Positions 1 through 64,000 of a stretch of 64,000 bases of DNA are shown here, one piece after another. The notes below the pieces were generated by a model. The model was not told where the DNA came from, did not search any database, and saw only the letters and a list, made by a program, of their open reading frames with translations. How positions within the stretch are numbered: the stretch's first letter is position 1; each line of letters opens with the position of its first letter. Made by a program: the position numbers and the translations under genes. Origin of the DNA: a virus; IMG/VR virus record IMGVR_UViG_3300027806_000042, positions 1 through 64,000 of that record. One strand, 5' to 3'.

Positions 1-1
1 G

Positions 2-385
2 CGTGGCGCGGACCTGAGTGGCGCGGACCTGAGTGGCGCGGCCCTGAGTGGCATGGACCTGCGTGGCTCGAACCTGCGTGGCGCGGACCTGAGTGGCGCG
101 GACCTGAGTGGCGCGGACCTGAGTGACTCGGACCTGCGTGGCGCCAAAATCAACGATAAAACAGCCCTTGGGATTATCCGCCGCGCCACTCGGGCGGACG
201 GGTACGAGTTTTTTCTTTGGCAATGCGAAGAAGGCTTTTTTATCAAGGCCGGTTGCCGTTTTATGGATATGGAAACCGCGCGCCAGCATTGGACAAACAC
301 GCGAGCCGGTACGCCCCTGGGTGCCGAGAGCCAAGACATCCTCGATTTCTTTGCCGCAGCAATCGCCAAAGCAACAGGAGGCTAA
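2..385 (+). CDS. pentapeptide-repeat protein, 5' end outside window
   Basis: The reading frame is open from the first complete codon, so the true start lies upstream; an internal ATG at 53 is only a repeat codon. The N-terminal visible part is built of A(D/N)LxG pentapeptides, which fold into a right-handed quadrilateral beta-helix in this family. They are encoded by a near-perfect 15-bp tandem repeat (gcgcggacctgagtg). About 75 non-repeat residues follow, with aromatic-rich stretches such as FFLWQCEEGFF, as seen in other phage pentapeptide proteins. Function is unknown; some family members mimic DNA. It heads the visible early operon and is followed after 4 bp by the next gene. Confidence 0.85.
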   Translation, partial: RGADLSGADLSGAALSGMDLRGSNLRGADLSGADLSGADLSDSDLRGAKINDKTALGIIRRATRADGYEFFLWQCEEGFFIKAGCRFMDMETARQHWTNTRAGTPLGAESQDILDFFAAAIAKATGG

Positions 386-389
386 CCCA

Positions 390-965
390 ATGAAGAAAAA
401 TCTACGGATTCCGGCTGAAGCCGTGGCGTTCTATCTAAAAATAGAAGCCGCAACCGCACTTCTAAACCGGTCAAACCTTTCAGGGGTTATCGGCGGGGAA
501 ACACGCTCTAGCCTGTATCGTTCTTTGGAAAACTACCGGCAGAGCCTTCGCACAGTCTGGTATCAAACCACCGCCTACAAGGCGATCAATGATCGGTTTG
601 ACCAGATCAACGGCAAGGCTGACAGCTTCACGCTACCCGCCAGCGATGCCTTGGAAGCCGCAGCATGGGCCGAGGCCCGGCTTGATGCCTTGGGGGTTCC
701 AAAATCCGCAAGGGCCGGGGCTGAAGTGGTGCGCGCCAGCGAAGGCCCATCAGCTAATGGCTATAAATACGGCGCAATCGGGACAACCTACACCCTACGC
801 CGCACAGGTGCGGGACACTACGACCTTGTGGCGATAGACCGAACAACGGTTTATCCTAAGGATAAAGGCTTACAGGCTTTGCGCGTGAGCGAAGCGGCGC
901 GCGATGCAATCCACAAGAAAGCGATGGAAGGAATCACCCTTTTGACTCATGAGGCCAACCAATGA
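390..965 (+). CDS. hypothetical early protein, 191 aa
   Basis: Start chosen at the ATG preceded by an AGGAGG ribosome site at 376-381; an upstream in-frame ATG would overlap the preceding gene. The protein is mostly alpha-helical in appearance, with no membrane segment and no motif I recognise. The C-terminal third has a YGAIGTTYTLRRTGAGHYDLVAIDR stretch that looks like beta-strands. It is translationally coupled to the next gene by an ATGA overlap at 962. Confidence 0.7.
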   Translation: MKKNLRIPAEAVAFYLKIEAATALLNRSNLSGVIGGETRSSLYRSLENYRQSLRTVWYQTTAYKAINDRFDQINGKADSFTLPASDALEAAAWAEARLDALGVPKSARAGAEVVRASEGPSANGYKYGAIGTTYTLRRTGAGHYDLVAIDRTTVYPKDKGLQALRVSEAARDAIHKKAMEGITLLTHEANQ

Positions 966-1153
966 CCGACAAGGAACGTATAGCAGCCCTACGGGCGGCA
1001 CTTAAGGAAACCGTGACAGAACGGGGCGCCCATGCCTTCTATGTCGCTGCAACCGCAGCGCGAAGGCTTGCCGCTATCAATTCAACAGCCTTGGAGGCAC
1101 TAAGGCTAGACGACAAGACAGAAATCACAGGTGAGAAGGACACAAAACAATGA
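962..1153 (+). CDS. small hypothetical protein, 63 aa
   Basis: Short charged alpha-helical protein (MTDKERIAALRAALKE start) that overlaps its upstream neighbour by 4 bases and the downstream gene by 4 bases. No known domain. Retained because of coupling, codon use like its neighbours and absence of any competing frame. Confidence 0.6.
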   Translation: MTDKERIAALRAALKETVTERGAHAFYVAATAARRLAAINSTALEALRLDDKTEITGEKDTKQ

Positions 1154-1305
1154 CACCAAACGACATCAAGGGGCTGGCTAAATTGTTTGAACTAGCAGCC
1201 AACAACAAACCTGTGGCGCCCGGATTGGTTATGGTTGTCTTGTCGCCTGAAGATTGCCGGGCAATTTCCGATCTATTGCTATCAATCCACAAAGGAGCCG
1301 CATAA
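1150..1305 (+). CDS. small hypothetical protein, 51 aa
   Basis: Begins at ATG 1150, inside the stop of the previous gene (ATGA), and ends in GAA at the TAA 1303-1305. The sequence is helical with an LFELAANN core and two Asp/Glu-rich turns. No family recognised. It abuts the next start without a gap. Confidence 0.55.
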   Translation: MTPNDIKGLAKLFELAANNKPVAPGLVMVVLSPEDCRAISDLLLSIHKGAA

Positions 1306-1485
1306 ATGCGTGTAACGGCCATCGCAGCTTTCGCAGCCGCGCAAGTGCTGCGAGACTATCTAATCTCGGGCGGAAACCTACCCGGCATTGATGATGATGA
1401 TGTCGGGGAGTTTCTTGACGCCTTGATGAAATCCAAAACCATTGACATAGGAGATGATGATGCTGACCCTTCAACAGATTCGTGA
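1306..1485 (+). CDS. small acidic hypothetical protein, 59 aa
   Basis: ATG immediately follows the previous stop; an AGGAG lies 11 bases upstream within the preceding gene. The N-terminal half is Ala-rich and helical; the C-terminal half is strongly acidic (IDDDD and GDDDADPS stretches). It overlaps the start of the Ala-rich gene by about 26 bp. No homologue recognised. Confidence 0.5.
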   Translation: MRVTAIAAFAAAQVLRDYLISGGNLPGIDDDDVGEFLDALMKSKTIDIGDDDADPSTDS

Positions 1486-2050
1486 ACGGTCGCCTTGCTC
1501 GGAAGGCTGGACCGAACTTCTCAAATCCCTAGGCAATCCGCCGATGGATACCGTGATTTCCCTTGGCGATGTTGCCAAATCCAATGGCGCGGCAGACGCT
1601 TGGTGGTGCGTCAGGGCTTTGGATTGGAACAACGAACAGGTGCGCCGCGAGGTTATCAAGGCACTGATTCCAGCGGTTGAACGCGCATCGAAACACACGA
1701 CTGATAAGCGTGTGTATGATTGTATCGGCGCGCTTAAAGATTGGCTTGATGGGAAACCCGCCGATCTTGATGCGGCGGCAAGGGCGGCAGGGGCGGCGGC
1801 AAGGGCGGCAGGGGCGGCGGCAAGGGCGGCAGATGCGGCGGTAGATGCGGAAAGGGCGCCGGCAGATGCGGCAAGGGCGGCGGCATGGGCGGCAGATGCG
1901 GAAAGGGCGACGGCATGGGCGGCATGGGCGGCAGATGCGGCAGGGGCGGCATGGGCGGCATGGGCGGCAGATGCGGCAGGGGCGGCAGAACTCGAAGCCC
2001 AACGCGCCGATCTTATCGCAGCATTTCCACCCCTTATTCTGAAGGATTAA
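1460..2050 (+). CDS. phage protein with C-terminal Ala-rich repeat, 196 aa
   Basis: Three consecutive ATGs occur at 1454, 1457 and 1460; an AGGAG ending at 1453 best serves the third. The N-terminal ~100 residues form a globular domain (RERSPCSEGW, AWWCVRAL, DWLDGKPADL motifs) seen in many phage and bacterial proteins of unknown role. Residues ~105-180 are a degenerate AA(R/W/D/G)AA repeat. The protein closes with RADLIAAFPPLI, a tail shared with the gene at 25071. Function unknown. The repeat DNA also opens long spurious frames on the other strand. Confidence 0.75.
   Translation: MLTLQQIRERSPCSEGWTELLKSLGNPPMDTVISLGDVAKSNGAADAWWCVRALDWNNEQVRREVIKALIPAVERASKHTTDKRVYDCIGALKDWLDGKPADLDAAARAAGAAARAAGAAARAADAAVDAERAPADAARAAAWAADAERATAWAAWAADAAGAAWAAWAADAAGAAELEAQRADLIAAFPPLILKD
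1771..1990 (+). repeat. GC-rich imperfect tandem repeat inside the Ala-rich gene
   Basis: Short units built from ggcggcaagg, gcagatgcgg and gcatgggcgg alternate for about 220 bp. All keep the Ala-rich frame, so length changes in multiples of 3 would be tolerated. Such arrays are prone to replication slippage and to assembly errors. Confidence 0.8.
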
Positions 2051-2054
2051 ACCA

Positions 2055-2276
2055 ATGACAAAGCGAGAAACAGCCCTGGCACTACTGCGCCAGGGCGCGA
2101 CCCTGCAAGCCATTATTGACGCCACAGGCTGGACCAAAGGCACGGCTAGTAACTGGCTGGCTGAAATCCGCCGAACCCATATCCTAGGAACCTTCCGGCA
2201 CAGGTGCGTGGGGCCGAACAACACCGGGGCTAAAGGCTCCTACACGATTTACACCCTGAAAGGAGACAACCAATGA
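2055..2276 (+). CDS. DUF3489-like winged-helix protein, 73 aa
   Basis: The sequence TKRETALALLRQGATLQAIIDATGW followed by T-A-SNWLAEIRR and a C-terminal YTIYTL strand matches the DUF3489 pattern, a small helix-turn-helix or winged-helix domain that probably binds DNA. The size is normal for a single domain. It lies 4 bp after the Ala-rich gene and overlaps the next gene by 4 bp. A regulatory role is inferred only. Confidence 0.7.
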   Translation: MTKRETALALLRQGATLQAIIDATGWTKGTASNWLAEIRRTHILGTFRHRCVGPNNTGAKGSYTIYTLKGDNQ

Positions 2277-2674
2277 CTGACCTTCTAACCCGCATCGAAA
2301 ACAACCAGCCCATCGAAGCACAGGAACTCTATGACTTCGTTGTGGCGGCTATTGTAAAGCAAGGGCGCCCTTCAGTGGGGGATAATGACAGGTGCCTCTA
2401 TCGAGGCCCGGACGGGCTTAAATGTGCCTATGGTCACGTCCATCCTGACAGCATGTATTCTGAAAATATGGAGAACCGTGATATTCAAGAACTATCGGAA
2501 AGATATATGCTTCCCAAAAGTCTAATCCGTCACGCTGCTTTGTTGAGCAGCCTTCAACTATGCCATGATGGACCATCTTCAATCAACGACTTCATCTTTA
2601 TTAAAGAATTTTGCCAAAATGCAAATGCAGTAGCCAAAAAATACAACCTCAAACCCTACGGAGAAAACCCATGA
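2273..2674 (+). CDS. phage protein of unknown function, 133 aa
   Basis: Contains the signature RCLYRGPDGLKCAYGHVHPD followed by an acidic MENRDIQEL segment, a pattern common in small phage and prophage proteins (C-Y-RG-DG-KCA-G). The conserved cysteines might bind metal, but no catalytic site is evident. Coupled by ATGA to both neighbours. Confidence 0.7.
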   Translation: MTDLLTRIENNQPIEAQELYDFVVAAIVKQGRPSVGDNDRCLYRGPDGLKCAYGHVHPDSMYSENMENRDIQELSERYMLPKSLIRHAALLSSLQLCHDGPSSINDFIFIKEFCQNANAVAKKYNLKPYGENP

Positions 2675-2847
2675 TCGTCATGAAAATCAGCGCCACCATA
2701 ACCCTTATCGCCGTGGTTATCCTGTTCCTAACCGTGCCTCTGATTAAGGAGCGCGGCGACCTTTGGGATAAGGTATCAGACAGGGCAGTGGAAGCCTTGG
2801 TAGGCGGGGTTGTATGTTCCCTTCTCGCCCTCATTTGGGGAGTATGA
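2671..2847 (+). CDS. small membrane protein, 58 aa
   Basis: Start chosen at the ATGA overlap with the previous gene. Two hydrophobic helices are predicted by eye: residues ~7-24 (ATITLIAVVILFLTVPL) and ~44-57 (VGGVVCSLLALIW), separated by a charged loop. Role unknown; small inner-membrane proteins of this type are common in phage early regions. It is the last gene before a bidirectional terminator. Confidence 0.65.
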   Translation: MIVMKISATITLIAVVILFLTVPLIKERGDLWDKVSDRAVEALVGGVVCSLLALIWGV

Positions 2848-2851
2848 CATT

Positions 2852-2888
2852 AAAAAAAGCCGGGTGGATTTCCCGCCCGGCTTCTTTC
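2852..2888. terminator. bidirectional rho-independent terminator
   Basis: A stem of about 10 bp (agccgggtgg paired with ccgcccggct, one G-U pair) with a 5-nt loop lies between convergent genes. It has an A-run on the left (T-run for the minus strand) and cttcttt on the right. It can stop both the plus-strand early operon and the leftward primase operon. Confidence 0.85.
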
Positions 2889-2890
2889 AT

Positions 2891-4594
2891 TTAAAACGGA
2901 TCATCCGGCAAATCCCCATACGATCCACCATCACTAAACCCACCAGTCGCAGGGACATATTTAATCCCACACCATCCAGCCTTGCCCTGGTGCGACCACT
3001 TAGCTTTCCACACATGAAACTCATTCCCCTTTTCCTTTGATCTATGGATAGTCAGGCCAAAGTCAGGGCGGTTGTACCACTCAGCACTATGCGAGATTGA
3101 ATAACCCCCTGGAACCCAATCAGCAGATTGCCCCATGGGCTTTGCCGGATGCGCGATCACGAAGAACACAACCTCTGCCCGCTCTGCAAACATCTTAAAC
3201 TTTGCCAGCATTTCACCAATGGCAGCAGTATCAACACCACCACCCTCCTTAGCATTCAGCTTCACAAAATTAAAGGGATCAACCACACAAGCCTTAACAC
3301 CCATCCGCCTTACGGCGGTTTCAAAGCGTTCGATCAAACTTTCAGGCGTCGGCATAACCCCTTCATGGGTCAACAGTGTCACACGCTCATTCAACCACGC
3401 CATAGCCTCAAGCATGGTGGCTTCATTCATCCGAGGGGTAGGACCATCACCAAAGGGGCGCCCTGTTTTCAGCGCAGCCAGCCTAGCCAAGTGCATCGCC
3501 GGGGGAGATTCAAACGAAGCAAACGCAACCCGCCAATCATGAAGTTTCATGGCATTGACCAGAAGCGAATCAATGAAGGGACTCTTGCCGCTGTTCGGAA
3601 TACCCGTCACCACCACCAGATTTCCAGGGTTAAGGGTGAAAAACTCATCCACATTCTGGAAGCCCGTAGAAAGGCCAGGAGGCAGGCCGCGCCGATAAAG
3701 GTCCACAACCCTATCCAGATAATCCGAGGCGCTTGCAACCCCTTCAATCGGCCACCGGATAGCGTTCTTAATGCAATCCCGCAAGGCATCAGGGCCATGC
3801 TTTACCAGAACATCATTGGCATCCTTGCAGCCTGCCGGATAGCTAACCTTCCAGCACTTCGCTTTGCCTAGGCGCCTAGCCAACTCATTCGCGGTTGTCT
3901 GTCCCGGCCCGTCAGCATCCACAGCAAGGTAAATATCAGGCGCTTGGGCTAGTAATTCGTCGTGGTGCGCCATCCATTTAAGGCGAGAGGCATCATCCTG
4001 AGTGTTCGCTTCAATCGCACCGGACGGAATCGAGGCAGCGGCCATGCCAGCTTGCCAAAAGGAAATCGCATCACCTTCGCCTTCAGTGATTATAACCGGC
4101 TCACCAACCTTGCACTTGTCAGCAAGGTATAAAGTCTGAGCCGATCCCGTCTGGGTGAAAGCCTTATCCTCAATACACCGCCACTTAACAGCATAGTCAT
4201 TGTCTTTATGACGATACACAAACCCAACCGCATCGGCTTCCTTATTCATCTTTCGGAAAAAAGCCTTGCCACTGGTTATCCCCGCAGCCTCAGCAACAGC
4301 CGATGAAATGCCCCGTTCTTCTAGCCACATCAGGGCATCCATAGTTAAATCACCTCGCTCAATCTGTTTAATTGGCACAACGCTGGTCTGCATTTCCGGT
4401 TTCCTTTTGGTTTCTTCGCGCCTTGAAGCGCCACTAACCCCGCAATGGTGGCAATGATATACCACCCTATCCCCTTCATCGCGTAGTGATAGTGGCGTGT
4501 CTGACTTATTCCTTCGTTGTGGCCCGCATGACGGGCAAAATACCCGATTCTCCCCGCGATTGGCGCGGGTTATGACATAATCTGCCAGCATCAT
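2891..4594 (-). CDS. DNA primase-helicase (T7 gp4/DnaB type), 567 aa
   Basis: Synthesises RNA primers and unwinds DNA at the replication fork. Domains in order: an N-terminal zinc finger with C20xxC23 and C48xxC51; a TOPRIM region with TEGEGDAISFWQAG and the acidic pair in YLAVDADGPGQ; then a RecA-like DnaB-family ATPase with Walker A GIPNSGKS and Walker B ACVVDPFNFV, followed by FFVIAHPAKP. The length fits bifunctional phage primase-helicases. Expression may be controlled by a hairpin that covers its ribosome site (4595-4610). No DNA polymerase is encoded in this window, so a host or distant phage polymerase must follow it. Confidence 0.95.
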   Translation of the reverse strand: MMLADYVITRANRGENRVFCPSCGPQRRNKSDTPLSLRDEGDRVVYHCHHCGVSGASRREETKRKPEMQTSVVPIKQIERGDLTMDALMWLEERGISSAVAEAAGITSGKAFFRKMNKEADAVGFVYRHKDNDYAVKWRCIEDKAFTQTGSAQTLYLADKCKVGEPVIITEGEGDAISFWQAGMAAASIPSGAIEANTQDDASRLKWMAHHDELLAQAPDIYLAVDADGPGQTTANELARRLGKAKCWKVSYPAGCKDANDVLVKHGPDALRDCIKNAIRWPIEGVASASDYLDRVVDLYRRGLPPGLSTGFQNVDEFFTLNPGNLVVVTGIPNSGKSPFIDSLLVNAMKLHDWRVAFASFESPPAMHLARLAALKTGRPFGDGPTPRMNEATMLEAMAWLNERVTLLTHEGVMPTPESLIERFETAVRRMGVKACVVDPFNFVKLNAKEGGGVDTAAIGEMLAKFKMFAERAEVVFFVIAHPAKPMGQSADWVPGGYSISHSAEWYNRPDFGLTIHRSKEKGNEFHVWKAKWSHQGKAGWCGIKYVPATGGFSDGGSYGDLPDDPF

Positions 4595-4610
4595 GTAACC
4601 TTTAGGTTAC
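4595..4610 (-). promoter_or_regulatory. inverted repeat covering the primase-helicase ribosome site
   Basis: GTAACCT-tt-AGGTTAC (plus strand) abuts the start codon. In the mRNA the AAAGG Shine-Dalgarno lies in the loop and 3' arm of the 7-bp hairpin, so folding would mask it. This could be a translational operator; the effect is inferred. Confidence 0.55.
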
Positions 4611-4679
4611 AGGCTCACGTCTTGCCTGTTGCGCCTGCATTGCGACCCATCTGGGGAGACTGGGTAGCAGACTGCTATC

Positions 4680-4708
4680 TATATATCACCACGGCTCCCG
4701 AGATTCAA
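4680..4708 (-). promoter_or_regulatory. candidate sigma70-type promoter for primase-helicase
   Basis: Minus-strand TTGAAT (-35, 4703-4708) and TATATA (-10, 4680-4685) with a 17-bp spacer, located just upstream of the primase-helicase and overlapping the 3' end of the zinc-ribbon gene. Identified by consensus only. Confidence 0.5.
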
Positions 4709-4932
4709 TTCTCGAACTCGCCTGTAATGACACCTATAACCGCGCTTGAACCATCATGCTTCCGCTCGCCCTTCCGCTTGCCGCATTGAGGACAACGAAA
4801 ATACAACGGATGCTTGACGGTAGCCGCGATCCACTCATACCCGCAGGCAGAGCATTCAATCTCTAGCTTTATTACGGGGCCGGGCGGCAGCTTTGCCAAC
4901 TCCCTTATTCGGCTTGGAATCTTTGGCTTCAT
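4705..4932 (-). CDS. zinc-ribbon protein, 75 aa
   Basis: Two CxxC knuckles (ECSACGYEW and RCPQCGKRKG), spaced 16 residues apart, define a zinc ribbon, a fold used for nucleic-acid or protein binding. The N-terminus is basic (KPKIPSRIRELAKLPPG). The first 77 bp overlap the end of the metallophosphoesterase gene in another frame, an unusually long overlap, but the cysteine pattern supports the frame. Probably cotranscribed with that gene. Confidence 0.7.
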   Translation of the reverse strand: MKPKIPSRIRELAKLPPGPVIKLEIECSACGYEWIAATVKHPLYFRCPQCGKRKGERKHDGSSAVIGVITGEFEN

Positions 4933-5857
4933 GAATCAGACTCCCCCGAAAGAACGCGCGCCCTGCCAACACTTCACAAATCTCAGGCGGCAATAGCTGC
5001 CCCTTATGGAATGTCAGAACGCAAAACCCCTGCCCCCAATTCTTAGGGCTATCCTCGTCATAGTCAAACTGAGGACCGCCAATATCAGCCAGGGTGCCGC
5101 AATCAATACCAAACCGGCGCCCGCTGTAATCGGTCCAGGGCGTGACTTGCAGCCGATGCAAGTGCCCCGTCACAATAGAGCGGCCAGCCCGTAGGACGTT
5201 GTTATAGGCGCCATGGATACCATTGTGCCAGCGATGTTTGACAATCATGGACTGATTGATTTCCACTGACATACTTTCGCGCCAATCTTCTAGGTGATGG
5301 CGAAGCATCATGCCCGCCAAATGGCGGTAATCCGGGGCTTGTAGGGCCAGCCGCTTGTCAAACCTAATATCATGGTTGCCGATAGTGCGAAGCAACTCAG
5401 CATCACCAGCAACCTCTTGAATCTCGGCCATGCGCTGCTTTACTTCATCCAACTCAGCATGAAGCGGAGGGGTTTCACGCCAGCCTTCAGGATCATGGCG
5501 AGAGATAGAAGCCCCGTCCAGAACATCGCCATTGGCGATAACCGCCTTGGGCTTCAAGTCTTTGACGATCTTGAGCAAAGCATGATTGGCCGGGGTTAGC
5601 TGCGCCTTGGGCCACCAATGGGAATCTGAGAACACAACAATCGTGCCAGATTCAATCTGAAAGGGCGCCCGCTTAGTATAATCAATAGGCTTGTTATCTA
5701 GGCTGGCTGTCTGAAGGATAACACCCTTACCCATCAAGGAATCTCGGCGCCTAATGATACTGCGAACATTTATGCCTGTAATTTTTGACACTTTAGTAGG
5801 GGAGCACTCCCCGTCCTTCCATGCCTTTATAAACTCTTGGTCGGTCAACTTTTGCAT
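4856..5857 (-). CDS. calcineurin-like metallophosphoesterase with N-terminal HTH, 333 aa
   Basis: Metal-dependent phosphoesterase. Motifs in order: SDSHWW (~75), NGDVLDG (~111), GNHD (~161), NGIHG (~214) and GHLHR (~231), matching the D-H, GD, GNHD, H and GHxH signature of the superfamily. The first ~40 residues (DQEFIKAWKDGECSPTKVSKITGIN) look like a helix-turn-helix. Substrate is unknown; phage members are often proposed to act on DNA ends or nucleotides. A GGGGAG ribosome site precedes the start. The C-terminal tail is basic and Lys/Arg-rich. Confidence 0.85.
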   Translation of the reverse strand: MQKLTDQEFIKAWKDGECSPTKVSKITGINVRSIIRRRDSLMGKGVILQTASLDNKPIDYTKRAPFQIESGTIVVFSDSHWWPKAQLTPANHALLKIVKDLKPKAVIANGDVLDGASISRHDPEGWRETPPLHAELDEVKQRMAEIQEVAGDAELLRTIGNHDIRFDKRLALQAPDYRHLAGMMLRHHLEDWRESMSVEINQSMIVKHRWHNGIHGAYNNVLRAGRSIVTGHLHRLQVTPWTDYSGRRFGIDCGTLADIGGPQFDYDEDSPKNWGQGFCVLTFHKGQLLPPEICEVLAGRAFFRGSLIHEAKDSKPNKGVGKAAARPRNKARD

Positions 5858-5911
5858 CTGTCTCCCCTATGTGCAAAACTGAAACGGCGCTACCATATAT
5901 TGTGGATAATC

Positions 5912-5933
5912 TCAAGTGATTTTTTATACTTGA
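5912..5933. promoter_or_regulatory. inverted repeat TCAAGT-N10-ACTTGA, possible operator
   Basis: Perfect 6-bp arms flank a 10-bp AT-rich spacer about 55 bp upstream of the metallophosphoesterase gene, where its promoter should lie. The symmetry suits a dimeric repressor site, but no binding protein can be assigned. Confidence 0.4.
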
Positions 5934-5953
5934 TTTAATGGAATGGGGGTGCT

Positions 5954-5994
5954 ACAAAATAAAGAAGGGGAGCGCCCGGCAAAGGCGCCCCCCT
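5954..5994 (-). terminator. rho-independent terminator, leftward
   Basis: An 11-bp stem with one A-C mismatch (aggggagcgcc against ggcgcccccct, loop cggcaaa) is followed on the minus strand by cttctttatttt. It would stop leftward transcription arriving from about 6.0-6.5 kb before it enters the metallophosphoesterase operon. Confidence 0.65.
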
Positions 5995-6469
5995 CAAAAA
6001 GTCACCTTGTCACAACCAAGGTGGGCGAGAACGCCATAGGCGATTTTATCTCCCATTTTAGTTTGATAGTCAAGTGGCTTTTTTATAGCCACCGGCCTTA
6101 TGCTGGGCGATCCTGCCGACCTATGGGAACGGGCAGGCAACGCAAACACTCAAGGGCATGGGAAAAGGTAAGTCTCGCCACAGCTTGTCGAGACAAACCA
6201 GGACTGGCTCTGTGATAAACCACAACCAGACAAGGTGAATGTAGTCGTTTGCGTGGCTGTTCACTGACCGTCATTTCCGCAAGGAAAAGCTCTGCTCCAA
6301 TGCCGACAGGATGACCCCGGCTTTTAGAGGCGCAACGCAAATTGTGAACGTCGAAACCGACTGATGGGACCCGACAAACACTATGAAGCCTTCTCGTGTA
6401 GGGAAGGCTTTGTCTCCAATCTTCCCTCCACCCCAACAAACACGGGCAGAGAAGGGGTAGAATACTAGG
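5995..6469. other. gene-poor structured intergenic region
   Basis: No convincing coding frame; open frames here lack ribosome sites and look non-coding. Local hairpins: caccttg/caaggtg (~6003-6023), gtggct/agccac (~6072-6090), gtctcg/cgagac (~6171-6200) and aagccttc/gaaggctt (~6384-6410). With a terminator at its left end it could encode a leftward small RNA, but I found no clear promoter for one. Confidence 0.4.
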
Positions 6470-6496
6470 TTGACAATGTAGAAAATATGTGATAAT
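6470..6496 (+). promoter_or_regulatory. sigma70 promoter of the methyltransferase gene
   Basis: Perfect TTGACA at 6470-6475 and an extended -10 TGTGATAAT (hexamer 6491-6496) with 15 bp between hexamers; TAATCT two bases further gives a 17-bp spacer. It lies 38 bp before the start codon, which has an AAGGAG ribosome site. Confidence 0.75.
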
Positions 6497-6533
6497 CTAA
6501 CTCTCATATGTAATGAAACCAAGGAGATAGAAT

Positions 6534-7316
6534 ATGACTAATCTTGTATCTATCGGTGATAGTTTCTTGTATCAAGGAGACTGTATTAAAGTTTTGGATG
6601 CCATCAAATCTAATTATGTTGATCTGGTTTTAACTGATCCTCCTTATGGGACAACGGCCTGTAAATGGGACTCGGTTATATCTATGGAATGTATGTGGCC
6701 TCGTATTATGCGAGCCTCGAAGCCCAATGCGGCTTTTGTTTTCACGGCTAGTCAACCGTTCTCAAGTATCTTGGGCGCCTCAAATATTTCAATGCTTCAG
6801 TATTCTTGGTATTGGCAGAAGTCCCGCGCTACGGGGCATTTGAACGCAAAACGACGCCCGCTGAAAAACGTTGAAGATATTTTGGTTTTTTACGGGGACC
6901 AACCAACCTACAATCCTCAAGGACTAACTAAGATTCAGAAGGTTGTGAAGAATAGCAAAAGCCACATGGCGCGTGGGGTTACTACTGATTCAACCAGCAC
7001 CGTAACGGGCGGCATTACCCGCGAAGAATACACCCAAGAATACACAAACTACCCTCGTCAAATCTTAGAATTTCCGTCCGAAGGTTTCACCGTTCACCCC
7101 ACTCAAAAGCCTGTGGCCCTGATGGAGTACCTAATTCGCACCTACACCAATGAAGGCGATACAATCCTAGACTTCACAATGGGTTCTGGAACCACGGGGG
7201 TCGCCTGCGTGAATACCGGGCGCCGGTTTGTCGGGGTTGAGAAAGACCCGTATTATTTCCAGATTGCCGTGGATAGGATCACTAAGGCATATGCAATCAA
7301 TCCCACGTTGATATAA
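6534..7316 (+). CDS. DNA methyltransferase, N4-cytosine/N6-adenine type, 260 aa
   Basis: Transfers a methyl group from S-adenosylmethionine to exocyclic amino groups of DNA bases. The catalytic TDPPYG (residues 34-39) comes before the AdoMet-binding FTMGSGTTG (214-222), the order of beta-class enzymes. The VHPTQKP motif sits before the latter, as usual. No restriction endonuclease is nearby, so it is a solitary enzyme that could protect phage DNA from host restriction or regulate genes. Recognition sequence unknown. It has its own strong promoter and is less GC-rich than its neighbours, which may indicate recent acquisition. Confidence 0.9.
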   Translation: MTNLVSIGDSFLYQGDCIKVLDAIKSNYVDLVLTDPPYGTTACKWDSVISMECMWPRIMRASKPNAAFVFTASQPFSSILGASNISMLQYSWYWQKSRATGHLNAKRRPLKNVEDILVFYGDQPTYNPQGLTKIQKVVKNSKSHMARGVTTDSTSTVTGGITREEYTQEYTNYPRQILEFPSEGFTVHPTQKPVALMEYLIRTYTNEGDTILDFTMGSGTTGVACVNTGRRFVGVEKDPYYFQIAVDRITKAYAINPTLI

Positions 7317-7370
7317 CAGGCTGGCGCCTAAAAGAATATAAGCATCCCTAAAAAATGTGGAAATTATCTA

Positions 7371-7400
7371 TTGACATTGGCTAGGGGATGATGATATAAG
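7371..7400 (+). promoter_or_regulatory. sigma70 promoter upstream of the 7477 gene
   Basis: Perfect TTGACA at 7371-7376 and TATAAG at 7395-7400, spacer 18 bp. The transcript would begin with a roughly 70-nt leader rich in cgc motifs (7408-7462), resembling the array downstream of the gene. Confidence 0.75.
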
Positions 7401-7476
7401 ATGGCGTCAGCGCTACTCTACGCACCACATCACGGCGCAGCGCTCCGCACGGCAACACAACGCAAGGAGATAACCA

Positions 7477-8070
7477 ATGCAAGCATCAGTAGCACACCTG
7501 ACCATCACTGGCTTGACGCCTTACTCCCAATCCCGTCAGCATGACGAAGCTAAGCTGGACGGTGAAAACCACGAAGCCTATGATGTTCGTACATGGCGCT
7601 CTAAACTATCTGTCTCAGATCGTGATGGCGCCCCTACTGTAGTAATCCCTGCACATGGCCTGCATCAGTCCATTGCATCAGCCGCTAAGTATTCCAAGCG
7701 TCAGATTCCAGGCCAAGGCAAGGCAACTTGGACCGCCAAGTTTCTCTCTGGTATTACGCTCATGGAGGACCCTGCCCTGTTTATTGATCCTGCCAGTGTT
7801 GGTAGTGTGACAATCTCCGCTAACGCGGATGGCGTCCGGGGTTCAGGCAAGCGCGTACCGCGCCGGTTTCCAATTCTCCCGCAATGGGAAACCACCTTTG
7901 ATGTTTATATCCTCGATCCCATCATTACCCAGGAAGTGTTCAAGGAAATGGTGGAGATTGCCGGTATGTTTATTGGCATTGGGCGCTTCCGCCCTGAAAA
8001 GGGTGGCACCAATGGCCGTTTCCGTATTGCGAAGCTGGTTTGGGAAGATAACCGCAAACTGGCTGCGTAA
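7477..8070 (+). CDS. unassigned phage protein with Gly-rich C-terminal motif, 197 aa
   Basis: I do not recognise this family with certainty. The start has a good AAGGAG site at 7463-7468. The N-terminal strand VAHLTITGLTPYSQS is followed by charged residues. Near the C-terminus (166-182) is GIGRFRPEKGG-NGRF, a glycine-rich, arginine-containing loop recalling loops of RNA-binding RAMP/ferredoxin-like folds; this is a resemblance, not an assignment. It has its own strong promoter and is flanked on both sides by C-rich cgc-type repeat DNA, with three conserved hairpins downstream, so nucleic-acid binding is a reasonable guess. Confidence 0.7.
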   Translation: MQASVAHLTITGLTPYSQSRQHDEAKLDGENHEAYDVRTWRSKLSVSDRDGAPTVVIPAHGLHQSIASAAKYSKRQIPGQGKATWTAKFLSGITLMEDPALFIDPASVGSVTISANADGVRGSGKRVPRRFPILPQWETTFDVYILDPIITQEVFKEMVEIAGMFIGIGRFRPEKGGTNGRFRIAKLVWEDNRKLAA

Positions 8071-8168
8071 TCCCCGCCACTCGTTGCAACGCTCCACTGC
8101 ACCGCGCGCCACAGCGCATTGCTAGGCTCCGCTTCGCTATGCTCCTCTTCGCCACTCAACGCAACGCA

Positions 8169-8216
8169 CCTTTGGGCAACCCGAAACCGCTTATGCGGCT
8201 TTGGGATGCCGAAGGG
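8169..8216 (+). repeat. array hairpin A
   Basis: Long imperfect stem: outer CCTTT/GAAGG-type pairs, GGCA with TGCC, CCC with GGG, AAA with TTT, then CCGC-ttat-GCGG. It is followed by TATC, as in copy B. Confidence 0.7.
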
Positions 8217-8299
8217 TATCTACCACGCTACACGACTCGGCGCTCCGCCGCGCTCCGCACCTCTACGCGGCGCTTCGCATCGCCACGCAACTCAACGCA

Positions 8300-8346
8300 C
8301 CTTTCTGTATCCCCAAGCAATCCTATTGTTTTGGGATACCGAAGGG
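8300..8346 (+). repeat. array hairpin B
   Basis: Same architecture as copy A, 131 bp later: CCTTTC with GAAGGG, GTATCCC with GGGATAC, CAAT-cct-ATTG inner stem. Several base pairs differ from copy A by compensatory double changes. Confidence 0.7.
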
Positions 8347-8420
8347 TATCAACTGCCGCCCCGCAGCTCCACGCTACGCCCAGCGACTCATCACGCCGCT
8401 TCGCACCGCAACTCAACGCT

Positions 8421-8456
8421 CCGACTTTCCCGCCGCTTCGGCGCCGGGATGGCCGG
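8421..8456 (+). repeat. array hairpin C (degenerate copy)
   Basis: Shorter version after the third CAACTCAACGC: CCG with CGG, TCCC with GGGA, CGC-ttcg-GCG with a stable TTCG-type loop. It keeps the position, though not the sequence, of copies A and B. Confidence 0.55.
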
Positions 8457-8536
8457 AAAACCATTCAACCACGCGTCACCTCTTGACGCTTCGCTCCGCA
8501 CCGCGTCGCAACTCAACGCATTAAAAGGAAAGACAA

Positions 8537-9037
8537 ATGATCCAAACAGAACTAACCGCTGATGCTCGCACATTGGCAGACCTTCTAATTGCCTGCCCCG
8601 TAGAAGGCATTGTAACGCTGGCGCTGGCCTCTCAGGCTATTGGGCGCGACATTACCAAGTGTCGCCATGTCCTAGCCTCTGCCCGCCGCGTAGCACTCCG
8701 GGAAGAAGGTGTAGTGTTCACCACTGAACGCTCCGCAGGCTTGCGCCGTATCTCAGCAGAACGGGCTACGGAGGTCATTGGGCCGGTTGCCAGGAAGCAT
8801 ATACGCAAGACCGCAGGCCGGGCTAAGAAGGCTCTGATAGCCGCCACAGAAGGCAGTAATGACCTTTCACCGGACGCCCAGCGCCGCCGTGCGGCGGAAA
8901 TCAGCGCCCTTGGTTTGATGGAACACATTGCTCGTGACACTATCAATCGCCCGGCAAACGATGCCCCGACGAAGCCAACCCCTGTTGGCATTACAGCCCA
9001 GGCTTTGCTTCAGCGCATCAAAGGAGACATGACATGA
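8537..9037 (+). CDS. hypothetical protein with predicted N-terminal HTH, 166 aa
   Basis: AAAGGAAAG precedes the start. The N-terminal part (DLLIACPVEGIVTLALASQAIGRDI) has the helical spacing of a winged helix-turn-helix. The middle is Lys/Arg-rich (RKHIRKTAGRAKKAL), consistent with nucleic-acid binding, and the C-terminal half is Ala/Arg-rich. Specific role unknown; it overlaps the next gene by 4 bp. Confidence 0.65.
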   Translation: MIQTELTADARTLADLLIACPVEGIVTLALASQAIGRDITKCRHVLASARRVALREEGVVFTTERSAGLRRISAERATEVIGPVARKHIRKTAGRAKKALIAATEGSNDLSPDAQRRRAAEISALGLMEHIARDTINRPANDAPTKPTPVGITAQALLQRIKGDMT

Positions 9038-9396
9038 ACCTTCAAGAAGGGAAATACTACCGAGCGCGGTGTGGTCGGATTTATGGACCGCTGGTTGCTG
9101 GCACGGATATTAGCGCGCCGTTCTTCTGCCAGATCTCAAAAGAGAGTTGGCACAGTAAGGGGAACTATTATTACAACGGCGCGGAATCAAACTATGATCT
9201 AATCTCAGAGGTTAACCTTATCGTGGTTGACCCCTTCAAGGACGTGATTAACCAGGGCGCCCCACCGAAGGTGGATAGGGTAGAAATCGCTTCTCGTATT
9301 CTTCCTCGTCTAGCCTATAATTTTGCTCCTACATCAGCAGCAAAACAGGCCCTTCAATATGCAGATGCCTTTATTAAGGAGATTGGAAATGATTGA
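9034..9396 (+). CDS. phage protein, paralogue of the 9760 gene, 120 aa
   Basis: The N-terminal pattern EGKYYRARCGRIYGP, followed by an aromatic-rich stretch and SNYDLISEV, matches the product at 9760-10104 (AGKYYRTRGGDVVGP, NCDMDLVSEV). The repeated Y-Y-R-R-G-GP and D-L-SEV motifs define a small beta-rich domain seen in many alphaproteobacterial phages, function unknown. The C-terminal halves differ. Confidence 0.7.
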   Translation: MNLQEGKYYRARCGRIYGPLVAGTDISAPFFCQISKESWHSKGNYYYNGAESNYDLISEVNLIVVDPFKDVINQGAPPKVDRVEIASRILPRLAYNFAPTSAAKQALQYADAFIKEIGND

Positions 9397-9757
9397 CTGG
9401 GATAAGGAAGTAATAACCAACACTGGTCAGACGGTGGTTTGCCTTGACCGGAATTTTAAAAGCTACTATGGCGCGGTAACATTGTTTAAGGTTCTGCCCA
9501 AACCCCATTTATCCTCAACGGGCTATGAATTTATCGGGCTTTACAGACCGCTTGTTGAACGGGTGACTACAATAAATGGGGATGCAGTAGGTTACACCAT
9601 CCGCAACAAGCCCGTCATTGTAGAGAAGTGGATCATCCTTTGGAGGGGTTTTCCTAGCATGTTTTATTATGAAACCGAGGAAGAAGCCAATTATTCGGCA
9701 AGCATCTCGGTAAGAACCGATCTTGTGAAGGTAATGAAGGTGACATGGGAGGAATGA
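9389..9757 (+). CDS. hypothetical protein, 122 aa
   Basis: Start taken at ATG 9389, overlapping the previous stop by 8 bp; earlier in-frame codons would sit inside the neighbour. Beta-strand-rich, with a motif ALYxP-like GLYRPLVERVTTINGDAVGY and an aromatic C-terminal half. It separates the two paralogous genes at 9034 and 9760. No known domain. Confidence 0.65.
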   Translation: MIDWDKEVITNTGQTVVCLDRNFKSYYGAVTLFKVLPKPHLSSTGYEFIGLYRPLVERVTTINGDAVGYTIRNKPVIVEKWIILWRGFPSMFYYETEEEANYSASISVRTDLVKVMKVTWEE

Positions 9758-9759
9758 AC

Positions 9760-10104
9760 ATGAAGATAGAAGCAGGGAAATACTACCGCACTAGGGGCGG
9801 CGATGTTGTTGGGCCGATGCGAAGGCGTGGTCTGACTACCTTTCCTTGGGGGGACGGGACTGATTGCTGGACTGACAACGGCAGATTTAGTGAAGATGTA
9901 AATAACTGCGACATGGACCTTGTTAGCGAGGTCTATATCAGCGACACGCCGGTGGACACCACCAAGACCGCAAGGGATGAATTGGTGGAGAAGGCTGCGC
10001 TGGCAATCCTGAAAGCGCACTACGCAAACCCAGGAACAACGGGTTATGGCATGGATTGGATTTGGGACGCGGCAGAACATTTTGTGGAGGCGCGGAAGAA
10101 ATGA
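9760..10104 (+). CDS. phage protein, paralogue of the 9034 gene, 114 aa
   Basis: ATG 9760 is preferred because GGGAGG ends about 7 bases upstream and because it aligns with the paralogue's start; ATG codons at 9745 and 9754 are alternatives. It shares the KYYR-R-G-GP and DL-SEV motifs with the 9034 product. The C-terminal half (ELVEKAALAILKAHYANPG) is helical. Function unknown. Confidence 0.7.
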   Translation: MKIEAGKYYRTRGGDVVGPMRRRGLTTFPWGDGTDCWTDNGRFSEDVNNCDMDLVSEVYISDTPVDTTKTARDELVEKAALAILKAHYANPGTTGYGMDWIWDAAEHFVEARKK

Positions 10105-10529
10105 CCGAAGATGAAAATATGCGGTATGAATTGCTTGTGCGGGCGCTTGAAATGTCAGGCGATGCAAACACAGCCATGATCTTGGCAGAGAACATGCGCC
10201 GGTTTGTGTATGGATTGGGACATTCAACGCCGGTACAAGCGGGCGATCTGACAGCATCAATCAAGAGCGTGTTGCAGGACTTTGAAGGTCCGGTGCAGGG
10301 CTTTAATGGCGTGGCTATCCCAGGCAAGGTGGATGATGATTATGAGATTGGTAAAGGCAGCAAACGCCGCAGCACAAGGGAGCGCACACGCCGCCGCTGG
10401 ACTGATGCGGAGGTCGCTGAGGCCAAGCAGTATATAGCTGATGGGTTTTCCTTGGATTATATTGCGGAATCCATTGGCAGGTCTTGGATGGCTGTGGAGA
10501 AGTCATGGCGCGATGGGAGATTTGTATGA
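10101..10529 (+). CDS. hypothetical protein with C-terminal HTH-like segment, 142 aa
   Basis: Begins at the ATGA overlap with the previous stop. A basic linker (KRRSTRERTRRR) precedes a C-terminal segment WTDAEVAEAKQYIADGFSLDYIAESIGRSWMAVEK. That segment resembles a GcrA- or homeodomain-like helix-turn-helix, suggesting DNA binding and possible transcriptional control. Coupled to the next gene by ATGA. Confidence 0.65.
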   Translation: MTEDENMRYELLVRALEMSGDANTAMILAENMRRFVYGLGHSTPVQAGDLTASIKSVLQDFEGPVQGFNGVAIPGKVDDDYEIGKGSKRRSTRERTRRRWTDAEVAEAKQYIADGFSLDYIAESIGRSWMAVEKSWRDGRFV

Positions 10530-10876
10530 CCGAGGAAGAACGCATTGCACATTGCGCCCAGCTTAAATGGGCAGCGCAACAAAGTTACAAGCCTGCTTAT
10601 GCAGAACTTGGCAGCATCCCCGCTCATTCTGAAAGCGTGAAAGAGCCGTGGGGTGAATTGCGTTTAACTTGGGTTGCCGGGCGCCTTTCGGGGTTTGAAT
10701 CTTGGATCAAGGGCGAAGCGTTTTGGCGCGGGCTGGAAATACGAATTGATGTGGATAGGGGATTGGTTCAGCATCAATATCGTATCAAAATGGATGGCCC
10801 TAAAAGCAAAATCACTGAAATGGAAAAGTTTCTTCAAGCGGTATTAGATGGGGGGGGATGCCAAAATGACCGATGA
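10526..10876 (+). CDS. hypothetical protein, 116 aa
   Basis: Start at ATGA overlap. Mixed alpha/beta composition with a Trp-rich segment (ESWIKGEAFWRGLEIRIDVDRG). No recognised family. It ends in a G-run (gatggggggggatg) that supplies the ribosome site for the next gene, and overlaps it by 11 bp. Confidence 0.6.
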   Translation: MTEEERIAHCAQLKWAAQQSYKPAYAELGSIPAHSESVKEPWGELRLTWVAGRLSGFESWIKGEAFWRGLEIRIDVDRGLVQHQYRIKMDGPKSKITEMEKFLQAVLDGGGCQNDR

Positions 10877-11081
10877 AGAATGGAAAGCATGGGAAATACA
10901 AAGGGCAGGTCAGATGAACCCCGCCCCCAAGCCATCGCTTGAAGCGCGATTAGGCTGGCTGGAGGCTGACGCATCGGCGCAGCGCACGGCCATCTTGAAG
11001 CTGGAGCGGGATATTAAACTGATTGCCCTTGCCGGTCTTGCTGTGCTTGTGCCTACGATTGTGCTGGAGATGCTGACATGA
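10866..11081 (+). CDS. small protein with C-terminal membrane helix, 71 aa
   Basis: Charged N-terminal half with helical heptads (LEARLGWLEADASAQRTAILKLERDI), then a hydrophobic segment (LIALAGLAVLVPTIVLEML) that should span the inner membrane. The architecture resembles small coiled-coil plus membrane-anchor proteins such as holin accessories, but the position in the early region gives no direct support. Confidence 0.6.
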   Translation: MTDEEWKAWEIQRAGQMNPAPKPSLEARLGWLEADASAQRTAILKLERDIKLIALAGLAVLVPTIVLEMLT

Positions 11082-11254
11082 CCGAAACCAACGGCTGGGC
11101 CGGAATGAGTAACGTCAAGCGCGTCTTTTTGATGGTGGCGATCATCGCTATGTTGGCGCCATTCTTACACTTTTTGATAAAGTATGTGGCTTTATCAAAT
11201 GCGTGCTTCGCGCATCTTTCCGAAATCATGACAATCTTGGAGCGGGTGAGATGA
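11078..11254 (+). CDS. small membrane protein, 58 aa
   Basis: Starts in the ATGA of the preceding gene and ends 4 bases into the next. One or two hydrophobic helices (VFLMVAIIAMLAPFLHFLI). Follows another small membrane protein, so the two may act together. Function unknown. Confidence 0.55.
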   Translation: MTETNGWAGMSNVKRVFLMVAIIAMLAPFLHFLIKYVALSNACFAHLSEIMTILERVR

Positions 11255-11790
11255 GCGACCAGACCACACCCGCGCCCGGCGGCTGGCACGGTGAGCCAGG
11301 AGTGCCGCTTAATCCTGAGAAGGATGGGTGGCATTGGTTACAGGCGAAGTATTATGATGATCCCGTTGGTCCGTTTATGGCCTTCTTTTGGGATGCCGCT
11401 CAACAAACGTGGCCCAAAATACAACCTTACGGCGGGCGCACGTTTCATTACCTCGGCCCCTGCCTCACGCCCGATGAAGCAACGGCGCTGCAAGCGCGCG
11501 TGGCGGAGTTGGAGGCAGAAACCAAGAAAGCCAAGTTCATACACCAGTATGAAGTCAAGGAGTTACAAGCCCGCGCGAATAAGTTGACGCGCCTAGTAGA
11601 GACCTTGGTGGAAAACGACCCCGAAGATATGGCAGCCGACGCCGTTACCGTTCTTGATGTGTGGCGGAAGGAAGCCCGCGAGCTTCTAGCGCGTCACGCC
11701 AGACTTGATGCGCGACAAGCGGGTATGGAGAAAATGCGCGAAAATGAATCTGCTGAGATACGCGCCGCGCTGGAAGGGAAGAAAGAATGA
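11251..11790 (+). CDS. hypothetical protein with coiled coil, 179 aa
   Basis: The N-terminal ~85 residues contain a Trp-rich domain of the type GWHWLQAKYYDDPVGPF ending in TFHYLGPC, widespread in phage proteins. From ~90 onward it is a charged coiled coil (LQARVAELEAETKKAK to the end). Role unknown. Coupled by ATGA overlaps on both sides. Confidence 0.7.
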   Translation: MSDQTTPAPGGWHGEPGVPLNPEKDGWHWLQAKYYDDPVGPFMAFFWDAAQQTWPKIQPYGGRTFHYLGPCLTPDEATALQARVAELEAETKKAKFIHQYEVKELQARANKLTRLVETLVENDPEDMAADAVTVLDVWRKEARELLARHARLDARQAGMEKMRENESAEIRAALEGKKE

Positions 11791-12023
11791 CCGACTACAT
11801 CAAATCCGAAGGCTACATCTATGCCAGCCTTTGTTCAGAGGTATCTCGTGCGCTTTATGAAGCGATGATGCAAAAGGGGTGGCGCAAGCACATTGCAGAA
11901 AGGCGCGCGCATGGCGGCAACATGAGCCTTTCCGACATTGCAAATACGCTGGCTCAACTCGGCGCCCACATGAAAGTGACGGTCAAGTTTATTGATGCGC
12001 CTGAAAGGAAGAAAGATGAGTGA
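11787..12023 (+). CDS. small hypothetical protein, 78 aa
   Basis: Helical protein with an N-terminal YIYASLCSEVSRALYEAM segment and a Lys-rich tail. No known domain. It overlaps the preceding gene by 4 bp and the following one by 8 bp. Confidence 0.6.
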   Translation: MTDYIKSEGYIYASLCSEVSRALYEAMMQKGWRKHIAERRAHGGNMSLSDIANTLAQLGAHMKVTVKFIDAPERKKDE

Positions 12024-12276
12024 TGATCCTTGGCTAACTGCGATTAGCCCTGATGATATTGAGGCAGCTATACAGAGGAAGGCAGCGCGTGAGGCGCTAA
12101 TTGTGGAACAAGCCGCAGAAATCACCCGCCTTCGCGCTGCCCTCGCCACCGCGCGCCGGGAGGGGATGGAGGAAGCGGCGCGGCGTTGCGAGTTACCTTG
12201 CATTGGCGACCATATGAATGCGTATGGGAAGTATTTTGCCGCCGCCATCCGCGACACAGCGAAGGAGAAGAAGTGA
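12016..12276 (+). CDS. small hypothetical protein, 86 aa
   Basis: Start at ATG 12016, behind a GGAAGAAAG site. It reads MSDDPWLTAISPDDIEAAI, then a coiled-coil segment (EQAAEITRLRAALATARREGMEEAA) and a small Cys-containing region. The EGMEEAARRCE pattern is common in phage proteins of unknown role. The C-terminal codons form the ribosome site of the next gene. Confidence 0.6.
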   Translation: MSDDPWLTAISPDDIEAAIQRKAAREALIVEQAAEITRLRAALATARREGMEEAARRCELPCIGDHMNAYGKYFAAAIRDTAKEKK

Positions 12277-12464
12277 TGGCGAAATACGATGTCTCCTTAT
12301 GTCTTCCGAGCCTGCGCGAATGGTATCAGCAAGTGATTAAAGACCCTTCGTTTTTGAGAGACTATGATCGCAAAGAGGATTGGTTTTTACGCAATGCGAC
12401 TTGGAACGACATGACTCGGAAAAAGCGCACCGCCGCCATCCGCGCAGCGGGGGAGGGGAAGTGA
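12276..12464 (+). CDS. small hypothetical protein, 62 aa
   Basis: Starts one base into the previous stop (GTGATGG). Basic and Trp-rich (REWYQQVIKDPSFL, WFLRNATW), ending in IRAAGEGK. The end is encoded by gcgggggaggggaag, which doubles as the ribosome site for the next gene. Function unknown. Confidence 0.55.
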   Translation: MAKYDVSLCLPSLREWYQQVIKDPSFLRDYDRKEDWFLRNATWNDMTRKKRTAAIRAAGEGK

Positions 12465-12712
12465 TGAGCGAACCTATCCGCGCCGCGCTGCTGACTGCGT
12501 GGGAGAAATCCCCATCCTTCCTTGTCACGCTACCAAGCGGCAACCGTCGCACGTCATTATCAGTGCTGGAGACGGCCCAAATGATCGCCGCATTCCTTCG
12601 CGGGCTGGATGATGGTGCCGTCCTGACGCTGATGAAGGCAGAGCAAGACCCGCATCGTGGTTGGCGCGATACCCTCGTCGAAGCCGTTCTTGCGGCGGGG
12701 GAGGAGAAGTGA
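12464..12712 (+). CDS. small hypothetical protein, 82 aa
   Basis: ATG one base into the previous stop. Contains LPSGNRRTSLSVLETAQMIAAFL and ends in VLAAGEEK, similar to the neighbour's AAGEGK tail. Again the last codons (gcgggggaggagaag) supply the next ribosome site. No known domain. Confidence 0.55.
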   Translation: MSEPIRAALLTAWEKSPSFLVTLPSGNRRTSLSVLETAQMIAAFLRGLDDGAVLTLMKAEQDPHRGWRDTLVEAVLAAGEEK

Positions 12713-12894
12713 TGGACTGGCAACCGATTGAAACAGCGCCAAAGGATGGCTCCGCTATTCTGATTTGGGATGAAACTCTCACATACGAAATTGCCTATCG
12801 CCATCGCGCTAAGTGGCGCTACGGACCAAAAGGCTACTTATGCGAGCCCACCCACTGGATGCCCCTTCCCGCACCACCGGAGGTGAAGCCATGA
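12712..12894 (+). CDS. DUF551-like protein, 60 aa
   Basis: The sequence WQPIETAPKDGSAILIWDE near the N-terminus and PTHWMPLPAPPE near the C-terminus match the DUF551 pattern (W-PIETAPKDG ... W-PLP-PP), a small phage domain of unknown function. It begins one base into the previous stop and overlaps the next gene by 4 bp. Confidence 0.75.
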   Translation: MDWQPIETAPKDGSAILIWDETLTYEIAYRHRAKWRYGPKGYLCEPTHWMPLPAPPEVKP

Positions 12895-13541
12895 CCGAGC
12901 GCCCCATCATATTCAGCGCCGAAATGGTCCGCGCCATTCTTGCCGGCCGCAAGACGCAAACGCGGCGGGTAATGAAGCTGACATCGCTCGGTCATATCAA
13001 AGCGCCCATAATGTATGGACGCCACAAACCAGACAACCCCAGAGCGCTAGCTGCCTGCCCCTACGGCGCCCCAGGCGACACGCTTTGGGTGCGGGAGGCA
13101 GTCGCGCATGGCGAAGGGCTGAAGTATCACGTCGCCTATAAGGCCGATAGCCAGTGTGGTGCGTGGGGATGGGATGGCGACGGGAATCCGTTGTTCTCCT
13201 CGCATGGGCACGTCTTAGAGGGCGATGCTGGCCGCGCCGTTGGCAATTACGGCATGCACCGATATGGCAAAAGGTGGACACCCTCGATCCACATGCCGCG
13301 CTGGGCATCGCGCATCACGCTCCGCATCACGGATGTTCGGGTGGAGCGGTTGCAGGATATTAGCGAGGATGATGCGCGGGCAGAGGGGTGTGAGCCGGTC
13401 GGCTGGATTGATGAAACTGACGTGGGCATGAGCAGCTATCGTGAAGGCTTTACTCGCCTTTGGAACACCATCAACGGCGTCGGCGCATGGGAAGCAAACC
13501 CCTGGGTTTGGGTCATCGAATTCGAAAGGGTGAAGCCATGA
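12891..13541 (+). CDS. phage protein of the RPIxFSxxMVRAIL family, copy 1, 216 aa
   Basis: The N-terminus RPIIFSAEMVRAILAGRKTQTRRVMK is typical of a large phage family often labelled 'morphogenetic' or ASCH-like, with no proven function. Further conserved parts are CPYGAPGDTLWVREA, HMPRWASRITLRITDVRVERLQDI and a C-terminal NPWVWVIEFERV. It is a paralogue of the gene at 13771, with a 77-bp identical DNA block (13281-13357). Confidence 0.75.
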   Translation: MTERPIIFSAEMVRAILAGRKTQTRRVMKLTSLGHIKAPIMYGRHKPDNPRALAACPYGAPGDTLWVREAVAHGEGLKYHVAYKADSQCGAWGWDGDGNPLFSSHGHVLEGDAGRAVGNYGMHRYGKRWTPSIHMPRWASRITLRITDVRVERLQDISEDDARAEGCEPVGWIDETDVGMSSYREGFTRLWNTINGVGAWEANPWVWVIEFERVKP

Positions 13542-13774
13542 ACGTTGAAGTGCAACCAAAAGACATCATGTCTGCCTGCGAAGCCACTTATCAGGCCGGA
13601 TTGCGTGATGGTGTGCGATATTCGGCTGATGTTTTGGAAGCCTGCAAAAAGGAAATGATAAAAAGGCACGGCGAAACGGTGGTCACTGAATTTTGCGATA
13701 TTGTAAAACGAGCGCTTCAAGATCAAGCGAGCCTCATTCACGCGAAACTGGAAGCGGAGGACCGCCAGCCATGA
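13538..13774 (+). CDS. small hypothetical protein, 78 aa
   Basis: Sits between the two paralogues, joined to both by ATGA-type overlaps. Helical, with a Cys-rich first half (MSACEATYQAGLRDG, VLEACKKEM). No family recognised. The pair arrangement suggests a duplicated two-gene unit. Confidence 0.55.
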   Translation: MNVEVQPKDIMSACEATYQAGLRDGVRYSADVLEACKKEMIKRHGETVVTEFCDIVKRALQDQASLIHAKLEAEDRQP

Positions 13775-14478
13775 GCGAGCGCCCTATTCCTTTTCGCGAT
13801 TGGGAAGTCCGCGCCATCTTGAAGGGCGACAAGACGCTAACGCGGCGGGTGATGAAGCCGCAGCCAGCGCCATTTGTCCAATCAACACCAGACCGACACC
13901 CCACTACCCGCACCGATCCGTACATTGATGCGTACTGCGGAGAGAGGAAAACGCCAGAGAACCCGCGTGGCATGAGCCGTGATTGGCACTGGTGGACAGC
14001 GGACAACCGACTCGGGCGGCTTGTAGCTCGCTGCCCCTACGGCGCCCCCGGCGACCTGCTTTGGGTGCGGGAGACTTGGGCGCAATACCCAATCGAATTG
14101 AACCCTGAACCATGTGACGCTTGGTATAAAGCAACCAGCAATGGGCCACCGCCGCCCTTCAAATGGCGCCCCTCGATCCACATGCCGCGCTGGGCATCGC
14201 GCATCACGCTCCGCATCACGGATGTTCGGGTGGAGCGGTTGCAGGACATCGAAGGCCAGCATCCAAGCGAAAGCGACGCAATAGCTGAAGGCGTCCGCGC
14301 CATCCACCACGGCGACGGTGACTATTACTACAGCGCGTTTCGGGACGTGCCGCATCCAAAGAATTGGAGTGACCCAGCGGATGCTTTTCGTGAAGTCTGG
14401 AACAGCATCAACGGCGCCGGCGCCTGGGAAGCAAACCCCTGGGTGTGGGTGATCGCATTCGAAAGGGTAAAGCCATGA
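13771..14478 (+). CDS. phage protein of the RPIxFSxxMVRAIL family, copy 2, 235 aa
   Basis: Same motifs as copy 1: RPIPFRDWEVRAILKGDKTLTRRVMK, CPYGAPGDLLWVRE, the identical HMPRWASRITLRITDV region (14170-14246) and NPWVWVIAFERV. The N-terminal half is extended and more diverged than the C-terminal half. This implies tandem duplication with later gene conversion, or selection on the central block. Confidence 0.75.
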   Translation: MSERPIPFRDWEVRAILKGDKTLTRRVMKPQPAPFVQSTPDRHPTTRTDPYIDAYCGERKTPENPRGMSRDWHWWTADNRLGRLVARCPYGAPGDLLWVRETWAQYPIELNPEPCDAWYKATSNGPPPPFKWRPSIHMPRWASRITLRITDVRVERLQDIEGQHPSESDAIAEGVRAIHHGDGDYYYSAFRDVPHPKNWSDPADAFREVWNSINGAGAWEANPWVWVIAFERVKP

Positions 14479-14630
14479 ACGAGCGCGCCAAATGGATCAA
14501 TCATCAAGGCGAAAGACATTCATGTATGGTTCAGTCAAGGCAGACGGAAGCGAACACGCAAGGGTTCTTTTCATTGAACTTTGGAATACCATATCACCAT
14601 ACCCCGCACCTGAGATTGTTGGTGTTCTGA
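14475..14630 (+). CDS. small doubtful protein, 51 aa
   Basis: ATGA overlap with the previous gene supports translation, but the C-terminal half has unusual composition. A different frame (14522-14668) reads more protein-like, so this may be a frameshifted gene whose real product switches frame near 14520. Confidence 0.35.
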   Translation: MNERAKWINHQGERHSCMVQSRQTEANTQGFFSLNFGIPYHHTPHLRLLVF

Positions 14631-14668
14631 AGGGTAGATTAGTCATTCAAGAGGATGAATCAGAATGA
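14522..14668 (+). CDS. small protein or 3' part of a frameshifted gene, 48 aa
   Basis: Reads MYGSVKADGSEHARVLFIEL then NTISPYPAPEIVGVLKGRLVIQEDESE, with sensible beta-strand periodicity. Its stop overlaps the next ATG (ATGA at 14665), typical of coupling here. The start lacks a ribosome site, so translation may come from the 14475 gene by frameshift. Confidence 0.5.
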   Translation: MYGSVKADGSEHARVLFIELWNTISPYPAPEIVGVLKGRLVIQEDESE

Positions 14669-14982
14669 TGCAATACTACTTCTATGCGGGTGAAGTTGAA
14701 AGATTCTTTGTTAGGTTAAATACCTTCAAGGAGGGGCGCCCAATTTGCCCGAATTGCGGCAGCTTTATTCCTGCCCATCCCGAGCATATTTTAGCTGAAG
14801 TGCCAATGCGAATGGCGATTGAGCGTTTTGTAGAGACTTCAGGGGAAAACCATCATCACCGCAAACGTGATCAACGTCATTTGGATTATATGGATGGCAA
14901 AGTTGATACCGCAAATCCAGAAAATTGTAATGGAACACATTGCTGCCAATGCGGCGCAAAAGCCATGAAGGACATGCCATGA
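14665..14982 (+). CDS. hypothetical protein with putative zinc-binding cysteines, 105 aa
   Basis: Contains CPNCGSFIP in the first half and CNGTHCCQCGAK near the C-terminus, which together could hold zinc. A His-rich stretch (NHHHRKRDQRH) lies between them. No catalytic domain recognised. Confidence 0.6.
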   Translation: MMQYYFYAGEVERFFVRLNTFKEGRPICPNCGSFIPAHPEHILAEVPMRMAIERFVETSGENHHHRKRDQRHLDYMDGKVDTANPENCNGTHCCQCGAKAMKDMP

Positions 14983-15128
14983 TCTTCTATTTTGCAATAG
15001 TCGGCTGCATAGCAGCACTAAGCCTATCATGGGCTGTATTTACAACCGATAAAGTTGAAAGGACGCTAGCCATCTACACATGCGTAGTGGCGTCTGGTTT
15101 GTTTATCTATTTAATCATGAAAGGATGA
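14979..15128 (+). CDS. small membrane protein, 49 aa
   Basis: Two hydrophobic helices (FYFAIVGCIAALSLSWAVF and LAIYTCVVASGLFIYLIM) around a short charged turn. Coupled to both neighbours by 4-bp overlaps. Function unknown. Confidence 0.55.
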   Translation: MIFYFAIVGCIAALSLSWAVFTTDKVERTLAIYTCVVASGLFIYLIMKG

Positions 15129-15238
15129 AGCCAATCAGCAGAAATAAAGCAGCCGTCCTTGTTCTTTTCATGGCCCTGTCAGGGTTCCTTGTCGGAAGCC
15201 TGAGCGTATGGTGGATTATGGAAACCTACTTTCTATAG
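15125..15238 (+). CDS. small membrane protein, 37 aa
   Basis: Starts in the ATGA of the previous gene. One hydrophobic helix (AAVLVLFMALSGFLVGSLSVW) after a basic N-terminus. Ends convergently with the RusA-like gene, overlapping its last 23 bp. Function unknown. Confidence 0.5.
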   Translation: MKPISRNKAAVLVLFMALSGFLVGSLSVWWIMETYFL

Positions 15239-15566
15239 TAATCTGCGCCCTTGGATTTTCCTTATCAATCCAATGGTATAGGTGCATCTCCCTGACCTGC
15301 CTATCATTCTGGTAAATGCGATCCTGCATTAAATCCAGAATCAAACTAGGGTCTAGGTCAGGGCGCTGACTGGCATACCAAATATGGATATGGGCAACTA
15401 ACTCTCCATCCAATAAGGTATCCAGCACGGGGCATTGCTTTATGAAGGCGTCACAATAAGCCAACGCCTTTGCAGACTTAATGGGGATGATACCCTTACC
15501 CCGCCGAACTAGCCTGCGACTATTAGCCTTAGACGCAGGTTCACCATAAATCATGAAAGTGACCAT
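15216..15566 (-). CDS. RusA-like Holliday junction resolvase, 116 aa
   Basis: RusA-family endonucleases cut four-way DNA junctions that arise in recombination and replication. The sequence begins MVTFMIYGEPASKANSRRLVR and has the acidic catalytic block RPDLDPSLILDLMQDRIYQNDRQV, equivalent to the family's DLDN ... D ... DD pattern. Length is about 120 aa, as expected. ATG 15566 has an AAGAGG ribosome site; a longer frame to 15647 would cross the divergent gene's promoter. It stands alone on the minus strand beside recombination genes. Confidence 0.85.
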   Translation of the reverse strand: MVTFMIYGEPASKANSRRLVRRGKGIIPIKSAKALAYCDAFIKQCPVLDTLLDGELVAHIHIWYASQRPDLDPSLILDLMQDRIYQNDRQVREMHLYHWIDKENPRAQITIESRFP

Positions 15567-15576
15567 AAAAAACCTC

Positions 15577-15605
15577 TTGCAATCCAATAAATGTTCCTGT
15601 ATATA
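15577..15605 (+). promoter_or_regulatory. candidate promoter of the recombination operon
   Basis: TTGCAA (15577-15582) and TATATA (15600-15605), spacer 17 bp, 22 bp before the nuclease start with its AAGGAG site. It would drive nuclease, ERF and SSB genes. Confidence 0.6.
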
Positions 15606-15627
15606 ACGCATAACAAGGAGACAGTAA

Positions 15628-16530
15628 ATGGCAAAACTAACCAACAAGTATGGGTTGCCTCAAACCCTTATGAACTATGCCAACCGAAACACCTATAGCC
15701 GTGGCAATGCCAATATCTCTGTCACTCAGTTGATTGGCAGCCCGCGCGTTAGGATGATGACTCAGAAGCATCAGGAAGAAATCGTTGAAGATGTTTCTGA
15801 CAGGCTTTGGGCCATCATCGGTAGCGCCCTGCATGAAGTGGTTGAGAAGGGTTCTGATGATGAACACCAAGCCGAGGAACGGTTGTTCATTGAAGTTGAC
15901 GGGTGGCGGATTAGCGGCGGCATTGATCTTCAGTCCATGAATCTTGATGAGGACGGGACTAGGACGTGCGCTATCAGCGATTACAAGCTGACCAGCACCT
16001 TTAACGTGATGAACCCTAAGCCGGATTGGGAGCGGCAGCTTAATTGCTATGCCCACCTTGTCAGGAAGGTTAAGGGGTTTGAAATCAAGCGCCTATCCAT
16101 CAATGCTATCATGCGGGATTGGATGCGCGCTAGGGCCAAGACTGACCAGAACTATCCCCAGGCTGCAATGCAGGTGATTGATATTCCTCTGTGGTCGCCG
16201 GAAGCAGCCGAGCAGTATTTCAATGAGCGGGTGAAGATTCACAAGGATGCCGAGGCCCTTATGGATTGGGGTGATACCCCGGAATGCACCCCGGAAGAAC
16301 GCTGGTATAGCCCCGGTCAGTTGGCCGTGATGAAGGATGGGCGGAAGCGGGCATTGAAATTGTTTGAACCCGAACATAAGGAAGAAGCCGAGGAATACGC
16401 AAAGGAAAACAAGGCAACGGTTGTAGAGAGGCCGGGCCAGAACAAGAAGTGTGAGGATTTTTGCGCTGTGTCTGAATGGTGTAGCCAATGGGCTGCATTG
16501 CGGGCGCAGGAAGAAGAAGGAAAGGAATAA
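15628..16530 (+). CDS. PD-(D/E)XK nuclease, 300 aa
   Basis: Resembles the RecB/Cas4-type exonucleases that make 3' single strands for annealing proteins. Motifs: IIGSALHEVVEKG (motif with the conserved His), RISGGIDLQS and AISDYKLTS (the D-x(n)-D-x-K core). A C-terminal CEDFCAVSEWCSQW could bind a metal or iron-sulphur cluster as in Cas4. The gene is two genes upstream of ERF, as expected for a phage recombination pair. Confidence 0.85.
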   Translation: MAKLTNKYGLPQTLMNYANRNTYSRGNANISVTQLIGSPRVRMMTQKHQEEIVEDVSDRLWAIIGSALHEVVEKGSDDEHQAEERLFIEVDGWRISGGIDLQSMNLDEDGTRTCAISDYKLTSTFNVMNPKPDWERQLNCYAHLVRKVKGFEIKRLSINAIMRDWMRARAKTDQNYPQAAMQVIDIPLWSPEAAEQYFNERVKIHKDAEALMDWGDTPECTPEERWYSPGQLAVMKDGRKRALKLFEPEHKEEAEEYAKENKATVVERPGQNKKCEDFCAVSEWCSQWAALRAQEEEGKE

Positions 16531-16532
16531 CC

Positions 16533-16850
16533 ATGTCTAACAAGGAGAATGAAATGAAGAACGTGATTATTGATGGCGTTGAATATGCGCCAGTTAATGC
16601 AGCCAAGGGCAGCCGCGCCGTGGTTGTGGTTGACCGGGGTTGGATTTTTGCGGGCGATGTTACCCGCAAGGATGGCCGCATCATGCTTACTCGTGCGCTG
16701 CATGTGTTTAAGTGGGAGTCAGTTGGCTTTGCCGGGATGATTGATAATCCCAAGAAGGCCAAGGCCGATCTTCGCCCTGTTGCTGATGTTGATATTCCCG
16801 ATGGTTCTGAGATTTTTTGCGTCCCCGTTTCTGATGGGTGGGGTTTGTGA
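16533..16850 (+). CDS. hypothetical protein, DUF6948-like, 105 aa
   Basis: The core AVVVVDRGWIFAGDVTRKDGRIMLTRALHVFKW is reminiscent of the small beta-rich domain of DUF6948; the match is from memory and approximate. It ends in VPVSDGWGL and overlaps the next gene by one base. Role unknown, probably linked to recombination or replication by context. Confidence 0.65.
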   Translation: MSNKENEMKNVIIDGVEYAPVNAAKGSRAVVVVDRGWIFAGDVTRKDGRIMLTRALHVFKWESVGFAGMIDNPKKAKADLRPVADVDIPDGSEIFCVPVSDGWGL

Positions 16851-17164
16851 TGGACTCTGCTTTTAGGCCAGTCGGCTCCGGCTACGGCTCCGGCGACGGC
16901 GACGGCTACGGCGACGGCGACGGCTACGGCAACGGCTGCGGCTATGGCTACGGCACCCGCGACGGCTCCGGCTGCGGCTATGGCTACGGCACCCGCGACG
17001 GCTCCGGCTACGGCTACGGCTCCGACTACGGCTACGGCAACGGCTATGGCAACGGCGACGGTAGCAGCTACTTCTACGGCGACGGCTCCGGCGACGGCTA
17101 CGGCTCCGGCTACGGCACAATCACACTAAACCGGCGCAATGCGCGAAAGGCTAAAAATGTCTAA
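16850..17164 (+). CDS. Gly/Asp/Tyr-rich repeat protein, 104 aa
   Basis: Residues ~5-92 are repeats of GDG, GYG and GSG. They are encoded by alternating ggctac, ggcgac and ggctcc hexamers, with two larger direct repeats (GYGYGTRDGSG). No membrane segment or catalytic motif. The region is probably disordered or forms a glycine-rich beta-roll; Asp spacing could allow calcium binding. It lies between nuclease and ERF genes in the same operon and is joined to both neighbours by overlaps, so it is likely translated. Confidence 0.7.
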   Translation: MDSAFRPVGSGYGSGDGDGYGDGDGYGNGCGYGYGTRDGSGCGYGYGTRDGSGYGYGSDYGYGNGYGNGDGSSYFYGDGSGDGYGSGYGTITLNRRNARKAKNV

Positions 17165-17828
17165 CATCACAAAGGCCATTGTGGCTGTAACAGGTGAAGT
17201 CAATTCACTTGCAAAGGGTGTAAAGAACCAACACGGGGGATATAACTATGTCCCCATTGATAACTACTACGCCGAAGTGGGGAAGGTCGCAGCCAAGCAT
17301 GGCCTGACTTGGGTTCTCAAGGTGGTCAACTTTGAGCATCTTCCCAATCTTGGAAAGTCAGGCGCCATTAACTTCACTTACAACGTGGACATTTTTCATT
17401 CCAGTGGGGATGAAAAGCTAAACTTCACGTCCCTGAATATCCTGCACCCAATTCAAGGGGCGCAGTCTGCCGGTTCAGCCATGTCCTATGCAGACAAGAT
17501 TTTCATGCGGCAGTTGTTCAAGGTTGAAACCGGCGAACAGGATGCAGACGCCACCAATCCAAACGACTTGAACGGTAAGCCAGAAGCCCCCAAGGCCGAG
17601 GCGCCCAAGCCTGCCTTGAGTAAGGAAGATGAAGAAACCCTTGTCGCCTGGATTGATACCACCATCAAGACCTTCCTTCCTGATGTCAGGACGGACGATG
17701 AGTTGAAGGGATTTTGGTCAGACAACAAGAATGGAGCAATCAAGCGCGTGAGGGACTTTAGTGAGGAAGCCTATAACGGACTTCTAAGCGCCTTCACCGC
17801 CCGTCGAAATGAATTGAAAGGATCATAA
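17157..17828 (+). CDS. erf: ERF family single-strand annealing protein, 223 aa
   Basis: Anneals complementary single strands in phage recombination. The N-terminal two thirds fit ERF: GYNYVPIDNYYAEVGKVAAKHGL, then GAQSAGSAMSYADKIFMRQLFKVETGEQDADA, which is the family's G-A-SYA-R-L-tGE-D signature. A Pro/Lys/Ala linker (~145-160) separates a small helical C-terminal domain. The size is typical. It is directly followed by an SSB-like gene, a common pairing. Confidence 0.9.
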   Translation: MSNITKAIVAVTGEVNSLAKGVKNQHGGYNYVPIDNYYAEVGKVAAKHGLTWVLKVVNFEHLPNLGKSGAINFTYNVDIFHSSGDEKLNFTSLNILHPIQGAQSAGSAMSYADKIFMRQLFKVETGEQDADATNPNDLNGKPEAPKAEAPKPALSKEDEETLVAWIDTTIKTFLPDVRTDDELKGFWSDNKNGAIKRVRDFSEEAYNGLLSAFTARRNELKGS

Positions 17829-17830
17829 GC

Positions 17831-18109
17831 ATGAGCAATTACCCGCCCGGTGGCGTCCTGTTCCATCAGGATAAAAAGACAAACCCCAAGGCGCCGGACT
17901 ATACCGGCAACTTGGAAATCTCTCGGGATACCCTGAATCACCTCGTTGCAATGGCAAAGAAGGAGCAACCCCTGAAGATGCAGCTTTCAGGATGGAAGAA
18001 GCCCACCAAGAATGGTGGCACATTCCTCTCCCTGGTCGCGGCAAAGCCGTATGAAAAGAATTCTGGTGGTTCATCGTCCCGTGACGATGATGATTCTGTG
18101 CCTTTTTGA
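17831..18109 (+). CDS. small single-stranded DNA-binding protein, 92 aa
   Basis: The sequence GVLFHQDKKTNPKAPDYTGNLEI, then KMQLSGWKK-T-GGTFLSL, is a conserved phage pattern. It ends in an acidic tail, DDDDSVPF, equivalent to the protein-binding tail of bacterial SSB. It probably coats single strands for ERF and the replication machinery. Shorter than bacterial SSB (about 170 aa). Confidence 0.75.
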   Translation: MSNYPPGGVLFHQDKKTNPKAPDYTGNLEISRDTLNHLVAMAKKEQPLKMQLSGWKKPTKNGGTFLSLVAAKPYEKNSGGSSSRDDDDSVPF

Positions 18110-18120
18110 TAGGGAAAACC

Positions 18121-18495
18121 ATGGACGTAGTTTTTTTTGAGAAGTTTGCACATTTGGTTGCGGAAAACGACCGCCTCCAAGATGCGCTTGCTTCAATGAA
18201 GCGGCAGCGAGACCGCCTTCTAGGCGCGCTTGAAGCCGACCCAGCATACCAAAATAAGGAAAATGACCATTGGCAATTTTTGGCTAGGCAACATGCGGGC
18301 GCCTCTAATGAGGCTCAAGCTAGTGCAAAACAAGCAAACGAAGCAGTCATTAAATTGCGTTCCGCAATTAAGGACGCGCTTTCATTGAAGCAAGGAGTAT
18401 CTTCTTCTGCTTCTTTGATCCTTGAGGAAGTTTTGAAGGAAACTATTTCCTTCGCTGACGAAAGTGAGTTTGAGAATTACTCTGATGAAGAGTAG
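18121..18495 (+). CDS. coiled-coil hypothetical protein, 124 aa
   Basis: ATG 18121 behind AGGGAAAA is preferred to an in-frame TTG at 18106. Mostly alpha-helical heptads (KFAHLVAENDRLQDALASMKRQRDRLL) and an acidic C-terminus. No domain recognised. Confidence 0.65.
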   Translation: MDVVFFEKFAHLVAENDRLQDALASMKRQRDRLLGALEADPAYQNKENDHWQFLARQHAGASNEAQASAKQANEAVIKLRSAIKDALSLKQGVSSSASLILEEVLKETISFADESEFENYSDEE

Positions 18496-18772
18496 GCGCT
18501 ACCGGAGCAAGGCGTATCTCTCAAAGGTCAGGCAGCATGGTTGCCTGATCTGCGATAGGTGGTCGCAGGCTCACCACCTCATGTTCGCGGAACCTTCCGC
18601 AATGGGGCTGAAATCAGGGGATGATTGGGCCGTGCCTTTGTGCGCCGAACATCATCTGGAATTACATATGTTTGGAGATGAAAAGACATGGTGGGACTTG
18701 AAGGGGATCAACCCGTTAGATTGGTGCGAGTCTATGCGGAAGCACCGGACGGATGGATCAAGCGAGAGTTAG
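18485..18772 (+). CDS. HNH-type putative nuclease, DUF968-like, 95 aa
   Basis: Features CLICDRWSQAHHLMFAE, GLKSGDDWAVPLCAEHHLELHMFGDEKTWW and INPLDW. These are the cysteine pair, AHH and C--HH-ELH spacing of small HNH/DUF968 phage proteins that probably cut DNA. ATG 18485 is used because the longer frame starts inside the previous gene. It belongs to the recombination cluster. Confidence 0.8.
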   Translation: MKSRRYRSKAYLSKVRQHGCLICDRWSQAHHLMFAEPSAMGLKSGDDWAVPLCAEHHLELHMFGDEKTWWDLKGINPLDWCESMRKHRTDGSSES

Positions 18773-18864
18773 ACCTTCTGCCCAGGCCAGATAAAGAATG
18801 GGAGGCAGGTGATCTTATCGGCCTCTTAGACGGGAAATGGGTTCCCATTGAAAATGGCAAATGA
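18688..18864 (+). CDS. small hypothetical protein, 58 aa
   Basis: Overlaps the HNH gene by 85 bp in another frame. The text is protein-like: VRVYAEAPDGWIKRELDLLPRPDKEWEAGDLIGLL and WVPIENGK. The part beyond 18772 would otherwise be an unexplained gap, so I retain it; the exact start is uncertain and could be a GTG near 18725. Confidence 0.5.
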   Translation: MVGLEGDQPVRLVRVYAEAPDGWIKRELDLLPRPDKEWEAGDLIGLLDGKWVPIENGK

Positions 18865-18899
18865 CTTGCCAGTTTCGGCTTTAATTACAGGAGTAAAGA

Positions 18900-19151
18900 A
18901 TGGAAATCGAGATTGAAAAGGGTATTGAAATACCTATTCCACATGCAGAAAAAATGACGCCTATCAATCGTTCAATTCTGCATACTATGAAGATCATGAA
19001 CGTAGGGGAGTCCTTCTTTGTCCAAAAGAAATACCAAGCGGCATGTGTCTTTGTATCGGTCCATGGCCGGAAACTTTTTCGTAAATTTACCGTGAAGCGG
19101 CAACATACAGGATTGGAAGGCGAGGGGGTACGGATATGGCGCACGGAGTAG
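18900..19151 (+). CDS. hypothetical protein, 83 aa
   Basis: CAGGAG precedes the ATG. Pattern: EKGIEIPIPHAEK, MNVGESFFVQKKYQ, KLFRKFTVKRQ and a terminal VRIWRTE. This matches a very common small phage family (P-x-MxVGDSFF ... F--R ... R-WR) of unknown function, possibly DNA-binding. Confidence 0.75.
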   Translation: MEIEIEKGIEIPIPHAEKMTPINRSILHTMKIMNVGESFFVQKKYQAACVFVSVHGRKLFRKFTVKRQHTGLEGEGVRIWRTE

Positions 19152-19369
19152 TGGCACACACCAAGGAACTCATTGCGGCTGCCATGCTTCGCAACGGGTT
19201 TGATGCCGCTTCCAAAGCGGTAGCTAGTGGGGAACTGTATCTACACAATGTCAACAAGTGTGTGGAAACATGGGTTTCCTATGAGCAGGACAAGGATAGA
19301 TTTTGGGATAGTATCGGCGCCTGCTGGTATAAAGCAGCCCGCAAACTTAGCCCCAGGACTTGGGAATGA
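19136..19369 (+). CDS. hypothetical protein, 77 aa
   Basis: Overlaps the previous gene by 16 bp. Helical and Trp-containing (VETWVSYEQDKDRFWDSIGACWYKAARKL). No domain recognised. Coupled to the next gene by ATGA. Confidence 0.6.
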   Translation: MAHGVVAHTKELIAAAMLRNGFDAASKAVASGELYLHNVNKCVETWVSYEQDKDRFWDSIGACWYKAARKLSPRTWE

Positions 19370-19560
19370 TCCCGGCTCTATCTGGCTTGGCGGCATGGGT
19401 ATATGACATGAACCTCTGCCCTAGGGAAAGGAAATGTCTGCTGCTTACACCGGCTGGTGTGGCAGTCATTGGCTGCATCAAAGACGACACCAAGGGGTAT
19501 ATCGCTTGGTCGCCTTTGCCGGATAGGGATAAAGAGAAAGAAAAGGAACTTGGAATATGA
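19366..19560 (+). CDS. hypothetical protein, 64 aa
   Basis: Starts in the ATGA at 19366; an upstream in-frame TTG is less likely. Contains CPRERKCLLLTPAGVAVIGCI, possibly two short strands with cysteines, and a Lys/Glu-rich tail. Function unknown. Confidence 0.55.
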   Translation: MIPALSGLAAWVYDMNLCPRERKCLLLTPAGVAVIGCIKDDTKGYIAWSPLPDRDKEKEKELGI

Positions 19561-19937
19561 GCATCTTTGACGATCAGGCAGACTTCATGGCGGCTTGCGG
19601 TCAAACCGTGGATCGGTTTAACGCAAAGCAAGCCAATATGTATGCCGAACTAATCCGTGAGGAAACCGAGGAGTTTAAGGAAGCCTTTGCGGAACGCGAC
19701 ATTGCCGATGCAATCATTGATATTATCGTGGTTTGCATTGGTTATGGCCTATCCCGTGGCTGGCCCATGAAGGAACTGTGGGATGCTGTGCATGTTTCTA
19801 ACATGGCTAAGGTTGATCCTGAAACGGGCTTGGTAACTCGCCGGTCAGACGGGAAGATTCTGAAGCCTACTGGTTGGGCGCCCCCTAACCTTCAACGGGT
19901 TCTTGACGAGCATGAGGCCCGCAATGGGGGCAACTGA
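19557..19937 (+). CDS. MazG-like nucleotide pyrophosphohydrolase, 126 aa
   Basis: All-alpha NTP pyrophosphohydrolases cleave NTPs to NMP and pyrophosphate. The metal-binding pattern EELIREETEEF-EA--ERD-AD-IID is present as LIREETEEFKEAFAERDIADAIIDIIVV. The C-terminal VDPETGLVTRRSDGKILKPTGWAPPNL is typical of phage phosphoribosyl-ATP pyrophosphohydrolase-like members. It could sanitise nucleotide pools or lower ppGpp-like signals. Coupled to its neighbours by overlaps. Confidence 0.85.
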   Translation: MSIFDDQADFMAACGQTVDRFNAKQANMYAELIREETEEFKEAFAERDIADAIIDIIVVCIGYGLSRGWPMKELWDAVHVSNMAKVDPETGLVTRRSDGKILKPTGWAPPNLQRVLDEHEARNGGN

Positions 19938-20175
19938 AACGGTAGCGCCTGTGACTTTGTTTAAGGTAACAAAGATGGCGCCCCTAATCACTAAGACAAA
20001 TGGAGCATTTGATAACCCACCAAAGGATACGTGGGATGCCATTCTGTTCCAGTTTAGTGCAAATGAAGATGAGTGGTTTATCAGCACCCCTATTCGTTCC
20101 GATAAACCGCAAACCTTTAGGATTATAACTGACGAGCAATGGAGAAACTCGGAGATTATTGATGGTGAAGGCTAA
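19924..20175 (+). CDS. hypothetical protein, 83 aa
   Basis: Overlaps the end of the MazG-like gene by 14 bp. Beta-rich, with WDAILFQFSANEDEWFISTP and QTFRIITDEQW. An internal ATG at 19975 is an alternative start. No family recognised. Confidence 0.55.
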   Translation: MGATETVAPVTLFKVTKMAPLITKTNGAFDNPPKDTWDAILFQFSANEDEWFISTPIRSDKPQTFRIITDEQWRNSEIIDGEG

Positions 20176-20593
20176 AGATGCAGCCATGTCGTTTGAAGCC
20201 GTGAAGGTTTCAATGCGGCAGGATGGCAAGGGTAGTTACATCACCCTTGCTATCCATCCTCACCAAGTCCCCCTGGACCTGTTCGCAGCGCCAGCGGGTT
20301 CTAGGTTTGGCTGCGCCTTGGTTCACATTGACGAGAACGAAGAACCCGTTAGGGGACGGGACGCAGAAGAAGGGGATAAGGCCATAGCTTCTGCCGGTAT
20401 GCTTTGCCGGAATCTAAGGTTCCAGCAATGGATACACCGGGAGGGCTTAGCCCTAGATATTTCCGAGGATGGCGCCATAGCTGCGCTACGGGAGCATTGC
20501 GGCATTACCAGCCGCACGGAGTTAAAGACTAACCGGGAAGCCAGGAAGGTATTTCTGGAACTCGCCCAACAATTTCAAACCGCAAAACTCTAG
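20162..20593 (+). CDS. hypothetical phage protein, 143 aa
   Basis: ATG 20162 has GGAG 7 bases upstream; ATG 20186 (MSFEAVKVSMRQD) is an alternative that begins the conserved-looking part. It contains VSMRQDGKGSYITLAIHPHQVP, FGCALVHIDENEEP and a helical C-terminal domain (ALREHCGITSRTELKTNREARKVF). The pattern is familiar from other phages but has no assigned function. Confidence 0.7.
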   Translation: MVKAKDAAMSFEAVKVSMRQDGKGSYITLAIHPHQVPLDLFAAPAGSRFGCALVHIDENEEPVRGRDAEEGDKAIASAGMLCRNLRFQQWIHREGLALDISEDGAIAALREHCGITSRTELKTNREARKVFLELAQQFQTAKL

Positions 20594-20602
20594 GAGAACA
20601 TC

Positions 20603-20884
20603 ATGCAAGCAGCACCCTTTCTGGATAAGGTCAAGGAAATTGTCTCCGGTCCACGAGAAAAGGAATACGGGGACAAGACAGCAAACCACAACTGGATTGC
20701 CACCCTTTGGAATTTCTGGCTACAGCAGCGCCCGCAGCAGGAATATCTCAGCGCCTATGATGTGGCGATGATGATGCTACTGGTGAAGATTGCCCGGCTT
20801 ATGCAAACCCCAGGCCATCAGGATAGTCATATTGATATTGCTGGCTATGTAGCCATTATGGAAGAGGTAACTCCCCGTGGATAA
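20603..20884 (+). CDS. DUF6378-like protein, 93 aa
   Basis: The motif GPREKEYGDKTANHNWIATLW, followed by LSAYDVAMMMLLVKIARL and DSHIDIAGYVAIME, matches the small helical DUF6378 domain (R--EYGD ... D-A-mM-LKIAR ... D-GY). It is found near nucleotide-metabolism genes in phages; biochemical role not established. Confidence 0.8.
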   Translation: MQAAPFLDKVKEIVSGPREKEYGDKTANHNWIATLWNFWLQQRPQQEYLSAYDVAMMMLLVKIARLMQTPGHQDSHIDIAGYVAIMEEVTPRG

Positions 20885-21155
20885 GGAAGAAGCATATATC
20901 CTGTCTATGCGTGATGTGATGTTGAACTTCATGCACCAGAACAATCGGGACGTTGAAACTTCTCCTTGCGTGGTTATGGGAACCATCTACGCAATTATGA
21001 TCTTCATGCAGCAAACCACGGAAGAAACTGAGGTTGCTCAAGCGGTCAGGGAAGTGACTGATTTCTTTATGGAAACCAGCAAGCAGTTATTGGCAGTATT
21101 GCCGCAACCATCCGAGGATGCCGTGATGTACCACGGCCCACCCGGCAACGCATAG
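20877..21155 (+). CDS. hypothetical protein, GTG start, 92 aa
   Basis: GTG at 20877 overlaps the previous stop by 8 bp; ATG 20907 is a possible alternative. Helical and Met-rich (MRDVMLNFMHQNN, GTIYAIMIFMQQTTEE). No family recognised. Confidence 0.55.
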   Translation: MDKEEAYILSMRDVMLNFMHQNNRDVETSPCVVMGTIYAIMIFMQQTTEETEVAQAVREVTDFFMETSKQLLAVLPQPSEDAVMYHGPPGNA

Positions 21156-21165
21156 GAGAAATAAA

Positions 21166-21447
21166 ATGACTTTTTTGAAAGTGAATTGTTTGGTCTTGAA
21201 TCCAGAACTTGGAGATGAAAAGAAAACCCAAGACAAAACAACTCTAGTCCTCGTCAATTTAGATGCCATTGACGCCATAGAGGAAGATAAAGGAAGTCAC
21301 TACCATGAAGGCAAGAATCTTTCTATGATTCAACTGAAAGGCGACTCAAGAATCTGTGCCATTGGATCGGTGGAAGAAATCGCTCACAAGATTGAGACAG
21401 ATAAAAGCCGCTTTGTAATTGACCTAACCACACCAAAATCAGAATAG
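21166..21447 (+). CDS. hypothetical protein, 93 aa
   Basis: AGGAG precedes the ATG by 7 bases. Beta-strand-rich (TLVLVNLDAIDAIEED, LSMIQLKGDSRICAIGSVEEIA), suggesting a small beta-sandwich. Function unknown. Confidence 0.6.
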   Translation: MTFLKVNCLVLNPELGDEKKTQDKTTLVLVNLDAIDAIEEDKGSHYHEGKNLSMIQLKGDSRICAIGSVEEIAHKIETDKSRFVIDLTTPKSE

Positions 21448-21455
21448 GAAGCCCC

Positions 21456-21812
21456 ATGCAATTTGACTGTGAATCAACCGCGTCCACCACCGGATGCGAG
21501 GTTAGAGCGCGCCTTGTCGAAACAGGCTGGATTCCCCCTGAGAAGGCCGCTGAGGCGGTTGTGGATTTCCAGCTAAAGCAGGACTATCACCTAGCCCTAC
21601 TAGCCCTAGACGGGCAGTTTGTGGCGGCGGAAGAAGGCAGCCTAGCCGGGCGGGTTGTGAAGCTGCTGCGCCAGTTGGATGAGCAGCATAACGCCGGTCT
21701 TGTGGAGGCATCATTGGTCGCCACTGAGCGGAACAATGAAGGCAATCCCATTTGGCCGGATGGTCAGGCTATCGCCAATATCATTTTGGCTTTGCGCCGG
21801 AGGGTGACATGA
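21456..21812 (+). CDS. hypothetical protein, 118 aa
   Basis: Helical protein with repeated alanine and leucine pairs (YHLALLALDGQF, GRVVKLLRQLDEQH) and an INIILALRRR-like end. No domain recognised. Joined to the next gene by ATGA. Confidence 0.6.
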   Translation: MQFDCESTASTTGCEVRARLVETGWIPPEKAAEAVVDFQLKQDYHLALLALDGQFVAAEEGSLAGRVVKLLRQLDEQHNAGLVEASLVATERNNEGNPIWPDGQAIANIILALRRRVT

Positions 21813-21979
21813 AAGATGAAGAATACCGCGCGCTTGTTGCTGCTGGCCCTGCCGTGGTGATGGTGGCGAAGGAAGATATGCTGAAGCTGTTGGAGCGGTT
21901 GATTATTACCGAAAAGCAAAGGCAGAGTTTATATCTGCAACTTTCTTTGGTAAACCGCTCTATCCTTGACAACGATTAA
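21809..21979 (+). CDS. small hypothetical protein, 56 aa
   Basis: Start in the ATGA overlap. One helix-rich region (EEYRALVAAGPAVVMVAKEDMLKLLERL). No known family. Confidence 0.5.
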   Translation: MKDEEYRALVAAGPAVVMVAKEDMLKLLERLIITEKQRQSLYLQLSLVNRSILDND

Positions 21980-22002
21980 CTCCAAACATGAAAGGAAATC
22001 AA

Positions 22003-22296
22003 ATGTCTGAATCCAAAAATCCCTGGCCACTTATTGGGTGTGGAGTCCATAAATACGAACGAAAAAATGGCAAACTCTATGTTGCGAATCAAGGGGCTGT
22101 CGTGATGGAAAGAGATGGCCTTATTTTGATTGAGTGGTTTGATTGGATTTTGGGGGAACCACTTTATGCAACATGGCATGAGTTAATTGGTTGTTCAGAT
22201 GACGAAGAATGGAGATTCTTTGAAAATGTTGAGTGCATGAATGGATACTACCAGTCACACAAACACATCATCGAAGAGCCAATCAGCAATTCGTGA
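22003..22296 (+). CDS. hypothetical protein, 97 aa
   Basis: ATG 22003 is favoured by GAAAGGAAA just upstream; ATG 21988 is in frame. Acidic, Trp-rich (LILIEWFDWILGEPLYATWHELIG). No domain recognised. AT-rich compared with its neighbours. Confidence 0.55.
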   Translation: MSESKNPWPLIGCGVHKYERKNGKLYVANQGAVVMERDGLILIEWFDWILGEPLYATWHELIGCSDDEEWRFFENVECMNGYYQSHKHIIEEPISNS

Positions 22297-22320
22297 CAAC
22301 GATTAACCCAAGAGAAAGCC

Positions 22321-22821
22321 ATGAAGCATGTCATTAGCGCCATCCTTCATACCATCACCTTCACCGCTATCGGGTTCCTGATCTTAGACAAGATTCAAAA
22401 CCCGCCAAAGGTGGAAGTGGTGAATGTGATTGAGTTTCTGCCAGAACCAGAACCAATCAACATTGACCATGTGAACTGCATGGCAAGGAACATCTATTGG
22501 GAAGCCCGTAATCAGCCCAAAATTGGGATGCTGGCGGTCGCCCATGTTGTGATGAACCGCACCAAGGATGAAAGATGGCCCTCCGATCCATGCGAAGCAA
22601 TCTACCAGCGCCGAGGGAATACATGCCAATTCTCTTGGGTCTGCACCAGCAATAGGGACAGGCAGCCAACCGATAGGGAAGCATGGAACAAGGCTCTGGA
22701 AGTGGCGCGCCTAGCCCTTCATGGCTATCCAGACATTACCGAGGGCGCCGTGTTCTTTCGGGCGGCAAATGTCGCACCACGCAAAGCACTAAGGATCAAC
22801 GATCATGCGTTCTACCGATAA
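22321..22821 (+). CDS. membrane-anchored cell-wall hydrolase, SleB/CwlJ type, 166 aa
   Basis: Cleaves peptidoglycan. An N-terminal hydrophobic helix (residues ~6-22) is followed by NCMARNIYWEARNQP, GMLAVAHVVMNRTKDERWP, CEAIYQRRG--CQFSWVC and GAVFF, the hallmark of the SleB-like Hydrolase_2 domain, with the catalytic glutamate in YWEAR. It sits among early genes, away from the late lysis cassette. It may act in the periplasm during lysis, or remodel wall earlier. Confidence 0.85.
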   Translation: MKHVISAILHTITFTAIGFLILDKIQNPPKVEVVNVIEFLPEPEPINIDHVNCMARNIYWEARNQPKIGMLAVAHVVMNRTKDERWPSDPCEAIYQRRGNTCQFSWVCTSNRDRQPTDREAWNKALEVARLALHGYPDITEGAVFFRAANVAPRKALRINDHAFYR

Positions 22822-23131
22822 AACAAAATTCTCAATGGCCTTCGGTGAAACCCTTTACAAACACCGAAGCCGTGCTAATATGGCAAATATGACATACACC
22901 GATGAAGCAGGGATTGGAGAAAACACCCTGATAAATTGGGAGAAGGGTCGTTGTTTGCCAAGGCTTGAGGTTTTGATTGCAGCGGCCAAGCCCTTCGGAT
23001 TGAAGGGATGGGAATTCTACAAAGAAGTGGAAGAAATGTATGCCAGGAAAAAGGCCCGCGCATCCAATGGTGTTAGAGTTGATAAGGCTGATAAAGGACG
23101 GGGGAATGACCGTGGCCGCAACCGCCGATAG
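22805..23131 (+). CDS. XRE-like helix-turn-helix protein, 108 aa
   Basis: The segment FGETLYKHRSRANM, then DEAGIGENTLINWEKGRCLPRLEVLIAAAKPFGL, is a Cro/CI-type HTH (A-IG-NTL-NWE-G--P-L--L--A). A regulator of early transcription is plausible. The last ~20 residues are low-complexity and lie under the next HTH gene in another frame. Confidence 0.75.
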   Translation: MRSTDKTKFSMAFGETLYKHRSRANMANMTYTDEAGIGENTLINWEKGRCLPRLEVLIAAAKPFGLKGWEFYKEVEEMYARKKARASNGVRVDKADKGRGNDRGRNRR

Positions 23132-23267
23132 GGCGGGATATGATAGGTCAGTCATATTCCGATGGCGCTATGACGGTATCAGACCATCAATCCACATCTT
23201 TGATGATGTGCTTAGGGCGGCAGGATATAGGTTAGCTATTGTTCCTTTGGAGGGAGACAAAGAATGA
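23040..23267 (+). CDS. small helix-turn-helix protein, 75 aa
   Basis: LIRLIKDGGMTVAATADRAGYDRSVIFRWRYDGIRPSIHIFDDVLRAAGYRL fits an XRE-like HTH with its following helices. ATG 23067 (MVLELIRL) is an alternative start that shortens the overlap with the preceding gene. Possibly a second regulator. Confidence 0.65.
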   Translation: MPGKRPAHPMVLELIRLIKDGGMTVAATADRAGYDRSVIFRWRYDGIRPSIHIFDDVLRAAGYRLAIVPLEGDKE

Positions 23268-23458
23268 CCGATGTATTTGTTATAAATTTTCACGGAAGCC
23301 CAGCGCCAAAAGGATCAAGTTTTCGGGGTGAAACCTTGCATCTTAAAAAGAGGGAATTAAAGCGGCTATTGAATCCTGGGCTTCGGGCCGTTTTTGGTGT
23401 GACCATGCCGACAAGCTTTGTGCCACAGATAAAACCGAAGAAAGGAGACAAAAAATGA
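23264..23458 (+). CDS. small hypothetical protein, 64 aa
   Basis: Basic protein (KKRELKRLL, QIKPKKGDKK) in a chain of genes whose ends all carry ggagacaaa as the ribosome site of the next gene. No known domain. Confidence 0.5.
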   Translation: MTDVFVINFHGSPAPKGSSFRGETLHLKKRELKRLLNPGLRAVFGVTMPTSFVPQIKPKKGDKK

Positions 23459-23721
23459 CCGGCCTTGGCTATAAAGTATATGCCGAAATTGAAAACCTAC
23501 TTACTGATGTTCAGTCTGTTCGGGAGGTTGGTGGTGGCGCCACCTATGAAGATGCGTGGAATCAAGCGCAAATTGTTTTCGCGCAAGGGCGGAACGGATG
23601 GTATGAACATAATAACAGGCTACGCATACTCCGCATTGAAATCGTGAAGGTTATTAATGTGGCATCTTTCAAAAAGATGGAATGGAAGATTGATGGCAAC
23701 CCAGAAGGAGACAAAGAATGA
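23455..23721 (+). CDS. hypothetical protein, 88 aa
   Basis: ATGA-coupled to both neighbours and preceded by GGAGACAAAA. Alternating helix and strand, with NRLRILRIEIVKVINVASFKKMEWKI near the C-terminus. No family recognised. Confidence 0.55.
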   Translation: MTGLGYKVYAEIENLLTDVQSVREVGGGATYEDAWNQAQIVFAQGRNGWYEHNNRLRILRIEIVKVINVASFKKMEWKIDGNPEGDKE

Positions 23722-24032
23722 CCTATAAAGTAGATCAATTCGCCGCCCTCCATCCAAGGGTTGAAGGCGAAATTTATGTGGATTGGGATAAGGTTCGTAT
23801 GCTGGCCCTCAAGGGGGAGATTGGCACAAGTCAGCATGATGTTTTAACTGGACAATTAGCGCAGGCCCTTTTGGAAAAGGGGCGCCGTATTGAAGATTTA
23901 GAGAAGGCGTTGCGCCATATTGAATATCTAGACCGTCCTCAAGTACGAGGCCAACCGCGCCGCGTGTCAATTCAGGAAATCGCGCTCGCCGCGCTGAAAG
24001 GAGACAAAGATGTTCACAATGGATCAAATTGA
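23718..24032 (+). CDS. hypothetical coiled-coil protein, 104 aa
   Basis: Starts in the ATGA overlap behind GGAGACAAAG. The second half (LAQALLEKGRRIEDLEKALRHIEYLD) is a likely coiled coil similar to that of the next gene (IAELEKALNYFLDRD). No function known. Confidence 0.55.
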   Translation: MTYKVDQFAALHPRVEGEIYVDWDKVRMLALKGEIGTSQHDVLTGQLAQALLEKGRRIEDLEKALRHIEYLDRPQVRGQPRRVSIQEIALAALKGDKDVHNGSN

Positions 24033-24213
24033 CGCCACCCACACGGCTTACAAAATGGGGATTGAAGCTGGTAGGGAAGTATCGGCTACCCGCATTGCGG
24101 AGTTAGAGAAGGCGTTGAATTACTTTTTAGACCGCGATGAAGATAAACCGCAGAATTGGAAATACAGACGGGATAAAGCAGAGAGATTGGCCCGTGATGC
24201 GCTTGGGGGTTAA
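24010..24213 (+). CDS. small hypothetical protein, 67 aa
   Basis: Behind GGAGACAAAG; overlaps the previous gene by 23 bp. It contains a short coiled coil (RIAELEKALNYFLDRDEDK). No domain recognised. Confidence 0.5.
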   Translation: MFTMDQIDATHTAYKMGIEAGREVSATRIAELEKALNYFLDRDEDKPQNWKYRRDKAERLARDALGG

Positions 24214-24220
24214 GCAAGAA

Positions 24221-24421
24221 ATGAACATCGAAGCCATAAACCGAAGCACAAGGCTTGCCCTCCTAGACACAGGCGAGACAATCCCAATCACGGATTGGTT
24301 TGAGATGGACGGATATAATTGTGACCCATCCGAGGCGGTTGTCTGCGTTGCAGGGCCTTGTAGCAATGGTAAGTGGTATTCAATTGATCTCAGACAATAT
24401 GAAGGGACGATCCTGCAATGA
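24221..24421 (+). CDS. small hypothetical protein, 66 aa
   Basis: ATG 24221 is used; ATG 24197 in frame is possible. Beta-rich with RLALLDTGETIPITDWFEMDG and two cysteines, a pattern seen in other small phage proteins. Function unknown. Confidence 0.55.
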   Translation: MNIEAINRSTRLALLDTGETIPITDWFEMDGYNCDPSEAVVCVAGPCSNGKWYSIDLRQYEGTILQ

Positions 24422-24828
24422 CTGACCTTGTAACCGACCACCTCGCCATCACTATTGCCCATTTGCGAGACCTTGGAGATAGAGCAGCCTTTGAACCACA
24501 CATGCACCATAAGGCAGCCGATGAAATAGAACAGTTAGACAAAGCCTGTAAGGAATGGGCAGAGGTATCTCAGAACAACTTTCAACGGGCGAAAGCCGCG
24601 CAAGCGGCACTAGAAGAACACAAACAGGGCGCCATGGAAGCTATACGCCTAGTAGGGCAATCAGCCCGTAACGCAGGCTTATGGCAAGGCAAGGCAGAAG
24701 GTCTGGCCTCAATCCTGACAGAGTGTGTCAATGACCTAGAACGCGCCATCAATAAAAAGGTCCACAAGGAAAGCATGGAGAAATTGATAGCCCATGCTAG
24801 GCAAGCAGTAGATAACCTAAACAAATAA
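24418..24828 (+). CDS. hypothetical helical protein, 136 aa
   Basis: ATGA-coupled to its upstream neighbour. Almost entirely alpha-helical (ADEIEQLDKACKEWAEVSQNN, ALEEHKQGAMEAI). A structural or scaffolding-type helper is possible, but nothing specific can be said. Confidence 0.6.
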   Translation: MTDLVTDHLAITIAHLRDLGDRAAFEPHMHHKAADEIEQLDKACKEWAEVSQNNFQRAKAAQAALEEHKQGAMEAIRLVGQSARNAGLWQGKAEGLASILTECVNDLERAINKKVHKESMEKLIAHARQAVDNLNK

Positions 24829-24839
24829 GGAGATATATC

Positions 24840-25061
24840 ATGGCCAAATGGGAAGAAGTGGAATGTTTTGATTCCAAGGTTGTTGTGATCCATGAACCAG
24901 GAACCTTTAAGCACCTAGAAGAACTATGCGATAAGGTTGTTCTTCGCGTGTGTAATATAACAGAAGGCCAAGTATGGCTTGTCCCGCTAACTCCCGACCA
25001 TGCTGTTAAAGTGGGAACCGCTTTGATTGCGTATTCCAACACGCCCGCCCCGAGTAAATAA
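24840..25061 (+). CDS. small hypothetical protein, 73 aa
   Basis: AAGGAGATA precedes the ATG, the same ribosome-site sequence as in the next three genes. Beta-rich (VECFDSKVVVIHEPG, VVLRVCNITEGQVW). No family recognised. Confidence 0.55.
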   Translation: MAKWEEVECFDSKVVVIHEPGTFKHLEELCDKVVLRVCNITEGQVWLVPLTPDHAVKVGTALIAYSNTPAPSK

Positions 25062-25070
25062 GGAGATACA

Positions 25071-25628
25071 ATGCTGACCATTGAGCAAGTCCTAGACATA
25101 GGGCTAAGTGGTATCATCAGTAAAGATGATGATATTCTTCCGCATGTGGAAGTCCTTAAGCGGGGATTGGCTATTGTTATAGTCCGATCCTTGCGGCGAC
25201 TTGAGCATAAATCAGAGGTTGCCTCGGACGCCGTATCGGCAATGGAGGGCTGGCTTTATAACCATGGACCATTCCCTGAAAAAAGGATTTCAGACGCTAT
25301 AGAAAAAATGTGGGATTGGAGACTCCAACACCATCGCTATAATTGGCATGGCTTGACCCGCGTTCAAGAAGCTATATACATGGCCGAGCGCCACGCCGAC
25401 TATTCAGCCACTTGGGCTTTGAAATTTATTTTGTCATTCACCGCAGAGCAGCCAAGATTTTTGAGGAATGCCTTTGGCTCCCTAACTGACTCCCAAAACT
25501 CCGCAGGAGACGCAGCAATAAAAGACGCCATTAAATTTGGCACATTCATAAACGCCAAGCGGGATGAATGGGAAAGACAGAAGGCCGATATTCTTGAAGT
25601 GTTCACGCCTTTAATCATCAAGCAATAA
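25071..25628 (+). CDS. hypothetical protein sharing the C-terminal motif of the 1460 gene, 185 aa
   Basis: Helical throughout. The end, WERQKADILEVFTPLIIKQ, parallels the RADLIAAFPPLILKD end of the Ala-rich protein near the left edge. Its middle (YSATWALKFILSFTAEQP) may correspond to a degenerate version of that repeat. Function unknown. AAGGAG ribosome site. Confidence 0.65.
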   Translation: MLTIEQVLDIGLSGIISKDDDILPHVEVLKRGLAIVIVRSLRRLEHKSEVASDAVSAMEGWLYNHGPFPEKRISDAIEKMWDWRLQHHRYNWHGLTRVQEAIYMAERHADYSATWALKFILSFTAEQPRFLRNAFGSLTDSQNSAGDAAIKDAIKFGTFINAKRDEWERQKADILEVFTPLIIKQ

Positions 25629-25637
25629 GGAGATACC

Positions 25638-26285
25638 ATGTCAGAAGTGAATCTGGTTTGGGTAACACCCAACGCCGATCAGATGATTGGCTACATCGCC
25701 CGTGTCAGCAATGTAAGCGCCAAGCCAAACGATGAAGCGGCCCCGTTGATTTCATACCTTATCAAGCACAAGCATTGGTCCCCGTTTGAAATGGCCGATA
25801 TGTGCCTGGAAATCATCACTGAACGGGACATTACTCGTCAGCTTCTAAGGCACAAAATGAAGCCACAAGAATTTAGCCAGAGGTATGCTGCGACCAGCGC
25901 CTTACCTGAGGCCAGTAACCGCCCGGCCAGGATGCAAGACCCGAAGAACCGCCAGAAGTCTAAACCCTGCCGCGATCCTGAAATCATGAAGTGGTGGGAT
26001 GAAGCCCAAACAAAGATCAAGATGGAGGCGGATGCTATCTATAATGCCGCCCTTGAACTTGGTATCGCTAAGGAAGTGGCGCGGTCAGTCTTGCCCGAGG
26101 GACTAACCACAAGCCGAGTTTATATGAAAGGCGACATTCGCTCATGGCTGCATTACTGCGAAGTCAGGCGCGGGAATGGAACACAGCCAGAGCATATCGA
26201 GGTGGCGGATAAATGCTATGCCATCCTCAAGAATGAATTGCCTGATACTGTAGCAGCCTGGGAGGCTACGCATCATGATCTGTAG
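25638..26285 (+). CDS. thyX: flavin-dependent thymidylate synthase ThyX, 215 aa
   Basis: Makes dTMP from dUMP using methylene-tetrahydrofolate, NADPH and FAD. The ThyX motif appears as RHKMKPQEFSQRY (residues 71-83); the usual RHRxxSxNExSxRY is one residue longer. Conserved surrounding parts are present: HKHWSPFEMADM, VARSVLPEGLTTSRVYMKGDIRSWLHYCEVR and AWEATHHDL. It supplies thymidylate for phage DNA synthesis. AAGGAG ribosome site; it overlaps the next gene by 11 bp. Confidence 0.92.
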   Translation: MSEVNLVWVTPNADQMIGYIARVSNVSAKPNDEAAPLISYLIKHKHWSPFEMADMCLEIITERDITRQLLRHKMKPQEFSQRYAATSALPEASNRPARMQDPKNRQKSKPCRDPEIMKWWDEAQTKIKMEADAIYNAALELGIAKEVARSVLPEGLTTSRVYMKGDIRSWLHYCEVRRGNGTQPEHIEVADKCYAILKNELPDTVAAWEATHHDL

Positions 26286-26883
26286 CCTCGCCCTGGTCCT
26301 GTTGATGGACGTTTCTGCCTCTATCCTACCGGCGCATTGGATAGCGCAGCGCGATTACACCGCCGCCGCGCTGGCTAGTGATGATGTGGTGCGCGCCATT
26401 GAGCGGGAGCCACCGATTGCGGTCACGGTGATGGGCTTTGATAACGTAGCGCGCCCGGTGTTAGGCTGGCGGGTGCTGCATAATCGGTATGATGCCTTGG
26501 CGCTGTCACAGGAATTACGCGCGGTTAATCGCCCTGGATGGGGAAGCACGGATATAGCCGCTGCCATCCACGCCAGCCTTGATGCTTTACAGGCGGCGCC
26601 CTGTGATCCTGATCGCGCGGTGATTGACCTTAGCACAGATGGGGAAGCGGAGCCAATTACAACCGCCGCTGCGCGCGACGTAGCACAGCTTCGCGGCGTA
26701 ACCATTAACGCCATCGGCACGGATGCAGATGGGGAGGAATTTCTAAGGAAACACGCCATCACGGCAGATGGCTTTCTATTGATTGGAAGCTGGGATGATT
26801 ACCCCGCGCTGATGAGGCGGAAGTTAGTTATGGAGTTGGCGGGAATATCACAAATAGAAACTATCTCACACCTCTATCCATAG
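26275..26883 (+). CDS. VWA-domain protein, DUF1194-like, 202 aa
   Basis: The start LALVLLMDVSASI carries a metal-ion-dependent adhesion site (D12-x-S14-x-S16). GWGSTDIAAAIHASLDAL and RAVIDLSTDGEAEP complete a von Willebrand A fold. DUF1194 proteins are mostly found in alphaproteobacteria. The hydrophobic N-terminus is the first beta-strand rather than a clear signal peptide. Ligand and role unknown. It ends the early operon and overlaps the convergent polyvalent-protein gene by 23 bp. Confidence 0.8.
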   Translation: MICSLALVLLMDVSASILPAHWIAQRDYTAAALASDDVVRAIEREPPIAVTVMGFDNVARPVLGWRVLHNRYDALALSQELRAVNRPGWGSTDIAAAIHASLDALQAAPCDPDRAVIDLSTDGEAEPITTAAARDVAQLRGVTINAIGTDADGEEFLRKHAITADGFLLIGSWDDYPALMRRKLVMELAGISQIETISHLYP

Positions 26884-29800
26884 CCTGCTCCATAATCGTA
26901 CCCGTTATCTGATTGCGCCGTTGCCTTAATGGTACTAGGGCATCGGCCTTTTCTTGCGGGTCCATATTAGGATTGTTCTGAATAGCCCTCATCCTACGGC
27001 TAATCTCACCAACATCGCGGGATGCCTTGTCAACCTGCTTCTTTAGACTAAACAAGTCAGACCTTTCAGAAGCAATCTCATTAGCCCTAGCCATATCCCC
27101 GGCAAGCCGGGCGTCGTTCATGGCCGTTGTCCATTGGGTCACTTCCCGCTTCAAATCATAGAAGTCACCAACAAACCGGCTAACCTTTTCTTCATCGCCT
27201 TTGATGAACCGCCGCATACCAGAAAGTGTCGTGGCGATACCAAGGGGTGTATTAGGATCACCAAGCGGCCCAGCAGGCTTGCCAGGGGTTACTCCCGTCC
27301 ATCCAAGGAAACCATCTATAGCACTCAGTATCATGACGCCCGTGGTGCCTAGATAGCCTTGCAAAATGGATTGCGCTTGGATTGGTGATATTTCCATCTT
27401 AGCGCCACGAGGTAGCTGCCCAATGGTATTATTGATGGCGTAAGCTACTCCCTCAGCAACCCTAGATGTATCCTCTTGCACTCGTTCACTTGCGGGGCGT
27501 GACTGCATCCCCGCGCTTTCTAATTGCCTCTGCCGGAAGAAATCATAATTAGTCATAACTGTCAGGAGGGGATCAACGGCAGCAGGGATTGGACTAGAGC
27601 CCAAGGTATTAGTAAATGCAAAAGCAAATGCCCTAGCTAGGTCGCCGCCATGCTGTTTGCGATAGGCGTCATACACCATCACAGGGATAGCGCCAAACCA
27701 AGTACCAACCTCAAACGCACGAGGCAAAAGAACGGTTGTTCCATTGACATAAGCAATGTCATACAGCATCTTCCGTTCAATGGGTTCATTGTCCCACTCT
27801 TCCGGGTCTGACTCAGCAGCATAAATAGCAGCGGCAACACTAAACAACCCAAGAACCGCGCCCCTTGCTACCAAGCGCCCTATGAATTTTTTAGCCCCTA
27901 GATTCTTTTCATTTTCCATGAGCCTGTATGTGCCTTGGATTTTGGCGTTCAAGAACGGAATCAACGGGGCCAAAGTTGAAATCAGACCGCCAAAAATGCC
28001 GGTTCCAATTCCGCGCCTTGAATACGGCGCCAATAGATAAGCCTGAAAGGCAGCTTCATCGGGGTCAACACCCTTGGAAACCAAATGATTGACGAGCCTA
28101 GTACGTTCAGCAAACTCGGTAACTTCGCCAGCCCTTTCCAGACTTTTCACAAAACCCATCGCTCGGTCCAGCATTGAAGCCGTGCCATCTTCCATGCGAA
28201 CACGGCGCTTCAATTCTTTAGTAACATCAGGGCCACCCTGCCCCCAAGTGTAGCCGCCAAAACCAGACACATCACCAATGGACGTATAGGCCGTAGTTTG
28301 CTTCAAAGTATCTTTGAAGCCACGGGTGAAGAAGTTAAAGAACGGGACACCCTCTTGCACATAAGCCATCTGCCTGCCGCGCCAAAGGTTCGCCAGCATG
28401 AAGGGGGGCGCAAGGGTGATTGTGTTTCTAATAAAACCAGAAAATGAAGCCAACGCCTTCACAAAGCTATTCTGAATCTGTGGTGGCGCCGTGCTGATAG
28501 CAACCATCATTAAGGGATCATCAATCCGGTAATGAACGTCCTTGCCGTTTTCCCGAATGGTCAAGATATTCTTGGCGCCCTGCAACCTAGTAGGTACTTT
28601 CTCCGCTAGACCGGCAAACTCCATCCCCTTCGCGGTATTCCGCATGGCAACATTCTTTAGGCCAGATTTTACAATGGCATCAGCATTCCGAATGATGTTC
28701 TCAAACAGATCACCAATGGGGTCCTCGCCCCCCTCGCGCTTCTTTAATGCGTCACTAGGGTTCTTGAACGTCCCGGCTGTAGATGGGCCTATAATCTGAT
28801 CGGCATTATGGTAGGCATCATCCTCCATTGTGCGATACAATGGGGTATAAAAACTACCCATAAGTTTGTCTTTGGTTTCCTTATCAATAACCCCTGTATC
28901 AACCAAAATCTGCAATAGGCTATTGTTCCAATTATTTAGGTCTTTTTTTGCTTCCTTCCATGCAGGGAAGTCCCGCTCAGATTCTCGGATTACATTGTTG
29001 ATTTCAGTATCGGTCAAGTTGGTAAAACCGGCGCGGCCTTGTTTCCGCAAGTCGCGCTCCTGACTAGCAACAAGATATGTTTGGAAAGCCTTGGATTCTT
29101 CGGGCTTAGTGGAAACCCTGCCCGCGATCATGGCCTGCATAGACTTTACCGCAGGATCACGCTCTAGTACCCCGCGCGCTATGTTGAACTTATACCCACC
29201 GCCATTCATCATATACGCAATGCGGGCATCATTATTCATTGATCCTTCCCAAGACCGGCCAGCAGTCGCCAAGTCAGGACGCCCCTTAGAACGAAGGAGT
29301 TGGTCAAGTAAGTGTGCTGGATAGGCTTGGTTCACACTAGACAATACAAGGCTGGTTCTGGCGTTCACGCGCCGCTTTACCGGCGCCTCGCCGGGCTTCT
29401 CACCGCCATACAGAAATGTGTATTTAGCCCTTGCCCCTGTAAGGGCATCCAGAGCCTTGCGGAATAGGCTGTCCGGTTCCTGTCCGTATGTCCCTGTTAC
29501 CTTGTCTATGGCGCTTTGATGGGCTGCGCTGATCTTTGGGAGTGTGCGGGCGCTGTATTCTTCTGATGCCGCGCCACGTTCAGGTATTCTATAGGCCGGA
29601 TTGTGGTAATCATGCTGAAGGGAGGCGAAAGGAAATCCCTCTGGCGCATAACTTCTATACATATATTTTTCGTCGCCGGGAAATTCACCAATTTTGGCAG
29701 TAAATCTAATATCAGCAGGGAATGGATCAAATTCCCCAATACCAACCAATTCAGCTTCCGTCACGGCTTCTTTGTATTTCATTCTTGCATTTTGTATTCT

Positions 29801-32800
29801 TTTTTGAATCTTAAAAATTCCATCATCGGTTAGGTTTGGTTCCCGCAATTTCTCAGAATAATCTTCAATAGTTTTTCTTCTCCAATCCATTTTGGACCAA
29901 GCTGCGCGCTGATCATCAAGATTTTTTTTGTATTCAATACCCTCGGGGGAGCTTGTTCTGGAATAACGCGCTGTTTCTTCAGGGGTTAAAATACCAAATT
30001 CCGCACGTTGCAGCGCGCCCTTCAGCCCGCCTTCCGACTCTAATTTTATATTGGCAGATTCAATGATTGATTGCGGAAGCCTTGCGCTAGACTCACTCCC
30101 CCTAAACTCAGGCGCAGCATCACCAGCAAACCTACCAGCATCACCTTCCACAACCCTGCCAAACACATCATCAGGGCTGTTAAACCCATCACCACGCAAG
30201 GAATTACCCATGCGCCTAGTGAACTTAGTCAGCATGTTCACAAACCGCGTGAAGGATGGCTTCAATCCGGTCATTGGAACCCCGCGCTTGGCGGCATCAT
30301 GCAATGAACCAAACACATAAGCCTCAGCCTCGCGGGCGCTTTCAATGTTCCCCGGCAAGGTGGACTTCAGGAAATCCCAATAAGAATCCTTGGACCCCGG
30401 CATACGGATTGTCTGTAGTTTCCGCTTAATGGTGGAATCAACTTGATCCAGCGTCATGTTGTCCTTGAAGGACTGACCCATTAGCTTCTTAAAAGCAGGA
30501 TCATATTGGCCGTAGTAATCTTGCAACACATGGAAGGCTTCATGGGCTGCTGTTTCTTGTGCCATGCTTAATACTGAATCAGATAGGGAAATCTCAATAA
30601 TGCCTGACGCAGCGGTATCAATCGGCGCCAGCCGACGGCCTTGGGCCTCTATGTCATTCTTCAGGATGCGTTCTACAAACCTAATTTCATGGTTTGCACC
30701 GGCAGGCAGAATAGCAGCCATCACTTCACCGGCCTTGAAGGCGGCATAAATCTGTTCCGGCTGGAACTTACCGCTTTTCATATCCCGCTCAATAGCGGTG
30801 GCAATAGCTTCACCCTGCTTGCCTTTGGCCCTAATCTTGTTCAAGCGGTCATTGATAACCGCCATGAAATCAAAGGCAGGACTTGGTTTGGTGGCCTGTT
30901 CAGGTTGCGTGGCCTGTCCGGGTTGATTGCGCGCGGAGTATTCTTCCGCAGGGCCAAGCGGCTTTGCGGGGGCATTGGCAAACCTAGCTTGGTCAAGGGC
31001 TTCAACATCGCCTTCAGTTACAGGGGTAGATGGAACCTCAAACCCAAGCGCGCGGGCAATATCTTCATCGCTATCACGGGCCGTTACACCAGCTTCATCT
31101 AACGCGCGCTCTAATTGCTGCGCCGCACGTTGCCGCTCCTGCCCTTCATAATCTTCAGTCAAACCAAAGTTGACACCACCACCAGATAATTCCTCTCTGA
31201 TGGCATTAAGCATATCGTTAATGTCGGCATCTTCGGGAAGGAAACCTTCTTCAACTAGCTTCTCCCGCGCCCGATCTAGTGTAAGGCCACCCTTGTAACC
31301 AACCGTCTTACCATTCTGGTTCTTGATTGGCGTCCTTGGCTGATTGTTAATAAGGCCAGGAAGGGCTTTATTAGAACCAAGGATATTAGAAACCTCACCG
31401 GCCATGTAGCCAGTATTGTTTAGGCCACCAGCCTTCCTTAGAAATTGCACCAAAGATTGCTGTTTTGGCTTTACGCCACCACGCAAGTCTTGAAGGGTTT
31501 GCTTAACGTCAGAGGGCAAAGCAAAGCCAGGGCCTTCGGGTGCCTCAGATGGGGCGCCCATCGGAGTTTCAACGCGCCCTTCTTCCACAGCCGCAATACG
31601 CTCATTTGCAATTTCAGAGCTTTGAGAAGAAAGATTATTGGCAACATACTTCTTAATCTTGCCTTTTTTAGATTCCCCTTTACCAAGAGAAAACCCAAAC
31701 TCACCTGATTGGTTTTCGGCTGATTGAATTTGACGATCAAGCGCAGCCTTAACCTCTCCCATTGGGATTTGCCTACCGGCAATTCCAGAAAGATAGGCTT
31801 GAAGGGACGGGACAGAAACCGTGTAAGAAGGCTTATCTTTAATCTGATCGGCAATGTATTGTGAAGCCAAAGTCCCCAATGCTGCCTCTTGATTTTCACC
31901 AGAACGAAGCCCTTGGGCAGCAGCAGAAAAATCTTCAGGACTAATTTGACGAATAGACGGGGCAGGACGCAACGCCTCTTGGGCGCTGGCAAATAGTTTC
32001 TCTTGTTCTTCAGCAGGGCGGGATAGAAAATCCTCAGCAGGTATATTAAGACCGCGCTCTACAATAGCCGCGCGCTGAAACTCAGGTTGCCCAGCCTGTA
32101 ATGCGTCACGCAATTCAGCATCTTCAGTCCGGTCTATCTCTGGACCAGGGCCGCGCCTAGCAGCACCAACGCCAGCACCAACACCGGCACCAACAATAGC
32201 GCCCATAGTTGCACGAGAACCAACACCGGCAAGCAATTCGCGGTCCACTTCCGCACGTTGCCTAGCGATGTTTTCCGATAGTGCTGCACCACCTTCTTGC
32301 CCTGCTTCTTGACCCAATTCGCTAAGGCTAGTCCCCAACGCGCGACCAACAACACCCCGCCTTGTCATAGGGCGGAACATCGCCCCTTCAGCGCCGGGCA
32401 AAGCAGCCCCAACCGTTCCAGAAATAACGGCAGTCTGAGCGGCGGCTTGTCTAGCGGCACTTACCGCAAGGCGTTCCTTGGCTTCATCAGGATTCAAACC
32501 TTGCTTCAATAATTCCTGATATTCAGGGCTGCGCTGTAATTGCTCCGGGGACAAAGCCGTAATTGTGCGATAAACTTCATCGGCGGAACTGCCGCCTTCA
32601 AGCAACGATTCAGTCCCGACAGCGCCAGCAACACCAGCGCGGGTAGCAGTGGTTTGGGCTAACTGCCTACCAGCCACACGGCTTGCAACACCAGCAGCGC
32701 CCCTTACAGCCAAACCCCCCACAAGGGCCGTGGCTAGTGACGGAAGGCTCTCAATAGCCACGCCAGCCACAATGCGCGGATTTCTAATGGCTTCGGCAAG

Positions 32801-33193
32801 GGCAGTCTTAGCTTGCTCACCAAGGCCCTTACTTTCAGCCTCTTGCATGGCAAGATCAAATAAGGCTTGCTGCTTTCTAGTGCCTTCGGAAAGCTGACTT
32901 GTGCCGTAGTCTGAAATGGCTTGGCCTACATTCCTTAAACCACGGCCAACAATGTTATCCTCCATGCCGGGGACAACATTGATAATTGATCCAGCGGCAG
33001 TAGGAATCTGCCCAACGCCGCGCATAAGATAACCATACGCATCAGGTATGGCTTTCTTTTGTCTATCAAATGACTGCTCAATAATCGGGCGGTAGCGAGG
33101 GTCTAAAGCAATCTGCCGTTCGGCTTGCTCTTGCGGGATATTATCTGGAACCTCTACAAAAGACCCATCAGGGAGCGGAATATAATAACTCAT
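26861..33193 (-). CDS. giant polyvalent-type internal virion protein, 2110 aa
   Basis: Probably packaged and injected with the DNA. ATG 33193 (MSYYIPLPDGSFVEVP) overlaps the previous stop. Parts: an N-terminal domain with an IPQEQAERQI motif; Gly/Ala-rich hydrophobic stretches at ~145-170 and ~330-345, possibly membrane-active; a zinc-metalloprotease-like HEAFH (H884, E885, H888) in AAHEAFHVLQDYYG; and a C-terminal region (~1480-1830) with KALASFSGFIRNTITLAPPFMLANLWRG, which resembles LPD38, a domain of phage polyvalent proteins. Giant proteins like this replace a tape measure or ejection proteins in some short-tailed phages. It is the last gene of the leftward late operon. Confidence 0.85.
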   Translation of the reverse strand: MSYYIPLPDGSFVEVPDNIPQEQAERQIALDPRYRPIIEQSFDRQKKAIPDAYGYLMRGVGQIPTAAGSIINVVPGMEDNIVGRGLRNVGQAISDYGTSQLSEGTRKQQALFDLAMQEAESKGLGEQAKTALAEAIRNPRIVAGVAIESLPSLATALVGGLAVRGAAGVASRVAGRQLAQTTATRAGVAGAVGTESLLEGGSSADEVYRTITALSPEQLQRSPEYQELLKQGLNPDEAKERLAVSAARQAAAQTAVISGTVGAALPGAEGAMFRPMTRRGVVGRALGTSLSELGQEAGQEGGAALSENIARQRAEVDRELLAGVGSRATMGAIVGAGVGAGVGAARRGPGPEIDRTEDAELRDALQAGQPEFQRAAIVERGLNIPAEDFLSRPAEEQEKLFASAQEALRPAPSIRQISPEDFSAAAQGLRSGENQEAALGTLASQYIADQIKDKPSYTVSVPSLQAYLSGIAGRQIPMGEVKAALDRQIQSAENQSGEFGFSLGKGESKKGKIKKYVANNLSSQSSEIANERIAAVEEGRVETPMGAPSEAPEGPGFALPSDVKQTLQDLRGGVKPKQQSLVQFLRKAGGLNNTGYMAGEVSNILGSNKALPGLINNQPRTPIKNQNGKTVGYKGGLTLDRAREKLVEEGFLPEDADINDMLNAIREELSGGGVNFGLTEDYEGQERQRAAQQLERALDEAGVTARDSDEDIARALGFEVPSTPVTEGDVEALDQARFANAPAKPLGPAEEYSARNQPGQATQPEQATKPSPAFDFMAVINDRLNKIRAKGKQGEAIATAIERDMKSGKFQPEQIYAAFKAGEVMAAILPAGANHEIRFVERILKNDIEAQGRRLAPIDTAASGIIEISLSDSVLSMAQETAAHEAFHVLQDYYGQYDPAFKKLMGQSFKDNMTLDQVDSTIKRKLQTIRMPGSKDSYWDFLKSTLPGNIESAREAEAYVFGSLHDAAKRGVPMTGLKPSFTRFVNMLTKFTRRMGNSLRGDGFNSPDDVFGRVVEGDAGRFAGDAAPEFRGSESSARLPQSIIESANIKLESEGGLKGALQRAEFGILTPEETARYSRTSSPEGIEYKKNLDDQRAAWSKMDWRRKTIEDYSEKLREPNLTDDGIFKIQKRIQNARMKYKEAVTEAELVGIGEFDPFPADIRFTAKIGEFPGDEKYMYRSYAPEGFPFASLQHDYHNPAYRIPERGAASEEYSARTLPKISAAHQSAIDKVTGTYGQEPDSLFRKALDALTGARAKYTFLYGGEKPGEAPVKRRVNARTSLVLSSVNQAYPAHLLDQLLRSKGRPDLATAGRSWEGSMNNDARIAYMMNGGGYKFNIARGVLERDPAVKSMQAMIAGRVSTKPEESKAFQTYLVASQERDLRKQGRAGFTNLTDTEINNVIRESERDFPAWKEAKKDLNNWNNSLLQILVDTGVIDKETKDKLMGSFYTPLYRTMEDDAYHNADQIIGPSTAGTFKNPSDALKKREGGEDPIGDLFENIIRNADAIVKSGLKNVAMRNTAKGMEFAGLAEKVPTRLQGAKNILTIRENGKDVHYRIDDPLMMVAISTAPPQIQNSFVKALASFSGFIRNTITLAPPFMLANLWRGRQMAYVQEGVPFFNFFTRGFKDTLKQTTAYTSIGDVSGFGGYTWGQGGPDVTKELKRRVRMEDGTASMLDRAMGFVKSLERAGEVTEFAERTRLVNHLVSKGVDPDEAAFQAYLLAPYSRRGIGTGIFGGLISTLAPLIPFLNAKIQGTYRLMENEKNLGAKKFIGRLVARGAVLGLFSVAAAIYAAESDPEEWDNEPIERKMLYDIAYVNGTTVLLPRAFEVGTWFGAIPVMVYDAYRKQHGGDLARAFAFAFTNTLGSSPIPAAVDPLLTVMTNYDFFRQRQLESAGMQSRPASERVQEDTSRVAEGVAYAINNTIGQLPRGAKMEISPIQAQSILQGYLGTTGVMILSAIDGFLGWTGVTPGKPAGPLGDPNTPLGIATTLSGMRRFIKGDEEKVSRFVGDFYDLKREVTQWTTAMNDARLAGDMARANEIASERSDLFSLKKQVDKASRDVGEISRRMRAIQNNPNMDPQEKADALVPLRQRRNQITGTIMEQAMDRGVR

Positions 33194-34563
33194 TGAGGGG
33201 CGGGCCAAAGATTGGGTTGACGAATCTGGCCGGGTGGTGGCCTGCCAGAACCTTGCGTTGGGGCCGGGGTTTCAAACAATGTTGGATTAGCCCCGCCTCG
33301 CAATGCGAGAAGCCTTCTAATTTCATCTGCCTGCGCTTCAAGTCGCGCACGCTGATCAATTAAACCTTGTCTTTCTGTTCGATCAGTTGTTTCCCTAATT
33401 TGCTCATTCAGCCCAGCAATACGCCGCGTATAATCTGGAAGCGCCCGTTGCAAACTTTGTGCGCTAGCAAGTTCGTTTTGTTCCTCCCTAGCCGCCACCC
33501 TTTCCGCCCTACGCTCCGCACGATCACCAGCAGCCTCACCCAACCGCAATTCACTCAACCTTAGTTGACGTTCCTGATTAGTGATAATGCCGCGGCGATA
33601 GGCTTCCTCAGTCTGAGCGCGACGGATAGTGATTTCATCCTGAATACCTTGACGCTCACCCAAACGACCTTGGCGCATTTCTTGCGTATAGGATTCCAAA
33701 CCACGCAACCCACCCTGCCCAAGATTAGCAAGAGCGTTAGGGTCTTTACTCGCCATCATAGCAAGGCCAGCCTGCATCAAGCCGGTATTAACAGCATCCT
33801 TCCGGTAATCTTCCCGGCTCTGTCCAGTAGCCCTTGGACGGTCATACAAGGCTTGTATGGTGGGGTCTGTGGTTTGACCGGATGGTTGTGCCGCTACAGC
33901 GTTAATACCAGCGCCAGCGCGTGTGGGGCTAGGGGCTTGTCTTGGTTGACCGGGCGGCGGCGCAGGCGGGCCGTATGGTTCACTAGCGGCACGTTCAGCG
34001 GGCGGCGTGGATTCAGTGCTGGCAGGGGCGGCGGGTCTCTGCGCTGGCGCTGGCGTGGCGGCAGGTTGTTCAGGTGAAAATGGAGGCGCAACACCAAGAC
34101 GTTCAGCAAGGGCAGAAGGCTCAATACCATATTGCCTTGCAACATTATCAATCATGGCAGGTGTGCGAAGCGATGGGTCCAAAGACAATTCCGCCGCAGC
34201 CGCATCAAGAAGGCGCGGGCTTGTGGAGCGCGGCAAACCAGATGGCATCGGCCTAAAAACAGGCAATCCACCACCCTCAGCCATCCGAACAACACCACCT
34301 TCGCGGAAAGCCTCAATACCAGCCTCCTCCTCTTGCGGCTGTTCTTCAGGGTAATACTCAGGCTGCGCTTGGCTTGCAGCTTCCTCAGCCATGCTAGACT
34401 GTGGCGCTGGACTAGCCATAGCGCCCTGCCTCATTTGCTGGCGCCGCTTCATTTCTGATAGCACCAAGTAAGACGGGGCCAATCCAGTAGGATTCTGCAA
34501 CTCACCGGAAAGCTGCATGTCAGAAGCGTTCTTTAATGCGTCCTGAACCTGAAGAATGTTCAT
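33190..34563 (-). CDS. structural/internal virion protein, 457 aa
   Basis: ATG 34563 (MNILQVQDALKN) is chosen because the longer frame enters the upstream gene. Gln-, Pro- and Ala-rich low-complexity segments (residues ~55-245), then a coiled-coil C-terminal half (RLSELRLGEAAGDRAERRAERV). A motif GGVVRMAEGGGL resembles glycine-rich segments common in podovirus internal proteins. It immediately precedes the giant protein and is probably an ejection or internal-core partner. Confidence 0.6.
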   Translation of the reverse strand: MNILQVQDALKNASDMQLSGELQNPTGLAPSYLVLSEMKRRQQMRQGAMASPAPQSSMAEEAASQAQPEYYPEEQPQEEEAGIEAFREGGVVRMAEGGGLPVFRPMPSGLPRSTSPRLLDAAAAELSLDPSLRTPAMIDNVARQYGIEPSALAERLGVAPPFSPEQPAATPAPAQRPAAPASTESTPPAERAASEPYGPPAPPPGQPRQAPSPTRAGAGINAVAAQPSGQTTDPTIQALYDRPRATGQSREDYRKDAVNTGLMQAGLAMMASKDPNALANLGQGGLRGLESYTQEMRQGRLGERQGIQDEITIRRAQTEEAYRRGIITNQERQLRLSELRLGEAAGDRAERRAERVAAREEQNELASAQSLQRALPDYTRRIAGLNEQIRETTDRTERQGLIDQRARLEAQADEIRRLLALRGGANPTLFETPAPTQGSGRPPPGQIRQPNLWPAPQ

Positions 34564-34570
34564 ATCAACC

Positions 34571-35554
34571 TCACCGGTTATATTGATTGTAAGCACCCAA
34601 ACCAGCAATCCCAAGGCCCGCAATCTGTGTCAGAGGGTTTGGATTAGCATAAGTATTCTGGACCGTAGCAGGGGTTACAGGCGTCCCTCGCAAAATACGA
34701 GAAAGGAAATCAATGTTGCCTTTCTCATTGTCCCTTTGGTCAAGGAAGTCCTGATAAGCCGTATCAAGTTCACGTTGCGTTTGCTGTTGCTGGGTAGAAC
34801 CCACCTGCTGTAGTGCTTGCGCCCGCTGCAAACCAAGCCCCTGCTCGGTAGCCCCAAGCTGCCCAAGGGCAGAACCAGCCTGCATACCAAGGCCAGCCCC
34901 CGACAAACCAAACTGCGCCCCTGCCAAGCGTTGCTGCTCGGTCAAACCTTGCGCCTGGATAGATGCAGCCCGATCACGTTCAAACTGACCCTGAGCCTGT
35001 TCAAAAGCCTTCTGCCTGCCAGCGCCCTCAATATCTGAAAGCTGCCTGCCAAGGCCACGTTGCGCCACGCCCTCTTGAATGCCTTGACGATACCCACCAA
35101 AGGCCCCTGCCTTAATGGCTTGAGTTTCCCGAGAAGGCCGACCCTCTTGGAAATCCTGCACCGCAGAAGCCTTCTGCCGGTCAATCACCTGCTGCATATA
35201 AGGCGACATATACTGCTCTGCCTGCTGCGAACCAAAAGATGATTGCTGGATTGGGGCAGTTTGATAGTTAGAAGCAGCCAATCCGGTAAGGCCAGCCTGC
35301 CCGGTTAATGCCGCACCCGCTTGGACATTCTGAGCGCCTTGGACGTTTCTGGTTTGTTGAAAGCCAGCCTGCGTATCAAGGTTAAAGTCAGCAATTCGCT
35401 GACCACCATAGCTGACATAAGGCTGGTTTGATTCTTCCTCGGCCCGCTCCATCATCCGTTCAAAATATGGACGAGCATATTCAGGAAGATTGGAAGTGTT
35501 AGTTGTGGATTGTGTGGATCCACTGCTGCCGCTGCTACCGCTGCTACCGCCCAT
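34571..35554 (-). CDS. structural/internal virion protein, 327 aa
   Basis: Start at MGGSSGSSGSSG, behind GAAGGA. Ser/Gly-rich start, then Gln/Ala-rich helical sequence (EQAQGQFERDRAASIQAQ, RELDTAYQDFLDQRDNEKG), ending in a glycine-rich, mildly hydrophobic segment (PLTQIAGLGIAGLGAYNQ). This architecture is known from podovirus-like internal or tail proteins. Function inferred from position. Confidence 0.6.
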   Translation of the reverse strand: MGGSSGSSGSSGSTQSTTNTSNLPEYARPYFERMMERAEEESNQPYVSYGGQRIADFNLDTQAGFQQTRNVQGAQNVQAGAALTGQAGLTGLAASNYQTAPIQQSSFGSQQAEQYMSPYMQQVIDRQKASAVQDFQEGRPSRETQAIKAGAFGGYRQGIQEGVAQRGLGRQLSDIEGAGRQKAFEQAQGQFERDRAASIQAQGLTEQQRLAGAQFGLSGAGLGMQAGSALGQLGATEQGLGLQRAQALQQVGSTQQQQTQRELDTAYQDFLDQRDNEKGNIDFLSRILRGTPVTPATVQNTYANPNPLTQIAGLGIAGLGAYNQYNR

Positions 35555-35555
35555 A

Positions 35556-35969
35556 TTAAATATCCTTCTCAAACATCGTCAAGCCACGCTTTACACCGTA
35601 AGGTTCAAGCAGCTTAATCCAGCCTTCCCGGCCATGACCCTCAATAGCTTCGCAATCCTGATCCTTGGCAAACTTAGTAATAACATCAATCATCTGGTTC
35701 CGCCAAGAACGAATATCATTACCACCAGTAAAAAGGGAGGTCAGAACCCTTTTAGACGGGTAATCCGTAACAGTGGTTACTTCACACCCCATGATTTGCT
35801 TATCATCATCAAAGGCAATCCATAGTTGATAGCGCCCCATTTGAGAAAAACTATAAACATCATAAAGCATAAACCTACCATTAGTCACTTCAACGGCAGG
35901 TTTAAGGAAAACTTTTACTGTATCCCAAACATCATTTATGTATTCAGGAGGAACAAGGCTTACATTCAT
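35556..35969 (-). CDS. GNAT-like phage protein, 137 aa
   Basis: Alpha/beta protein: YQLWIAFDDDKQIMGCEVTTVTDYPSKRVLTSLFTGGNDI, then KDQDCEAIEGHGREGWIKLLEPYGVKRG. The layout is that of a GNAT acetyltransferase fold found in virion modules, where the typical acetyl-CoA loop is poorly conserved. It may be a structural protein rather than an enzyme. Overlaps the upstream gene by 4 bp. Confidence 0.65.
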   Translation of the reverse strand: MNVSLVPPEYINDVWDTVKVFLKPAVEVTNGRFMLYDVYSFSQMGRYQLWIAFDDDKQIMGCEVTTVTDYPSKRVLTSLFTGGNDIRSWRNQMIDVITKFAKDQDCEAIEGHGREGWIKLLEPYGVKRGLTMFEKDI

Positions 35970-37267
35970 TGTTCATGGACCAAAGAACCGGCCTTCAATC
36001 GCCCAGGTTGCTTAGTTGATCCAGTCTTTTGCTTGCGAATACCATCCATCATTTCATGTAATCGCCTAGCGCCAGCGTCCGTTGACCCGTCACCAATGGC
36101 CGATACAATATCAGAAGGAATCACAAATTCGCCATCCGCAAGCCTTACCTTCTGGCGCCCCTCAATACTGCCGGGGACAAGATCATCTAGCCCGCCGCCC
36201 GCACCACGGATGCGACCGCCTGTAATCCGGTCCTTTAAGGCCATGAAGGCATCATCACCCATGGCACTACGGAACCGCTCAATAGCCTCTTGGGGCTTAG
36301 GATGCTCACCAAGCAAAGCGGCCTTAGCTTCATTCATGAGATTAGCGGTTGTCTCTTGGTTGCCTTGGCGAAGATCAGCTAGGCCACCCTTGGCAAAATA
36401 CCGATACTCAGAGGAGTAACCGGGACGGTAATCTGAGGATGGGGCGTTCCATTGACGGGGGTTAGAAGGAAACCTCTCAGGGTATTTGCTTGCGTCATAC
36501 GGAGTTTCACCCGGCATTGCAGTGGGGGCAAAGGCATCGGTGGCGGTTGTGTATGCCCCGCCAGCCGTGATGGCGGCAGGAATGGGATTAGCAATCACAT
36601 TACTTCCCAATTTACTAAGCGCGGCGCCAGGATTATTTAGAACATCAGTGGCCGTATTCCCTGCGTGGGCAAATTTATTAGAAATAGTCTCCCCAAATGT
36701 AGGGGCGGCAGGACCAACATCAGCAACAGAACCATAGACTTGAGTGGGGGCGATTGGCCCCATAATATCTCCTGCCGGAATAGCAGAACTAGCTTGAGTA
36801 GCGGCCTGCGTGGCGGCTTCTGTCCCCGCCTGAGCGGTAGCCTGAGTAGCAGCTTCTGTCCCTGCTTGAGTGGCACCTTGAGCCGCAGCATCAAATCCTG
36901 CTTGGGTAGCAGCCTCGCCAACACCAGAGAACAACTGACCGCCAGCATAAGTGGTGGCGCCAGCAATCAAGCCTTTAGTAAGCGCCCTTTCCGTGCTATC
37001 GCCTTGTGCCGCACCAAGCGCAGTCCCTGTCAAGCCAGCGGCAGCAGCGCCACCCAAAGGCCCGCCTAAAGCAGTCCCTGCAACACCCGCCGCAACAGGC
37101 AGCAATGACGCAAAGTTAAAGGCTTCCGGCAAGCCTGTATGGGGATTGGTAGTGAACCTACGGCCCGTCAACTGCTCAATACCAGCAAGCTCCTTGTCGC
37201 TCACATGGACAAGATTATTGTCACCGTTCCGGCCATATCTTGCTAGACCATTGGCTACATTCTTCAT
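35966..37267 (-). CDS. tail/virion structural protein with VRLADGEFVIPSD motif, 433 aa
   Basis: The N-terminal part is Gly/Ala-rich and hydrophobic (SLLPVAAGVAGTALGGPLGG), followed by Ala/Gln/Thr repeats (TQAGTEAATQA). Near the C-terminus is VRLADGEFVIPSDIVSAIGDGSTDAGARRLHEMMDGIR, a block highly conserved in aquatic short-tailed phages. Likely a virion-internal or tail-associated protein. Confidence 0.7.
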   Translation of the reverse strand: MKNVANGLARYGRNGDNNLVHVSDKELAGIEQLTGRRFTTNPHTGLPEAFNFASLLPVAAGVAGTALGGPLGGAAAAGLTGTALGAAQGDSTERALTKGLIAGATTYAGGQLFSGVGEAATQAGFDAAAQGATQAGTEAATQATAQAGTEAATQAATQASSAIPAGDIMGPIAPTQVYGSVADVGPAAPTFGETISNKFAHAGNTATDVLNNPGAALSKLGSNVIANPIPAAITAGGAYTTATDAFAPTAMPGETPYDASKYPERFPSNPRQWNAPSSDYRPGYSSEYRYFAKGGLADLRQGNQETTANLMNEAKAALLGEHPKPQEAIERFRSAMGDDAFMALKDRITGGRIRGAGGGLDDLVPGSIEGRQKVRLADGEFVIPSDIVSAIGDGSTDAGARRLHEMMDGIRKQKTGSTKQPGRLKAGSLVHEQ

Positions 37268-37277
37268 GACATTACCC

Positions 37278-37850
37278 CTAAACTGACGTAACCGTTGCTA
37301 TGACGGATGGAATAGCAGGACAAAAAGCAGTTGCACCTTCAGCTATAAGTTGCACGGCAGCATCTTCCACGGCCCACATAATCTCTATGTAATCCCCACC
37401 GAGCAAAGGAACAATAAAATTCCAAGCAGGAATTAACTCAGATTTTGTTCCCTGAATAGAAACCTTACCAGTTGAATTACTTATATCTGTACCATTTCTT
37501 CTTAACCATATCCAGATATAGTGACTTGAACCACTACTCTGATCTATTTGCGCCGAAAACTGTATGTTGTATATTCCACGATTCTTGACCGTAATGCGAC
37601 TATTATTAGTTACACCTACCTGATTAGCAGAAACGGTAGAATTAAACTTCATGGCATAGGCTGTATTAGCAGCCGCAGCCGTTTGGGTAGTCGTGTCGTA
37701 GAAGGAACCGTAGTAACCAGAAGCCTCAGCAAAGTTAGGGGAACCCTCAAACGTCCTATCTAGGTTCTGGTCTATGGCCCGATGGAATTGCATCGCCCAT
37801 TGGGCATCATATTCCTCCGGTGGGGTAGGTAGCCTAGCCCGCCCTATCAT
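37278..37850 (-). CDS. tail-fibre-like protein, C1q/TNF-type C-terminal domain, 190 aa
   Basis: The N-terminus ([28 protein letters not shown]) is a short attachment segment. The remainder is a beta-sandwich pattern ([31 protein letters not shown]) of the C1q/TNF-like type found on phage fibres and appendages. It overlaps the upstream gene by 4 bp. Confidence 0.65.
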
Positions 37851-39922
37851 CGCCGCCCGTCCGTTCTAACGTCAATCCTAGGAACACCTAGGCGCCATGC
37901 CACCCCTACAGCCGTGCTTTCCACCCTCAAACTCATCATGCGGCCTCGCAGCCGGAAATAAGTCTGGTCAGTGAATTGCTCAATAGGCAAGGTAGCAGTC
38001 CTGACCGTATTGTTGTTTGAGGATTGCTTGAAATTACCACCTGAATAATCCTGCGTTTTCAGCACAAAATTAACAGAAGGATTGGCGTTGCTACTATCCC
38101 TGAATGTAACGTCAGGAATCATGCGCCACGCAAAGCCAAACTGTTCACCCTCTCCAATCTCAAACGGGGCGCTTTCAATATAAGCCGAAATAGGGGCAAA
38201 CGGGTTCACCGAACCATCATCCTGCCCTAGTTCATGGAAATAGATATAACCGTCCGTTGAAGCGGCACGGGGGTAATCTTCAATCCCCCGATCAATCCAA
38301 GCCGTTCTTACAATGGACCCAACAAACCAAACATTTTCATTGTAGTTATACACCACATAGCGGTCATTCTCAGATGAATCGGCAGAAGGGTAAAACCACC
38401 ACACTTCATTAAAAGCCATATTGCTACCGGCTGTAATCTTTTCAGCCTGATCATAGTTTATGTCGTTGAAAACATAGTCTTTCACGGAGCATGGCAAGCC
38501 CGCAAGGCGACCATTATAGACATAGAAACCATTGGTCCCCATCCAGAATACCATATCATTAGCCGCCGCAACCCCGTTAGAGGCTAGAAGGGAAGTCAAG
38601 CCAATTTGGGCAATGGAGTATTCAAAGGGCGCCCCGATGTATCTCAGGGAATGAACGGCAGCGTCCGTCCAAACAAGGATTTCCTGCCTTGTTTCTAGGG
38701 CAGTCATAAACTCAGAACCGGTAGGAATTCTAATACCGCCCGCCGAGTTTAACTCAGTAGGCGTCCAATCAGCAGGGTTCTCAGTGTCGGACCATCGAAC
38801 CAATAATCTATCTTGCAGGCCGGAAACAATATCAGAACAACCAAAAGCCAACACCTTCCGATCTTGGTCTGTAACCATAATTTGCCGGGAAACCCCTGGA
38901 ACGTCAGATGCACCAGCAACGCTAGACAGTAAAACCGCCCTAACCCCCAAACCAGAAGCATTTGACCAATAGTAAATTGGTCCGTCATTGGGATTGATAA
39001 CCAAATCCTGCCCAAAGTTATCAGCAGACCAAACCCTGAGTTTTTGCCCCGTGACAAGACCGGTAGCAGCGGAACCCCAGCCCGTTCCAGAATAGGCCGT
39101 AAGCGCCCTTGAACTAAGGGTTTGAGATACGCTTACCGTATAGGTTCCAACCCCGCCAGAACCCGTCCCTAGGGCCGTTATGTAGGTTGCGTTTGAACCC
39201 GGTGGGGATGCAGCTACACCCGTCCCAACAATCAACTGCCCAACCGCCAATGTGCCGGAAGCAACCGCCGAAACTGTTAGTGTCGTGCCGCTAAAGGAAC
39301 CTGTGAAGGAAACGCTGCCCGTAATACCGCCCCATGTGCCAGCCCCCCAACCGTTGCCATACAATGTGGAATCAAGGCCGGTTTGAATTTGAAAGGCGGC
39401 AGATACAGAACCACCACCCGTAGCGTCAGACGTTGCATTTAAGGGAGAGGTAATGAGAAACACACTTGAATTGGTGACAGTGACAATCTCATATTCACCG
39501 TTAAGGGTCAGCCCGCCTACGGCGCTGGCGCCGGTAAATGTGACAAAATCATTCACCACCGCCCCATGATTAGGAATGGTGACAGTAATAGTGGCAGAGC
39601 CATTAACCGTAGTGAAAGGGTTAGATTGAACTATCGTGGTTCTGAGTGGGGTAATGTCATTAAACGTCCCGCCACGTTCAATGTAGTATTTCAAATGCGT
39701 CCCAACACCGAGGAAGTAGTTGTTATTCAAGTCAGTGAATGGCTTTAAGCTACGGCACACGCCGAGGAACGGTAATGATGTAGCTTTCTGCCATCCCCCA
39801 ATTTTCTCAGGGGCGCCCGATCTAAACCTTACCTTATCAACCTCAGACCAAGAACCAGACGAAGCATAACGTGATCCGTCATGCTGGATTCCTGGGGTGA
39901 AGGAGAGTTTCTTTAGGGGCAT
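37847..39922 (-). CDS. tail stabilisation/needle-hub protein, P22 gp10-like, 691 aa
   Basis: ATG 39922 gives the conserved start [12 protein letters not shown]; a GTG at 39940 is in frame. The signature [22 protein letters not shown] occurs in podovirus tail hub or tubular-B-type proteins. Residues ~100-250 contain inserted Ig-like or glycine-rich stretches ([19 protein letters not shown]). Probably closes the portal-adaptor channel and carries the fibres. Confidence 0.75.
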
Positions 39923-39927
39923 ATACC

Positions 39928-41637
39928 CTAAAACTCCCACAAGATGTTGGCTTCGCCAGCGTCAAAAGTATTGCTGCCCGTATTGGTTAGGCGTACCCGG
40001 TCCAATGGACCTGACAAAGACACCACACCCGTTGATATGGCGCCGCGAATTGCGTCGTTACCGATCAGCACCCCACGCGAAATCCAAACATTTCCTGAAA
40101 CATTAAATAACGTTACCTCACCAAACCACGTTCGCGTTGCGGAATTAGTGTCCCGCGTTAAAATAAAGCCAGTAGAGAAATTTCCTTCAATGGTGGGATT
40201 GGCAAGGTCGCGGATAGCCTGCACGCCAGAGGTGTAGCCACTTGTTTTAACAGAGCCAGAACCAATCTGCATCAAGAAATTATCGGTGCCGGTCAGACTT
40301 ACCCCATTAAAAATGAGCGTAATCCGTCGCACCCCTGCCGGAATGCTGGTGAAGTCAATCGCCGTGCCGCTTGTGGTTGCCTGCGCTGTTCCGCGCTGGA
40401 TTTGCAGGGCTTTGTCATCCACATTCACCGGCCCAACCAGATTGATTGCACCAGAACCGGGGATGGTGGCGCGCAACACGCGGCGGTCTGAAGCACGCGA
40501 ACCGGGTGGTGTTGCGGTAATCACCAAAGCACTACTACCGTCCGTGTTCACCGCCATATCCATTGACGAAACAGGCGCAAAGTTTTCATTCAGCGCTTGG
40601 ATGGTGCCGGTTCGTGAATTTGACGCACTGGCGTCAACCGCGCGAAGATAAAGAACCGTGAAAGCCTGCCCCGGCACATTATCAAGAGCAGCGAATGAAT
40701 TGCCGCCTGAATTGTTCACTTGGAACAGTCGGCTTCCGCCTGCCGAAATGTCCAGCACATTTGAAGCAGACTGATAAATCCCCGTATCCGTATCACCCGA
40801 AAACGAATAAGCAGGCGCGGCGGCGGTGCCGGAACCAACTGACTGTATTTGCCCTGTTGAATTGATAACCATGCGCGTAGCAAGTGCGCCATTCCCCCCT
40901 GTCTGGAACCCAATGCCGTTGCCGGTTTCGAAAATCCGCACATCAGCATCTTCACCAGCCGCGTTTTTTATATCAATGTATCCGCCACCGCCATTGCGCG
41001 TGATTTCAATGGAGCCGTCTTGGGTTAAGTTTATAGAATTGGAACCAGAAATATAAGAAAGAGCAGAGGCCGAAAGACGTAAAACTTCCGTGCCATTAGC
41101 GGAAAATCCTAATTCACCAGCCGTTGGCCCATAAATCCCCGTATCCGTATCACCAAAGGTAACAGAAGGGACAGCAGCAGAACCCTCACCAGCAGCAACA
41201 TTAGTAGTAATGGTATTGGTAGCCGCGTTAAAAGGAACACCAACCGCCACCACATTAGTCGCATCACAATAAACTTGCTGCGTGAACCCGTTAGCAATAG
41301 TCACACCAGACCCAGCCGCAGTCTTAACCACCACACTAAACCCGCCCGTGGTGGCATTGCGGAAGGTGTAGGTCTTATCCGCAGTAGGGACAATTACATT
41401 GCAACTTGCCGCCAGCGTCCCGGTCAATACAAGAACCGCATTACGGGCTTCATCAGCCACCCCACTACCCGTGGTCAGGGTGTAACTAGCCCCTGAAACG
41501 GCAACTGACTGTACCCCAGCAATGGCCTGTTCCAGCAATGTGCCAAGGTTGTAATTGGCTGTATTGTTCCAATTAGCGGCCTGCTCACCAGCCCCAATCA
41601 ATTCCAATCTAAGCGATGGTGAATAGGTAGAAGGCAT
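39928..41637 (-). CDS. tail fibre protein, 569 aa
   Basis: The N-terminus [23 protein letters not shown] is typical of phage fibres that attach to a short tail (gpH/T7-fibre-like repeats of the LIGAG-QA-WN type). Long beta-rich shaft, with [11 protein letters not shown] repeated as [12 protein letters not shown] (FxxDTDTGIY). The final ~150 residues form a distinct C-terminal domain, likely receptor-binding. AAGGG ribosome site. Confidence 0.75.
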
Positions 41638-41638
41638 G

Positions 41639-42073
41639 TCAATAAACCCTTATAATCGCCGTTTGGTCGGTAGCAGCCGGAAACCGAATCTCAAACGTAT
41701 TGTTGGAAGCTACCCTAGTTATACCAAAATCCAGCACAATGCAGGCTGGATTAGTGTAGGTATGAACAGGGGTTGAATTGTAAATCAATGCGCCACGGGC
41801 AGCTATCGTAGCGCCCGCCCAAGACACATTGGAAAAGGTCACAATACCACTAGACCCAAACTCTACTGGATTAGATTGCGTCAACACTAACCCGCCCGCA
41901 GTATAACCAGACCCAACAATCTCACCCGTCGCGGTGTAAGCCGTAGTGCTGGAATTAAGGTTAGCGGCCTCAGTGTAAAGGGCTATCTTAAAGACATTAC
42001 CACCAACCCGGAAGTCATGCGCCCCTTCCAAAAGCTGTTTCTTGAATGACGTGCAATATGCGGAAGTAATCAT
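41639..42073 (-). CDS. virion-associated beta-rich protein, 144 aa
   Basis: MITSAYCTSFKKQLLEGAHDF start, then FKIALYTEAANLNSSTTAY, which belongs to a small family next to fibre genes in many podoviruses and siphoviruses. Beta-rich. Precise role unknown. Confidence 0.65.
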   Translation of the reverse strand: MITSAYCTSFKKQLLEGAHDFRVGGNVFKIALYTEAANLNSSTTAYTATGEIVGSGYTAGGLVLTQSNPVEFGSSGIVTFSNVSWAGATIAARGALIYNSTPVHTYTNPACIVLDFGITRVASNNTFEIRFPAATDQTAIIRVY

Positions 42074-42074
42074 A

Positions 42075-42707
42075 TCATGTCACCTGAAGGCGCGGAGCAT
42101 CAATGCGGAAATTGTCTTTCTTATTAAGACCTTCCCCAAGGTTCTTCAACCTAGCCAGCACTTCATTATAGCGCGTTGTATAAAGCGCAATCAAGTCAGC
42201 ATCGCCCTTCATGTAAGTATAGGCTTCAATCAAAGCACCATAAAACAATACACTCTCAGCATTTTCGCCAAGCCAGCTAGTGTTGGTTGTGACAATGCTT
42301 TCAGGCTCATAGAAGTAATACATTTCAATACTATAAGCAGACCCAGGAGTAGGGGCAAATGCCAGCCTATCCTCATCAATTACAGCATAAACCCTTGGAA
42401 TCCCACGATAACTAACAACCGGAAAAGCCTCATTCAGATAGCCAGCTTCCTTTTCCAGAAGGTAATTGTAGGAACCACCCGTAATAACCGCCACGGCATA
42501 AGCGGAAAGGAAATCATCAGGAACGGTAAAATACTTATCATTCGCAGTCAGGGTAAAAGATTGAACCTTCCTCAGCGCCGGGATTTGAACGGCTTTGTAA
42601 ATCCGATCCTCGGCCAAATTCACAAAGTCAGGAATAGCGGCAATAAACTCAGTAGAATAATTCTGAGTGTAGTCTTGCAACATACTCGAAAGTTCTGCGT
42701 AATTCAT
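42075..42707 (-). CDS. head-tail adaptor-like protein, 210 aa
   Basis: Alpha-helical at both ends (LSSMLQDYTQNY, VNLAEDRIYKAVQIPALRK) with a beta-rich centre. This is the arrangement of the P22 gp4/tubular-A-type adaptor that binds beneath the portal. A second, distinct adaptor-like gene lies at 46309. GGAG-type ribosome site weak. Confidence 0.6.
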   Translation of the reverse strand: MNYAELSSMLQDYTQNYSTEFIAAIPDFVNLAEDRIYKAVQIPALRKVQSFTLTANDKYFTVPDDFLSAYAVAVITGGSYNYLLEKEAGYLNEAFPVVSYRGIPRVYAVIDEDRLAFAPTPGSAYSIEMYYFYEPESIVTTNTSWLGENAESVLFYGALIEAYTYMKGDADLIALYTTRYNEVLARLKNLGEGLNKKDNFRIDAPRLQVT

Positions 42708-42720
42708 TGCCGATTACCTA

Positions 42721-42900
42721 TTACTGATCGCCTTGGAACATAGTTCCTTTGGTTGCAGCGCCCGTGCCGCGAATTTTCGCGGTTGCTTTCTTGGGCGGAT
42801 AATCTTTCGCCGTGGTAAAACTGCCAACCGACATTGAGATATTTTTTAGGCCACGGTTGTAATCTTCACCAGCTATGGGAAGGGGTTGCTTTTTGTCCAT
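42721..42900 (-). CDS. small basic virion-region protein, 59 aa
   Basis: ATG 42900 is preceded by AAAAGGA at 8 bases; an ATG at 42918 is possible. Lys-rich with a conserved-looking end KKATAKIRGTGAATKGTMFQG, a pattern known in aquatic phages. Function unknown. Confidence 0.65.
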   Translation of the reverse strand: MDKKQPLPIAGEDYNRGLKNISMSVGSFTTAKDYPPKKATAKIRGTGAATKGTMFQGDQ

Positions 42901-42914
42901 TATATCATTCCTTT

Positions 42915-43202
42915 TCAAAAGGCCAATTCAATCGCCAGTGCGACTAGGCCGCCGCCAACGCCTGCCCATAAAAAATCGCGGTAGGATCGCGGCAACCAGC
43001 GCCAAAGCGGAATCCGTTTGCTGCCCAAAGCGATTTCACTCTGGGCTCTCTCCCGCATCACATACATCAGGAACGCGCAGACGGCGGCGTTGCCCCACGG
43101 ACCAAGATAGACCATGGCGAAGAACGTACCAACGATCAGCGTAATCAGTGCGGCCAGTAAAGCGTGGGAGAGGCCGGGCGTGAACCATGCGGGCTTGATC
43201 AT
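42915..43202 (-). CDS. membrane protein, holin candidate, 95 aa
   Basis: Start at the ATGA overlap with the preceding gene, within a longer frame. Three hydrophobic segments: LLAALITLIVGTFFAMVYL, AAVCAFLMYVM and WAGVGGGLVALAIELAF, with basic residues between. It could be a holin, but it is separated from the lysozyme by several genes. Confident only as a membrane protein. Confidence 0.6.
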   Translation of the reverse strand: MIKPAWFTPGLSHALLAALITLIVGTFFAMVYLGPWGNAAVCAFLMYVMRERAQSEIALGSKRIPLWRWLPRSYRDFLWAGVGGGLVALAIELAF

Positions 43203-43615
43203 CACAGACCCCCAAGGCTGTCGTTGCCGTTGCCACCGAGTAGGGTGTCGTTGCCAGAAGGCGGTTCCACAATAACCGGCTTGGGCTGGTGCCAGGGCAG
43301 GGGCAGCATAAGGGGCTCCGCTTTCTTTTGCTCGATCTGTTGCATTACCATATCCTCGTAGGCCGTGCGCTGATCGCCCATGGCGCCGTGAACCCATCCA
43401 AGAACCTGCGCTTCGGTCAGGTCATAGTACGGCGTGAACTCCGTCGCCGGGTCATAGACAAACTCCTGAAAGCCCGAAACGGCGGCGGCAATGTTTCGGT
43501 CCACCCCCGACACTTGCCACTCAACCTTGACGACGATGGCGCCATTCGGGCGCAGCGCATCAATCTCGGAGTTGCTGAGCGTGGCGAAAAGACTTTTGAT
43601 TGACCAAGTAATCAT
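43202..43615 (-). CDS. phage protein with RTX-like C-terminus, 137 aa
   Basis: ATG 43615 sits at the overlap with the previous stop. The N-terminal ~95 residues (ITWSIKSLFATL, VVKVEWQVSGVD, YYDLTEAQVLGWV) resemble a small domain found next to fibre genes in marine phages (DUF7936-like, from memory). The last residues GNDTLLGGNGNDSLGG are a GGxGxDxL nonapeptide-type calcium-binding turn, ending at the stop. Confidence 0.65.
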   Translation of the reverse strand: MITWSIKSLFATLSNSEIDALRPNGAIVVKVEWQVSGVDRNIAAAVSGFQEFVYDPATEFTPYYDLTEAQVLGWVHGAMGDQRTAYEDMVMQQIEQKKAEPLMLPLPWHQPKPVIVEPPSGNDTLLGGNGNDSLGGL

Positions 43616-44967
43616 AGGCCAGGGAACCTCCCACGGTTGGCGTTGAAGTTTTGCAAGACTTCGGACGGTAAAAGGGCGCGGTTGTAAAAGCGAGAAATCG
43701 CAACACTTCCGTTTAGCCATTGGTTAACGGTGTTTAGGCCAACGATCACACTAAAAGACTGAGCTAAAACAGCGATTGTTGTCGTTAGCGAAAGTGCGCC
43801 GTTGATGTAAATGGCCGCGTTATTGCTACCGGTTCCCGATACCGTCAAAACGGCTTGACGCCATGTGTTATCACCAACATTGACGCCAGTTGATCTTTCT
43901 GCCGCATTTCCCCAATCATAAGCGATTAGTACGTTATCCTTCAATAATAAACTTTGTGCTTCTTCTTTACCAAACAGACCCCTAAAAGATGAATTGGTGT
44001 TTGACGCCTTGAACCACACCTCAACGCTGGCGGAATTGTTTTGAAGGCTTGCAGCATTACCGCAACTCGCTGCGGAGTTGGTTCCATTGAATGTAATCTG
44101 CCCGCCATCGGCGGAACTGTAGCCAAAGCCGCCCGATAAAGCGCCGTTATTCCCGTTTCCTGATAGGTCCGTCCAAGCCGTGCCGCTGCCGGGATAGCTA
44201 GCCGCATTGCCAGCGTCCAAGTTCATAACAAGGCCGCTGGTGACGATGCCTGCAAGACCGAAGCGAGCCGCGTCGGTGTTGAAGTTTTGCTCTACTTCAG
44301 AAGCGGGAAGCGCGCGGTCATAGATGCGCGCGATGGCAACATCGCCCTGGAGGTATTCGCCCGAGCTTATGTAAGTCAAAGCAAGTTGAATAGTTGATGA
44401 TGTCACATTGTGTCCGCTGCCCGGCGTGTCACTGGCGATCTGAGTGGTATTCGCGTAAATGCGTCTTGTAGTGCCGTCAAAATTCGCAGTAATCATAAAC
44501 CAAGTATTCAGCGCCAAACTTGCGTTGTTGTTATCAGCCTCCAAATCATTAGCCCACCAATAATGCAAAAAACGCCCGACGCCACCACCGCCCAATGAAC
44601 CGCCAGTACGCAGCGCGTTGCTTTGGTTTGTGGTGCCAAAACCGCCGATAGACATGATTCCGCCGAGCGTTGTCCACGACGGCAGGCGCACCCACGCTTG
44701 CAATGTATAAGGAGCATTCCCCTGCGGTACATTGATGCCGGTGGCCCGATCAAAATACCCCGTCGCACCGGTAGCAAACCACCCGCTTGAGTTCCATGTT
44801 GGACTATTTTGCAGTGTCAGATGGTTACCAGTGCCAGACAAATCAGTCCAAGCCGTTCCACTGCCGGGATAGCTAGCCGCATTGCCAGCGTCCAAGTTCA
44901 TAACAAGGCCGCCGGTAACGATGCCGGATGCTGGCGCCGATGCCAGAAGAAGTTGCATCAGGCTCAT
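43612..44967 (-). CDS. protein with two LamG/concanavalin-like domains, 451 aa
   Basis: ATG 44967 overlaps the previous stop (ATGA). Two domains begin with almost the same text, GLVMNLDAGNAASYPGSGTAW-DLSG-GN, at about residues 20 and 245. They continue with beta-strands and end with a SVAISRFYNRALLPSEV-type motif typical of Laminin-G-3 domains. Carbohydrate binding on the virion surface is likely. The repeated 80-bp DNA blocks (44171-44250 and 44846-44925) differ at 4 positions. Confidence 0.8.
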   Translation of the reverse strand: MSLMQLLLASAPASGIVTGGLVMNLDAGNAASYPGSGTAWTDLSGTGNHLTLQNSPTWNSSGWFATGATGYFDRATGINVPQGNAPYTLQAWVRLPSWTTLGGIMSIGGFGTTNQSNALRTGGSLGGGGVGRFLHYWWANDLEADNNNASLALNTWFMITANFDGTTRRIYANTTQIASDTPGSGHNVTSSTIQLALTYISSGEYLQGDVAIARIYDRALPASEVEQNFNTDAARFGLAGIVTSGLVMNLDAGNAASYPGSGTAWTDLSGNGNNGALSGGFGYSSADGGQITFNGTNSAASCGNAASLQNNSASVEVWFKASNTNSSFRGLFGKEEAQSLLLKDNVLIAYDWGNAAERSTGVNVGDNTWRQAVLTVSGTGSNNAAIYINGALSLTTTIAVLAQSFSVIVGLNTVNQWLNGSVAISRFYNRALLPSEVLQNFNANRGRFPGL

Positions 44968-45887
44968 GTCAAGCCGCCACCCGAGATAACAAAGGTGTTG
45001 GCTGCAACACAATACACTGTTGCCAGGCCCCGCTGCGCTAGAGTTCGGTTGCCAGTCGTCGCCGTTCCAACAAGGTATATGGTTACGCCAGCGCCTTGAG
45101 TGATAGTTTGATTGGATGCACTATTGTTCCAAATGCTGAAAACATCATTCGCCGCAAACACACCAGAGTTAATAGTCACACCCCCTGTCGTGATGGAAAT
45201 GACTTTACCAAGGTCAGAAGCAGCAGCTACATACGCGGCTGTCTGATTGTTAATAGGTAAAGCCCGCACATTCCCTGAAACATCCAAAACTGAATTGAAT
45301 GTCACATTACTCGCTGTTCCAAGACCAAGCGCCGTTCTAGCATTGGGAGCCGTGGCGGCCCCGGTCCCGCCTTGCCCTATTGAAAGGGGGGTAGTCAATC
45401 CACTCAAAGATGTAATGTCGCTATTGGCACCACTAGAAGCAACACCAGTCAATCCGGTTATTGTAACGCCGGTAATTGAACCACCAGTTATAGAAACTAA
45501 GTTTGAGTTCTGCGTTGCAATCGTTCCAAGGTTAAGATTGGCACGAGCCGTGGCAGCATCACTAGCACCAGTTCCACCCTGAGCCACAGTAAGCGCCGTA
45601 GTTAAACCACTTAAAGATGTAATGTCACTATTTGAACCGCTTGAAGCAGCACCCAAATTTGCCCTAGCAGCAGAAGCATCACTAGCCCCCGTACCACCAT
45701 CAGCAACCGCTAGATCAGAAATGCCAGTAATTACCCCACCACTAATGGAAACGCTATCAGCGTCCTGTTGTGCCATTGTCCCAAAGCTAGGGGGCATAGC
45801 ATTAACCAAGGCAGCAAAGTTCTCATCAAGTTTTACCAACTCAACCGGCGTGGTTTCATTCGCAAATTGATTAGGAACAGAAGCCAT
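44964..45887 (-). CDS. tail-fibre-like protein with GGTGASDA repeats, 307 aa
   Basis: Repeats VADGGTGASDASAARANLG, QGGTGASDAATARANLN and QGGTGAATAPNARTALG are the classical phage fibre repeat. The N-terminus (ETTPVELVKLDENFAAL) is an attachment segment. The C-terminus is a small beta-rich domain. It is a likely fibre or appendage with the following LamG protein. Confidence 0.75.
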   Translation of the reverse strand: MASVPNQFANETTPVELVKLDENFAALVNAMPPSFGTMAQQDADSVSISGGVITGISDLAVADGGTGASDASAARANLGAASSGSNSDITSLSGLTTALTVAQGGTGASDAATARANLNLGTIATQNSNLVSITGGSITGVTITGLTGVASSGANSDITSLSGLTTPLSIGQGGTGAATAPNARTALGLGTASNVTFNSVLDVSGNVRALPINNQTAAYVAAASDLGKVISITTGGVTINSGVFAANDVFSIWNNSASNQTITQGAGVTIYLVGTATTGNRTLAQRGLATVYCVAANTFVISGGGLT

Positions 45888-45889
45888 GT

Positions 45890-46312
45890 TTATACACCTA
45901 TTGACTCATTATTAACCCAAGATACTTGGACGCCAGATTGGTTTGTCCAATAAACCGGTTCACTTGAATTATTATACCACACCGCATTACTTGTTGGCGG
46001 GGGTATATTTACATTCACAATCCCTATAAGTCCAGTAGCAAATATAGCCGCATTCCCAATAGGATTCCAGCCAAATAAACTCCTGCCAGGGTCAACATCT
46101 GGCCTAGGATTGAGTAGCGCCACGGGATCATTGATAGGAAACCTACCCAACTGTAACTGCGGATGGTCCTCATCATTGCAGGCAGAACACACCTTAATGC
46201 CCGTTGGCTTCTGGTTCACCACCTGCCAATCTAGCTTCGCTAGTGGAAAGCGGAAATTACAGCGGTCACAGAACCCAAAAGCCCGCTTACCAAAGGCGAA
46301 TCTCTGCGTCAT
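45890..46312 (-). CDS. zinc-binding virion-region protein, 140 aa
   Basis: FGFCDRCNFRFPLAKLDWQVV ... KVCSACNDEDHPQ gives two CxxC pairs about 30 residues apart, a zinc-binding module. The C-terminal half is hydrophobic and beta-rich with several Trp/Asn repeats. The family is frequent between adaptor and fibre genes in aquatic phages; function unknown. Overlaps the upstream gene by 4 bp. Confidence 0.7.
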   Translation of the reverse strand: MTQRFAFGKRAFGFCDRCNFRFPLAKLDWQVVNQKPTGIKVCSACNDEDHPQLQLGRFPINDPVALLNPRPDVDPGRSLFGWNPIGNAAIFATGLIGIVNVNIPPPTSNAVWYNNSSEPVYWTNQSGVQVSWVNNESIGV

Positions 46313-46986
46313 ATCCGGCTATAATTCCAAGGAACAAAGGTCGCTGGGGACCGTTCCCGATCCTCCTCAGCCGCCAATGCAAACTGCCGCTCATACTCAG
46401 CCTGTAGCATTTGAACCCGCCCCATGGCCTCTGGACGCTTTAGGGCAATCTGATAGGCCAAAGCAGCCGCTAGGGCTGGCACAAACCGAACCGGAATGTC
46501 CATGTTATCAAGCGCGTTAGTGGCATCCTGCATACGCTTTAGGCGCCAATACAATAGGGTATAGGCTAGGTCAGGAACCGGCCAAAGGATAAATGATTGG
46601 CTAACTTGCTTCTGGACGTAAATCTGTAGGGGCCGCCCTGTGGTTGCCTTATTAGGTAGGGTCGCATAGTCCGTCACGCCAATACGCGATAGCGGATAAT
46701 CAAAGTTAGAACCCTGCCCAGCCAATCGAACAATAGCGTCCGTCACATCAATGTTATCAGCCGGAAGGCTATATGTAGATACATTTGGAGAAAGCGTCAT
46801 AGACGCCTGCTCAACGGTCCACAGGTTCAAACCCCTGTTAGACCATTCAGCACTAATCATATTCAGGGAACGCCGGGCAGTCCTGTAGTCATAACCAGTC
46901 CGAGCATCAAGGCCAGCTTTTTCGTAAGCCTCCTCAATAAGATCGGCAATATCAATGTTCCAAGTTGACGTTCCGCTAGTAGGCAT
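46309..46986 (-). CDS. head-tail adaptor / packaged-DNA stabilisation protein, 225 aa
   Basis: Pattern: DIADLIEEAYEKAGLDARTGYDYRTARRSLNMISAEWSNRGLNLWTVEQ, then a beta-rich centre and a helical end (ALAYQIALKRPEAM). This is the typical layout of P22 gp4-type adaptors of short-tailed phages. It starts at the ATGs overlap behind a small basic gene. Confidence 0.7.
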   Translation of the reverse strand: MPTSGTSTWNIDIADLIEEAYEKAGLDARTGYDYRTARRSLNMISAEWSNRGLNLWTVEQASMTLSPNVSTYSLPADNIDVTDAIVRLAGQGSNFDYPLSRIGVTDYATLPNKATTGRPLQIYVQKQVSQSFILWPVPDLAYTLLYWRLKRMQDATNALDNMDIPVRFVPALAAALAYQIALKRPEAMGRVQMLQAEYERQFALAAEEDRERSPATFVPWNYSRI

Positions 46987-47141
46987 TACTTCTTCCTTGC
47001 AGCGCGTAAGTTATCAACCAAGTTTGGATAGGGGCGACCAGCCGCCTTAGCAGATGCCTTGGCAGAAGCCTTCTGCTTATCAGATAGGGGCTTAGGTTTC
47101 CCCAGCCCCTTTGGCCTTTTACGCTCCCAAACAGGCTTCAC
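46986..47141 (-). CDS. small basic protein, GTG start, 51 aa
   Basis: GTG overlaps the previous gene's TAG (TAGTG). Product: MKPVWERKRPKGLGKPKPLS, then KQKASAKASAKAAGRPYPNLVDN and LRAARKK. The GRPYPNLVDN block is familiar from many phages. No function is assigned, but conservation and composition (Lys/Ala-rich) suggest nucleic-acid or virion association. Confidence 0.7.
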   Translation of the reverse strand: MKPVWERKRPKGLGKPKPLSDKQKASAKASAKAAGRPYPNLVDNLRAARKK

Positions 47142-47503
47142 TAAACCATCTTCCCGCGCGTCTTACCCTTAATGGCGCAACCATCGCCACGGGTGTAAGA
47201 TGATTTCACGGAACCACCGGAAGCCATCTTTTTGACTTTACCACCAGACTTCATGCGCGTTCCCTTGCGGGCATCCTCACGCATACGATTGGCAGTTTCG
47301 AAATTAGCAGGGTCCATCATTTGCTTTCCTCCAACAACATAACCAGAATCGCCTTCCCGCATCATAGGTTCTCGGGTAAGCGGATTAAGTCCAGAACGGT
47401 CCCGCATAATCTCGTCCTCAGTCATACCACGCTCATTAGGAACGCGCCTACGATTAGATGGCACCCTAGAAGGTGGACGAGGAGGAAGCGGAAGATCGTC
47501 CAT
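47141..47503 (-). CDS. basic virion-region protein, 120 aa
   Basis: Pro/Arg-rich start (DDLPLPPRPPSRVPSNRRR), then a conserved-looking GDSGYVVGGKQMMDPANFETANRMREDA. It ends in a Lys/Gly-rich tail (RMKSGGKVKKMASGGSVKSS). Its GGKVKKMASGG motif resembles those of the neighbouring small genes. Function unknown; possibly structural. Confidence 0.65.
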   Translation of the reverse strand: MDDLPLPPRPPSRVPSNRRRVPNERGMTEDEIMRDRSGLNPLTREPMMREGDSGYVVGGKQMMDPANFETANRMREDARKGTRMKSGGKVKKMASGGSVKSSYTRGDGCAIKGKTRGKMV

Positions 47504-47676
47504 TAGACAACCTTCCCCTTGGTTTTGCCTTTCATTTCAACACCGCCACCCTTGGCATACATCACCTTACCGCCCTTCTTCATCCCACCGGGACGCATGG
47601 CACGGGCAGCAAAACGAGGCGTGGACATGCCCGCTTTGTCTGGACCTATCTTCATTTTAGGCTTCATCATTTTCAT
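47503..47676 (-). CDS. small Lys/Gly/Met-rich protein, 57 aa
   Basis: AGGAGA precedes the start by 6 bases; the stop overlaps the next start. Sequence MKMMKPKMKIGPDKAGMSTP, then RPGGMKKGGKVMYAKGGGVEMKGKTKGK. The GGKVMYAKGGGV pattern recurs in many aquatic phages. It is strongly basic (about 25% Lys), so DNA or capsid association is plausible. Confidence 0.65.
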   Translation of the reverse strand: MKMMKPKMKIGPDKAGMSTPRFAARAMRPGGMKKGGKVMYAKGGGVEMKGKTKGKVV

Positions 47677-47685
47677 CACACTCTC

Positions 47686-47895
47686 CTATTTACAAGCAGC
47701 CCGAATATGGGCGCGAAGTTCACCGTAATCCTCAATCATTCTAGCAACAATAGAATTGCTAGGCAAAGCCTTTAATTCAGCCGAAGCGCCCTGTTGAATA
47801 CTCTGGCTATACGGGACAATACTTGGGCAAACCAAGGCCGTATTATGGCCGCAACCGGCCAGCATCACCAAACCAAAGATCAGGGAGTATTTCAA
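47686..47895 (-). CDS. outer-membrane spanin lipoprotein, Rz1-like, 69 aa
   Basis: Signal peptide MKYSLIFGLVMLAGC with lipobox LAGC (modified cysteine at 15) marks an outer-membrane lipoprotein. The short Ala/Leu-rich mature part (ELKALPSNSIVARMIEDYGEL) matches o-spanins. It overlaps the i-spanin candidate by 4 bp and completes the lysis cassette. Confidence 0.7.
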   Translation of the reverse strand: MKYSLIFGLVMLAGCGHNTALVCPSIVPYSQSIQQGASAELKALPSNSIVARMIEDYGELRAHIRAACK

Positions 47896-48125
47896 AACTT
47901 CCCCTTTTCAAGAGCATCCACAGCGCCACCATTCCCCTTGTATTGGGCGGCAGCCTCATTGCCCTTCTGCAAACCATCTAGGCTTCCCTGTAGCTGGTCC
48001 TGCCTAGCCACGGCCTTACCTTCACGCCGACCAGAAAGAAAGGCAGCCATCAAAGCGCCAATAATTACAGCAGCGCCAATGACATACGCCTTAATCTTGG
48101 CCCAAATAAACCCAATCGCAATCAT
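47892..48125 (-). CDS. inner-membrane spanin candidate, Rz-like, 77 aa
   Basis: ATG 48125 overlaps the lysozyme stop. One membrane helix (AYVIGAAVIIGALMAAFLSG) after a short N-terminus, then a charged periplasmic part (RREGKAVARQDQLQGSLDGLQK). The layout fits an i-spanin that pairs with the downstream lipoprotein to fuse the membranes. Confidence 0.65.
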   Translation of the reverse strand: MIAIGFIWAKIKAYVIGAAVIIGALMAAFLSGRREGKAVARQDQLQGSLDGLQKGNEAAAQYKGNGGAVDALEKGKF

Positions 48126-48757
48126 TTTTTCCTCAACAAAACAATGGCAGCAAGCACCACAACAGCAGCCACAATAGCCACACCAACCCACATAGGGACG
48201 CCACCAAGGGCTTGTACCGCAGGGGCGGCAGTAGCAGCGGCAGCAGCAATACCACCATACGCAGCCACCGCAGAACCTTTACCGTCAGACGGGGCAGAAG
48301 GCTCGATATAGTTACTGGACACAAAGGAACCCTTAACCCACAAGCCAGCCTCAGCAGCGCGGCGGTTAGTTAAGCCAGCAGACACGTTCTTGCCGACTTT
48401 GTTCCACCTAGCCAATTCACTTGGAATAGCATCATAATTACCAGCGTTCAGCTTCTTCAGCAGGGTAGAACCCCGAAAAGCCCCTTCCCCAACATTGAAG
48501 CAAAATGACACTAGGGCGGCAAATTGATTGTCATTCAAGGGGACCGTGACAGCATTTTCCACACAGCGCCGGAACCTGGCCAAGTCACCGCGCAATAGGT
48601 TGACTGCCTCAGCTTCGCTAATGCTCATGCCTTTCTTGGCTGTTGCGGTATGACCATAACCAATCGTCCAAACTTTAGCAGGGCATAGATAGGCTTCCAA
48701 ACGAAGCCCCTCCCATTGCTTAATAAGATTCAAACCATCTTGATTGATCTGCCTCAT
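48122..48757 (-). CDS. lysozyme (GH24, T4/P22 type) with C-terminal membrane anchor, 211 aa
   Basis: Cleaves peptidoglycan. E16, C25 and T31 in QWEGLRLEAYLCPAKVWTIGYGHT have the E-x8-D/C-x5-T spacing of GH24; the usual Asp is Cys, as in a known subset. DLARFRRCVENAV and AALVSFCFNVG are also typical. After ~145 residues of enzyme, a Ser/Gly/Ala linker leads to a final helix (WVGVAIVAAVVVLAAIVLL) and basic end. This C-terminal anchor may hold the enzyme inactive at the membrane until lysis. Confidence 0.85.
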   Translation of the reverse strand: MRQINQDGLNLIKQWEGLRLEAYLCPAKVWTIGYGHTATAKKGMSISEAEAVNLLRGDLARFRRCVENAVTVPLNDNQFAALVSFCFNVGEGAFRGSTLLKKLNAGNYDAIPSELARWNKVGKNVSAGLTNRRAAEAGLWVKGSFVSSNYIEPSAPSDGKGSAVAAYGGIAAAAATAAPAVQALGGVPMWVGVAIVAAVVVLAAIVLLRKK

Positions 48758-49002
48758 TTTACAAATCCCATCTTCCAGGCGGTTACAAGGGCGGTCACAA
48801 TACCAACAACCGTACCAACCATCATAATAAATTGCCAGCCGCCGCTCAACTTATTAAGGGTTTTAATGACTTCATCAAGCCTATCATCTTGCCGTTCAAA
48901 TCGAATATCCATATCCCGCTTCATATCACTTAAACGGGATTCCATATTTTCCATTTTCGCTGATAGAGAACCTAGGTTCCTTTGAATTTCACCTTCGTTC
49001 AT
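48754..49002 (-). CDS. coiled-coil membrane protein, XhlA/holin-like, 82 aa
   Basis: ATG 49002 lies right after the previous stop; an upstream in-frame ATG at 49053 would overlap it. A coiled coil (SAKMENMESRLSDMKRDMDIRFERQDDRLD) followed by one membrane helix (FIMMVGTVVGIVTALVTAW) resembles holin-like XhlA proteins. It directly precedes the lysozyme gene. Confidence 0.65.
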   Translation of the reverse strand: MNEGEIQRNLGSLSAKMENMESRLSDMKRDMDIRFERQDDRLDEVIKTLNKLSGGWQFIMMVGTVVGIVTALVTAWKMGFVK

Positions 49003-49003
49003 G

Positions 49004-49255
49004 TCAGCATTTCCAGGCTCTAAGGCTCTTATTGATTCGAGAGTTAGGGTCATTGGCGGTTTTGGCGCTAGTTAGTTTCTTCTTCATACCGGCCATTCTG
49101 GCACAGAAGCTATCACGCCTAGAACCACCTTCAGGCTGGGGCGCCTTCAATCCAGGCTTATCGGGATTGGCTTTATTGTATGAAGCCCTCCCCTTAGCAT
49201 TAAGCCCCCCGCTTGGGCTTTTGCCTTCTTTTCGCTGCCATGCCGGGGTTTTCAT
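49004..49255 (-). CDS. DUF6321-like protein, 83 aa
   Basis: KTPAWQRKEGKSPSGGLNAKGRASYNK ... LKAPQPEGGSRRDSFCARMAGMKKKLTSAKTANDPNSRINKSLRAWKC is a highly conserved pattern in aquatic phages. It is basic and probably associates with the virion or DNA. Overlaps the upstream gene by 4 bp. Confidence 0.75.
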   Translation of the reverse strand: MKTPAWQRKEGKSPSGGLNAKGRASYNKANPDKPGLKAPQPEGGSRRDSFCARMAGMKKKLTSAKTANDPNSRINKSLRAWKC

Positions 49256-49908
49256 GAAGTCCTCCGCTGTACCGGAAATGGTGGTTCTACAACGCCATTG
49301 AATAAGAATACATTAGTTACTTGTGGACCGCAAACACCAATTACTTCAATTACAGGTGGCGGGCCACCTGAATATATCAGTGTAGCATTGTTGCCGGAAT
49401 AATTATAGATGCCCCCGAGGGCAGTTAGTGTGTACGCCTGAGCAGGAGCATAAACCAGATTGGCATCGTTGCCAGAGTACGCATACGCCGCTCCCTCAGC
49501 AACGAGCCTGCGGGCGTATAGCAGATTTGCGTTGTTGCCAGAATAAGTATAGGTAGTTCCATCCGCCGATAACGTGAAAGCACGAACGGGCGTATAAACC
49601 AGCGAAGCATTATTGCCAGAGTACGCATACGCCGCTCCCTCAGCAACGAGCCTTCTGTTGTACAGCAGGTTGGCGTCGTTTCCTGAGTATGAATATATCC
49701 CGCCGCCGATTTGAGTTTGGCGGTTGAAAAACAGATTTGCGTCATTACCTAAATATGAATAGGCTACACCCTCCGCGACGAGCCTGCGGTTGTATAGCAG
49801 ATTGGCATCGTTGCCAGAATATGAATAAGTCGCGCCATCTGCTGTTAATGTATATGGAGCGCCGCTGCTAGGCGCAGCAATCGCCGGAACTCGGATGCGC
49901 AACGGCAT
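49252..49908 (-). CDS. repeat protein (YSGNDANLxY units), fibre-like, 218 aa
   Basis: Seven or more units of about 20-23 residues built on G-xY-YSGN(D/N)ANL-Y, several followed by RRLVAEG. The regular hydrophobic-glycine pattern suggests a beta-structured shaft or a virion decoration. The C-terminus has a short Pro-rich segment with VFLFNGVVEPP. Nothing enzymatic. Confidence 0.7.
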   Translation of the reverse strand: MPLRIRVPAIAAPSSGAPYTLTADGATYSYSGNDANLLYNRRLVAEGVAYSYLGNDANLFFNRQTQIGGGIYSYSGNDANLLYNRRLVAEGAAYAYSGNNASLVYTPVRAFTLSADGTTYTYSGNNANLLYARRLVAEGAAYAYSGNDANLVYAPAQAYTLTALGGIYNYSGNNATLIYSGGPPPVIEVIGVCGPQVTNVFLFNGVVEPPFPVQRRTS

Positions 49909-49911
49909 CGC

Positions 49912-50730
49912 CTAGTCTCCGATCAGCGGCGGGCGGTTCAGGAATGGGTTGGTGGTCACCAGGTCTGGCGCGTTTCCCCATTTCCACGCGAGATGTCCCA
50001 ACACCTTCATTCGGTTATCTACCGATAGCTCGGCACCATTCGTGATAATCACTTCACCTATCATCCAGTTCGTGTACCGACTGAACATCGGCGATGAGCC
50101 GATGTAGAGCGGCGAAGTTCCTAAGTTAGTGCGTAACGTATACGTCCCCGTGTTGCTGCCGTCCGGCTTGCCATTTTGCAGACCAATCATCGCGTTGTTT
50201 TGATGGACGCCCGTGAAAATATACGTCCTATTTGGTAGGTAGGTGAACGCCCCGGTGCCGTCATAATTCGGCTGTCCTCCCGCTGTGTTCGTCGAGTATA
50301 TCGCAGACTTTCCATTGCTTTTGATAAGATCACTCCACCCGGCAGTCGTGGGGCCGGCTGAGGTAAAAAACTCAAATAATGAGTTGTAGGCGTTGGTGAA
50401 TGCCGCCGCCCTAAATACAATAAACGAAGTAATGGGGTACTGGAACGCCCAAGACTCGGGTGCGCGTTGCAGCGCCTTGGCGGTACCGTCGAAGGACATG
50501 CTGCCAAGACCGTTTATTCCGTCAAGGCGATACGCTGGCTGGCTGGCACTCACTGACTGCGTGAAATGCCGAGCATTTCCGCTCTTGTCGCGCACTTCGC
50601 TGATGCCTGTCGCCAAGGAAATGGTGGAGACATCGGCCCAGTCAAGCCACAGCGCAGGCCGCACCAAGTCAGGCGTCCACAACCGCCCCTGCAACTGCGC
50701 TTCATCATACCGGCTGACCCCGCGCGGCAT
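49912..50730 (-). CDS. LamG-like tail/virion protein, 272 aa
   Basis: LWLDWADVSTISLATGISEVRDKSGNARHFTQ and GSMSFDGTAKALQRAP, then GEVIITNGAEL, follow the concanavalin/LamG-3 pattern found on phage fibres; carbohydrate binding is likely. AGGATG ribosome site. Confidence 0.75.
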   Translation of the reverse strand: MPRGVSRYDEAQLQGRLWTPDLVRPALWLDWADVSTISLATGISEVRDKSGNARHFTQSVSASQPAYRLDGINGLGSMSFDGTAKALQRAPESWAFQYPITSFIVFRAAAFTNAYNSLFEFFTSAGPTTAGWSDLIKSNGKSAIYSTNTAGGQPNYDGTGAFTYLPNRTYIFTGVHQNNAMIGLQNGKPDGSNTGTYTLRTNLGTSPLYIGSSPMFSRYTNWMIGEVIITNGAELSVDNRMKVLGHLAWKWGNAPDLVTTNPFLNRPPLIGD

Positions 50731-51147
50731 TTAGGTTACATCCTCATTCCACGGGCGCACGTAAAGCTCATTCCCGGATGCGGCAAAATTGGCGACAGTG
50801 TTATTGATTACGCTGAACCGCATAGAAAACGGGTAAAGCCTCAACATATTGACAACCGCCACCTTGGCGGATGCGCCGGAGGTAAGCGGAATAACATATA
50901 GATCGCCGCCGATCCGGTCTGCCGTATCAGTGCCATCATTCAGCGTAATACGGAGTGTTATTGAACCGGCGGTGCCGGGGTTAAAACTGCCCAGCTTTAT
51001 GGTCACAACGCCGTACAGATCGCGATTTGTTGAATTGTCATAGGTGACAACCGCGCTTTCGCTGCCATTGGCCAGCGAATTGAGCGTTGCTCCCGCAAAA
51101 TTGCTTGACCGCGACGGCGAAGGCGTTGCCCATTTCGCGACTGCCAT
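50731..51147 (-). CDS. beta-rich virion-region protein, 138 aa
   Basis: Beta-rich: SESAVVTYDNSTNRDLYGVVTIKLGSF and GSITLRITLNDG. It ends with YVRPWNEDVT. The family occurs beside tail genes. Function unknown. It overlaps the upstream gene by one base. Confidence 0.6.
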   Translation of the reverse strand: MAVAKWATPSPSRSSNFAGATLNSLANGSESAVVTYDNSTNRDLYGVVTIKLGSFNPGTAGSITLRITLNDGTDTADRIGGDLYVIPLTSGASAKVAVVNMLRLYPFSMRFSVINNTVANFAASGNELYVRPWNEDVT

Positions 51148-51626
51148 TACACGCCGCCCCGCGCCAGCCCGACAGTCCGTGCAGTGACCGGAACGTTATT
51201 CGCTTCAGCCCAAGAGGGATGCCGATCTGCCAAAGCCAAAAGTCGATCTTTTGTCACCGCCGAAAGCAATCCAACTTGAACCATTTTTGTCAGCACCAAG
51301 CTAACCGCCTCATAGGCTTCTGGATCGTCTGTCTCAATGTAGCTGCTTTGGCGAATTGTATCGCGCATAAGAATAGCCGCTTCCCTGGTTTCTTCTGGCA
51401 AGGTTTCGTTTTCCGACGCGACAACCGCCTTAGCCCATTCGCCTGAAGTCAACAGTAATTGTTGTGCAACGCCAGTCGCCACCTTCTGCTTTACCTTGGG
51501 CAGCGAAACGTCCGGGACATTCAGTAAATTTGCAGCCATCCACTCAGGAATCCCCTGCAAGTCCGGCTGCGATACGCGCGTAGCTAACAAAGCTAGTTTT
51601 GCCGCGTCAATTTCGCTATCGCTCAT
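51147..51626 (-). CDS. virion-region helical protein, 159 aa
   Basis: Helical, with the end RHPSWAEANNVPVTARTVGLARGG, a pattern found in phage tail-region proteins. No catalytic motif. A gap of 49 bp precedes the next upstream gene. Confidence 0.6.
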   Translation of the reverse strand: MSDSEIDAAKLALLATRVSQPDLQGIPEWMAANLLNVPDVSLPKVKQKVATGVAQQLLLTSGEWAKAVVASENETLPEETREAAILMRDTIRQSSYIETDDPEAYEAVSLVLTKMVQVGLLSAVTKDRLLALADRHPSWAEANNVPVTARTVGLARGGV

Positions 51627-51675
51627 TTACTCACACCCCCTATTAAGCCTTTGCATTAGTCGTCATTCGCCTCTT

Positions 51676-52080
51676 TTATGAAAGCGAAATCGCCGCACCG
51701 GTAAAGTCGATAGTGAAGGTTTCGCCGTTGGCCATAGTAATAGACGAGCCGTAATCCCACCATCCAACAAGCGGATCGGCTGGCGACGTAGGCGTATCGT
51801 CATAGACAACAACGTAGCGGAAAGGACCAACCGCGCCGGTAGCCGACAACACAAGATCATTGAGAGTCAGCGAGTAGGTGCCACCAGTTTGGGACGAGCT
51901 TGCAGTTGTCAAGTTCCGGCTTGACAGATTGGTGTAGGAAATCTGCGTGAGGTCAGTAAGGACGCTGTTAGTTGCAACCGGCGCAGTATTGGTGAGGGCA
52001 ATAACAAACTGGTCGGTGCCAAGGTTGGCAACCTCCACCATGTTCTCAGCCCATGCGTTAAACTTATTCCATGTGGCCAT
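51676..52080 (-). CDS. virion-region beta-rich protein, 134 aa
   Basis: MATWNKFNAWAENMVEVANLGTDQF start, then FVIALTNTAP. Similar small beta-sandwich proteins lie upstream of fibre genes in other phages. Function unknown. Confidence 0.65.
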   Translation of the reverse strand: MATWNKFNAWAENMVEVANLGTDQFVIALTNTAPVATNSVLTDLTQISYTNLSSRNLTTASSSQTGGTYSLTLNDLVLSATGAVGPFRYVVVYDDTPTSPADPLVGWWDYGSSITMANGETFTIDFTGAAISLS

Positions 52081-52086
52081 ATCAAA

Positions 52087-52665
52087 TCACCCCAAACCCA
52101 AAACAGAAGCCATACCCGAAAGAGCCTTTACCTTCTGCTCAATTTCCTTTTCCTTACCCTCAACCACCGCCTGCCGGTCGTCTAGGCTTGCCTGTAGCTT
52201 ATCCAGAGAATCCTTTAGGGCAGATGCTTCAAACATCTTCGCCTCAGCATTACGCAAAGCATCATCAGCCTTACGTTCACTTGAAGCCGCTTTATCCCGA
52301 GAGCGCTGTGCGGCAGCCCGCAACTCAGACGCCTCATCCTTTGCTTTGGCAATAATATCAGAAGATTCTTTTTGAGTGCTTACAGCCAAATTTTCAGCCT
52401 CAGCCTTGGCAGATTCAAGAATCTTACTAGCTTCCTCTTTCATCTTTTCAGAAGAAGCCTTTGCCTCGGCCAGCATATCTTCCGCTTGCCGCATCATAAT
52501 TTCAGCAGATTCAGCCTTACGAATACGCGCCCAAGCCTCAGTTGCTTCAAGCGTAGTTTTCTGTAGCGCCGATAATCTCTCTTGAAACTTCGCTGGATCA
52601 GCAAGGATAGCTAGGTTATCAAGAACAGGATCACTCCCACCCACGCCCGAACTAACCCCACTCAT
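52087..52665 (-). CDS. coiled-coil virion-region protein, 192 aa
   Basis: From ~45 to ~180 a continuous charged helix (MLAEAKASSEKMKEEASKIL, KADDALRNAEAKMFEASALKD), with a short Gly/Ser-rich N-terminus. It could be a rod-like structural or assembly factor. Overlaps the upstream gene by 4 bp. Confidence 0.6.
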   Translation of the reverse strand: MSGVSSGVGGSDPVLDNLAILADPAKFQERLSALQKTTLEATEAWARIRKAESAEIMMRQAEDMLAEAKASSEKMKEEASKILESAKAEAENLAVSTQKESSDIIAKAKDEASELRAAAQRSRDKAASSERKADDALRNAEAKMFEASALKDSLDKLQASLDDRQAVVEGKEKEIEQKVKALSGMASVLGLG

Positions 52666-53000
52666 TGTTTAATCCCCGCTTGAATGACCGCAAGCCTCAC
52701 CGTACCCGTTCCTGCCGTAACTCTAATGCGAATAGCCCGAATAGGGAAAGCGTAATTGCCATCCCTATTCACCGCAACAACACCAGCCATACTAGCATGA
52801 TCAAACCAAGTAACGGTAGCTGGATCAAAATTACCCGTTGCTGGCAACACATTGTCAAATGTGTGTTGCACCGTATATGTCGGGGTTCCCGAAACTACTA
52901 CTGCACCTAAACCCACATTAAACGGAGTGACATGAACATTAGACACCCACGGAGAGGAATCAGCCCCATTAGATGCAGTCAAATATGTCGGTATTGCCAT
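52662..53000 (-). CDS. small beta-rich virion protein, 112 aa
   Basis: Beta-rich: GAVVVSGTPTYTVQHTFDNVLP and AIRIRVTAGTGTVRLAVIQAG. Typical of minor capsid or decoration-type proteins. No specific assignment. Confidence 0.6.
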   Translation of the reverse strand: MAIPTYLTASNGADSSPWVSNVHVTPFNVGLGAVVVSGTPTYTVQHTFDNVLPATGNFDPATVTWFDHASMAGVVAVNRDGNYAFPIRAIRIRVTAGTGTVRLAVIQAGIKQ

Positions 53001-53038
53001 ATTTTATCTCGCTTCCTTCAAAAGAAAACCACATAAAA

Positions 53039-53512
53039 TCAAGCAGAAGAAGCCGGATTTTGCGCGCCAGTTTCAGTACGCTGGACATAAACAACCGTGA
53101 TGATTGCGCGGCCAACACCAGCAGCCGTACCAACCGTATAACGCACCCATAGCGGGGTATCAGCCGTTGTAGAGGTTTGCCAAGCAAGCTGCGTTGCAGC
53201 CGTTGCCGTGCCAGTAAAACGACCGCCAGCCGTGGTTGCTACAGCCGCCGACAACTGAGCGCCACCAGAAGCATTACCAACGGAAATCGTGGAAGTGGAA
53301 GAACCGCCAGGAACAACAACCTGATCTATGAGGATATTTACAATCTGAGAACCCTGCGGAAGAATACCCATCTGCACATCTACGTTGCCAGCGCCAGCCG
53401 TCACAACGCCAGTGTCATAAGATTGGGTAAGAACCACAAGGCCGGTATTACGACCAGCACCTTCACGGATAGTACCGGAACGAAGTGGACCAGAAAATGA
53501 GGAAAAAGCCAT
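53039..53512 (-). CDS. virion protein, 157 aa
   Basis: First gene of the second late operon. Beta-rich: GLVVLTQSYDTGVVTAGAGNVDVQMG and VPGGSSTSTISVGNAS. Possibly a capsid decoration protein; conserved position after the capsid gene. AGGAG ribosome site. Confidence 0.65.
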   Translation of the reverse strand: MAFSSFSGPLRSGTIREGAGRNTGLVVLTQSYDTGVVTAGAGNVDVQMGILPQGSQIVNILIDQVVVPGGSSTSTISVGNASGGAQLSAAVATTAGGRFTGTATAATQLAWQTSTTADTPLWVRYTVGTAAGVGRAIITVVYVQRTETGAQNPASSA

Positions 53513-53596
53513 TGCTAAAACTCCTGCACAATAATCATACCATCTGTGCTTGTCTGCCGGGGCAGTTGGTATGACGAGTTAAAACCCGGTTACTTG

Positions 53597-53626
53597 CTTA
53601 TAGGGTAATTCTCAAAATAAAAGCAA
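53597..53626 (-). promoter_or_regulatory. sigma70-type promoter of the tail/lysis operon
   Basis: Minus-strand TTGCTT (53621-53626) and TATAAG (53597-53602), spacer 18 bp, between the capsid terminator and the 53512 start. It would drive the leftward late genes. Confidence 0.6.
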
Positions 53627-53636
53627 GGTGTTTATT

Positions 53637-53664
53637 TAAAAAAAGGGGGCTGAAGCCCCCTTTC
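53637..53664 (-). terminator. rho-independent terminator after the capsid gene
   Basis: GGGGGC-tgaa-GCCCCC stem (8 bp with flanking A-T pairs), followed on the minus strand by a run of seven T. It ends the head operon 12 bp after the capsid stop codon. Confidence 0.9.
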
Positions 53665-53676
53665 TTGTTTAGCAGA

Positions 53677-54585
53677 TCAAGTGCTGCCCGGCGAACCAAA
53701 AATACCCAGCGGATCGGAGACGCCAAAGCTATAACGCTCACGAGCCTTCCAACGGATATTACCGGTATCAAAATCACCATCCGTTTTGGTTTCCTGAGAC
53801 ACACGAACAAAATGCTTCATGCCATTCGGAACGTCAGTCTTGAGGAACCAACCGTTAGTATCGGTCAGGAAGTAGTTGACCGTATAGCCTTCAGGGATGG
53901 AACCGTTGCTCTTCAGCGCGTTAATGTCGTTATCTGACGTGCTGACACGGAGTTCCGTTTCCAGCAGACGAGTAGCAATAAACTGAAGCTGAGTCGGGAC
54001 AATCAGCTTACGCGGCTTGGCTGCAATAAGCAGACCGCGCTCGTCCGTCCAAAGGCTCATCTGAATTACCGCCGCCTCAAGGGAGGTTTCATTCAAATCC
54101 GCGCCAGTCGCAGGACGGTTGCTGTTGACACCACCGCCCACAAGCGGGTGAGCCGTGTTAAACAGGGTTACACCATCACCGGACTGGTAGGTGGTGAAGC
54201 CGTTATTAAGCAGGGCAGCGGCCTTAATCTGCTTCGTGTAAGCCATAGCGCGAGCCAGGGCTTTCGTGTAGCGGATTGAGAGGCTTTCATACAGATTGTC
54301 CTCAAAGGCTTCTTCCGTAAGGGAGAAACCAAGGGCAATCGTTTCATGGTTGAAGCGGGCAATGAACGCTTCTTGCGCGTTATCATACGCAATCGGCATA
54401 CCTTCGTTCTTCACGGGCGCGGCCCCGAAGCCAGAAAGTTTCACTTCTTCTTCAAAGGCTCGTTCCGAGGTTTCCACCTCGTAGATTTCCTTATGCTGTT
54501 CACCATAACGGTTATATTCCAAGCCAAACAGCTTGTTCAAACCGGGCAGCAGTTCCTTTAGAAGCTGTGCGCGAGAAATAGCCAT
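53677..54585 (-). CDS. major capsid protein, HK97-fold (gpT-like), 302 aa
   Basis: Coat subunit of the icosahedral head. The text ERAFEEEVKLSGFGAAPVKNEGMPIAYDNAQEAF, FNHETIALGFSLTEEAFEDNLYE, GDGVTLFNTAHPL and RERYSFGVSDPLGIFGSPG is characteristic of this capsid family. Position between scaffold and tail genes and the strong downstream terminator agree with high expression. GGAGG ribosome site. Confidence 0.9.
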   Translation of the reverse strand: MAISRAQLLKELLPGLNKLFGLEYNRYGEQHKEIYEVETSERAFEEEVKLSGFGAAPVKNEGMPIAYDNAQEAFIARFNHETIALGFSLTEEAFEDNLYESLSIRYTKALARAMAYTKQIKAAALLNNGFTTYQSGDGVTLFNTAHPLVGGGVNSNRPATGADLNETSLEAAVIQMSLWTDERGLLIAAKPRKLIVPTQLQFIATRLLETELRVSTSDNDINALKSNGSIPEGYTVNYFLTDTNGWFLKTDVPNGMKHFVRVSQETKTDGDFDTGNIRWKARERYSFGVSDPLGIFGSPGST

Positions 54586-54598
54586 ATCTCAGCCCTCC

Positions 54599-55219
54599 TT
54601 ACGACGCAGCCGTACCGGCAATGCCGGTATTACCTGAACGATGGAAGTGAGTATTGATACGCACAACCACATCAGTAAAGGCATCGCCAATAGTTACATA
54701 ATCCACAATTCGCAGCGGAAGCGTAGCAGTCGTGGCAACGCTCGAAGCCTGCAAAGCAAGACCCGAAGCGAAATAACCAGAACCACCAGCGCGCGTTTGA
54801 ATCAACGAAGCATTGCACCCAAGCGCTGTCTGACCAAGAGAACCATCAGCCTGAATCTGGAACATGGCATCAGGATCATCCACGACATAAGCCTGAATGT
54901 CCGAAGCAACCGTACCAGAAACATAGGTTTGACGGAAAATCTTACCAAACACCGGATCGGTGTAGGTGCAACCCACAAACACACCAACAAAACCAAAGCC
55001 GCCGCCCGTAGAAGTCACGGTAGTAGCAGTCGCGGTGGCGTTCATGCGGGCAATCGTGCCGCGCGTGGAGCCAGTATTAGTGATGATAACCGGATCGCCA
55101 GTTTGAATGTTCACAGCGTAGCCGGAAGGAATCGAATACAACCGAGTCGAACCAGCAAAGCCCTGCCCACCCAAAAGGTTAATGGGAACAAGCCCATATG
55201 GAGCAGATGTAAGAGCCAT
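54599..55219 (-). CDS. head decoration protein candidate, 206 aa
   Basis: Beta-rich, Gly/Thr-rich protein (IPSGYAVNIQTGDPVIITNTGSTRG, GGGFGFVGVFVGCTY) directly upstream of the capsid gene. It ends with a His-containing segment (TDVVVRINTHFHRSGN). Placement and composition suggest a capsid-associated protein. Confidence 0.65.
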   Translation of the reverse strand: MALTSAPYGLVPINLLGGQGFAGSTRLYSIPSGYAVNIQTGDPVIITNTGSTRGTIARMNATATATTVTSTGGGFGFVGVFVGCTYTDPVFGKIFRQTYVSGTVASDIQAYVVDDPDAMFQIQADGSLGQTALGCNASLIQTRAGGSGYFASGLALQASSVATTATLPLRIVDYVTIGDAFTDVVVRINTHFHRSGNTGIAGTAAS

Positions 55220-55271
55220 CTACTTTTCCTTTCAGAGAAAAAATTGAGAATTGATACAGGACCATCCCATA

Positions 55272-55712
55272 TCAACGGTTCCTCATAACGCTAGATGCTC
55301 GCTCAGGGCGAAGCAACGGCGCACGAGAATCATTCTGACTGAATAGGCTATTATCAACACCCTCAATCTGAGAATCAGTAAGTCGTTGATAATGTGCCTG
55401 CCGCTGTTTGATAATTTCCGTTGGCGCTTTACAAAGAATAAGGTCGCCAATGACGACATTATTTTCATACTCGCCTTTATCTGGCCGAATTTGCAACTCC
55501 GGGTGATCCTCTGCGCGTACAGGTTCATAGCCCTGACGGAATTGAGCCGAAGCGTTGATCTTGTCTGATTGACCAGCGTATCCAATACGAACCCAACGGA
55601 AAGTGTAGCCTTCTTGCGGGTTTGGATCAGGCAGAATTGAAGGAGGCGCCCATGCCTTAATACGCTCCTGGTTTTCACGGAGGTCCATTGAACGGGGAGT
55701 GCGATCAGCCAT
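55272..55712 (-). CDS. head-module protein, 146 aa
   Basis: WAPPSILPDPNPQEGYTFRWVRIGYAGQSDKINAS and EDHPELQIRPDKGEYENNVVIGDLILCKAP are conserved in this phage type. Hypothetical function in head assembly. Overlaps the scaffold gene by 8 bp. Confidence 0.65.
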   Translation of the reverse strand: MADRTPRSMDLRENQERIKAWAPPSILPDPNPQEGYTFRWVRIGYAGQSDKINASAQFRQGYEPVRAEDHPELQIRPDKGEYENNVVIGDLILCKAPTEIIKQRQAHYQRLTDSQIEGVDNSLFSQNDSRAPLLRPERASSVMRNR

Positions 55713-56625
55713 TGGGGTTATCCTTCATGTATTGCTCAACGTATTGTTGGGGCGTGAGGCCAGCTTTGCGGATAAACCGCATGGTGGACTCAGATATACG
55801 CACTTGGCGGGTAGCATTCTTGACCGCCCGACCAGCGGGGGCCACTACCGAAGGAGCCTTAGTCGTCGCGTAACTTACCGACTCAGACTGTTTTCCGAAG
55901 TATTCCGGAAATCTTTGACGAACTCTAGCGTCAATAGTTTGATAATACTCATCCGAACGCGGGTCAACATTTTTATTTCTAAGAATGTCTGACACCCCGA
56001 AAGCATAAGCAGTCATTTCTTCTTCCAAGTCACCTTGGGCTTGGAACCAATTACTATTAGCCTCATACCACTTCTCTGCCTTTACATCAGGCTTAGGTGG
56101 CGGGGGAGGTAACTGATGGATTTGCGGCTCTGGTTCCGGCGCCCGATAACCCTTATACCGCTCATTTTCAACGACAGTCCTTTGAAGTTGCTCATTAAAA
56201 TCTATGAACTTCTCGGTGTCGCCAGCCTCAAAGGCTTCCTTTGCGGCCCGCTTCAAGAGGGTAATCTGAGATTCAGACCGCCCCTTAGCCTGTTCAACCA
56301 GAGCCGTTTCCTGAGAAATCCTCAGATTCTCTAGTTGCTTGTTTTTCTCCATAAGCGTTTGGACGTACCGAACAGCCTCATCACGTTCCTTGGCTGCGGC
56401 TTCCTTGGCCCGGCGTTCAGAATGGGCCTTAAAGGACAAGTCCTTAATCCGCTTCTGAATATCCTTATTGTATCGAGTTACCTCATCGTCCCCGACTTTA
56501 ATATCATCGTCGGAATCGGTTTGTTCAGGAGCAACAACCCGGCCTTTATCAGCCTCCGGGGTATCGTCCTCTACAATGATTTCAAATTCAGGCGCCTCGG
56601 CGTCCTTATCTTCAATGTCGCTCAT
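55705..56625 (-). CDS. capsid scaffolding protein, 306 aa
   Basis: Guides coat-protein assembly and is removed before packaging. Acidic N-terminus (FEIIVEDDTPEADKG), a long central coiled coil (AHSERRAKEAAAKERDEAVRYVQTLMEKN) and a Pro-rich linker. The basic helical C-terminus (STMRFIRKAGLTPQQYVEQYMKDN) would contact the capsid. Layout and position (portal to capsid) are typical. Confidence 0.75.
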   Translation of the reverse strand: MSDIEDKDAEAPEFEIIVEDDTPEADKGRVVAPEQTDSDDDIKVGDDEVTRYNKDIQKRIKDLSFKAHSERRAKEAAAKERDEAVRYVQTLMEKNKQLENLRISQETALVEQAKGRSESQITLLKRAAKEAFEAGDTEKFIDFNEQLQRTVVENERYKGYRAPEPEPQIHQLPPPPPKPDVKAEKWYEANSNWFQAQGDLEEEMTAYAFGVSDILRNKNVDPRSDEYYQTIDARVRQRFPEYFGKQSESVSYATTKAPSVVAPAGRAVKNATRQVRISESTMRFIRKAGLTPQQYVEQYMKDNPNG

Positions 56626-57020
56626 GCGCGGTAAATCCCCCTCGGATCATCCACCACGGCCTCCACAGTGTCGTCATTCACTAGACGAAACTCCCGGCCA
56701 TGAATCTTAATGCGAGAACCGGAATAGGCCCGGAATAGAACCCAATCCCCTTCCTTGCACCAAGCGCCCGTTGGAAACTTATTCTGATCCTTATAGCAAA
56801 GGTCGCCCATCTTCAGCACGAACCCAACCACAGAAGCGGTCTGTTCACGTTCAAGCGCCTGCCCAGGAAGAATAATACCGGCTGAAGTCTTTTCCTCAAA
56901 TTCCGGCAAAATAATAAGCATTTTGTAGCCTTTAGGATCAGGCAATACATTCGGCTTACCTTCAACACCTGAATCCAATTTCAAACTATTCAGGTCAATC
57001 TTCTTATAGTCCAATTCCAT
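56622..57020 (-). CDS. GroES-like co-chaperonin, 132 aa
   Basis: The lid protein for GroEL-type folding. Motifs: GYKMLIILPEFEEKTSAGIILPGQ, REQTASVVGFVLKMGDLCYKD and GDWVLFRAYSGSRIKIHGREFRLVNDDTVEAVV, the GroES beta-barrel with its mobile-loop region (EKTSAGIILP). Start MELDYKKIDL preferred; ATG 57032 is in frame. Located between portal and scaffold genes, it may assist capsid-protein folding by the host GroEL. Confidence 0.85.
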   Translation of the reverse strand: MELDYKKIDLNSLKLDSGVEGKPNVLPDPKGYKMLIILPEFEEKTSAGIILPGQALEREQTASVVGFVLKMGDLCYKDQNKFPTGAWCKEGDWVLFRAYSGSRIKIHGREFRLVNDDTVEAVVDDPRGIYRA

Positions 57021-57086
57021 TACTACACCCATCGCATACCAATTAAGGGCTGGTAAGCGCCCTGCATCCCACTATGGGATGAATAC

Positions 57087-57284
57087 TTAGGACTCCTGAT
57101 ATTTCTCAAGTAAATCAAGGAGTTCCCGTTCCGCAAGCGCCAAACCTTCAATAATCCCGGTCATGCGCTTATATTCGTCAAATGAGGGACAGCCACCACA
57201 AGCAATGTTGTCAGCCATTTCATCCATAGTTTTGCGGATTTTCTTTCGAACCGCACTAAGGATGCCATCCTCAAACTGATCCAT
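57087..57284 (-). CDS. small helical head-module protein, 65 aa
   Basis: Contains ACGGCPSFDEYKRMTGIIEGLALAERELLDLLEKY, a block conserved in podovirus-like genomes after the portal gene. Overlaps the portal stop by 14 bp. Function unknown. Confidence 0.65.
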   Translation of the reverse strand: MDQFEDGILSAVRKKIRKTMDEMADNIACGGCPSFDEYKRMTGIIEGLALAERELLDLLEKYQES

Positions 57285-59718
57285 TTAAGTTCCTCGCAAT
57301 TTCTTGACCAACCTTAAATCCAGCCAACTTAGCATCAGTCCTGTTTTTATCGGCAGTCATATTGTGCTTGTCGCGGTCACTAGCTGCTTTAATCCCAGCA
57401 TTAACCCCGGCAATACGTTCCTGCGAGGCAATCCGCTCCCGCTCAATCTCTTGCTGCGAAGCCTTTAAGGCAGCGTCCGTGTGGTCCTTAGCGACCTTGC
57501 GCTGGACTTCCGCCGCCTTATTCTGAGCGTCCTGCATCTGCGCTTGAACCACGGGGTCCTGCATCTGCTGCTGAATCTGTTGCTGCTGCTCCTCAGCCTG
57601 ATCCTTAGCCAGCAACCGGCCAGAAGCCTCAGCAACCAACTTAGACAGCATCACTTCCACATCTTCCGGCAATTCAGCATTAGGCTCTGGCAACTGCACC
57701 CCAAGCTGTTCTTCAATCTCACGGCGATACTGGAAGGCAATATGCTCGTTAATATGCGCCATCATAGCAGCCTGAATACCCCCGGCCATTGGGTTCTGCC
57801 CAATCAGCGCCATAATCTTTGGGTTCTGCATGGATGACATATGAGCCTGAATATGGGCTTCATGATCCTGATAAATGAACGCCTTAACAGGCTTGCCGTT
57901 CAAAATATCCATGTTCTCTGAAATAGGGTCGGCAGGCCGTTTGTCTTTGGTCGAAGGGATAATTTTGTCAATATCATTGATACCAAGAACAGCGAGCATC
58001 TGCCGATGAAGTTCAGGCAAATCATACATATTAGGCGCTTGTGACGCTAACTGTAGGGCTGCCTGATATTGAACCACCCGCTGCGACAATGAAGCCGCGT
58101 TAGGATCGGTAACTGGAATAACATCTATCCGGTCGTCATAATCTTTACTGCGAGTGGCGCCAGGATCAGTCTCATACTCATATTCATCGGGAGAATGGGT
58201 CTTGATAATCTCAACCAGAATATCCAACTCTTGCGCCAAGGAAGCATGAAGCCTCGCTTGGACAGCAGACATAACCTTCATGGCCCGTTCCATTAGGGCC
58301 AAAGTAGTACCTACAGGGGCTTGCTGGTTAGAATCCCCAATCTGCAAATCAGCAATAGAAGCAAACCGGCGCCCTTCTTCAACCATCGTCCCCAGCAAGG
58401 CAGAAAGCACCTGAGAAGGCTCTTTGTACGGAAGGAAGGTAATAGCGTCCTTAATGGCGCCAGAAGGAACGTCAACGTCCCTAAACTCGCCCGGCATCAA
58501 AGGCGTACTATCACCCTTAATACGCAAGCCACGGGCCTTCAAACCAGCCGGAAGATTAGCCAGCGTACCAGCATCCACCAACTGCCTAAGAATGGAGGTG
58601 GCAGACTTGGCAATACCACCAATCAAATGAATCAAACCAAAGGCATAGAAACCAAACCCAGGAACATATCCATATTGAACAAAGTGCATCCGCTTCAATT
58701 TCAACGGATCATCTTGGCGCCAGTTCCGATAGATAGAAAGAATCAAGCCACTCTGGCGGTCAATAGTGACAACATAAGGCAGGGCAATACCCGTGGGTTC
58801 CCCGTTCTTATCTTTGTCCTCATACCCCTCAATATCCAATTCAACGTGCATTTCAAGGAGTTGGTGGCGATCATCAGCATTAGCCTCAGTCTCGCCCGTC
58901 AATTCATTCTTACTCTGCTGAATTTGACTAATCTGCGTCACAGGTTCAGGCAAATCAATGTCCCGATAGAACCCTGAAACCTGCAACTTCTTCAATTCAT
59001 TGGGATATTTATACATGATGTGGGTATAGCGGGGGCAGGAAACCAAATCAGAAGCCCCATACGGCGCCACAAAATCCTCAGCAGGAACAAACATAGCCAC
59101 CGGGCGCCCAAACGAAGGGTCATAATACACCTTCTTAAACGCAGCCCCAGCCAGAGGAAGGCTAAACAGCATCCTCTCATGCTCAGAACGATACTCACTC
59201 ATCCTGCTAGTGAGAAAATAATTCAAATCATCCTTAACTCGAAGCGCCTGTTTTTCCTTTTCAGGCGTAATTTTACCGGCAAACTTAGTGCGAACAGGGC
59301 CACCAGCCGGAAAAGTTTCCATAATGGACTGAGATTGGAACCGAACCGCCGCCTCAGACAGAATAGGGTGAAACACCCCACAGGCCCCAGCCCAAGGGGT
59401 AGAACGGTCCTCAATCTTCAAGCCTAAAAGGTCCAGACCACTCTTGTATGTCTTTTCCCAATCAGCCCTAGAACGAATATCATTGTCAAAATGAGTGACT
59501 AATTCCTGTGAAATACGCCCAAGTTTACTATCATCAATATAATCAGCTAGGTTAGAACCAAATTCCGGCTCACCTTCATCCTCAAACTCTGGATTAAAGA
59601 TAACAATGGCGCCACCATCTTCAGTTTCAATGGTAACGGCCTCGGGATTCACAACACCAATAGTAACATCGGCAGGCTTCTCGCCCGGTGAATACTCCAA
59701 AGGCTTATCAATACTCAT
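57271..59718 (-). CDS. portal protein, P22 gp1-like, 815 aa
   Basis: Forms the dodecameric ring through which DNA enters and leaves the head. Features: acidic N-terminus; DIRSRADWEKTYKSGLDLLGLK and TPWAGACGVFHPILSEAAVRFQSQ; FVPAEDFVAPYGASDL; and a Gln/Ala-rich C-terminal coiled coil (EEQQQQIQQQMQDP, QKVAKDHTDAALKA). Longer than P22 gp1 (about 725 aa), mainly through the C-terminal helical tail. GGAGAG ribosome site; a TTGACA promoter candidate lies upstream. Confidence 0.85.
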   Translation of the reverse strand: MSIDKPLEYSPGEKPADVTIGVVNPEAVTIETEDGGAIVIFNPEFEDEGEPEFGSNLADYIDDSKLGRISQELVTHFDNDIRSRADWEKTYKSGLDLLGLKIEDRSTPWAGACGVFHPILSEAAVRFQSQSIMETFPAGGPVRTKFAGKITPEKEKQALRVKDDLNYFLTSRMSEYRSEHERMLFSLPLAGAAFKKVYYDPSFGRPVAMFVPAEDFVAPYGASDLVSCPRYTHIMYKYPNELKKLQVSGFYRDIDLPEPVTQISQIQQSKNELTGETEANADDRHQLLEMHVELDIEGYEDKDKNGEPTGIALPYVVTIDRQSGLILSIYRNWRQDDPLKLKRMHFVQYGYVPGFGFYAFGLIHLIGGIAKSATSILRQLVDAGTLANLPAGLKARGLRIKGDSTPLMPGEFRDVDVPSGAIKDAITFLPYKEPSQVLSALLGTMVEEGRRFASIADLQIGDSNQQAPVGTTLALMERAMKVMSAVQARLHASLAQELDILVEIIKTHSPDEYEYETDPGATRSKDYDDRIDVIPVTDPNAASLSQRVVQYQAALQLASQAPNMYDLPELHRQMLAVLGINDIDKIIPSTKDKRPADPISENMDILNGKPVKAFIYQDHEAHIQAHMSSMQNPKIMALIGQNPMAGGIQAAMMAHINEHIAFQYRREIEEQLGVQLPEPNAELPEDVEVMLSKLVAEASGRLLAKDQAEEQQQQIQQQMQDPVVQAQMQDAQNKAAEVQRKVAKDHTDAALKASQQEIERERIASQERIAGVNAGIKAASDRDKHNMTADKNRTDAKLAGFKVGQEIARNLNGSV

Positions 59719-59737
59719 TAAAACTCTCCATAAACGG

Positions 59738-59767
59738 GGTATGGTCCAAGTAAAACACCCCTGTCAA
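59738..59767 (-). promoter_or_regulatory. candidate promoter upstream of portal
   Basis: Minus-strand TTGACA (59762-59767) with CATACC (59738-59743), spacer 18 bp. The -35 is perfect, the -10 weak. It could drive the head operon independently of TerL. Confidence 0.45.
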
Positions 59768-59792
59768 GCCATTTTACCACAAATACCACCAC

Positions 59793-62315
59793 CTAGTAAT
59801 ACTCTGCCCTAGTTTGGGGAGTATAATCATCTTCATCATCGCTGGGAAGCCTCAATAAACCGCCCTGCCTGTACCTCATAAGAGCCATAATGACCGTATC
59901 CACATAGTCATCATGCGCCCCAACAGGAAACGACGCACACTCCTCAATCACTTCATTCGCCCAATTACCCGTTGGCGCCCAAACAACCCCTGATGCAAAT
60001 ATGTCAGAGATTGAATTGGCGCGCATCACCTTATCCCCGGACGCTCGGGTGGGGGTGAACTCAGATACCATCACCCCAGCCTTCCTCAATTCATGAATCA
60101 AAGGCAAACCGGACGCTTTAGCTTCAATCAGGAAGGTATCAGGCTCCCATTCCTTATACAATTCAATAGCCTTGGCCTTTAAGTCAGGGAACTCCAAACG
60201 ATCCTTCCAGGCATCCAGCATGATAATATTAGACCCGCCCTCGCCCTCGTTCTCAAACACCCCCCATACTGTAAAGGCCGAATAGTCGCTCCGGTTGTTC
60301 TTGGTGAAAGCGGTATCCGACGCAATGATGATATACTCACATTGGGGCATACGCTTCTTATCCCAACGGCGCCACCACTCTCTTTTGATAATAGCCCCCT
60401 CTTCTGAGGTAGGCTTCTGTTGATATTGAGCGTTCCACTTAGAGGCAGGCAATTCAGACTTCAAAGCCTCTAGGGCGGGCTTTGACCAGAACGCAGGCCA
60501 CATAGGTTCACCGGATGGGAGAATAGCAGGCAACTCAATCACCTCCCATTGGTCCCCATCACCACGGTCAATAGAAGCCTGCACTAAGCGCCCTGTAAGG
60601 TCGCCAACACCCCATCGGGTCATAACCACCACAATAGCCGCATTAGGCTGTAGCCGCTGCCTAGGGCCAGAGGAATACCACTCATACACCTTCTCAAACA
60701 CCTTCGGGTCATGAGCGGCCTGAATAGCCTCCTGCTCCGAATGTGGATCATCAATGATGAACAAGTCAGCGCCCTTACCAGCAATGGCGCCCCCAACACC
60801 TACAGCAAAGTACGCGCCATTCGATGTAGTGTTCCACCGGCCAGAAGCAGTCGAGTCAGCCCGCAACCCAACACCAGGGAACACATCACTAAAAGCCTCG
60901 TCCTTAATTAAATTCCGAACCTTACGTCCAAAATCAACCGCCAACTCAGCCGTGTGGGTAGCCTGAATAATCTTCTTCTCAGGGTACTTACCCATAAAAT
61001 AGGCAGGCAATAAATATGAAGCAAACTCTGATTTGGTGTTTAATGTTACAAGCATCCCATGACCAACCATGAATTGCTCGTCTTTTCTTGCCACTTTGAT
61101 ACAAACCGTGCTGCCCGTCCTATCAAGTTTCTTGATCCTGATGAAACGGCATTTATCTGAGTGAATTGTTCTTTCTGACTTCCTTTGAAGGAATGCACAA
61201 TTTTTCAAATAGAAAGACAGTCTGTAGGTTTCACCGTAGTCTTTCTCATAAATACGCGCCCGCGAAACTTGGATACTGTTCTTGACCCCTAAACTCCAAA
61301 GCAGGCGCCTCACTAAATATATGAAATCTTTACTCTTTTGCGAAAAAAAACATTGCCCATTTTGAGACACATTTCCATCCGTGTCCATCAGGCCCTTGAG
61401 TAAATCCATGCGTTGCTTTGGGGACGACAGGAGGTAACATTCTGGAATATGTTTATTCTCAAGAACTCCTAACTCCCGCAATTTTACCTTTAAGCCTTTG
61501 ATTCCAAATGACATTTTAGTTGATTGGTCCGTTGTGATGTAGCCTCTACGTTCAATTTCAGGGCGCACAATCCCTGCATCATCATCGTGCATGGTAATAA
61601 TCGCTTGGGCGGATGTTCCATCCCCAAGCCAAACCCCTAAAACATATGGATCAACCAACAACTCGGCATCTGGAAACTCAACCGCTGAAAAAGCTGGCAA
61701 CGTAGCAGCACGAGGATTAAATTTCCGCTCTCCGTATACCACTTCAATGTGACCGCTTCTTAGCGTTTTAACTCTCGCGCCCTGTTCCCTGTGCCATAAT
61801 TGTTCGGTTGTGTATGTGTGGTACTTTTTGGTTTTCCTCTCTAGCCTGACATTCCAACGATGGTCCCCATCACATATAACTTCGGCGCCATCATCTGTGG
61901 TGACAGAATATAAATCCATATCATTGTAGATTTGAGACTTCCCAATAACTTCTGTTGGCTTCCCATCTGGACCAAACACAAAATCACCAACAGCCACAGA
62001 CCCCATTGTTTTCCACCCGTCCGTGGTCAAAACCGGCGTGTTGATTTCAAGAGGATGACGGGGCGCCATATTGATAATAACCCGCTTGCACTCCCCACTA
62101 ATCACCCGGTCAAACGTATCAGCCATAATCCTATGGTGAGGCCCCTCAATAAACCCAGGCCACATACGCTTCACAAACGGAAGAAAATTACTCTGCGCCC
62201 GCTCCTTACCCTTAGCATCCTCCAAACCCTCCAATAGCTTCAACAACTCAACCTGATCCGCAATCGGCATCGAAGATAACTTAGGCAAAATCTGGGCAAT
62301 AGTGGCAGAGTCCAT
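59793..62315 (-). CDS. terL: terminase large subunit with intein, 840 codons
   Basis: Motor ATPase and nuclease that packages DNA. Start MDSATIAQILPKL at 62315 with AGGTG upstream; a longer frame to 62432 is not supported. Extein parts: N-terminal MAPRH, then TKSEFASYLLP (together the Walker A PRHTKSE), Walker B ADLFIIDDPHSEQEA, and nuclease motifs IIIASDTAFTKN, FLIEAKASGLPL and GAHDDYVDTVIM. A 339-aa intein interrupts PRH/TKS. After splicing the mature protein would be 501 aa, a usual TerL size. Confidence 0.92.
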   Translation of the reverse strand: MDSATIAQILPKLSSMPIADQVELLKLLEGLEDAKGKERAQSNFLPFVKRMWPGFIEGPHHRIMADTFDRVISGECKRVIINMAPRHPLEINTPVLTTDGWKTMGSVAVGDFVFGPDGKPTEVIGKSQIYNDMDLYSVTTDDGAEVICDGDHRWNVRLERKTKKYHTYTTEQLWHREQGARVKTLRSGHIEVVYGERKFNPRAATLPAFSAVEFPDAELLVDPYVLGVWLGDGTSAQAIITMHDDDAGIVRPEIERRGYITTDQSTKMSFGIKGLKVKLRELGVLENKHIPECYLLSSPKQRMDLLKGLMDTDGNVSQNGQCFFSQKSKDFIYLVRRLLWSLGVKNSIQVSRARIYEKDYGETYRLSFYLKNCAFLQRKSERTIHSDKCRFIRIKKLDRTGSTVCIKVARKDEQFMVGHGMLVTLNTKSEFASYLLPAYFMGKYPEKKIIQATHTAELAVDFGRKVRNLIKDEAFSDVFPGVGLRADSTASGRWNTTSNGAYFAVGVGGAIAGKGADLFIIDDPHSEQEAIQAAHDPKVFEKVYEWYSSGPRQRLQPNAAIVVVMTRWGVGDLTGRLVQASIDRGDGDQWEVIELPAILPSGEPMWPAFWSKPALEALKSELPASKWNAQYQQKPTSEEGAIIKREWWRRWDKKRMPQCEYIIIASDTAFTKNNRSDYSAFTVWGVFENEGEGGSNIIMLDAWKDRLEFPDLKAKAIELYKEWEPDTFLIEAKASGLPLIHELRKAGVMVSEFTPTRASGDKVMRANSISDIFASGVVWAPTGNWANEVIEECASFPVGAHDDYVDTVIMALMRYRQGGLLRLPSDDEDDYTPQTRAEYY
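61038..62054 (-). other. intein in terL, 339 aa, probable class 3 with DOD homing endonuclease
   Basis: Splices itself out of the terminase at protein level. Block A NTPVLTTDGWKTMGSVAVGD; block B DGDHRW; endonuclease motifs YVLGVWLGDG and LLKGLMDTDG; block F VCIKVARKDEQFMV; block G GMLVTLN, then T as +1 residue. The first residue is Pro, not Cys/Ser, and the penultimate residue is Leu, not His. Trp67 (B:12), Cys318 (F:4) and Thr337 (G:5) form the WCT set that defines class 3 inteins. Confidence 0.85.
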
Positions 62316-62324
62316 AAAACACCT

Positions 62325-62355
62325 AAAAAAACCCGGCAGCCCTAAAACCACCGGG
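62325..62355 (-). terminator. rho-independent terminator or attenuator before terL
   Basis: Minus-strand stem CCCGGTGG/CTGCCGGG (8 bp, two G-U pairs) with an 8-nt loop, followed by seven T, 10 bp upstream of the terL start. It may attenuate terL transcription. Confidence 0.65.
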
Positions 62356-62435
62356 CCAAGTTTGAAAGGAGACACCATGCCTAGGAGGAATAGGCACACA
62401 CACAACCTATACAACCAACATACACATTTCAACCC

Positions 62436-62555
62436 CTAAAACAAAATAGCCACCAAGACAGCAATAACCCAAGCACCAACAACCGCGCCAGCCACAAAGA
62501 CCGCCAGAATAAACAACATAGCAGCCATCACATCTAAAAACTGACCCGGCGTCAT
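62436..62555 (-). CDS. small membrane peptide, 39 aa
   Basis: MTPGQFLDVMAAMLFILAVF, then AGAVVGAWVIAVLVAILF: nearly all hydrophobic after the first ten residues, one or two membrane passes. AGGGG lies about 6 bases upstream of the start. It is followed by the terminator before terL. Real expression is uncertain. Confidence 0.5.
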   Translation of the reverse strand: MTPGQFLDVMAAMLFILAVFVAGAVVGAWVIAVLVAILF

Positions 62556-63083
62556 AACCACCCCTGATAGCAATACCGGCTATCAAAGGGGACCATAAAT
62601 TGTAAGGGGGGCGGTTTCCATATACAGAAATATGAACCAAAGTCATAAAATTACAAAGGGGGTGGGGGTCCACGCAACAAATTATAACGTCACTCGGAGA
62701 CGAAAGTAATAAAGTTGCGCCATACATAATAGTGATAACATATATGCACCACCAAGGCCGAAGCAGAACGGCTAACAACAACAAAATTTTTTTGATGGAT
62801 AGTAATAAGTTAAAGTAAATTGGCCGGGTAATGCGTTGAGAAGATTAAGTTTATGGGATTTAGTAAAAAGATTGGTGTGGAATACTATGCATACCCACAC
62901 GCATGCGTTCGCTGATTACCCCCTCCTGCCCCCCGGTGGGGCCTGGGACTGCCCGCTTCAAACCCCTACTAGCCCTGTCTGATTGGATTCTATCTAGTAG
63001 AACAAACCGTGAACAAACAGGCTAGAACAAAGCTAGAACGGCTAGGCAGAACGTATATAGAACGCTAGACTGGCGCCATGATA
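62556..63083. other. non-coding region between terS and terL
   Basis: About 530 bp with no gene I trust; the open frames lack ribosome sites. The AT-rich middle (62760-62830) contains acaaaattttttt. Further left of terS are a C/G-run segment with small hairpins (62922-62960) and a repeat block (62994-63068). It is positioned where a packaging recognition site could be expected. Confidence 0.5.
62994..63068. repeat. phased AGAAC/GCTAG repeats, candidate packaging or regulator site
   Basis: Six (A/T)GAAC copies begin at 62999, 63010, 63024, 63035, 63048 and 63059, spaced 11-14 bp (about one helical turn). GCTAGAAC is exact at 63021 and 63032; CTAG recurs at 62995, 63042 and 63065. This suits cooperative binding by an oligomer such as TerS. 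Confidence 0.5.
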
Positions 63084-63677
63084 TTATGCTGATGCCTTTG
63101 CTAGAGCTTCTAGGCGGTCCCGTAATGCCTTGGTTACGCTATCCGCATCTGGTGGCAGGCTGTTATCCTCCGCCTGTTTCTCAAAGGCAGCAACCCCACC
63201 GAGCTTGCCGAGTAGCTCTAAAGCTCTGATACGGGAAGCAGGGCTGGAATCGGGATCGAGTGACTCTATATGGAGTCTAGCGATTACATGGGCTTTTATT
63301 TGTGCTGAATTAAGCCTTTCTCCAGCCTGTTTTATGCCTTTGATTTCATCCACCCTTGCGGCTATGCGCGGGTCTGCCATTAGGCGGGATGCTTCCTGAT
63401 AGATTGTTCCTGGCGCCATTGTCTCGGCATCATAGGCGACACGATAGGCAGCGGCCTGATTAGGGTATAGGCCGGAAGCCATAGCCTGAGCGAATGCTTC
63501 TTGTTTTATGGTTAGCTTGCCTATGTCACCTTGTGGCCATGCTACTACGTTAGAGGCGCCTAGGCTTGAGTCTGGCATATATACAGGGAGCCTTAGCTTA
63601 GGCTTGTTTCCTCCCTTGTTGTTTCCTCCATTGTGCTTTGGCATCGCCTTTAATCCCGCTTGCGCGGTGTCGTTCAT
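63084..63677 (-). CDS. terS: terminase small subunit, 197 aa
   Basis: Recognises viral DNA for packaging. GKLTIKQEAFAQAMASGLYPNQAAAYRVAYDAETMAPGTIYQEASRLMADPRIAARVDEIK is the typical terminase-small HTH region, followed by a helical oligomerisation segment and an acidic end. The basic N-terminus (KHNGGNNKGGNKPK) may bind DNA. Divergent from the plus-strand gene at 63819. Confidence 0.85.
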   Translation of the reverse strand: MNDTAQAGLKAMPKHNGGNNKGGNKPKLRLPVYMPDSSLGASNVVAWPQGDIGKLTIKQEAFAQAMASGLYPNQAAAYRVAYDAETMAPGTIYQEASRLMADPRIAARVDEIKGIKQAGERLNSAQIKAHVIARLHIESLDPDSSPASRIRALELLGKLGGVAAFEKQAEDNSLPPDADSVTKALRDRLEALAKASA

Positions 63678-63751
63678 TCAACCCCGCGTCCGCCTAACCT
63701 ATTGCAAAACCTATAGAATAAACAATAACGAAAAAAAGATAAAAAAACATG

Positions 63752-63780
63752 TTGACAATGGCAAAAACCATCTTTAGAAA
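63752..63780 (+). promoter_or_regulatory. sigma70 promoter for the rightward early gene at 63819
   Basis: TTGACA (63752-63757) and TAGAAA (63775-63780), spacer 17 bp, in an A-rich tract. The leader is about 30 nt. Confidence 0.65.
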
Positions 63781-63818
63781 CGGGTTCAGGCAATCACGCC
63801 ACACCAAAGGACCAGACC

Positions 63819-64000
63819 ATGAGCAAAAAACCCACCTATGAAACTTTCATAGAGAGAATTAAACAATCCATGCCGGATTCAAGCGACCGCCCCGACAATT
63901 GGATTGAATGCCTTTTGGAAGCATTGCGCGGCGCTTCTCAGCATTGGCCCCGCATTGATGGCCCGGATGGTGAGGCAGATTTGGGGAGTTTCCGCTTTGG
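63819..64000 (+). CDS. early protein, 3' end outside window
   Basis: MSKKPTYETFIERIKQSMPD, then RPDNWIECLLEALRGASQHW; the frame is open to the last base. Helical and similar in style to the early genes of the left region, suggesting that the early operon begins here and would continue into the left end of the window if the genome is circular. No domain recognised. Confidence 0.65.
   Translation, partial: MSKKPTYETFIERIKQSMPDSSDRPDNWIECLLEALRGASQHWPRIDGPDGEADLGSFRF

Follow-up and report, generated by a model that had tools for sequence, protein, structure and literature searches.

The closest described counterpart of the locus discussed here is the Viral Interference Programmable Repeat (VIPR) system, reported for phage SUSP1 and the type II clade (PMC13142463; bioRxiv 2026.04.26.720920). 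According to the available text of that report, a VIPR locus comprises a Vipr gene, an accessory gene, and intergenic vrRNAs, each made of 9-16 GGY/NN repeats and ending in a structured 3' tail, and the NN pairs are read on double-stranded DNA with one skipped base (PMC13142463). The fixed triplet is given there as GGY "or a related consensus" (fig. S17; PMC13142463). VIPR has been proposed as a CRISPR relative of ancestor-like character, and experimental knowledge of it is confined to very few phages. In the SUSP1 locus, which we fetched, the published GGY tracts lie around vipr, in a layout that is also that of the window, i.e., the whole stretch of DNA analysed here (64.0 kb of a 67.7-kb virus record). 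Results of our analysis indicate that the window locus very probably belongs to a CNC-NN class of VIPR-type systems, which differs from the described GGY class and may or may not fall under the "related consensus" of the preprint.

The window locus shares with VIPR a small RAMP gene, intergenic tracts of period 5 with about 9-16 units and hypervariable NN positions, a structured 3' tail (at three of the five tracts), a small second gene, and its presence in a phage; in relatives of the CNC class, candidate targets with one skipped base, located at the wobble base, are a further common trait. Unlike in SUSP1, as described in the available text, the fixed triplet is CNC (CGC here; CAC, CTC, and CGA in relatives) instead of GGY, the G-loop of the protein carries R or Q instead of D, the tail is a long imperfect hairpin, which is absent at tracts T0 and T4, and the Vipr protein is only distantly related to its SUSP1 counterpart. 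The RAMP fold with a glycine-rich loop also likens the window Vipr to the Cas7/Csm3 backbone of Class 1 CRISPR. However, the window has neither CRISPR repeats and spacers nor adjacent cas genes, its period is 5 nt versus 6 nt, and it has a single small protein. No CRISPR-type identical repeats with unique spacers were found in positions 7400-8700, and no Rfam CRISPR repeat scored above the threshold in positions 7000-9200 (a sub-threshold match to DR26 lies elsewhere).

A previous, sequence-only reading of the 466-nt gap between the gene at 7477-8070 and the gene at 8537-9037 had concentrated on three hairpins and had described the spacers between them as C-rich and G-poor. The spacers are in fact a degenerate 5-nt repeat, CNC-NN, mostly CGC-NN, which forms five tracts flanking the gene 7477-8070; they are C-rich, but only partly G-poor, since G predominates in the middle of the fixed triplet. 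This strict period (lag-5 identity of 0.43 in the spacers vs. 0.26 for the window), as well as the tract upstream of gene 7477, had been overlooked. All five tracts are on the plus strand. Tract T0 (7411-7465) lies upstream of vipr, has the putative guide TA TA AC AT GG AG TC AC with constant AA AA AA, and is directly followed by AGGAG and a start codon, with no hairpin. The variable parts of three putative vrRNAs, assigned from the sequence pattern, run into hairpins A, B, and C, respectively: T1 (8075-8167; CA GT AA TC TG CG GC AG AT TA TC TT TA TC TT CA), T2 (8221-8298; CA TA GA GG TC CG TC AC TA GG TT AT CA), and T3 (8357-8419; CC AG CA TA CC GA AT GC TT AC), each with constant AA AA. Tract T4 (8467-8519; CA GT CT GA TT TC AC GT, constant AA AA) precedes gene B, and AAAAGGA and a start codon, again with no hairpin, are on its 3' side. 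The constant AA-AA 3' end of all five tracts is CAACTCAACGC or close to it, and off-consensus repeats, e.g., TGC, GGC, and AGC, occur in T1 and T3. From this pattern we infer that the tracts act as RNA. Three overlapping open reading frames in the tract region were considered as coding and judged to be a side effect, because CNC-NN repeats with G or A as the middle base are free of stop codons in all forward frames. No other such tracts were detected in the 64-kb window, where the sole other signal was a period-15 pentapeptide-repeat open reading frame (1-159). A separate open reading frame at 1454-2050, which has no Pfam match, includes an extended repeat region rich in Ala, Trp, Asp, and Arg (AARAAGAAARAADAA...WAAWAADAAGAA).

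The gene at 7477-8070 (plus strand, 197 aa) had been listed as an unassigned gene beside the array; the adjacency stands, and the gene can now be assigned as encoding the protein partner of the array, a Vipr homologue, which is a small RAMP/Cas7-like protein with an RRM core and a G-loop (GIGRFRP, with the R170 codon at 7984-7986). In a search of the PDB with the A1 profile, the only convincing solved protein was SUSP1 Vipr (36pp, E 4.2e-5), and an hhalign comparison with SUSP1 Vipr gave a probability of 92 and an E value of 6e-7. The AlphaFold (AF2) model has a pLDDT of 87, and its top Foldseek matches in the PDB are Csm3/Cas7-type RAMP subunits (E 1e-6). Searches of Pfam, NCBIfam, and PADLOC assigned the protein to no family, PHROG 4652 is a family of unknown function, and tblastn with the window Vipr gave no match in 50,697 phage records, SUSP1 included. 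We identified homologues, 51-88% identical to it, in 42 viral loci, in nearly all of which tracts surround the gene and mostly with gene B behind it; the window open reading frame is intact and 87-88% identical to Vipr of the loci L002, L033, and L042. Gene B (8537-9037, plus strand, 166 aa), a putative accessory gene (vap), lies downstream of vipr in most relatives and shows a weak profile similarity to the gene following SUSP1 vipr (hhalign E 5e-4, probability 31). Among 84,980 species genomes, five contain relatives, some of them on short MAG contigs, and all five are alphaproteobacterial; therefore, an alphaproteobacterial host is likely. An N6/N4 DNA methyltransferase gene (6534-7316) is directly upstream of the vipr locus. 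Further downstream, the small genes at 9034-9396 and 9745-10104 are about 30% identical over their first 60 residues, and the adjacent genes at 12813-13541 (no Pfam match) and 13693-14478 share near-identical segments (HMPRWASRITLRITDVRVERLQDI) and are apparently tandem paralogues.

The three hairpins of the earlier reading were confirmed at their places within one base, as was the motif preceding each of them at intervals of about 120-130 bp: CAACGCAACGC/CAACTCAACGC motifs are located 5' of each hairpin, with a measured spacing of 121-131 bp. Hairpin A (8168-8217, plus strand) has a predicted RNA folding energy of -33.0 kcal/mol (z -6.4), hairpin B (8299-8347, plus strand) of -25.9 kcal/mol (z -6.1), and hairpin C (8420-8457, plus strand) of -21.6 kcal/mol (z -2.4, with 2 of 200 shuffles as good), while the stretches between them show no folding relative to shuffles (z about 0). 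Both compensatory changes reported between A and B are present (C8177-G8208 vs. T8308-A8338, and CCGC/GCGG vs. CAAT/ATTG). Homologous tails were identified in four other phages or genomes (L033, L042, a Roseomonas MAG, L281, and Ancylobacter, L285), and a sequence similar to hairpin C in L002, L033, and L281. The proposed selection on structure gains from the covariation beyond the two copies: in a set of only six sequences, 7 of 20 pairs are changed on both sides and 92.9% of cells pair, a level reached by 0 of 500 column shuffles. An alternative 3' hairpin, GATGCC/GGYATC, pairs in 6/6 tails with little covariation. Relatives that keep the flanking genes and lack the hairpins, which had been thought to speak against the array, do exist (L002, L003, and L005), yet the tracts are kept there, and the missing hairpins are accounted for by the variable length of the array. 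Across the class, a stable fold is absent after most tracts, as it is after two of the five window tracts; therefore, the tail is not universal. Each hairpin very probably closes a guide-RNA-like unit at its 3' end and is a minor part of a larger array. The option of a structured RNA was correct as to a structured RNA array but incomplete, the informative part being the period-5 tract, of which the hairpin is the 3' tail.

The other options once considered for the hairpins are less compatible with these data. Like REP/BIME elements, they are extragenic and occur in series; unlike such elements, they do not recur elsewhere in the record, their 3' arm has no exact match in viral contigs, and they form part of longer tract units. 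A Rho-loading site or a plain protein-binding array would leave the array unexplained. The view that the set is not a CRISPR, a terminator, or coding agrees with the absence of CRISPR repeats, with the terminator scoring, which identified no terminator among the three hairpins, and with the nature of the overlapping reading frames. In the loci L039, L040, and L284, the intergenic region between genes A and B reaches a length of about 930 nt and contains five or six distinct hairpins spaced about 130 nt apart, irregular tracts, and a short open reading frame starting with MT(T/I)VAQ. In the intergenics of L006-L015 and L028, a repeated CAACGATT(T/C)GTTTG motif follows the tracts and possibly represents a different tail class.

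When viral contigs were scanned blindly for (CGCNN)x8, a DNA pattern used with no protein information, 120 loci were retrieved, of which 84 contain a Vipr homologue, and the analogous (CACNN)x8 scan gave 45 of 112; none of the 14 control loci fetched by unrelated patterns contained one. Among the loci with no homologue, many consist of simple pentamer repeats or have their tract at the end of a contig. In the homologue-bearing loci of both scans pooled, the median distance from tract to vipr is 119 nt, and 1267 tract matches are on the same strand as vipr versus 31 on the opposite strand only. This polarity bears on the possibility that the tracts are a DNA-level repeat, such as a replication origin, partition, or packaging site, whose duplex is bound by Vipr or the gene B product. 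The periodicity of the tracts at the DNA level, 5 bp and 10 bp, and their tight linkage to one gene would suit such a site, but the strand following the gene, the compensatory changes in the tails, which point to RNA, the RAMP fold, and the match to VIPR make it extremely improbable. In L043 (4719-4819), a GTG-type tract (CAC on the opposite strand) lies upstream of vipr, where a divergently transcribed guide is possible.

The letter statistics fit a VIPR-type guide. In 4692 Vipr-linked repeat units, the information per position is 1.60 (C), 0.68 (middle), 1.71 (C), 0.05 (N), and 0.02 (N) bits; the outer positions are C in 94-96% of units, a conservation partly built in by selecting the tracts by these positions, which does not apply to the randomness of NN, and at the middle position lineages differ in having G, A, or T. 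Between the window and its nearest relatives, with letters taken by position and not by pattern, NN identity is 0.22-0.33, which is about chance, while CNC is largely kept. Random NN together with kept CNC meets the need of a guide, unlike that of a plain binding site.

To read the NN pairs, 337 guides from relatives were compared with 2.5 Mb of related phage DNA with the tracts masked, and the top four matches were all at a skip of one base. Five of the 13 guides of the locus L105 match its sister contig L066, with skip-1 scores of 23, 18, 16, 14, and 12, while at other skips the scores are at most 12. In shuffles of this pair, a score of 16 was never obtained (0 of 500), and scores three to five taken jointly lie above all shuffles; as L066 was chosen for holding the first matches, the top two scores are not independent of that choice, unlike the following three. 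One guide reads Y-T-x-H-P-S-G-V-E-C-I in DUF3310 genes, with 22 of 24 letters matching in L164 and 18 of 24 in L066, and the skipped base is the codon wobble position. Another guide matches an SNF2-type helicase gene (26/28 letters). In a filtered class-wide test, four guides scored at least 18 at skip 1 versus 0-1 at other skips and 0-1 per shuffle, although one shuffle scored 21 and the skip-1 excess is small, as would be expected if most targets are absent from the database. The one-base-skip rule appears to hold in CNC-class relatives, the support coming from few pairs, mainly the guides of L105 against L066.

These matches also weigh on the idea that the tracts are autoregulatory mRNA sites, at which the RAMP protein would coat the leaders of its own operon (T0 and T4) and control translation, with the hairpins separating the segments and no guide function. 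It would account for the location of the tracts on the coding strand, for the RBS and start codon that directly follow 193 of the 453 class tracts (about 43%), and for the lack of start and stop codons in any forward frame of CNC-NN with a G or A middle. On the other hand, the NN letters are near random, yet match genes of rival phages with a one-base skip, and arrays reach up to 11 tracts located away from starts (L021), so we consider it very unlikely as a sole function; autoregulation at T0 and T4 may coexist with a guide function.

Searches with the guides of the window itself were less productive. Their exact cores gave none or only chance-like matches in 2.9 million viral contigs: the T2 core was not found, the T3 core occurs in five contigs (two independent sites) with mismatching flanks and the skipped base off the wobble position, and was judged a chance match, as were the T1 core matches. 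With up to three mismatches, the guides tried had no target in 32 related phage records, nor had T1 in five alphaproteobacterial genomes or T1 and T2 in 250 genomes of the Roseomonas MAG family, and no targets lie inside the window. A degenerate system, in which the vipr locus is kept and the window guides have no extant target, would be in line with these results and with the off-consensus repeats of T1 and T3. We regard this as highly improbable, since all five tracts preserve the repeat phase and the constant 3' end and the vipr reading frame is intact.

Under the favoured VIPR-type interpretation, which draws in part on the SUSP1 experiments, the window tracts would be transcribed and processed into guide RNAs, three of them hairpin-tailed and two being tract-only leaders. 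Vipr, the small RAMP protein, would assemble on one RNA in many copies, one protomer per 5-nt repeat, each gripping the CNC triplet, possibly by contact of R170 with its middle base, and exposing the two N letters. All NN pairs of a guide would jointly base-pair with double-stranded DNA, with one base, usually at the codon wobble position, skipped between them, and the binding may block the transcription of rival phages or related elements, the presumed targets.

The fixed triplet differs between lineages (CGC in 61, CAC in 32, CTC in 1, and CGA in 1, near-duplicates removed), and residue 170 of the G-loop is the most informative alignment column separating CGC from CAC. It is Arg in all 60 CGC-type proteins covering the position, while the CAC-type proteins have Gln (18), Arg (12), or Ala (2); for L043, the presence of Gln led us to predict CAC-type repeats in advance of reading the tracts. 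Asp is found at this position in SUSP1 and in two loci with Vipr homologues and GGC tracts, L090 and L134, which are SUSP1-like systems within this dataset. The tree implies at least eight changes of the triplet and at least eight of residue 170; in the five supported independent pairs, the two changed jointly or the residue was static, never in the opposite sense, and a tree-corrected sign test on these five pairs was not significant. A strict code of Arg for G and Gln for A was rejected, as 12 CAC-type proteins keep Arg. Residue 170 covaries with the triplet, not strictly, and as a lead from sequence comparison it may set triplet specificity. A broader proposal, which we put forward tentatively and with some doubt, is that of a large, so far undescribed VIPR class in which repeated triplet switches (CGC, CAC, CTC, and CGA), together with residue 170 (Arg for a G middle, Gln for an A middle, and Asp in GGY), form a lock-and-key code separating coexisting systems.

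Taken with more than a hundred relatives, the window locus indicates that a change of the fixed triplet leaves the reading rule in place. The decoded guides of the relatives point to SNF2-type helicase and DUF3310 genes as likely phage targets. With residue 170 as a possible setter of triplet specificity, the recognition of the guide by the protein becomes directly testable.

Follow-up and report, generated by a model that had tools for sequence, protein, structure and literature searches.

The DNA that we analysed, hereafter the window, comprises 64,000 nucleotides of an uncultured virus (positions 1 to 64,000 of the 67.7-kb IMG/VR record IMGVR_UViG_3300027806_000042). Our results point, with a probability of about 0.93, to a mobile full-length class 3 intein within the Walker A loop of the Terminase_6-type TerL encoded there. 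TerL lies in an open frame of 879 codons on the minus strand (62432..59793), and this frame carries an in-frame insert of 339 amino acids (61038-62054; PLEINTP...GMLVTLN). The insert sits exactly between MAPRH and TKSEF. The first-pass annotation had placed the split between MAPRH and TKSE, and this proved right to the base, as the TerL of a close relative (L010) reads MAPRH-TKSE uninterrupted. The exteins belong to a Terminase_6C-type TerL (PF17289, 53.4 bits; TIGR01630, 60.2 bits), and in a weak match of the N-terminal half of the intact L010 protein to T7 gp19 (E 0.05), PRHTKS fell over the gp19 Walker A. The TerL start is most likely the ATG at 62315, with the 879-aa ORF over-extended at its 5' end; the N-extein would then have 87 aa, the precursor 840 aa, and the spliced TerL a predicted 501 aa. 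The open length upstream of the insertion site (PRH/T, where the slash marks the junction) is the same in L010 as in the window TerL. The GC content is 44% in the insert versus 50% in the exteins. Coordinates are collected in Table 1.

Table 1. Features of the intein-containing terL gene, in window coordinates
Feature	Position	Strand	Basis
N-extein of TerL, 87 aa, ends MAPRH	62055..62315	-	ATG start inferred; same open length in L010
Class 3 intein, 339 aa, Pro1...Asn339	61038..62054	-	reading frame, residues, fold
Pro1 codon, first residue of the intein, lacks a nucleophile	62052..62054	-	translation
His65 codon, block B:10	61860..61862	-	invariant in 68 and 105 relatives
Trp67 codon, block B:12, W of WCT	61854..61856	-	aligned to Trp67 of 6bs8; invariant
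LAGLIDADG homing endonuclease domain, limits approximate	61152..61664	-	PF14528, PI-SceI-like model
LAGLIDADG motif 1, GVWLGDG, Asp145	61617..61637	-	Asp in 103/105 relatives
LAGLIDADG motif 2, LLKGLMDTDG, Asp226	61374..61403	-	Asp in 103/105 relatives
Cys318 codon, block F:4, C of WCT, predicted nucleophile	61101..61103	-	aligned to block F Cys of 6bs8; invariant
Thr337 codon, block G:5, T of WCT	61044..61046	-	Thr in 101/105 relatives
Leu338 codon, penultimate, replaces His G:6	61041..61043	-	Leu or Met in 7/8 sub-clade members
Asn339 (C-terminal) and Thr +1, splice junction	61035..61040	-	translation
C-extein of TerL, 414 aa and stop, begins TKSEF	59793..61037	-	Terminase_6C nuclease domain, PF17289, TIGR01630

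Identical copies of the 339 amino acids were present in four other IMG/VR contigs, one of which shared 99.95% identity with the window along 6 kb; the window and these four contigs are near-copies of one virus. Because the same insert recurs in four further contigs, an assembly error is unlikely, and on these copies together with the conserved catalytic residues we rejected an assembly artefact or a chance ORF. A group I intron was likewise rejected: no Rfam match was found anywhere in the window, and the insert stays open in frame from end to end.

The residues of the insert are those of a class 3 intein. It interrupts a conserved protein in frame and with seamless junctions (empty TerLs read PRH-TKSEF), and its first residue is Pro1 rather than a Cys or Ser nucleophile. 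The WCT triplet, that is Trp at B:12, Cys at F:4, and Thr at G:5, is present as Trp67 (in DGDHRW, from insert position 62), Cys318 (in VCIKV, from 317), and Thr337 (in VTLN, from 336, which continues with Leu338 and Asn339). The His at B:10 (His65), the C-terminal Asn (Asn339), and a Ser, Thr, or Cys at position +1 (here Thr) are in place as well. The penultimate His at G:6, which is usual in class 3 without defining it, is replaced by Leu338. With a Hint fold nearest to that of class 3 inteins, these features agree with the published sequence definition of the class (PMC5222942, PMC7891396). Pro at position 1, the penultimate Leu, and Thr at +1 had all been read from the letters in the first-pass annotation, and translation confirmed each of them.

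Alignment with characterised class 3 inteins, which that annotation had proposed as a check on its class 3 assignment, gave the class 3 intein of Mycobacterium smegmatis DnaB as the best solved match by sequence (6bs8, E 5.9e-14). His65, Trp67 (against Trp67), Cys318 (against the block F Cys), and Thr337 (against the block G Thr) were all in register, so that the WCT residues stand at the class 3 positions, as had been claimed. The class 1 intein gp41-1 matched far more weakly (E 1.6e-3); a match to 6riz at E 8.3e-5 was to a gp41-1 variant with an engineered (grafted) WCT motif. Across 68 distinct homologous inteins, His65, Trp67, Cys318, and Asn339 never varied and Thr337 was present in 64. 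The same four residues were again invariant when 105 relatives were aligned, with Thr337 in 101. The AlphaFold model of the intein, built from a 73-row alignment (pLDDT 92.9), shows a Hint and LAGLIDADG fold. A Foldseek search with this model returned PI-SceI, the yeast VMA intein, as the top match over the whole length (E 8.9e-20); it has the same combination of splicing domain and LAGLIDADG, but it is a class 1 intein with 17% identity to ours. For the splicing domain, the best mini-inteins were those of class 3 DnaB (E 1.5e-7), and 6riy and 6bs8 ranked above gp41-1 and other mini-inteins. Because our intein tree contains no class 1 outgroup, kinship with class 3 is read from this similarity ranking and the residues rather than from a rooted tree. 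The earlier assignment to class 3 is thus supported both by the alignment to solved inteins and by the invariant catalytic residues, and our results likewise support the annotated P-loop position and LAGLIDADG endonuclease.

The insert also contains an apparent homing endonuclease. Pfam placed LAGLIDADG_3 (PF14528) above the cut-off at 61221-61406 (30.3 bits), and Hom_end_hint below threshold. Both motifs named in the first-pass annotation as signs of a LAGLIDADG endonuclease, GVWLGDG at insert position 140 and LLKGLMDTDG at 218, retain their catalytic Asp (D145 and D226), and each Asp is conserved in 103 of the 105 relatives.

On the model of the published class 3 mechanism, from which we infer the path for this intein, His65 would assist the attack of the block F Cys318 on the bond at the His-Pro1 junction, and Cys318 would take up the N-extein. 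Thr+1 would then take the N-extein over from Cys318, and cyclisation of Asn339 would release the intein. The exteins would be ligated as ...MAPRHTKSEF..., restoring the P-loop. Both the endonuclease motifs and the allele pattern described below suggest that the LAGLIDADG domain would cut intein-less terL at PRH/T and that repair would copy the intein in.

Is the PRH/T site occupied in other TerLs? In a survey that used the C-extein as query, and was thus blind to the intein, 78 of 80 TerL loci showed the junction; the site was empty in 72 and occupied in 6. Alleles lacking the insert, a search for which had been suggested from the first reading, are therefore common. At L010 the site is empty and the C-extein is 96.9% identical in amino acids to that of the window. 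Two others (L009 and L011) carry a different class 3 intein at PRH/T, 42% identical to the window's, in TerLs that are 96.4% identical over the C-extein. The nearest inteins to that of the window (L191 and L354, 65-66% identity) reside in TerLs with 71-72% identity to the window TerL. A pattern scan for HN/TKSEFA gave 91 stretches, in which 80 loci were read; 79 of these 80 are TerL inteins at PRH/T with a block F Cys, although about a dozen lie on contigs that stop short of the N-side junction. Class 3 inteins thus occupy PRH/T in dozens of IMG/VR phages. They form two lineages (I and II), with the window intein in lineage I.

In the intein tree, lineages I and II and a group of TerL inteins at Walker B (DDPH/S) form one 50-row clade with support 100. 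The TerL tree rejected a single clade for lineage I (AU p 1e-42), for lineage II (4e-5), and for all carriers (8e-7). This TerL tree was rebuilt without the rows that have a second intein in the C-extein, since several relatives of that kind had given false long branches in the first one. As neither the intein lineages nor the carriers as a whole are monophyletic on the TerL tree, these data point to repeated exchange between inteins and TerLs, the pattern that a homing element should leave. No co-conversion tract beside the PRH/T site was seen in 60-bp bins comparing the window, L009, and L010.

Eleven TerLs carry two inteins (L116, L118, L142, L152, L109, L095, L099, L106, L127, L100, and L146). 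One is the class 3 intein at PRH/T; the second is either a class 3 intein at Walker B (DDPH/S) or a class 1 intein (Cys1...SHN/T) in the VM/TRW motif. L100 and L146 have only a mini-insert (about 140-150 aa) in VM/TRW, and L109 has a further intein directly before IIDDPH.

Could Leu338 mark an intein in decay, in which the endonuclease persists while loss of the His impairs splicing, so that TerL is poorly made or the phage defective? Most relatives do have the penultimate His. Because the HN/TKSEFA pattern is biased toward His at this position, we used an independent set chosen regardless of the C-terminus, in which the residue was His in 65 of 76 inteins and Cys, Ala, Met, Gly, or Leu in the other 11. 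However, Leu or Met recurs in seven of the eight rows of the sub-clade to which the window intein belongs (support 97/96), and comparison of L355 with L409 gave a dN of about 0.08 and a dS of about 0.87 (dN/dS about 0.1), indicating purifying selection. L409 holds a natural mini-intein (L409:2498-3043, 182 aa) of the same PRH/T lineage, which has lost its endonuclease yet keeps the splicing blocks, Cys1, WCT, and the penultimate Leu; this argues that splicing may work without the His. The window and the four other contigs all retain an uninterrupted frame. TerL is essential, and a non-splicing allele is therefore unlikely to persist. AceL NrdHF, a class 3 intein without the penultimate His, splices well, in minutes (PMC7891396), so that this loss is an already known tolerance. 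We consider decay very improbable and read the missing His as a tolerated trait of the sub-clade rather than as a sign of it. The absence of this residue could slow C-terminal cleavage. In a further, rather unlikely scenario, the sub-clade would have exchanged His for Leu or Met under purifying selection, another residue would aid Asn cyclisation, and C-terminal cleavage could be slower or dependent on a packaging signal; if so, assembly of the active packaging motor would be delayed.

Five of the eight sub-clade inteins also start with Cys1. In the sister inteins L096, L192, L355, L356, and L409, Cys1 stands beside an intact WCT, so that two candidate nucleophiles coexist. This arrangement would suit splicing by class 1 or class 2 chemistry, the WCT being incidental, but Pro1 rules out the former for the window intein, all 105 relatives have both Cys F:4 and Trp B:12, and the nearest solved mini-inteins by sequence and by fold are class 3; such a path is extremely doubtful. 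Splicing might instead answer to a signal (redox, temperature, or binding of DNA or portal) and so gate DNA packaging. By analogy with other P-loop inteins, the P-loop would have to be inactive until the insert is removed, and oxidation reversibly inhibits a class 3 DnaB intein through a switch that requires Cys48 (PMC6195587). In the window intein, however, the Cys48 partner is Leu, and it is never Cys in 44 relatives at PRH/T; the absence of this cysteine rules out redox gating via a DnaB-type Cys48 disulfide. A Cys61 near the active site, present in 15 of the 44, is a possible different redox partner. The patchy presence and the empty sister alleles are more in keeping with a selfish element than with a conserved switch, and we regard gating of packaging by splicing as speculation and a conditional intein as improbable. 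A mobile class 3 intein remains our preferred reading.

How does this intein compare with known ones? The mycobacterial DnaB mini-inteins (Msm DnaBi1, 6bs8; MchDnaB1, 6rix/6riy) likewise have WCT, His B:10, the block B DxxH, a Hint fold, and insertion in a P-loop, but they lack an endonuclease and have a penultimate His and Cys48, where the window intein has LAGLIDADG, Leu338, and Leu48. Phage TerL is a familiar host of class 3 inteins (PMC5050341), and by 2020 a total of 1701 inteins of this class had been listed (PMC7891396). TerL1-a, TerL1-b, and other class 3 phage inteins (PMC5050341) have in common with ours the class 3 residues, LAGLIDADG, and the TerL ATPase domain; those compared, from NelitzaMV, Thibault, Acidovorax ACF1, and Escherichia phage Ec_Makalu_002, are 30-37% identical to it. 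The P-loop inteins of these phages lie at GK/T or just after, and the mycobacteriophage survey gave the Walker A Lys/Thr and a neighbour as the TerL P-loop sites (Kelley et al. 2016, PMC5050341). The window intein differs from the TerL1-a/TerL1-b position, which is Lys/Thr or one residue off, in being inserted two residues upstream of Lys/Ser (PRH/TKS). The IMG/VR inteins at PRH/T (lineages I and II; L088-L167, L191, L354, and others) share its site, class, and TerL family, although most have the penultimate His, whereas its own sub-clade mostly has Leu or Met. AceL NrdHF (PMC7891396; PDB 6zgq) has been shown to splice by class 3 chemistry without that His but, unlike the window intein, is split, has Met for Trp, and resides in another host protein.

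We found no published description of the PRH/T site in the literature, of which our coverage was partial. The element is of a known kind and is notable mainly because close relatives have PRH/T empty or filled with a very different intein. With PRH/T, the phage packaging motor gains a further intein site, one that occurs widely among environmental phages. The empty, lineage I, and lineage II alleles in TerLs 96-97% identical offer a natural series for tests of homing within a phage population, and the Leu/Met sub-clade with its mini-intein is good material on how class 3 splicing is completed without a penultimate His.

Several other features of the window were noted. The hexamer CGGCTA recurs in about 40 degenerate copies at 16849-17130, a region that on the plus strand, from an ATG at 16849, encodes a short Gly/Tyr/Asp-rich protein. 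Degenerate clustered repeats rich in CGC/CTCCGC lie between ORFs at 8102-8520, where the 24-bp unit TTTGGGATGCCGAAGGGTATCTAC is repeated once at 92%. A 15-bp tandem repeat at 3-144 encodes a GADLS/R protein of the pentapeptide type, and the ORF at 1769-1988 contains an Ala-rich repeat of 9/12 bp. A 2115-aa protein with the large polyvalent protein domain LPD38 (PF18857) is encoded at 26861-33208, and a DUF1194/von Willebrand A-like protein at 26275-26883 adjoins a ThyX gene (25638-26285). There is a single tRNA-Lys (ttt) gene at 6051-6130.
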